From contig JAUXXN010000073.1 in the NCBI GenBank assembly GCA_030684755.1, positions 1 to 16,478 on the forward strand: 16,478 bases of DNA, written 5' to 3'. The notes under the pieces were generated by a model, which ran no database searches, had not been told where the DNA came from, and saw only the letters and a program-made list of their open reading frames with translations. The position numbers were made by a program, and so were the translations under genes. Shown in pieces: positions 1 through 16,478 of this stretch (its first letter is position 1; each line of letters starts with the position of its first letter). This DNA comes from Hydrogenophaga sp. (lineage in GTDB: Bacteria; Pseudomonadota; Gammaproteobacteria; Burkholderiales; Burkholderiaceae_C).

Positions 1-13
1 CTTTTTTACAACA

Positions 14-29
14 AACGGTTAAAACCGTT
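14..29 (-). terminator. Possible weak terminator hairpin after the lipoprotein gene
   Basis: A perfect inverted repeat, AACGGTT-AA-AACCGTT on the plus strand, lies 12 bases past the stop codon of the minus-strand lipoprotein gene. The stem is 7 bp. On the minus strand it is followed by TGTTGT and then a run of A, not a clean T tract, so intrinsic termination would be inefficient. It could equally be an mRNA 3'-end stabilising hairpin. Confidence 0.3.
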
Positions 30-40
30 CGTCGTCAGAC

Positions 41-715
41 TCAGGTTGCCGAGCCGGTTGGCAGGGGTTCCACCGTGATCGTGCTGCCACCCACGCTGAT
101 GGTAGCTGTGTTACCCGTACCAGGCGTCACCGTAACGGTCACTGTCTTGTTGGTAGCGGTTACGGTAGACGTACCCAGCGTCAAGTTGACGGGGGTTTGT
201 ACCGTGGCGCCAACAGCGGCATTAGCCACAGGCAACGTGATCTGGCAAGGGTTCTTCACGTAGATCTGGCCCACAACCCAGCTCGCCGCAAAAACACCCG
301 TAGAGGAGGTCACGCGGAAACGGCAAGAGCCTGCGTCAACCACACCATTAACTTCACCCGCTGCTGCGCCAGTGGGGGCGGTAATCTTGAAGGCGGCAAT
401 AGTAGCTGCTGTTATCGTGCCTGCAGCGGGTGTTGCTGTGGAAATTTCCAAAACAGCACCAACGGGTGCTGCTGCGGCTGCAGAAGTGGAGACTGCATTG
501 TCGAAACTCAACGCTGGCAGCGTGAACGCTGCACCGGTGGCTGCTTCAACCAGCACCTTGGTGGTTGCAACAGCCGCAGGCGTGTTTGTAATGCTGGTAA
601 CCGAGTTGGCTTTCACCACCAGCGTAGGCGCATCACCACCACCGCAGCCCACCAGAGCCACAGCACCACCAGCCATCACCAGGCCGGCCATCAGTTTGTT
701 CAATCGAAGTTTCAT
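41..715 (-). CDS. Predicted lipoprotein of unknown function, Thr/Ala/Val-rich
   Basis: I do not recognise this 224-residue protein. It begins with a clear lipoprotein signal peptide: a basic start (MKLRLNK), a hydrophobic stretch, and the lipobox LVGC with the acylated cysteine at residue 24, followed by Gly-Gly-Gly-Asp. The mature part is very rich in Thr, Ala, Val and Ser, with alternating hydrophobic and Thr residues that suggest beta strands. It has only two further cysteines (in GSCRF and NPCQI), which could form a disulfide. The start is supported by a Shine-Dalgarno GAGGA at 724-728, 8 bases before the ATG. It lies 174 bp downstream of the yjbH-like gene on the same strand, with a possible terminator between them, so it may be its own unit. 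A surface or periplasmic role linked to the polysaccharide is only a guess from position. Confidence 0.75.
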   Translation of the reverse strand: MKLRLNKLMAGLVMAGGAVALVGCGGGDAPTLVVKANSVTSITNTPAAVATTKVLVEAATGAAFTLPALSFDNAVSTSAAAAAPVGAVLEISTATPAAGTITAATIAAFKITAPTGAAAGEVNGVVDAGSCRFRVTSSTGVFAASWVVGQIYVKNPCQITLPVANAAVGATVQTPVNLTLGTSTVTATNKTVTVTVTPGTGNTATISVGGSTITVEPLPTGSAT

Positions 716-840
716 AAGACATTTCCTCTATCAAAAAAGTTGAGCCAAGGCCGGAGCAGCCCCGTGCATCATGTTAACGGCATCGCCCGTTTCAGAGTAC
801 ATGTCAAGCAAAAAACAGCCTAACGTGTCCAAAAATCCTC

Positions 841-867
841 AAAAAACAGTTGGTTTTTATCAACTGT
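841..867 (-). terminator. Candidate rho-independent terminator after the yjbH-like gene
   Basis: Read on the minus strand, ACAGTTG, an 8-base AT-rich loop and CAACTGT are followed directly by a run of T (A841-846 on the plus strand, the last base shared with the stem). This is the hairpin-plus-T-tract shape of an intrinsic terminator. It begins 23 bases after the yjbH-like stop codon. The 7-bp stem has only three G:C pairs, so it may be leaky. Confidence 0.45.
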
Positions 868-889
868 GCACCAAATTCGAGCAACTTTC

Positions 890-3100
890 TCAGGGTTTTT
901 CTTGCTGCAAAGCCGCCCGCATGGCATGGCGGTTGGCCCACATGTCCACCGGGCCGCTGCGGTCGTGGTTGGTTATGTCGGTCCACACACCGTGGCGAGG
1001 CTGAGGTGCTTCTGCGTAGCCCGAAGTCAAAGCGTTGTTGGTTTCTCCAATTTTGGTTTGCACGCCCCAGGCCATGCGGTCTTGACCGCGCACGTTGCCC
1101 CAGCCGGTGGCTGTGCTGCCCTTTGGCCCCAGCGGCAGCGACACTTGGAACCCCGCAAACCGCCGCTTGGGCATGGCCGCCGTGCTGCCCTTGCTCTCGT
1201 TGATGTAGAAGCTCAGCTTGTAGTCGCCAAACCAGTGGTGGCTGGCCGCCTTGAATCCCGTGTCACCCGCCAAAAACTGTCCCACTGTGCCTTCCAGCTG
1301 CCAGCTGCCCGCCAACACCGAGCGGCGCACGCTCAGCAAGGCCGGGGTTTCTGTGCTGCGTGTGCCCGCCGCGCTGCTGCGGCTGTAGGCCCCCAGCGTG
1401 CCACCCACGCGCCAGTCGCCCAAGGTGTTCATCCACACCGCGTCCACTTGGCCACCGCGGCTGTAGCGGTTAATAGCCCCCACCGAAGCCTGCACCGCCA
1501 CATTGCTGGCCCAAGGCGTGTCAATGGTGCGCATGTAGCTCACCAGAGACTGGTCTACCTCTGTTTTGGGGTGACCCAAGCGGGAATAAACACCACCCTT
1601 GTCAAAGTCTTCAGAGCGCGCCACGGGCACCAACACATTGCCCTGCCACATCCAGCCCTTGCCCCATTCGCCCAGCGGGCTCAAGTCGCCCAGTTGCACT
1701 TGCGCGCCCACATCCAGCGCAGCCGAATAGTCGGCCAGTCCATATTCGGTGCCAATGGCGGACCGGATGTTGGCCCCCAGCTCAAACTGCGGCTTCCAGG
1801 CGTAAGGCGCGGCGTTGCTCACCAGGGTGTCCACCTTGTTCGTCTTTTTGGCCGCTTGCAGCCGCTGTGGCAGCGCCTTGCTGCTGAAGAAACGCAGCGC
1901 CAGCCCTTTGCCGCAGCTGTCTTGCCCCATGGCAAAACCATTCAGGCAGTTGCGGGTGGTGTGCACGCTGGTGGTGGGCTGGCCCATGTAGGTCAGGCTC
2001 AGCACCACCTCGGCATCGTCCGCCTCTGTGCCCAGCATCCACTGCACCAGGCCCGCGCCCAGCGCCTGCTGGTGGTCTTTGCGCCAGCCCACCGGGTCGG
2101 CCTGCACCCACCACAGCAGCGGTTGGCCATTGGCCGCAGGCAAAGCTGCAATGTGGATGTTGGCAAACCCGTTTTCTGCCAAGCGGCTAGAGAGGGCCAG
2201 CGCCCGCTGGTCGAGCGTGGCCGGTGTGGCTTCGGCCGGGCTTGCCGCCCAGGTGGGCTGCTGCTGCTGGCTGGCCAAGCGCAGCTTCTTGTCCATTTGA
2301 AAACGCAGCGCTGCGGTGAACTGGTTGCTTTGCTGGTGCGCCGGGCCGCTCAGTTTGTGGCTGTAGCCCAGCTGCAAATCCATGTCGCGCGTGAGCGGCT
2401 GAACATAATGTGCACCCAGGCGTTTGGCTTGCGTGTCCGACTCCAACACCACCGCCAGCTGGTCGCTCACGCGCAGCGTCAGGTTGCCAAACACACCGTC
2501 CATGAGCGGTGTTCTGCTGCTGCCTTTGCTGAAGCCCAGCGACACGTCCATGGGCCCCAGTGTGGATGTGCCCACGCCATAAGCCTGCCTGAAATTGGTG
2601 GCCGCACCGCCAAAGTCTGTAAAACCCACCGCCAACCGGGTGTTGTACGGCAGCAGCAGCGGCAGCTGGTACTTGCCACTCACCGACAAATCGCGCATGC
2701 CACCGGGGCACACACTTTTGCCGCTGTACAAATTGCACTGCAAGTTGCCATCAAAGCTCAACCGGCCCACCAGCTCCAGGCCCGGCAGCAAACCAAAGCC
2801 CACGTTGCCGGTGCCAAACCCGCCCACCCCCGGGAACTTGCGGGCCACCTCGGGCACGCTGTTGGTTAAACCCAACACGGTGCTACCCAAAGGCAACACA
2901 TCTGCCGAGGGTGTGTTGATGGCCCCGCTGTAGCCCTGCGGCGCCATTTGAAACGTGTCTTGCAGCGGCGTGCCAGTGGCTGCGCCCGATGCCATGGTGG
3001 CTGACAACGCCAGCACCGCCCATGTCACTGCGCTGTAATGGGCCGTGTGGCTTGCATCTGTTGGGCCGCGTGGGGCTGGTTGTGAAGTGTTGAAAGCCAT
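890..3100 (-). CDS. yjbH: YjbH-family outer-membrane exopolysaccharide protein
   Basis: This 736-residue protein resembles the YjbH family (PF06082) of outer-membrane proteins linked to exopolysaccharide production; the E. coli protein is about 700 residues. Near the N-terminus the mature part has QGYSGAINTPSADVLPLG and GNVGFGLLPGLELVGRLSF, followed by many alternating polar/hydrophobic strands and GFTDFGG. This fits the family's predicted beta-barrel. The reading frame extends further upstream, but I chose the ATG at 3098-3100. From it a basic N-region leads to a hydrophobic segment (about residues 23-37, ending ASGAATG) that looks like a Sec signal peptide; a longer start would put two hydrophobic stretches in series. 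No strong Shine-Dalgarno is visible. The gene is divergent from the wza-like gene across a shared 320-bp region, which suggests co-regulation. Its biochemical role is unproven even in E. coli; it may help secretion or modification of the polymer. Confidence 0.8.
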   Translation of the reverse strand: MAFNTSQPAPRGPTDASHTAHYSAVTWAVLALSATMASGAATGTPLQDTFQMAPQGYSGAINTPSADVLPLGSTVLGLTNSVPEVARKFPGVGGFGTGNVGFGLLPGLELVGRLSFDGNLQCNLYSGKSVCPGGMRDLSVSGKYQLPLLLPYNTRLAVGFTDFGGAATNFRQAYGVGTSTLGPMDVSLGFSKGSSRTPLMDGVFGNLTLRVSDQLAVVLESDTQAKRLGAHYVQPLTRDMDLQLGYSHKLSGPAHQQSNQFTAALRFQMDKKLRLASQQQQPTWAASPAEATPATLDQRALALSSRLAENGFANIHIAALPAANGQPLLWWVQADPVGWRKDHQQALGAGLVQWMLGTEADDAEVVLSLTYMGQPTTSVHTTRNCLNGFAMGQDSCGKGLALRFFSSKALPQRLQAAKKTNKVDTLVSNAAPYAWKPQFELGANIRSAIGTEYGLADYSAALDVGAQVQLGDLSPLGEWGKGWMWQGNVLVPVARSEDFDKGGVYSRLGHPKTEVDQSLVSYMRTIDTPWASNVAVQASVGAINRYSRGGQVDAVWMNTLGDWRVGGTLGAYSRSSAAGTRSTETPALLSVRRSVLAGSWQLEGTVGQFLAGDTGFKAASHHWFGDYKLSFYINESKGSTAAMPKRRFAGFQVSLPLGPKGSTATGWGNVRGQDRMAWGVQTKIGETNNALTSGYAEAPQPRHGVWTDITNHDRSGPVDMWANRHAMRAALQQEKP

Positions 3101-3177
3101 GTTCAATTGGTTCGTTTGAAAAGTGCAAGATTTATAACAACACATAAGCAGTGCTACCGCCCAGCCGCATACAAAAA

Positions 3178-3196
3178 TTGCACAACAATGGTGCAA
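3178..3196. promoter_or_regulatory. Inverted repeat TTGCAC-N7-GTGCAA, possible operator
   Basis: A perfect 6-bp inverted repeat with a 7-bp spacer lies about 78 bp upstream of the chosen yjbH-like start and about 225 bp upstream of wza. The size and symmetry suit a dimeric transcription factor. A third half-site, GTGCAA, occurs at 3123-3128. The regulator is unknown. Confidence 0.35.
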
Positions 3197-3340
3197 AAAC
3201 AATATAAAAGTTGCTGCTAAACACTTTTTTACCTATTTGTCAATCCCTGCACATGAGGGGCTGTCAGCAGGTGAGCACATTTTTACAACCCAAAGTTTGT
3301 CACGGTTTTCCATGTTTACTGCCGCCGTTGTGTTGTTGTC

Positions 3341-3370
3341 TTGTTGTTTAAATGTGCGGTACAGCATAAT
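3341..3370 (+). promoter_or_regulatory. Candidate sigma-70 promoter for the polysaccharide operon
   Basis: TTGTTG (3341-3346) and CATAAT (3365-3370) are separated by 18 bases. Transcription would start near 3377 and leave a leader of about 45 bases before the wza-like ATG. This is the best -35/-10 pair I can see on the plus strand here, read by eye only. Confidence 0.35.
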
Positions 3371-3420
3371 TGGTCGTTTAAAAAGCGTTTCACACAGCAA
3401 CAACCTCCCCGATTCAGTCC

Positions 3421-4698
3421 ATGAAATTTTCACGTTCAGCGACCAAAGCCCTGGCCGCCAGCACGCTGCTGTTGACCCTGGCTGGGTGCGCGTTTTCACC
3501 CGGGCCCCTGTTTGGCCCCGCGCTGCAAGGCCAAGGCGCAAACACCGCCTCAGAAACCACCGGCCAAGCGGCTCCCCCCAGCACCTTGGTGCGCTTGTTT
3601 CAAGGCAAAAGCAGTAGCATTGTCACAGGCACCAGCGCCCCCAACGCCCCCGCAGACCCCAACCTGCCCGACGCCCCACCCCCCGGCGTGCTGCGCCCCA
3701 TCACCCCCGACCTGATCCAATCCATTCAGCGCGACGCCCGCCAGGCCAACACCCTCGCCGCGCTGCAACCCCTGTTTGGCAAAGCCGGTGCCTACACCAT
3801 TGGTGTGGGCGACGTGGTTCACATCAACGTGTGGGGCCACCCCGAGCTGGTGTTGCCACCCGCAGGCAGCACCACCAGCGGCACCGAAGCCAGCAGCCAA
3901 TCGGGCGTCACCAACGGTTTCAACGTCAGCCCTGACGGCCTCATTCAGTTCCCCCTGATAGGCACCCTAAAAATTGCAGGCCTTACAGAAAACCAAGCCC
4001 GCCTTGAGCTGGCCAAGGCCCTCAAGCGCTACATTGTTGACCCCCAAATCACCCTGCGCGTGCAGGCTTACCGCGCTGGCCGCGTGTACATGGACGGCGA
4101 AGTGCGCACCCCCGGCCTGCAAGCCATCAACGACGTGCCCATGACCCTGCCCGAAGCCCTGAGCCGCGCTGGCGGCCTCACCGCCACGGCCGATCGCTCC
4201 CAGGTTTTCATCACCCGCGAAGGCGTTACCACCCCCATCAACTTGCTGAGCCTGTCGCAGCGCGGCATCAACCCTGCACAAATTTTGCTGAAAAATAACG
4301 ACTTGGTGCGCGTGGCCCACCGCGACGACGCCAAGGTGTATGTCATGGGCGAAGTGGTGCGCCAAGCCGCCTTGCCGCTGCGCAATGGCCGCCTGAGCCT
4401 GAACGAAGCCCTGGGCGAGTCTGGCGGCATCAACCCCACGTCGGGCGACCCCAAGCAAATTTTTGTCATTCGCAGCCGCTCCACCCAGCCCGCCGAGAGC
4501 GCCGCTGGCCAGCTGCCCGAAATTTTTCACCTCGATGCCCGCAGCCCCATGGGCTATGCCCTGGCCGAAGGCTTTGAGCTGCAAGCGCGCGATGTGGTTT
4601 ACGTCGACCCCGTGCCCCTGGTGCGCTGGAACCGCGTTATCAGCCTCATATTGCCCAGCGCACAGGCCGTCAACGTGACGCGCGACGCGCTGAACTGA
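3421..4698 (+). CDS. wza: Wza-type polysaccharide export outer-membrane lipoprotein
   Basis: This 425-residue protein would form the outer-membrane export channel for the polymer. The N-terminus is a lipoprotein signal with lipobox LAGC, cysteine at residue 23. A Pro/Ala-rich region follows, then the polysaccharide export domain (PF02563) starting near residue 125 with YTIGVGDVVHINVWGHPEL. Two SLBB-type domains follow, beginning near residues 221 (RVYMDGEVRTPG) and 305 (KVYVMGEVVRQA), each carrying the EAL...GGI/L turn. The C-terminal segment (DVVYVDPVPLVRWNRVISLI) fits the amphipathic membrane-spanning helix of Wza. Length is typical for betaproteobacterial EpsA/EpsE-type members and somewhat longer than E. 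coli Wza. No Shine-Dalgarno is obvious before the ATG. It heads the wza-wzb-wzc set, and the neighbouring phosphatase is 34 bp away. The equivalent names epsA and epsE are also used in betaproteobacteria. Confidence 0.93.
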   Translation: MKFSRSATKALAASTLLLTLAGCAFSPGPLFGPALQGQGANTASETTGQAAPPSTLVRLFQGKSSSIVTGTSAPNAPADPNLPDAPPPGVLRPITPDLIQSIQRDARQANTLAALQPLFGKAGAYTIGVGDVVHINVWGHPELVLPPAGSTTSGTEASSQSGVTNGFNVSPDGLIQFPLIGTLKIAGLTENQARLELAKALKRYIVDPQITLRVQAYRAGRVYMDGEVRTPGLQAINDVPMTLPEALSRAGGLTATADRSQVFITREGVTTPINLLSLSQRGINPAQILLKNNDLVRVAHRDDAKVYVMGEVVRQAALPLRNGRLSLNEALGESGGINPTSGDPKQIFVIRSRSTQPAESAAGQLPEIFHLDARSPMGYALAEGFELQARDVVYVDPVPLVRWNRVISLILPSAQAVNVTRDALN

Positions 4699-4732
4699 TG
4701 CCCTGTAACCCCAGCCCCGTTTTCTTTACCGC

Positions 4733-5191
4733 ATGAGCATTCAAAACGTCATGGCCGTGTGCATTGGCAATATCTGCCGCAGCCCGGTGGCTGAAGGCCT
4801 GTTAGCACAGGCGCTGCCCCAGTGCAAAGTGTGGTCTTCAGGCCTGCACGCTGTGGTGGGCGCTCCCGCCGAGCCCACCGCCCAGGCCCTGGCTTTAGAA
4901 GCGGGCATCAACATCAGCACACACCGCGCCCAGCAAGTTCAAGCCTGGATGTGCACCCAGGCCGACCTCATTTTGGTCATGGAAGCCAGCCACCAGCGCG
5001 AGTTGGCCCAGCGTTTCCCCCTGGCGCGCGGCAAAATCCGCCTGCTGGGCGAGTTTGGCACCGAATATGCTTCCACCCCTTACGACATTGCCGACCCCTA
5101 CCAGCAGCCCCGAGCCGCCTTTGAAGCCGCCCACACCGGCATTGCCCAAGGCGTGGCCCAGTGGGCGCGGCGCATCCGCCTCATTGGTTAA
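4733..5191 (+). CDS. wzb: Wzb-type low-molecular-weight protein-tyrosine phosphatase
   Basis: This 152-residue cytoplasmic phosphatase is expected to dephosphorylate the C-terminal tyrosines of the Wzc-like kinase encoded next, so cycling the export machine. The catalytic P-loop CIGNICRS is at residues 10-17, with nucleophile Cys10 and Arg16 of the CX5R motif. The general acid is Asp121 in the DP loop (YDIADPYQQP). Length is usual for LMW-PTPs. The start ATG places the P-loop at the family's normal distance from the N-terminus. The position between wza and wzc is the classic order of group 1 capsule and EPS operons. In that context a capsule phosphatase is much more likely than an arsenate reductase or a generic LMW-PTP. 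Confidence 0.93.
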   Translation: MSIQNVMAVCIGNICRSPVAEGLLAQALPQCKVWSSGLHAVVGAPAEPTAQALALEAGINISTHRAQQVQAWMCTQADLILVMEASHQRELAQRFPLARGKIRLLGEFGTEYASTPYDIADPYQQPRAAFEAAHTGIAQGVAQWARRIRLIG

Positions 5192-5278
5192 CCGCTCGCA
5201 CCACAAAGCCCCACAACGCTAAAGCCCAGAAGCTGACCCACAGGCTTTGCCCAAATCTATTTTCTGTTGCCGTTATTC

Positions 5279-7507
5279 ATGACACCCAACACGCCCCAGC
5301 TGCCCGCAGCCCCCTCCGCCAACGAAGACGAGATTGACCTTCTTGGCCTGCTTGATGTGTTGTTGGAAGCCAAATGGCTGGTGGCAAGCGTCACCGCCGC
5401 CGCCTTGTTGTTGGGCGGCAGTTACGCCTTTTTAAGCCGCCCGGTGTACCAAGCCAACACCCTGTTGCAGGTGGAAGACAGCAAGCCTGGTGCAGCCGGC
5501 GCCTTGGGTGAAGCCGCCAGCTTGTTCGACATCAAAAGCCCCGCCAGCGCCGAAATGGAAATTCTGCGCTCCCGCCTGGTGGTGGGCAAAGCCGTGGACG
5601 ACCTGCAACTGCACACCACAGCCCGCCCCAAGCGTTTTCCGCTGCTGGGCAACTGGCTGGCCAGCCGGGCCCAAGACTTGGCTGAGCCCGGCTTCTTGGG
5701 CATGGACGGCTATGTGCACGGCACCGAAAGCATCCAAGTGGGCTTGCTTGAAGTGCCCCCCGAGCTAGAAAACCAGCCCCTTACCCTGGTCACCACCAGC
5801 GGCGGCTTCATCTTGCAAGGCCCAAGCGGCGAAACACTGGCCGAAGGCCCAGTGGGCGAACCCCTCACCTGGGGCGAAAACGCCACCGCAGGCCGCGTGG
5901 TGGTGCATGCGCTTGAAGCCAAGCCCGGCGCCCATTTCACCCTGTTGCGCCAAAGCCGCCAGGCCGTCATCGAGCGGCTACAAGCCCAGCTCGGCATTGC
6001 CGAAAAAGGCAAACAATCGGGCGTGATCTCCATCACCCTGCAAGGCACCGACGATGTGCAAATCACACAAGTGCTGCAGGCGGTGGGCAGCAACTACGTG
6101 CGCCAAAACGTGGAGCGCAAATCTGCCGAAGCCGACAAATCTCTGGACTTTTTGAGCGGCTTCTTGCCCACTCTGAAAAAGCAGCTGGAAGCTTCTGAAA
6201 CCGCCTTTAATCAGTTTCGCAACCAAAAAGGCACCTTCGACCTGAGCACCGAAGGCCAACTGGCTCTTAGAACAACAGTTGAATTGCAAACGCAACTCTT
6301 GCAGCTGCAACAAAAACGCCGCGAACTCAGCAGCCAATTCACCGCCTCGCACCCCAGCATTCAGGTCATTGACGCGCAAATTGCCACCCTCACCAAAGAA
6401 ATCAGCGGCTTTAACAACCGCGTGAAAGTCTTGCCCAACGTTGAACAAGAGTTGCTGCGCCTCACGCGTGATGTGAAGGTCAACAGCGAGCTATACATCA
6501 ACCTGCTCAACAGCGCCCAACAACTGCGCTTGGTGCGCGAAGGCAAAGTGGGCAATGTGCGCGTGGTGGACCAAGCCGTTACCCAGCAAAACCCCGTGGC
6601 CCCCAAGCGCCAGCTTATTGTGGCGCTGAGCGCTTTGCTGGGTTTGTTTGGCGGTGTTGCCCTGGCTTTTGCCCGCAATGCGCTGAATTCCGGCATTAAA
6701 GACAGCGCCGAAATTGAAAGCCACACCGGCCTGAACGTGTTTGCCACCGTGCCTCACAGCGTGGTGCAGGCCAAGCTGTACGAAAGCATCACCAACAAAG
6801 CGCCCGGCCAACATCTGCTGGCCATTTCTGCACCTGAAGACCCCGGCATTGAAAGCCTGCGCAGCCTGCGCACCGCGCTGCAGTTTGCGCTGCTGGACGC
6901 ACGCAACAACGTGGTGTTGTTCACAGGCCCCACCCCCAGCATTGGCAAGTCCTTTGTGTCGTCCAACTTTGCAGCGGTGTTGGGCGCCGGGGGCAAACGC
7001 GTGTTGCTGATAGACGCTGACATGCGCAAAGGCTACCTGAACCAATATTTTGGCCTGAGCCGTGGCCCCGGCCTGAGTGAACTGGTGGCCGGCAGCCACA
7101 CCTTTGAACAAGTGGTGAAGCGCAATGTAGCCCCGGGTGTGGACATCATTCCCACCGGTGCTCTGCCGCCCAACCCCGGCGAACTGCTTTTGTCACCCAC
7201 CACCGTGCAACTGGTTCAAACCCTATCGGCCCAATACGACTTGGTCATCATCGACACCACGCCCGTGCTGGCCGTGTCAGACACCCAGGTGCTCGCCCCC
7301 GTGGCCGGCACCGTGTTCCTCATCGCCAAAGCCAACGTCACCGCCATTGGTGAAATTCACGAATCGGTCAAGCGCCTGCAACAATCGGGTGTTAACGTGA
7401 AAGGCGTTGTGTTCAACGACTTCAAAGTAGACAAACGCCGCTACGGCGGTTACGGCTACCGCTACAGCCGCTACCGCTATACCAACTACAAATACGGCCA
7501 AAGCTAA
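5279..7507 (+). CDS. wzc: Wzc-type tyrosine autokinase / polysaccharide co-polymerase
   Basis: This inner-membrane protein of 742 residues controls chain length and couples polymerisation to export. It has an N-terminal Wzz domain (DEIDLLGLLDVLLEAKWL, then a transmembrane helix at about residues 35-52) and a long coiled periplasmic part. A GNVR-type region ends near GKVGNVRVVDQAV, followed by a second transmembrane helix (LIVALSALLGLFGGVALAF) and a cytoplasmic BY-kinase domain. That domain shows Walker A GPTPSIGKS with Lys557, Walker A' VLLIDADMR (Asp579, Asp581) and Walker B LVIIDTTP (Asp659). The tail carries eight tyrosines between residues 722 and 739, the expected autophosphorylation cluster and target of the adjacent phosphatase. 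An in-frame TTG at 5267 would add four residues; I prefer the ATG at 5279, though neither has a clear Shine-Dalgarno. All catalytic motifs are intact. Confidence 0.94.
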   Translation: MTPNTPQLPAAPSANEDEIDLLGLLDVLLEAKWLVASVTAAALLLGGSYAFLSRPVYQANTLLQVEDSKPGAAGALGEAASLFDIKSPASAEMEILRSRLVVGKAVDDLQLHTTARPKRFPLLGNWLASRAQDLAEPGFLGMDGYVHGTESIQVGLLEVPPELENQPLTLVTTSGGFILQGPSGETLAEGPVGEPLTWGENATAGRVVVHALEAKPGAHFTLLRQSRQAVIERLQAQLGIAEKGKQSGVISITLQGTDDVQITQVLQAVGSNYVRQNVERKSAEADKSLDFLSGFLPTLKKQLEASETAFNQFRNQKGTFDLSTEGQLALRTTVELQTQLLQLQQKRRELSSQFTASHPSIQVIDAQIATLTKEISGFNNRVKVLPNVEQELLRLTRDVKVNSELYINLLNSAQQLRLVREGKVGNVRVVDQAVTQQNPVAPKRQLIVALSALLGLFGGVALAFARNALNSGIKDSAEIESHTGLNVFATVPHSVVQAKLYESITNKAPGQHLLAISAPEDPGIESLRSLRTALQFALLDARNNVVLFTGPTPSIGKSFVSSNFAAVLGAGGKRVLLIDADMRKGYLNQYFGLSRGPGLSELVAGSHTFEQVVKRNVAPGVDIIPTGALPPNPGELLLSPTTVQLVQTLSAQYDLVIIDTTPVLAVSDTQVLAPVAGTVFLIAKANVTAIGEIHESVKRLQQSGVNVKGVVFNDFKVDKRRYGGYGYRYSRYRYTNYKYGQS

Positions 7508-7527
7508 GCCCAATTCCCCGCCTTGCT

Positions 7528-7548
7528 CCTTCCCCCTCTGGGGGAAGG
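7528..7548. repeat. GC-rich perfect hairpin, repeat-like intergenic element
   Basis: CCTTCCCCC-TCT-GGGGGAAGG is a perfect 9-bp stem with a 3-base loop, starting 21 bases after the wzc-like stop. It is followed by CTGGGATGGGGG, and C-runs precede it, so a larger imperfect fold is possible. There is no T tract, so it is not a standard intrinsic terminator. It resembles dispersed palindromic elements that I associate with intergenic spaces of Comamonadaceae genomes. It could weaken read-through into wbpA or protect the upstream mRNA. Confidence 0.6.
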
Positions 7549-7621
7549 CTGGGATGGGGGCAAGCCCATATGCTGGCTCAACAGTATTTGAACCCGTTAT
7601 TCGATCTATTTAATACAAGGC

Positions 7622-7625
7622 GAGG
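7622..7625 (+). promoter_or_regulatory. Shine-Dalgarno that decides the wbpA GTG start
   Basis: GAGG within AAGGCGAGG sits 5 bases before GTG at 7631. It supports GTG as the start of the dehydrogenase gene. Most genes upstream in this operon lack so clear a site. Confidence 0.6.
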
Positions 7626-7630
7626 TTTCT

Positions 7631-8941
7631 GTGAGTTTTCTAATTGAAGCGAATACCCCCATTGCCATCATCGGCCTGGGTTATGTAGGTCTGCCTTTGG
7701 CGGTGGAGTTTGGCAAACACCGCCCTGTGGTGGGCTTTGACATCAACCCCGCCCGCATTGCAGAGCTGCGCAGCGGCAAAGACAGCACCTTAGAGTGCAC
7801 CCCGCAAGACATTGCCGCAGCCAAACAGCTTAGCTACAGCAACCAACTGGCGGACATTGCTGCTTGCGGTGTTTTCATTGTCACGGTGCCCACCCCCATT
7901 GACCAAGCCAACCGGCCCGACCTAACCCCCTTGGTCAAAGCCAGCGAAACCGTGGGCAAAGCCATGCAGCGCGGTGCGGTGGTCATTTATGAAAGCACCG
8001 TCTACCCAGGTTGCACCGAAGAAGTGTGCGTTCCCGTGCTTGAAAAACACAGCGGCCTTACGTTCAATGTGGACTTCTTCTGTGGCTACAGCCCCGAACG
8101 CATCGTCCCCGGCGACAAAGTCAACACACTCACCACCATCAAAAAAATCACCAGCGGCAGCACGCCCGACGTGGCTGAGGCTGTGGATGCACTCTACGGT
8201 CAAATCGTCAAGGCGGGCACCTGGAAGGCCAGCAGCCTCAAGGTTGCCGAAGCCGCCAAAGTCATTGAAAACAGCCAGCGCGACTTGAACATCGCCTTTG
8301 TCAACGAACTTTCCGTCATTTTCGACCGCCTGGGCATTGACACCCTTGAAGTGTTGGAGGCCGCAGGCAGCAAATGGAATTTTCTGCCGTTCCGCCCTGG
8401 CATGGTGGGTGGCCACTGCATTGGAGTGGACCCCTATTACCTCACCCACAAAGCCGAAGAAGTGGGCTACCACCCTCAAGTCATTCTGGCTGGCCGCCGT
8501 ATCAACGACAACATGGCCCGCTACGCCGCCCGCAATGTCATCAAACTGATGTTGAAAAATGGTATCGATGTGGCCCGCAGCACCGTGGGTGTGCTGGGCA
8601 TTACCTTCAAAGAAAACTGCCCCGACATCCGCAACAGCAAAGTGGCCGATCTGGTCAAAGAACTGCAAGCCTGGGGCGTTAACGTGGTGGTGGCCGACCC
8701 CTGGGCCGACCCCGCCGAAGTGCACCACGAATATGGCATCACCTTGGGCACCATCAGCCCGCAGCAACCGGTTGACAGTTTGGTGGTGGCCGTGGGTCAC
8801 CGTGAATTCAGGGATTTAACCCCTGCAACCTTGCGCAGCTACTGCAAACCCACAGGTCGCACACCCGTGGTGGGAGACTTGAAGTGCTTGTACAGCCGCC
8901 ATGCGCTGGCCGACGAAGGCTTCACGGTTTTCCGTTTCTAA
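7631..8941 (+). CDS. wbpA: UDP-N-acetyl-glucosamine 6-dehydrogenase (WbpA/WbpO/TviB type)
   Basis: This 436-residue NAD-dependent dehydrogenase should oxidise C6 of UDP-GlcNAc to UDP-GlcNAcA in two steps, the first committed step to 2,3-diamino-2,3-dideoxyuronic acids. The Rossmann glycine motif IIGLGYVGLPLA is near residue 14. The central part has YESTVYPGCTEE and GYSPERIVPGD. The active site shows Lys210 (AAKVIENSQRD) and the nucleophile Cys263 in GGHCIGVDPYYL. The DIRNSKV motif of the C-terminal UDP-binding domain is present. UDP-GlcNAc and UDP-GalNAc dehydrogenases (WbpA, WbpO, TviB) are hard to separate by eye; the following wbpB/D/E genes argue for the GlcNAc enzyme. It uses a GTG start with a good ribosome-binding site and follows a 123-bp gap, so it may also have its own promoter. 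Confidence 0.92.
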   Translation: MSFLIEANTPIAIIGLGYVGLPLAVEFGKHRPVVGFDINPARIAELRSGKDSTLECTPQDIAAAKQLSYSNQLADIAACGVFIVTVPTPIDQANRPDLTPLVKASETVGKAMQRGAVVIYESTVYPGCTEEVCVPVLEKHSGLTFNVDFFCGYSPERIVPGDKVNTLTTIKKITSGSTPDVAEAVDALYGQIVKAGTWKASSLKVAEAAKVIENSQRDLNIAFVNELSVIFDRLGIDTLEVLEAAGSKWNFLPFRPGMVGGHCIGVDPYYLTHKAEEVGYHPQVILAGRRINDNMARYAARNVIKLMLKNGIDVARSTVGVLGITFKENCPDIRNSKVADLVKELQAWGVNVVVADPWADPAEVHHEYGITLGTISPQQPVDSLVVAVGHREFRDLTPATLRSYCKPTGRTPVVGDLKCLYSRHALADEGFTVFRF

Positions 8942-9916
<975 letters not shown>

Positions 9917-9937
9917 AGCATCTTGAACCACCCAGCC

Positions 9938-10531
9938 ATGAGCTACACCGTACACCCCAGCGCCATAGTGGACGAAGGCGCACGCATTGGCGCCGGCAGC
10001 CGCGTCTGGCACTTTGCCCATGTATGCGGCGGTGCCCAAATAGGCCAAGGCGTTTCTTTGGGTCAAAACGTGTTCGTGGGCAACCAAGTGGTCATTGGCG
10101 ACCGCTGCAAAATTCAAAACAACGTCAGCGTGTACGACAACGTCACACTTGAAGACGGCGTGTTCTGCGGCCCCAGCATGGTGTTCACCAATGTGTACAA
10201 CCCCCGCGCCTTGGTTGAACGCAAGAGCGAATACCGCCATACCCTTGTCAAAAAAGGGGCCACTCTGGGAGCCAACTGCACCATCGTTTGCGGCACTACC
10301 GTGGGCGAATACGCATTTGTGGGCGCGGGTGCAGTCATCCACAAAGACGTGAAGCCCTACGCTCTCATGGTGGGCGTGCCTGCCCGCCAAGTGGGCTGGA
10401 TGAGCCAGCACGGCGAAAAGCTCAACCTGCCCTTAACCGGCAATGGCCAAACCACTTGTCCAGCCACTGGTGTGCGCTACACACTGCAAAATGGTGTTTT
10501 AACCGCCGAGGAGCCTGACCATGCAAGTTGA
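9938..10531 (+). CDS. wbpD: UDP-GlcNAc3NA N-acetyltransferase (WbpD/WlbB, left-handed beta-helix)
   Basis: This 197-residue acetyl-CoA-dependent enzyme should acetylate the 3-amino group made by WbpE, giving UDP-GlcNAc3NAcA. The sequence is a run of hexapeptide repeats (for example [20 protein letters not shown] and [20 protein letters not shown]), typical of left-handed beta-helix acyltransferases. The signature [10 protein letters not shown] and the C-terminal [15 protein letters not shown] also match WbpD/Wlb[10 protein letters not shown] tail follows. A TTG at 9923 would add five residues; the ATG at 9938, giving MSYTVHPSA, is preferred. The last 11 bases overlap the start of the antitoxin-like gene. 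In P. aeruginosa the next gene would be wbpE directly, so the inserted gene is unusual. Confidence 0.92.
10508..10513 (+). promoter_or_regulatory. Strong Shine-Dalgarno inside wbpD for the antitoxin-like gene
   Basis: GAGGAG ends 7 bases before the ATG at 10521 and lies within the last codons of wbpD. It supports the small overlapping gene being translated, probably coupled to wbpD termination at 10529-10531. Confidence 0.65.
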
Positions 10532-10841
10532 AGCCATCTACAACCAGGGCAACATCCAACTGTTGCAGCCCCTGCACCTCAAACGCAACAACTTTCGCCT
10601 GGTGGTCAACGTGCCCGATGAAGAAATTGCAGCGGCACCCCTGCCCGTGTACCAGTCAGAAACCCAAGTCAACCAGCAGCCAGCCATGTTGTCTTTCGCG
10701 GACACAGTGGAACAAATTTTGGCCCCCTACCGGCAAATTCTGAACGCCCCCCCAGCCACCGAACCCATGGACTACCAAGCCATCTGGGAAGAACACCTGC
10801 TACAAAAGTACCTTGCCAGCCATGAAAAACCTGATCTTTGA
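10521..10841 (+). CDS. Putative VapB-like antitoxin (DUF104-like)
   Basis: This 106-residue protein begins with [20 protein letters not shown], the short beta-rich pattern (AIYxxGxIxxLxPLxL, then a VxVxVPDEE segment) that I associate with DUF104 (PF01954)/VapB-like antitoxins encoded beside PIN-domain toxins. The rest is a Pro/Gln-rich linker and a C-terminal helix ([19 protein letters not shown]) that could bind and block the toxin, as VapB tails do. It has a strong Shine-Dalgarno, overlaps wbpD by 11 bases and overlaps the PIN-fusion gene by 20 bases. That is the usual antitoxin-first, translationally coupled order of type II modules. The family call is from recognition by eye. An alternative is an uncharacterised small partner protein of the fusion enzyme. 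Confidence 0.62.
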
Positions 10842-12387
10842 TGTCAATGTACTGGTCAATTGCTGGGCAAAAGCACCTTCTGGCGCAGCCACTGCCCAGC
10901 TGCTGGATGCCACGCAGCACGCTTCAGTCAAACGCTGGGTGGCTGCCTCGTCATTGCCTACGTTGGCTTACGTGGCCGGTACCGTGCTCAAGCGGCAGGG
11001 GTTTGACCCCAAAATTGTGTCTCAGCAACTGGTACCACAGCTCATGGCCCATTTGCTGAGCAGCGTGGAGGTACTCAGCAACTTTGGTTTTGAGCAAACT
11101 GCGGTTTACCAACAAGCACGCGACTTTGAAGACGCACAAATAACCGCAGCCGCCCGAGCCTTGAGCGGCCAGCCGGTGTGCGTGGTCACAGAAGACCAAC
11201 AATTTGACACCCTGGGCGAAGAAGTGTTTGCCCTGTCACCGGTCCAAGCTTTGGCTTGGCTACAGGCACCCGCCGCACCACCCACGCAAGACAATCCGCT
11301 GCCATTCATCGACCTGGCTAGCCAGCAAGCTCAATTGCGCCCACAACTTGAGCGCGGCATAGAAACCATGCTGCGCCACGGCCAATACATCCTAGGCCCC
11401 GAAGTGGCCGAGCTGGAAGAAAAGCTGTGCGCCTACACTGGTGCCAAACACTGCATCACCGTGGCCAACGGCACCGACGCCCTGCAAATAGCCCAAATGG
11501 CACTGGGCATTGGCCCTGGTGACGAGGTGATTACCCCCGGCTTTACCTACATAGCCACCGCCGAAACCGTAGCCCTACTGGGGGCCAAACCGGTGTACGT
11601 GGATATTGATCCACGAACCTACAACCTTGACCCCGCGCTGCTAGAAGCCGCCATTACCCCGCGTACCAAAGCCATCGTCCCGGTCAGCCTGTACGGCCAG
11701 TGCGCTGACTTTGATGCAATCAACGTCATAGCGGCCAAATACGGCATTCCAGTCATTGAAGACGCAGCGCAAAGCTTTGGCGCCACCTACAAAGGCCGCA
11801 AAAGCTGCAACCTCAGCACCATAGCCTGCACCAGCTTTTTCCCCAGCAAGCCGCTGGGCTGCTATGGCGATGGTGGCGCCATCTTCACCAACGACGACGA
11901 ACTGGCCAAGGTGATGCGCCAAATTGCCCGCCACGGGCAAGACAGGCGATACCACCACATACGCGTGGGCGTGAACAGCAGGTTAGACACTTTGCAAGCC
12001 GCTATTCTGCTGCCCAAGTTGGCGGTTCTGGATGAAGAAATGGCACTGCGCAACCAAGTGGCGGCGCGCTACACCCAACTGCTGAACCAGGCGGGCATCA
12101 ACACCACGCCGCATGTTGAACTCCACAACACAAGCGCTTGGGCGCAATACACCGTGCGGGTGGATAATCGAGAACAAGTGCAGAAAAGCCTGGCAGCAGC
12201 AGGTATTCCGACTGCTGTGCATTACCCCATTCCGTTAAACAAGCAGCCCGCTGTAGCTGATGCCCAGGTAGTCCTGCCATTCGGTGATAATGTTGCGGTT
12301 AAGGTTCTAAGCCTACCGATGCATCCATATATAACCGCTGACCAGCAGGGAAAAGTGGTTGGTACATTAAAAGAATACGGAGGCTAG
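10822..12387 (+). CDS. wbpE: PIN-domain (VapC-like) protein fused to WbpE aminotransferase
   Basis: One uninterrupted frame of 521 residues joins two unrelated modules. Residues 1-148 look like a PIN_3/VapC-type RNase domain. They show LIFDVNVLV with Asp7, then DFEDAQITAAA (Asp101, Asp104), then VVTEDQQFD (Thr123, Asp125), ending ALSPVQALAWL. The position where many VapCs carry Glu appears to be Thr47. A Pro/Ala linker (149-158) leads to a complete DegT/DnrJ/EryC1 PLP aminotransferase (159-521), closely like P. aeruginosa WbpE: FIDLASQQAQ, GQYILGPEV, ANGTDALQ, PVIEDAAQSFGA, and FFPSKPLG with the PLP lysine at 343. It should aminate the 3-oxo UDP-GlcNAcA made by WbpB. WbpE alone is about 359 residues, so the N-terminal extension is the oddity. 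No ATG with a ribosome site lies in the linker; in-frame GTG (11182, 11224) and TTG (11251) codons lack clear Shine-Dalgarno sequences. The ATG at 10822 was chosen over a TTG at 10813. Codon use becomes less GC-rich near the 3' end. Confidence 0.88.
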   Translation: MKNLIFDVNVLVNCWAKAPSGAATAQLLDATQHASVKRWVAASSLPTLAYVAGTVLKRQGFDPKIVSQQLVPQLMAHLLSSVEVLSNFGFEQTAVYQQARDFEDAQITAAARALSGQPVCVVTEDQQFDTLGEEVFALSPVQALAWLQAPAAPPTQDNPLPFIDLASQQAQLRPQLERGIETMLRHGQYILGPEVAELEEKLCAYTGAKHCITVANGTDALQIAQMALGIGPGDEVITPGFTYIATAETVALLGAKPVYVDIDPRTYNLDPALLEAAITPRTKAIVPVSLYGQCADFDAINVIAAKYGIPVIEDAAQSFGATYKGRKSCNLSTIACTSFFPSKPLGCYGDGGAIFTNDDELAKVMRQIARHGQDRRYHHIRVGVNSRLDTLQAAILLPKLAVLDEEMALRNQVAARYTQLLNQAGINTTPHVELHNTSAWAQYTVRVDNREQVQKSLAAAGIPTAVHYPIPLNKQPAVADAQVVLPFGDNVAVKVLSLPMHPYITADQQGKVVGTLKEYGG

Positions 12388-12544
12388 GATGTAATTGTAT
12401 ATGTGGCAACCGCATTCAATTGAAGCCACCTACGACCACGTTCGCTTCACAGTCAATATAAAAATCCGAACTGGTTCAAGCAAAAAATGATCTTGAGTCA
12501 CCGCAGTATGCGCGTTTCATATTATTTAAAATTGGAATACATGC
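12388..12544. other. AT-rich gap at the compositional junction before wzx
   Basis: This 157-bp stretch is the longest gap in the right half of the window and the point where base composition has clearly shifted. I see no gene, no hairpin with a T tract and no convincing -35/-10 pair. TATAAA at 12457-12462 and TTGAGT at 12493-12498 are isolated elements without properly spaced partners. It may be scar sequence from a cassette exchange. Confidence 0.5.
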
Positions 12545-13780
12545 ATGGCAATAGATAGATATTGGCGCAATGTTGGATCCGTACTAACTGGTGCGGTCGT
12601 GGCACAGATAATCCCCATCGTTGGGACTTTGGTTATAGCACGTCAATATGCACCTGCCGAATTTGGCATTTTTGCTGCATGGCTTGGCATTGTGTATTTT
12701 ATTGGTGTGTTATTAACAGGTCGGTTCGAGACAGCATTTGCAATTGTTCCAGATGGTGAGCCACGGCGTATTGCTGTAATAACTACTGTCGTTACTGCAA
12801 CCCTCGCAGCTTTTGTAGCTGCGGTAGTATGCAGTTTTATCTTCCGACATCAACCGAGTATCGCTGAGCGTCAGCCAACTGAATTGGTAATTCTCCTGAT
12901 TCCGGCTGCACTTGCAGTTGCGTTGGCCCAAATATGGCAATCGTGGGCTGCAGCAGAAGGGAATTATCGCAAACTTTCATACATGCGGATTGCACAAGCA
13001 GCGTCTATAACATTAGGGCAAATTACTGCTGGTTTCATCAGCCCTTCAGCGGCAACGCTAGCTATAGCGCACATTGTTGGTGTAATGGTCGGCATAGCAC
13101 TATCGGCCTATATAATTCCCCCTGGTAGGTTCCCTAGGAAACAAGCATTAAAGTCCATGCTGAACTTCTGGTCTCAGCATCGTCGCTTTCCTATTTTTTC
13201 CCTGCCCGCAGATGGAATCAAAGCTGCTGCCGCCCAGCTTCCTGTCATCCTTATTGCGGCGCGCTTCGGATCAGAAATTGCCGGACTACTTGCCTTGACA
13301 ATGCGTACCTTGGGTGTACCAATTGGGTTGCTTGGTAGATCTGTACTCGACGTTTTCAAACGTCAAGCGGCTGCAACATATCTGGAACAAGGCGAATGCC
13401 GTACCGACTATATGCGCACATTTCGTGTTCTTGCGATCGCCTCTATCGGATTCAGTGTGGTGTTGGCCAGCATTAGCGAGTCATTCTTTGCGATGGCCTT
13501 TGGTGAAAACTGGGTGGGAGCCGGAACAATTGCACTTTGGCTTCTCCCTCTCTTTGCGCTAAGATTCATAGCGAGTCCATTGAGCTATATGGTTTACATT
13601 GCAGGCAAGCAGCATGTCGATCTCATATGGCAAGCCACCCTTCTTGCAGTAACTTTTGCTGCCCTCAATATTCCCCTCCGTTATGATGTTGCCCTGCAGG
13701 CATACAGCGCTGGCTACAGTTTGTTATACATCGTTTACCTAGTGATGTCTTATCGTTTCAGTCTCGGAGTCTCTAGATGA
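12545..13780 (+). CDS. wzx: Wzx-type lipid-linked oligosaccharide flippase
   Basis: This 411-residue, very hydrophobic membrane protein should move undecaprenyl-diphosphate-linked repeat units across the inner membrane. Hydrophobic stretches are spread over the whole length, consistent with about 12 helices. The start (GSVLTGAVVAQIIPIVGTLV, then ARQYAPAEFGIFAAW) is the typical N-terminus of the polysaccharide flippase family (PF01943/PF13440), including the RxYxPxxFG motif after helix 1. A polymerase (Wzy) is unlikely because of this motif. An overlapping ATG at 12541 stops after five codons, so 12545 is the start; its ribosome site is weak. The stop overlaps the hisH start (ATGA at 13777-13780). 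Codon use is less GC-rich than in wza-wbpE, as is usual for serotype-specific genes. The same gene stands before hisH and hisF in the P. aeruginosa B-band cluster. Confidence 0.87.
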   Translation: MAIDRYWRNVGSVLTGAVVAQIIPIVGTLVIARQYAPAEFGIFAAWLGIVYFIGVLLTGRFETAFAIVPDGEPRRIAVITTVVTATLAAFVAAVVCSFIFRHQPSIAERQPTELVILLIPAALAVALAQIWQSWAAAEGNYRKLSYMRIAQAASITLGQITAGFISPSAATLAIAHIVGVMVGIALSAYIIPPGRFPRKQALKSMLNFWSQHRRFPIFSLPADGIKAAAAQLPVILIAARFGSEIAGLLALTMRTLGVPIGLLGRSVLDVFKRQAAATYLEQGECRTDYMRTFRVLAIASIGFSVVLASISESFFAMAFGENWVGAGTIALWLLPLFALRFIASPLSYMVYIAGKQHVDLIWQATLLAVTFAALNIPLRYDVALQAYSAGYSLLYIVYLVMSYRFSLGVSR

Positions 13781-14388
13781 TTGCAATCATTGATTACAAC
13801 ATTGGAAATATTGCGGCTGTCGCGAACATGCTGCGTCGAATTGGTGTACCCTGCAGAATTACTGCCAACCCGTCTGAGGTCAAAGAGGCGAATCGAATCA
13901 TCTTGCCAGGTAATGGTTCATTCGATGCATGCATGCACAACCTCCGTGCGAGCGGTTTGATTCCCGTGCTTGAAGATAAAGTCCTGAACAACGGTGTGCC
14001 TTTGCTGGGCATTTGCGTAGGCGCTCAAATGCTCGGAACCGGTAGCGAAGAAGGGCAGGAACGCGGATTGGGCTGGCTTGATATGAGGGTGCGTCGCTTC
14101 CCAGACCTAGCTGGGTTGAAGGTGCCTCACATGGGTTGGAACCAAGTGACACCACAGCAGCCAAACAACGTCCTTACTCAAGAAATGAATGAGGGCACCC
14201 GTTTCTATTTCGTACACAGCTACTTCATGGATCCTGCTAACAAAGACGACGTACTGCTGCAAGCAAATTATGGTGTTGAATTCGCTGCAGGTGTATGCAG
14301 AGGAAATATTGCGGGCGTTCAATTTCATCCGGAAAAAAGTCACCGATTCGGCAAGCAGCTTCTGACTGCTTTTGGAAAGGGTAAATGA
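13777..14388 (+). CDS. hisH: HisH-type glutamine amidotransferase for sugar amidination
   Basis: This 203-residue class I glutaminase resembles the HisH subunit of imidazole glycerol phosphate synthase. It should release ammonia from glutamine and pass it to the HisF-like partner. The catalytic triad is present: Cys80 in GICVGAQML, and His184 and Glu186 in QFHPEKS. The oxyanion-region motif is PGNGSFD. In this context (next to wzx, hisF and wbpG) it corresponds to P. aeruginosa HisH2, which supplies ammonia to WbpG for acetamidino-sugar synthesis, rather than to histidine biosynthesis. The start codon overlaps the wzx stop by four bases, and the next gene starts immediately after its own stop, which implies tight coupling. 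Confidence 0.92.
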   Translation: MIAIIDYNIGNIAAVANMLRRIGVPCRITANPSEVKEANRIILPGNGSFDACMHNLRASGLIPVLEDKVLNNGVPLLGICVGAQMLGTGSEEGQERGLGWLDMRVRRFPDLAGLKVPHMGWNQVTPQQPNNVLTQEMNEGTRFYFVHSYFMDPANKDDVLLQANYGVEFAAGVCRGNIAGVQFHPEKSHRFGKQLLTAFGKGK

Positions 14389-15153
14389 ATGTACCGTGCA
14401 CGCGTGATACCCTGCCTTCTGGTTCGTGGAAATGGTCTTGTTAAGACACGGAAGTTCAAAGATGCTGTTTACATTGGTGATCCGGTCAATGCGGTGCGCA
14501 TCTTCAGCGAAAAGGAAGCGGACGAAATCGTTGTCCTGGATATCGATGCTTCACGCGAGGGGCGCGAACCCAATTACGAATTGATTGCCGAAATGGCAGG
14601 CGAGGCCTTCATGCCCGTAGCATATGGGGGGGGGGTGCGTACGCTGGAGCAAATCCGTCGTTTGATTCGCTCTGGTGTGGAAAAGGTTGTTATTAATACA
14701 GCGGCTACCGTATCAACTGACAGCATTCGCGCTGCGGCGGATGTGTTCGGTAGCCAAGCTATTGTGGGCGCTGTGGATGTCCGGCGCAAGCTGTTTGGTG
14801 GCTATGCTGTAGTGTCCAAGTCCGGCTCGGTTGAAACAAAACTGAATTTGCAACAGCACATGCAAAATCTTGTCGAAGCCGGAGTGGGTGAGCTATTGAT
14901 CAATGATATAGATCGAGACGGAACCATGGTGGGCTATGACATGGCGTTGGTCCATAGTGTGGCGCGGGCGACGGTCCCCGTGGTGGTGTGTGGTGGTGCA
15001 GGTACGCTTGCGCATTTGCGTGAGGCGGTGCGTAATGGTGGCGCTTCGGCCGTTGCAGCGGGCAGTATGTTTGTATTCCACGGCAAGCACCGGGCAGTGC
15101 TGATCAATTACCCCAAGGTAGGGGAACTTGAAAAACTCTTTACTGAAGGATGA
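14389..15153 (+). CDS. hisF: HisF-type ammonia-channel partner (HisF2), not a histidine enzyme
   Basis: This 254-residue TIM-barrel protein is of the HisF family. In true HisF the catalytic acids are Asp11 and Asp130 (Thermotoga numbering). Here the first site reads VIPCLLVRG, with Leu at position 11, while Asp130 (VGAVDVRRK) remains. The phosphate-binding and barrel motifs persist (VLDIDAS, YGGGVRTLEQI, INDIDRDGT, CGGAGTLAHL). The lost Asp matches HisF2-type proteins in O-antigen clusters, which appear to serve WbpG by channelling ammonia rather than forming IGP. It begins directly after the hisH stop and overlaps the wbpG frame by ATGA (15150-15153). The YGGG motif is encoded by three GGG codons plus the G of GTG, making a G10 tract. 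Confidence 0.92.
   Translation: MYRARVIPCLLVRGNGLVKTRKFKDAVYIGDPVNAVRIFSEKEADEIVVLDIDASREGREPNYELIAEMAGEAFMPVAYGGGVRTLEQIRRLIRSGVEKVVINTAATVSTDSIRAAADVFGSQAIVGAVDVRRKLFGGYAVVSKSGSVETKLNLQQHMQNLVEAGVGELLINDIDRDGTMVGYDMALVHSVARATVPVVVCGGAGTLAHLREAVRNGGASAVAAGSMFVFHGKHRAVLINYPKVGELEKLFTEG
14626..14635 (+). repeat. G10 homopolymer tract inside hisF
   Basis: Ten consecutive G encode residues 80-82 (three GGG codons) and the first base of the next Val codon. Slippage by one base would shift the frame about one third into hisF. In this window Gly is mostly encoded by GGC or GGT, so three GGG in a row stand out. It is a candidate phase-variable site, or simply a conserved GGG motif with unlucky codons. 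Confidence 0.9.
15145..15150 (+). promoter_or_regulatory. Shine-Dalgarno that decides the wbpG start
   Basis: GAAGGA lies 8 bases before the ATG at 15159 but overlaps the ATG at 15150, so the downstream ATG is favoured. The site lies within the last codons of hisF. Confidence 0.55.
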
Positions 15154-15158
15154 ATTAT

Positions 15159-16295
15159 ATGAGATATCAACGTTGCACGCGGTGCGTGATGGACACCACC
15201 GACCAAAAAATCACCTTTGATGCGCAAGGTGTTTGCAACCATTGCCGCCAGTTTGAAGAAGTTACCCGTAAGCGCTGGTACCCAAACTCCGAAGGAGCGC
15301 GTCTGTGGGCTGCGTCCTTGGAAGAAATAAAGACTGCCGGTAAAGGGCAGGAATACGACTGCATCATTGGTCTGAGTGGAGGGGTGGATAGTTCTTATTT
15401 AGCCATAAAGGCGCACGAGTGGGGGTTGCGCCCGCTGGTGATGCACGTGGATGCAGGCTGGAACAGTGAGTTAGCTGTGGCCAATATCGAAGCAATCGTT
15501 AAGCACTGCAGCTATGACCTGCACACCCATGTAGTGGATTGGGAGGATATGCGTGACTTGCATCTAGCCTATTTGCGCGCCGGTGTATCCAATCAAGACG
15601 TAGCCCAAGACCACGCGTTTTTTGCAGGGCTTTATCACTTTGCAACTCGTAATAAAGTTCGGTATGTGCTGTCGGGTGGTAACCTAGCGACGGAGAGTAT
15701 CTTTCCCACATCGTGGCAGGGCAGCGCGATGGATGCTATCAACCTCAAAGCTATCCATAAAAAATATGGCGAGCGTAAACTTAAGAATTACCAAACAATT
15801 AGTTTTTTTGAGTATTACTTTTGGTATCCACTAGTCAAACGGATGCGGGTTTTGCGTCCGCTCAATTACATGCACTACAATAAAATGGAGGCGCTGCAAG
15901 AATTGGAAGAAACAGTCGGTTACAAACCATATCCACGTAAGCATGGTGAATCGGTATTTACGAAGTGGTTTCAGAATCATTATCTTCCAGTTAAATTCAA
16001 TATGGATAAACGTCTGCCCCATTTGTCCAGCATGATTGTCTCTGGCCAAATGATGCGTGAAGATGCGTTGCACAAGTTGGAAGAGCCCTTGTACGCACCG
16101 GCAGATCTAGAGATTGATATTGATTACCTGTGCAAGAAGCTGCGTATTTCACGCCAAGAATTTGACGGTATCATGGGCGTCGAGGTCCATGATTATTCCG
16201 ATTTTCCTAATTGGGACGGGCTTTGTGAGTCGGCACTTAATGTAAAAAAAATCATGAAGAAAATCTCTGGGTTTGATTTCAAAGCTTACTCTTAA
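15159..16295 (+). CDS. wbpG: N-acetyl-sugar amidotransferase (WbpG type, PP-loop)
   Basis: This 378-residue enzyme should activate an acetamido group with ATP and use ammonia from HisH/HisF to form an acetamidino group, as WbpG does for UDP-ManNAc3NAmA in P. aeruginosa. The N-terminus has two CxxC pairs (Cys6/Cys9 and Cys26/Cys29) that probably bind zinc, as in the family. The PP-loop ATP-pyrophosphatase motif SGGVDSS is at residues 73-79 in IIGLSGGVDSSYLAIKAHEW. Further family-like segments are MHVDAGWNSELAVANIE and LSGGNLATESIFPTSW. Length agrees with WbpG (about 377). The ATG at 15150 overlaps the hisF stop and is possible, but GAAGGA at 15145-15150 is correctly spaced only for the ATG at 15159. 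GC content is lower than in the left half of the window. Confidence 0.92.
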   Translation: MRYQRCTRCVMDTTDQKITFDAQGVCNHCRQFEEVTRKRWYPNSEGARLWAASLEEIKTAGKGQEYDCIIGLSGGVDSSYLAIKAHEWGLRPLVMHVDAGWNSELAVANIEAIVKHCSYDLHTHVVDWEDMRDLHLAYLRAGVSNQDVAQDHAFFAGLYHFATRNKVRYVLSGGNLATESIFPTSWQGSAMDAINLKAIHKKYGERKLKNYQTISFFEYYFWYPLVKRMRVLRPLNYMHYNKMEALQELEETVGYKPYPRKHGESVFTKWFQNHYLPVKFNMDKRLPHLSSMIVSGQMMREDALHKLEEPLYAPADLEIDIDYLCKKLRISRQEFDGIMGVEVHDYSDFPNWDGLCESALNVKKIMKKISGFDFKAYS

Positions 16296-16394
16296 TAAAG
16301 TTTCTATTAATTATGCTCATCACTTCGGCGTGGAATAGTGTAAATTTTAATTGTATTTGCGATTGTCATTTATCTTAATATAAATTATTTGTAT
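16296..16394. other. Very AT-rich gap before the ugd-like gene
   Basis: This 99-bp stretch separates wbpG from the next gene and is the most AT-rich DNA in the window. It ends the run of overlapping genes, so a new transcription unit may begin here. It holds a possible promoter at 16357-16384. No gene or clear terminator hairpin is visible. Confidence 0.4.
16357..16384 (+). promoter_or_regulatory. Possible promoter just before the ugd-like gene
   Basis: TTGCGA (16357-16362) and TATAAA (16379-16384) are 16 bases apart. The implied start site is only a few bases before the ATG at 16395, so the transcript would be nearly leaderless. That agrees with the absence of a Shine-Dalgarno but also makes the call doubtful, because AT-rich DNA produces such boxes by chance. 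Confidence 0.22.
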
Positions 16395-16478
16395 ATGAAA
16401 ATTACTATCGCTGGGGCAGGTTATGTAGGTCTTTCGAATAGTGTTTTGCTTGCCCAGCAAAATGAGGTGGTTTGTCTC
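16395..16478 (+). CDS. ugd: UDP-glucose 6-dehydrogenase, N-terminal fragment (cut by window end)
   Basis: The first 28 codons start MKITIAGAGYVGLSNSVLLA and continue with AQQNEVVCL, a Rossmann NAD-binding motif (GAGYVGLS) almost identical in pattern to the start of enterobacterial Ugd. The whole enzyme would make UDP-glucuronic acid, a second acidic sugar donor for the polymer or a precursor of galacturonic acid. It differs from the WbpA-type dehydrogenase upstream, so the locus carries two sugar-nucleotide dehydrogenases. The gene runs off the end of the window. The substrate call rests on the N-terminus only. Confidence 0.8.
   Translation, partial: MKITIAGAGYVGLSNSVLLAQQNEVVCL

Follow-up and report, generated by a model that had tools for sequence, protein, structure and literature searches.

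The window, i.e. the entire 16,478-nt stretch of Hydrogenophaga DNA analysed in this study, carries an open reading frame in which a PIN_3 domain is joined to a complete WbpE-type aminotransferase, directly preceded by a small antitoxin-like gene. We regard it as probable that this arrangement represents a type II toxin-antitoxin (TA) module of the PIN_3 kind that was incorporated into a wbp-type polysaccharide operon, with its toxin fused to WbpE. The anatomy of the locus lends good support to the view that a putative TA module is fused to an enzyme, and suggests that a metabolic operon can take up TA modules as integral parts. Such modules are usually seen as separate, easily lost two-gene units, whereas here the toxin half would belong to an enzyme of the operon, with the antitoxin alongside. 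The relevant features, all located on the forward strand, are as follows.

8945..9916, +, gene for a WbpB-like dehydrogenase in the same operon
9923..10531, +, gene for a WbpD-like acyltransferase, immediately preceding the antitoxin-like gene; in 10 of the 13 fusion loci, including the window, a homologue is found immediately upstream of the unit
10521..10841, +, antitoxin-like gene (106 aa) with a conserved N-terminus and a C-terminal tail, sharing 11 nt with the preceding gene and 20 nt with the start of the fusion
10822..11265, +, PIN_3 domain, residues 1-148 (Pfam match 4-126), according to Pfam and the predicted structure
10840..10842, +, Asp7, the first PIN-site acid, present without exception in the 25 aligned fusions
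11122..11133, +, Asp101-Phe-Glu103-Asp104 (DFED) motif of the PIN site, according to the alignment
11194..11196, +, Asp125, fourth acid position; 27 of the 28 free PIN_3 toxins have Asn here
11266..11298, +, Pro/Ala-rich linker, residues 149-159, with no nearby start codon that has a Shine-Dalgarno-like motif
11299..12387, +, complete WbpE-type PLP aminotransferase, residues 160-521 plus stop, according to Pfam and the alignment to a solved WbpE

The fusion frame and its product

The frame at positions 10822-12387 is open without a stop over 521 codons, or encodes 524 aa should the TTG at 10813 serve as start, and comprises the PIN_3 domain followed by the complete aminotransferase. An earlier note on this DNA, made from the letters alone, had claimed such an in-frame fusion, and the claim was borne out by the frame itself, by Pfam matches to PIN_3 and DegT and by the occurrence of the architecture at 13 loci. 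The PIN_3 model (PF13470; cut-off 27) matched residues 4-126 with 27.8 bits in the whole protein and yielded 31.1 bits when residues 1-148 were scanned alone, so that the domain search proposed in the note upheld the PIN assignment; residues 179-516 matched DegT_DnrJ_EryC1 with 405.7 bits. Over 25 fusions (E<=0.001), PIN_3 was detected in 23 and DegT in all 25. Three PIN types could be distinguished: type A resembles the window (DFEDAQ), type B has DPEDEQL and a DKHWLAALA pattern, and type C is represented by the loci L111 and L127, with a DegT part that is just about 39% identical to that of the window. The type-B protein of L007 scored 24.8 with PIN_3, slightly under the cut-off of 27, and the type-C protein of L127 gave no PIN_3 match at E<=0.5.

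The AF2 model of the fusion, based on an alignment of 25 sequences, had a mean pLDDT of 79.1. Within its PIN part the pLDDT of ten-residue blocks ranged from 74 to 92, mostly from 82 to 92, and the strands and helices follow a PIN-like order, the reference for which is the order of elements that we take to be that of the PIN fold. Fold searches with the whole model returned two PDB match lists, both filled by the aminotransferase.

The two parts might also arise as separate products by a frameshift, a missing stop or separate translation, the natural products then being a PIN toxin and a separate aminotransferase. We consider this highly improbable, as an uninterrupted PIN-DegT frame is present in all 13 loci and 19 further full-length fusion proteins are on record. 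The TTG that lies 18 codons upstream of the junction in the window would permit separate translation; it is the sole start-type codon within the 20 codons before the junction and is not accompanied by a Shine-Dalgarno-like motif, in agreement with the note, which had seen no good internal start. A start codon with such a motif near the junction was found in none of the 13 fusion loci, an in-frame ATG, GTG or TTG of some kind in nine of them, and a Met within the 20 residues preceding the WbpE start in 4 of 41 database proteins. Some metagenome proteins (P0080, P0081, P0102 and P0138) appear to be frameshifted in or just past the PIN domain, by sequencing error or true decay, as would also be expected of separate products.

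Recurrence and distribution of the fusion

The search for other PIN-DegT fusions that the note had recommended was productive. Fusions were found at 13 loci, the window included, with pairwise identities of at most 81%, and a protein database contributed 19 full-length fusion proteins, which are at most 80.5% identical to those of the loci and none of which is the same. Among the best 80 genome-contig loci, five showed a full-length match to the fusion (Halomonas lysinitropha, two Rhodoferax metagenome-assembled genomes (MAGs), a Betaproteobacteria MAG and a 'Deltaproteobacteria' MAG) and 75 matched WbpE only, as anticipated by the note, which had described WbpE homologues as normally stand-alone proteins. 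An assembly artefact or a chance open frame was ruled out, since the same architecture occurs with different sequences at 12 other loci, including that of the named Halomonas isolate, in five of the best 80 loci at full length and in the 19 full-length proteins, none identical to the loci. None of the 75 unfused WbpE loci, of which one (L010) holds just 39 bases upstream, was matched by the PIN or antitoxin HMMs at E<=0.01.

Genome searches at different taxonomic levels revealed the fusion in 2 of 399 genomes at the family level, where four other genomes of the same genus gave no match, in 2 of 399 at the order level (the window's genome and G062), in 3 of 369 at the class level (the window's, G1235 and G1241) and in 5 of 398 at the phylum level (the window's, G557, G323, G499 and G470). 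The unit is accordingly rare, scattered and sporadic. In addition, 67 shorter PIN proteins of types A and B were collected, in 22 of which the start of WbpE is visible. According to their source names, single PIN fragments stem from Gammaproteobacteria, Desulfatiglandaceae, Rhodocyclaceae and Nitrosomonas, the last two being known as PIN fragments alone.

Searches of phages with the window PIN and of plasmids with the L007 PIN gave no match, nor did PADLOC when applied to six proteins. A sequence search of the PDB with PIN or antitoxin profiles returned low scores only and no PIN or antitoxin match; the A4 profile matched a repeat protein (BURRH) at 2e-08, all single stretches being weak. No published description of a PIN-DegT fusion was found in the full-text literature, a scope outside of which most subscription journals and bioRxiv preprints lie.

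An antitoxin-like gene precedes the fusion

The open reading frame at 10521-10841 was absent from the note's account. Its deduced protein begins with MQVEAIY and has an N-terminus that appears AbrB/AF2212-like. An antitoxin-like frame of 84-106 aa lies immediately upstream of the fusion in 12 of the 13 loci, separated by a gap of up to 6 nt or overlapping by up to 20 nt, the fusion start codon of L003, L005 and L108 (probably TTG) being placed only approximately. L112 is the sole fusion locus lacking the antitoxin; the gene upstream of it extends into the fusion frame and leaves no room for one.

Altogether, 57 proteins including the window's own were recovered as relatives of the antitoxin-like protein at E<=0.01, one of which (P0035) is named a predicted AbrB/MazE-fold antitoxin by its source. 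An alignment of 23 chosen rows showed strong conservation at the N-terminus and variation at the C-terminus. The window protein had no Pfam match. The AF2212 model (PF01954) gave no match in 22 of 23 scanned relatives, the window included, and an E-value of 0.0014 in the remaining one, while the antitoxin of L126 reached 0.028.

Two further observations concern type-C loci. Positions 1-118 of L111, just upstream of the type-C antitoxin gene, seem to encode the C-terminal end of another antitoxin-like frame (..EEILAEAFMEKYAK), which may be left over from a former cassette. In L127, a HipA-like gene (PF07804, E 1.9e-42) and a small HTH-looking gene occupy positions 4493-5911 directly upstream of the antitoxin/PIN::DegT unit, which would place two toxin-antitoxin modules in tandem within a sugar cluster.

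Conservation of the PIN active site

The note had assigned Asp7, Asp101, Asp104 and Asp125 to the PIN site. All four are present in the window, and D104 and D125 also occur in most relatives, but the list was incomplete and E103 has to be added, as D7, D101 and E103 are invariant in the 25 aligned fusion proteins. In a larger set of rows, which were sorted by hand and of which the type-B part includes fragments, frameshifted pieces and at least one type-A-looking row (P0129), D7 was found in all 31 type-A rows; among the 65 type-B rows it occurs in 56, the others being eight gaps and one S, so that 56 of the 57 with a residue keep it. The respective numbers were 30 of 31 and 54 of 65 (6 gaps) for E103, and 26 of 31 and 51 of 65 (6 gaps) for D104.

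The PIN domains of the type-B relatives are under purifying selection, with dN/dS values of 0.11 (L006/L110) and 0.24 (L006/L007) compared with 0.09 and 0.08 for DegT. All other computed pairs have a PIN dS above 1.8 or saturated and are less reliable; this applies to the pairs with the window (PIN dN/dS 0.18-0.34) and to those with L112 (0.30-0.34 at a dS above 2, little above the 0.20-0.29 of DegT).

These data bear on the idea, also raised in the note, of a retired toxin, the PIN fold of which would persist merely as a structural tail of the enzyme, chaperoned by the antitoxin. In the window PIN, N13 and E124 take the place of the D and R found in each of the 28 free toxins, and A49 occupies the second acid position; P0011-P0013 have lost D104 (A at position 104), and L112 is both decayed, with Asn replacing D7 and D101 and Leu replacing D104, and devoid of the antitoxin. 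These deviations are countered by the retention of D7, E103 and D104 in most rows of types A and B, by the type-B dN/dS values of 0.11-0.24 and by the variability of position 49 among free toxins as well. A49 was also dropped as a mark of a dead nuclease, as it falls within the range of the 28 free PIN_3 toxins (D in 9, H in 7, A in 4, F in 4, others in 4), of which 18 have A, H, F, N, S or Y and 10 have D or E at this position. Decay of the site and loss of the antitoxin are not strictly linked, because L126 with N at 104 and L127 with N at 101 both keep the antitoxin. Retirement is thus quite unlikely for the family, and conceivable for the window copy in view of N13 and E124.

Co-inheritance of the antitoxin tail and the PIN domain

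A comparison of pairwise similarities at the 12 loci with an antitoxin indicated that the two ends of this protein follow different partners. The last 42 residues track the PIN domain (r 0.90; 0.88 given DegT, with 0 of 5000 permutations as high), and the first 36 residues track DegT (r 0.87; 0.86 given PIN, 1 of 5000 permutations). With the 10 WbpE-type loci alone, the correlation of C-terminus and PIN was again 0.90 (0 of 5000), and that of N-terminus and DegT was weaker (0.53; 117 of 5000).

In the WbpE tree, the type-A locus L004 clusters with the type-B loci L006, L007 and L110, with support values of 96 and 93 in two trees. The antitoxin tail and the PIN domain therefore seem to have been exchanged as a cassette inside the operon, on closely related WbpE sequences. 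This bears on a regulatory role, according to which the PIN head would cut or bind the operon mRNA, or together with the AbrB-like protein sense the amount of WbpE, in order to adjust operon expression, the pair no longer being a toxin pair. The tracking of the DegT background by the antitoxin N-terminus, the mostly conserved PIN acids and the location of the cassette in the middle of the operon, without a separate promoter-like site, are compatible with such a role, the last point being uninformative alone as only 1.2 sites are expected by chance. A cassette of antitoxin C-terminus and PIN that is seemingly exchanged as a unit (L004 versus L006, L007 and L110) is, however, a better fit to a swappable toxin pair, and a loose criterion detects a small upstream frame in each of the 28 free PIN_3 relatives, the relaxed tail pattern described below being present in 27 of these frames. 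A regulatory head is consequently considered unlikely.

In the 28 free-standing PIN_3 relatives with available loci, the loose criterion was a small frame of 45-200 aa ending between -80 and +45 nt from the PIN gene. DUF6364 was detected in all four of these upstream frames that were scanned, and a KLTLRL-like strand in 23 of the 28. A C-terminal tail of the form H[LI]xxK[YHF] is present in 20 of the 28, or in 27 with a relaxed pattern. The same tail was found in 5 of 6 fused antitoxins of the window-like type A (6 of 6 relaxed), in 0 of 4 of type B (0 of 4 relaxed) and in 0 of 2 of type C (1 of 2 relaxed), compared with 0 of 801 control frames of 60-120 aa (1 of 801 relaxed). As the pattern was picked after the tails had been seen, the evidence lies in the contrast with the control frames and not in a p-value. 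Since the tail is common to type A and the free PIN_3 pairs, the type-A antitoxin, and this type only, looks like the toxin-binding tail of the free pairs placed on another N-terminus.

Concerning the origin of the fusion, trees were calculated from 93 of 138 rows in one case and from 61 and 52 of 138 rows, thinned by hand, in the others. A single clade of all 29 fused rows was rejected (p-AU 1.35e-61), while a single clade of the WbpE-type fusions alone was not rejected (p-AU 0.113). L111 and L127 each adjoin an unfused relative, and the tree of 61 rows implied six changes (at least five by the starred branches). As the fused enzymes do not form one clade, more than one origin of the fusion is probable; a single early acquisition followed by repeated losses is formally still conceivable.

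The aminotransferase and its operon

The WbpE half aligns to residues 2 to about 346 of the solved WbpE of P. aeruginosa and is 75% identical over its full length to the PDB entries 3nu7 and 3nu8 in the Foldseek alignment. K343 (11848-11850), which corresponds to the PLP lysine K185 of P. aeruginosa WbpE, does not vary among the 25 aligned fusions. In the window's genome, which is 82.6% complete, no WbpE match other than the fusion was found at E<=1e-20, and the enzyme half is therefore probably needed. The fusion is likewise the sole such match in three of the eight other carrier genomes searched (Halomonas, G323 and G499), and the remaining five contain 2 to 7 DegT-type matches. A second, unfused WbpE relative (55%) is present in the L112 genome.

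With neighbours that we take to be WbpA/B/D, Wzx, HisH2/HisF2 and WbpG, the fusion presumably lies in a wbp-type operon. No sigma-70-type promoter-like site was found at positions 9900-12560 of the window (1.2 expected by chance), and the antitoxin-fusion pair may therefore rely on the promoter of the upstream operon; the self-regulated promoter that is usual in TA modules is thus not seen here. The GC content decreases from 0.54-0.58 (wbpA to wbpE) to 0.46-0.54 in the four genes 3' of the fusion (12545-16295), which may mark a patchwork polysaccharide cluster.

A probable toxin-antitoxin module built into an enzyme

Two characteristics of type II TA modules are evident in the unit, namely a small gene directly upstream in the same operon (12 of 13 loci, with the 20-nt overlap in the window) and a C-terminus matched to the toxin, as judged from sequence: its similarity tracks the PIN domain, and the type-A tail is common to the free pairs. 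Regarding a DNA-binding antitoxin N-terminus, weak AF2212-like matches were the only indication, along with 0 promoter-like sites versus 1.2 by chance. Several observations weigh against the TA reading, namely the lack of a Pfam match for the window antitoxin, N13 and E124 in the window PIN, the imperfect link between site decay and antitoxin loss (the latter seen at one locus), the absence of the strict tail pattern from types B and C, the missing promoter-like site and the sporadic occurrence within the genus.

On this basis, the following mechanism can be proposed. The small upstream gene would encode the antitoxin, with an AbrB/AF2212-like N-terminus and a C-terminal tail gripping the PIN domain, and the toxin PIN would be synthesised as the N-terminal portion of the WbpE aminotransferase encoded in the operon. 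Both proteins would be made from one mRNA by coupled, overlapping translation, the antitoxin just before the fusion. DegT enzymes form dimers, and each WbpE dimer would carry two PIN domains that are kept inactive by the antitoxin. If the locus were lost, replaced or shut off, the presumably labile antitoxin would decay first and the PIN RNase of the longer-lived toxin-enzyme would be set free. As the toxin shares its polypeptide with an enzyme that is needed, it would be difficult to delete without loss of that enzyme, and the module would be unusually hard to shed. The addiction role suggested in the note gains weight from the upstream antitoxin-like gene, the C-terminus tracking the PIN, the tail common to free PIN_3 pairs and the purifying selection on type-B PIN domains, and would still depend on a PIN that acts as an RNase and an antitoxin that inhibits it.

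A more speculative proposal, which we regard as doubtful, assigns the aminotransferase the role of carrier and sensor of the tethered toxin. Lost, replaced or blocked surface-sugar synthesis, for instance by cluster exchange or phage interference, would disturb the antitoxin-PIN-WbpE complex and unleash RNA cutting, and the antitoxin tail and PIN would constitute an 'allele' that is subject to rapid exchange while the enzyme itself is conserved, so that clusters arriving with another allele would not be neutralised.

The putative TA module is of wider interest as it recurs across several bacterial groups with an apparent exchange of the part that confers TA specificity. It offers a direct way to ask whether TA modules lend stability to surface-polysaccharide clusters or provide a coupling between RNA cutting and the synthesis of surface sugars. 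Moreover, database records labelled merely 'aminotransferase' can conceal a toxin-like domain.

Comparison with known systems

Among the closest known systems are the free DUF6364-PIN_3 pairs, which have in common with the window a PIN_3 domain with D7, E103 and D104, a small gene directly upstream and the H[LI]xxK[YHF] tail. Their PIN is a separate protein of about 130-150 aa, whereas that of the window is fused to WbpE, and the N-terminus of their antitoxins is ribbon-helix-helix-like (DUF6364 in the 4 of 28 that were scanned), whereas that of the window appears AbrB/AF2212-like. The WbpE of P. aeruginosa (PDB 3nu7, 3nu8) and 75 of the best 80 loci have neither the PIN head nor the antitoxin.

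AbrB-superfamily antitoxins beside PIN genes have already been published (PMC2701414). The COG2880/DUF104 (AF2212) antitoxins treated there likewise are small AbrB-superfamily-like proteins adjoining a PIN gene, and section 9 of that paper describes no enzyme fusion for these systems. The window protein itself differs from AF2212 (PF01954) in that it had no match to the model, as was the case for 22 of the 23 proteins scanned, the window's counted.

The window differs from VapBC in the Pfam model of its toxin, PIN_3 instead of PF01850. VapC toxins are free-standing small proteins, whereas the window holds a single 521-codon frame. Common to both are the order of antitoxin followed by PIN, the overlapping genes and the acidic PIN site.
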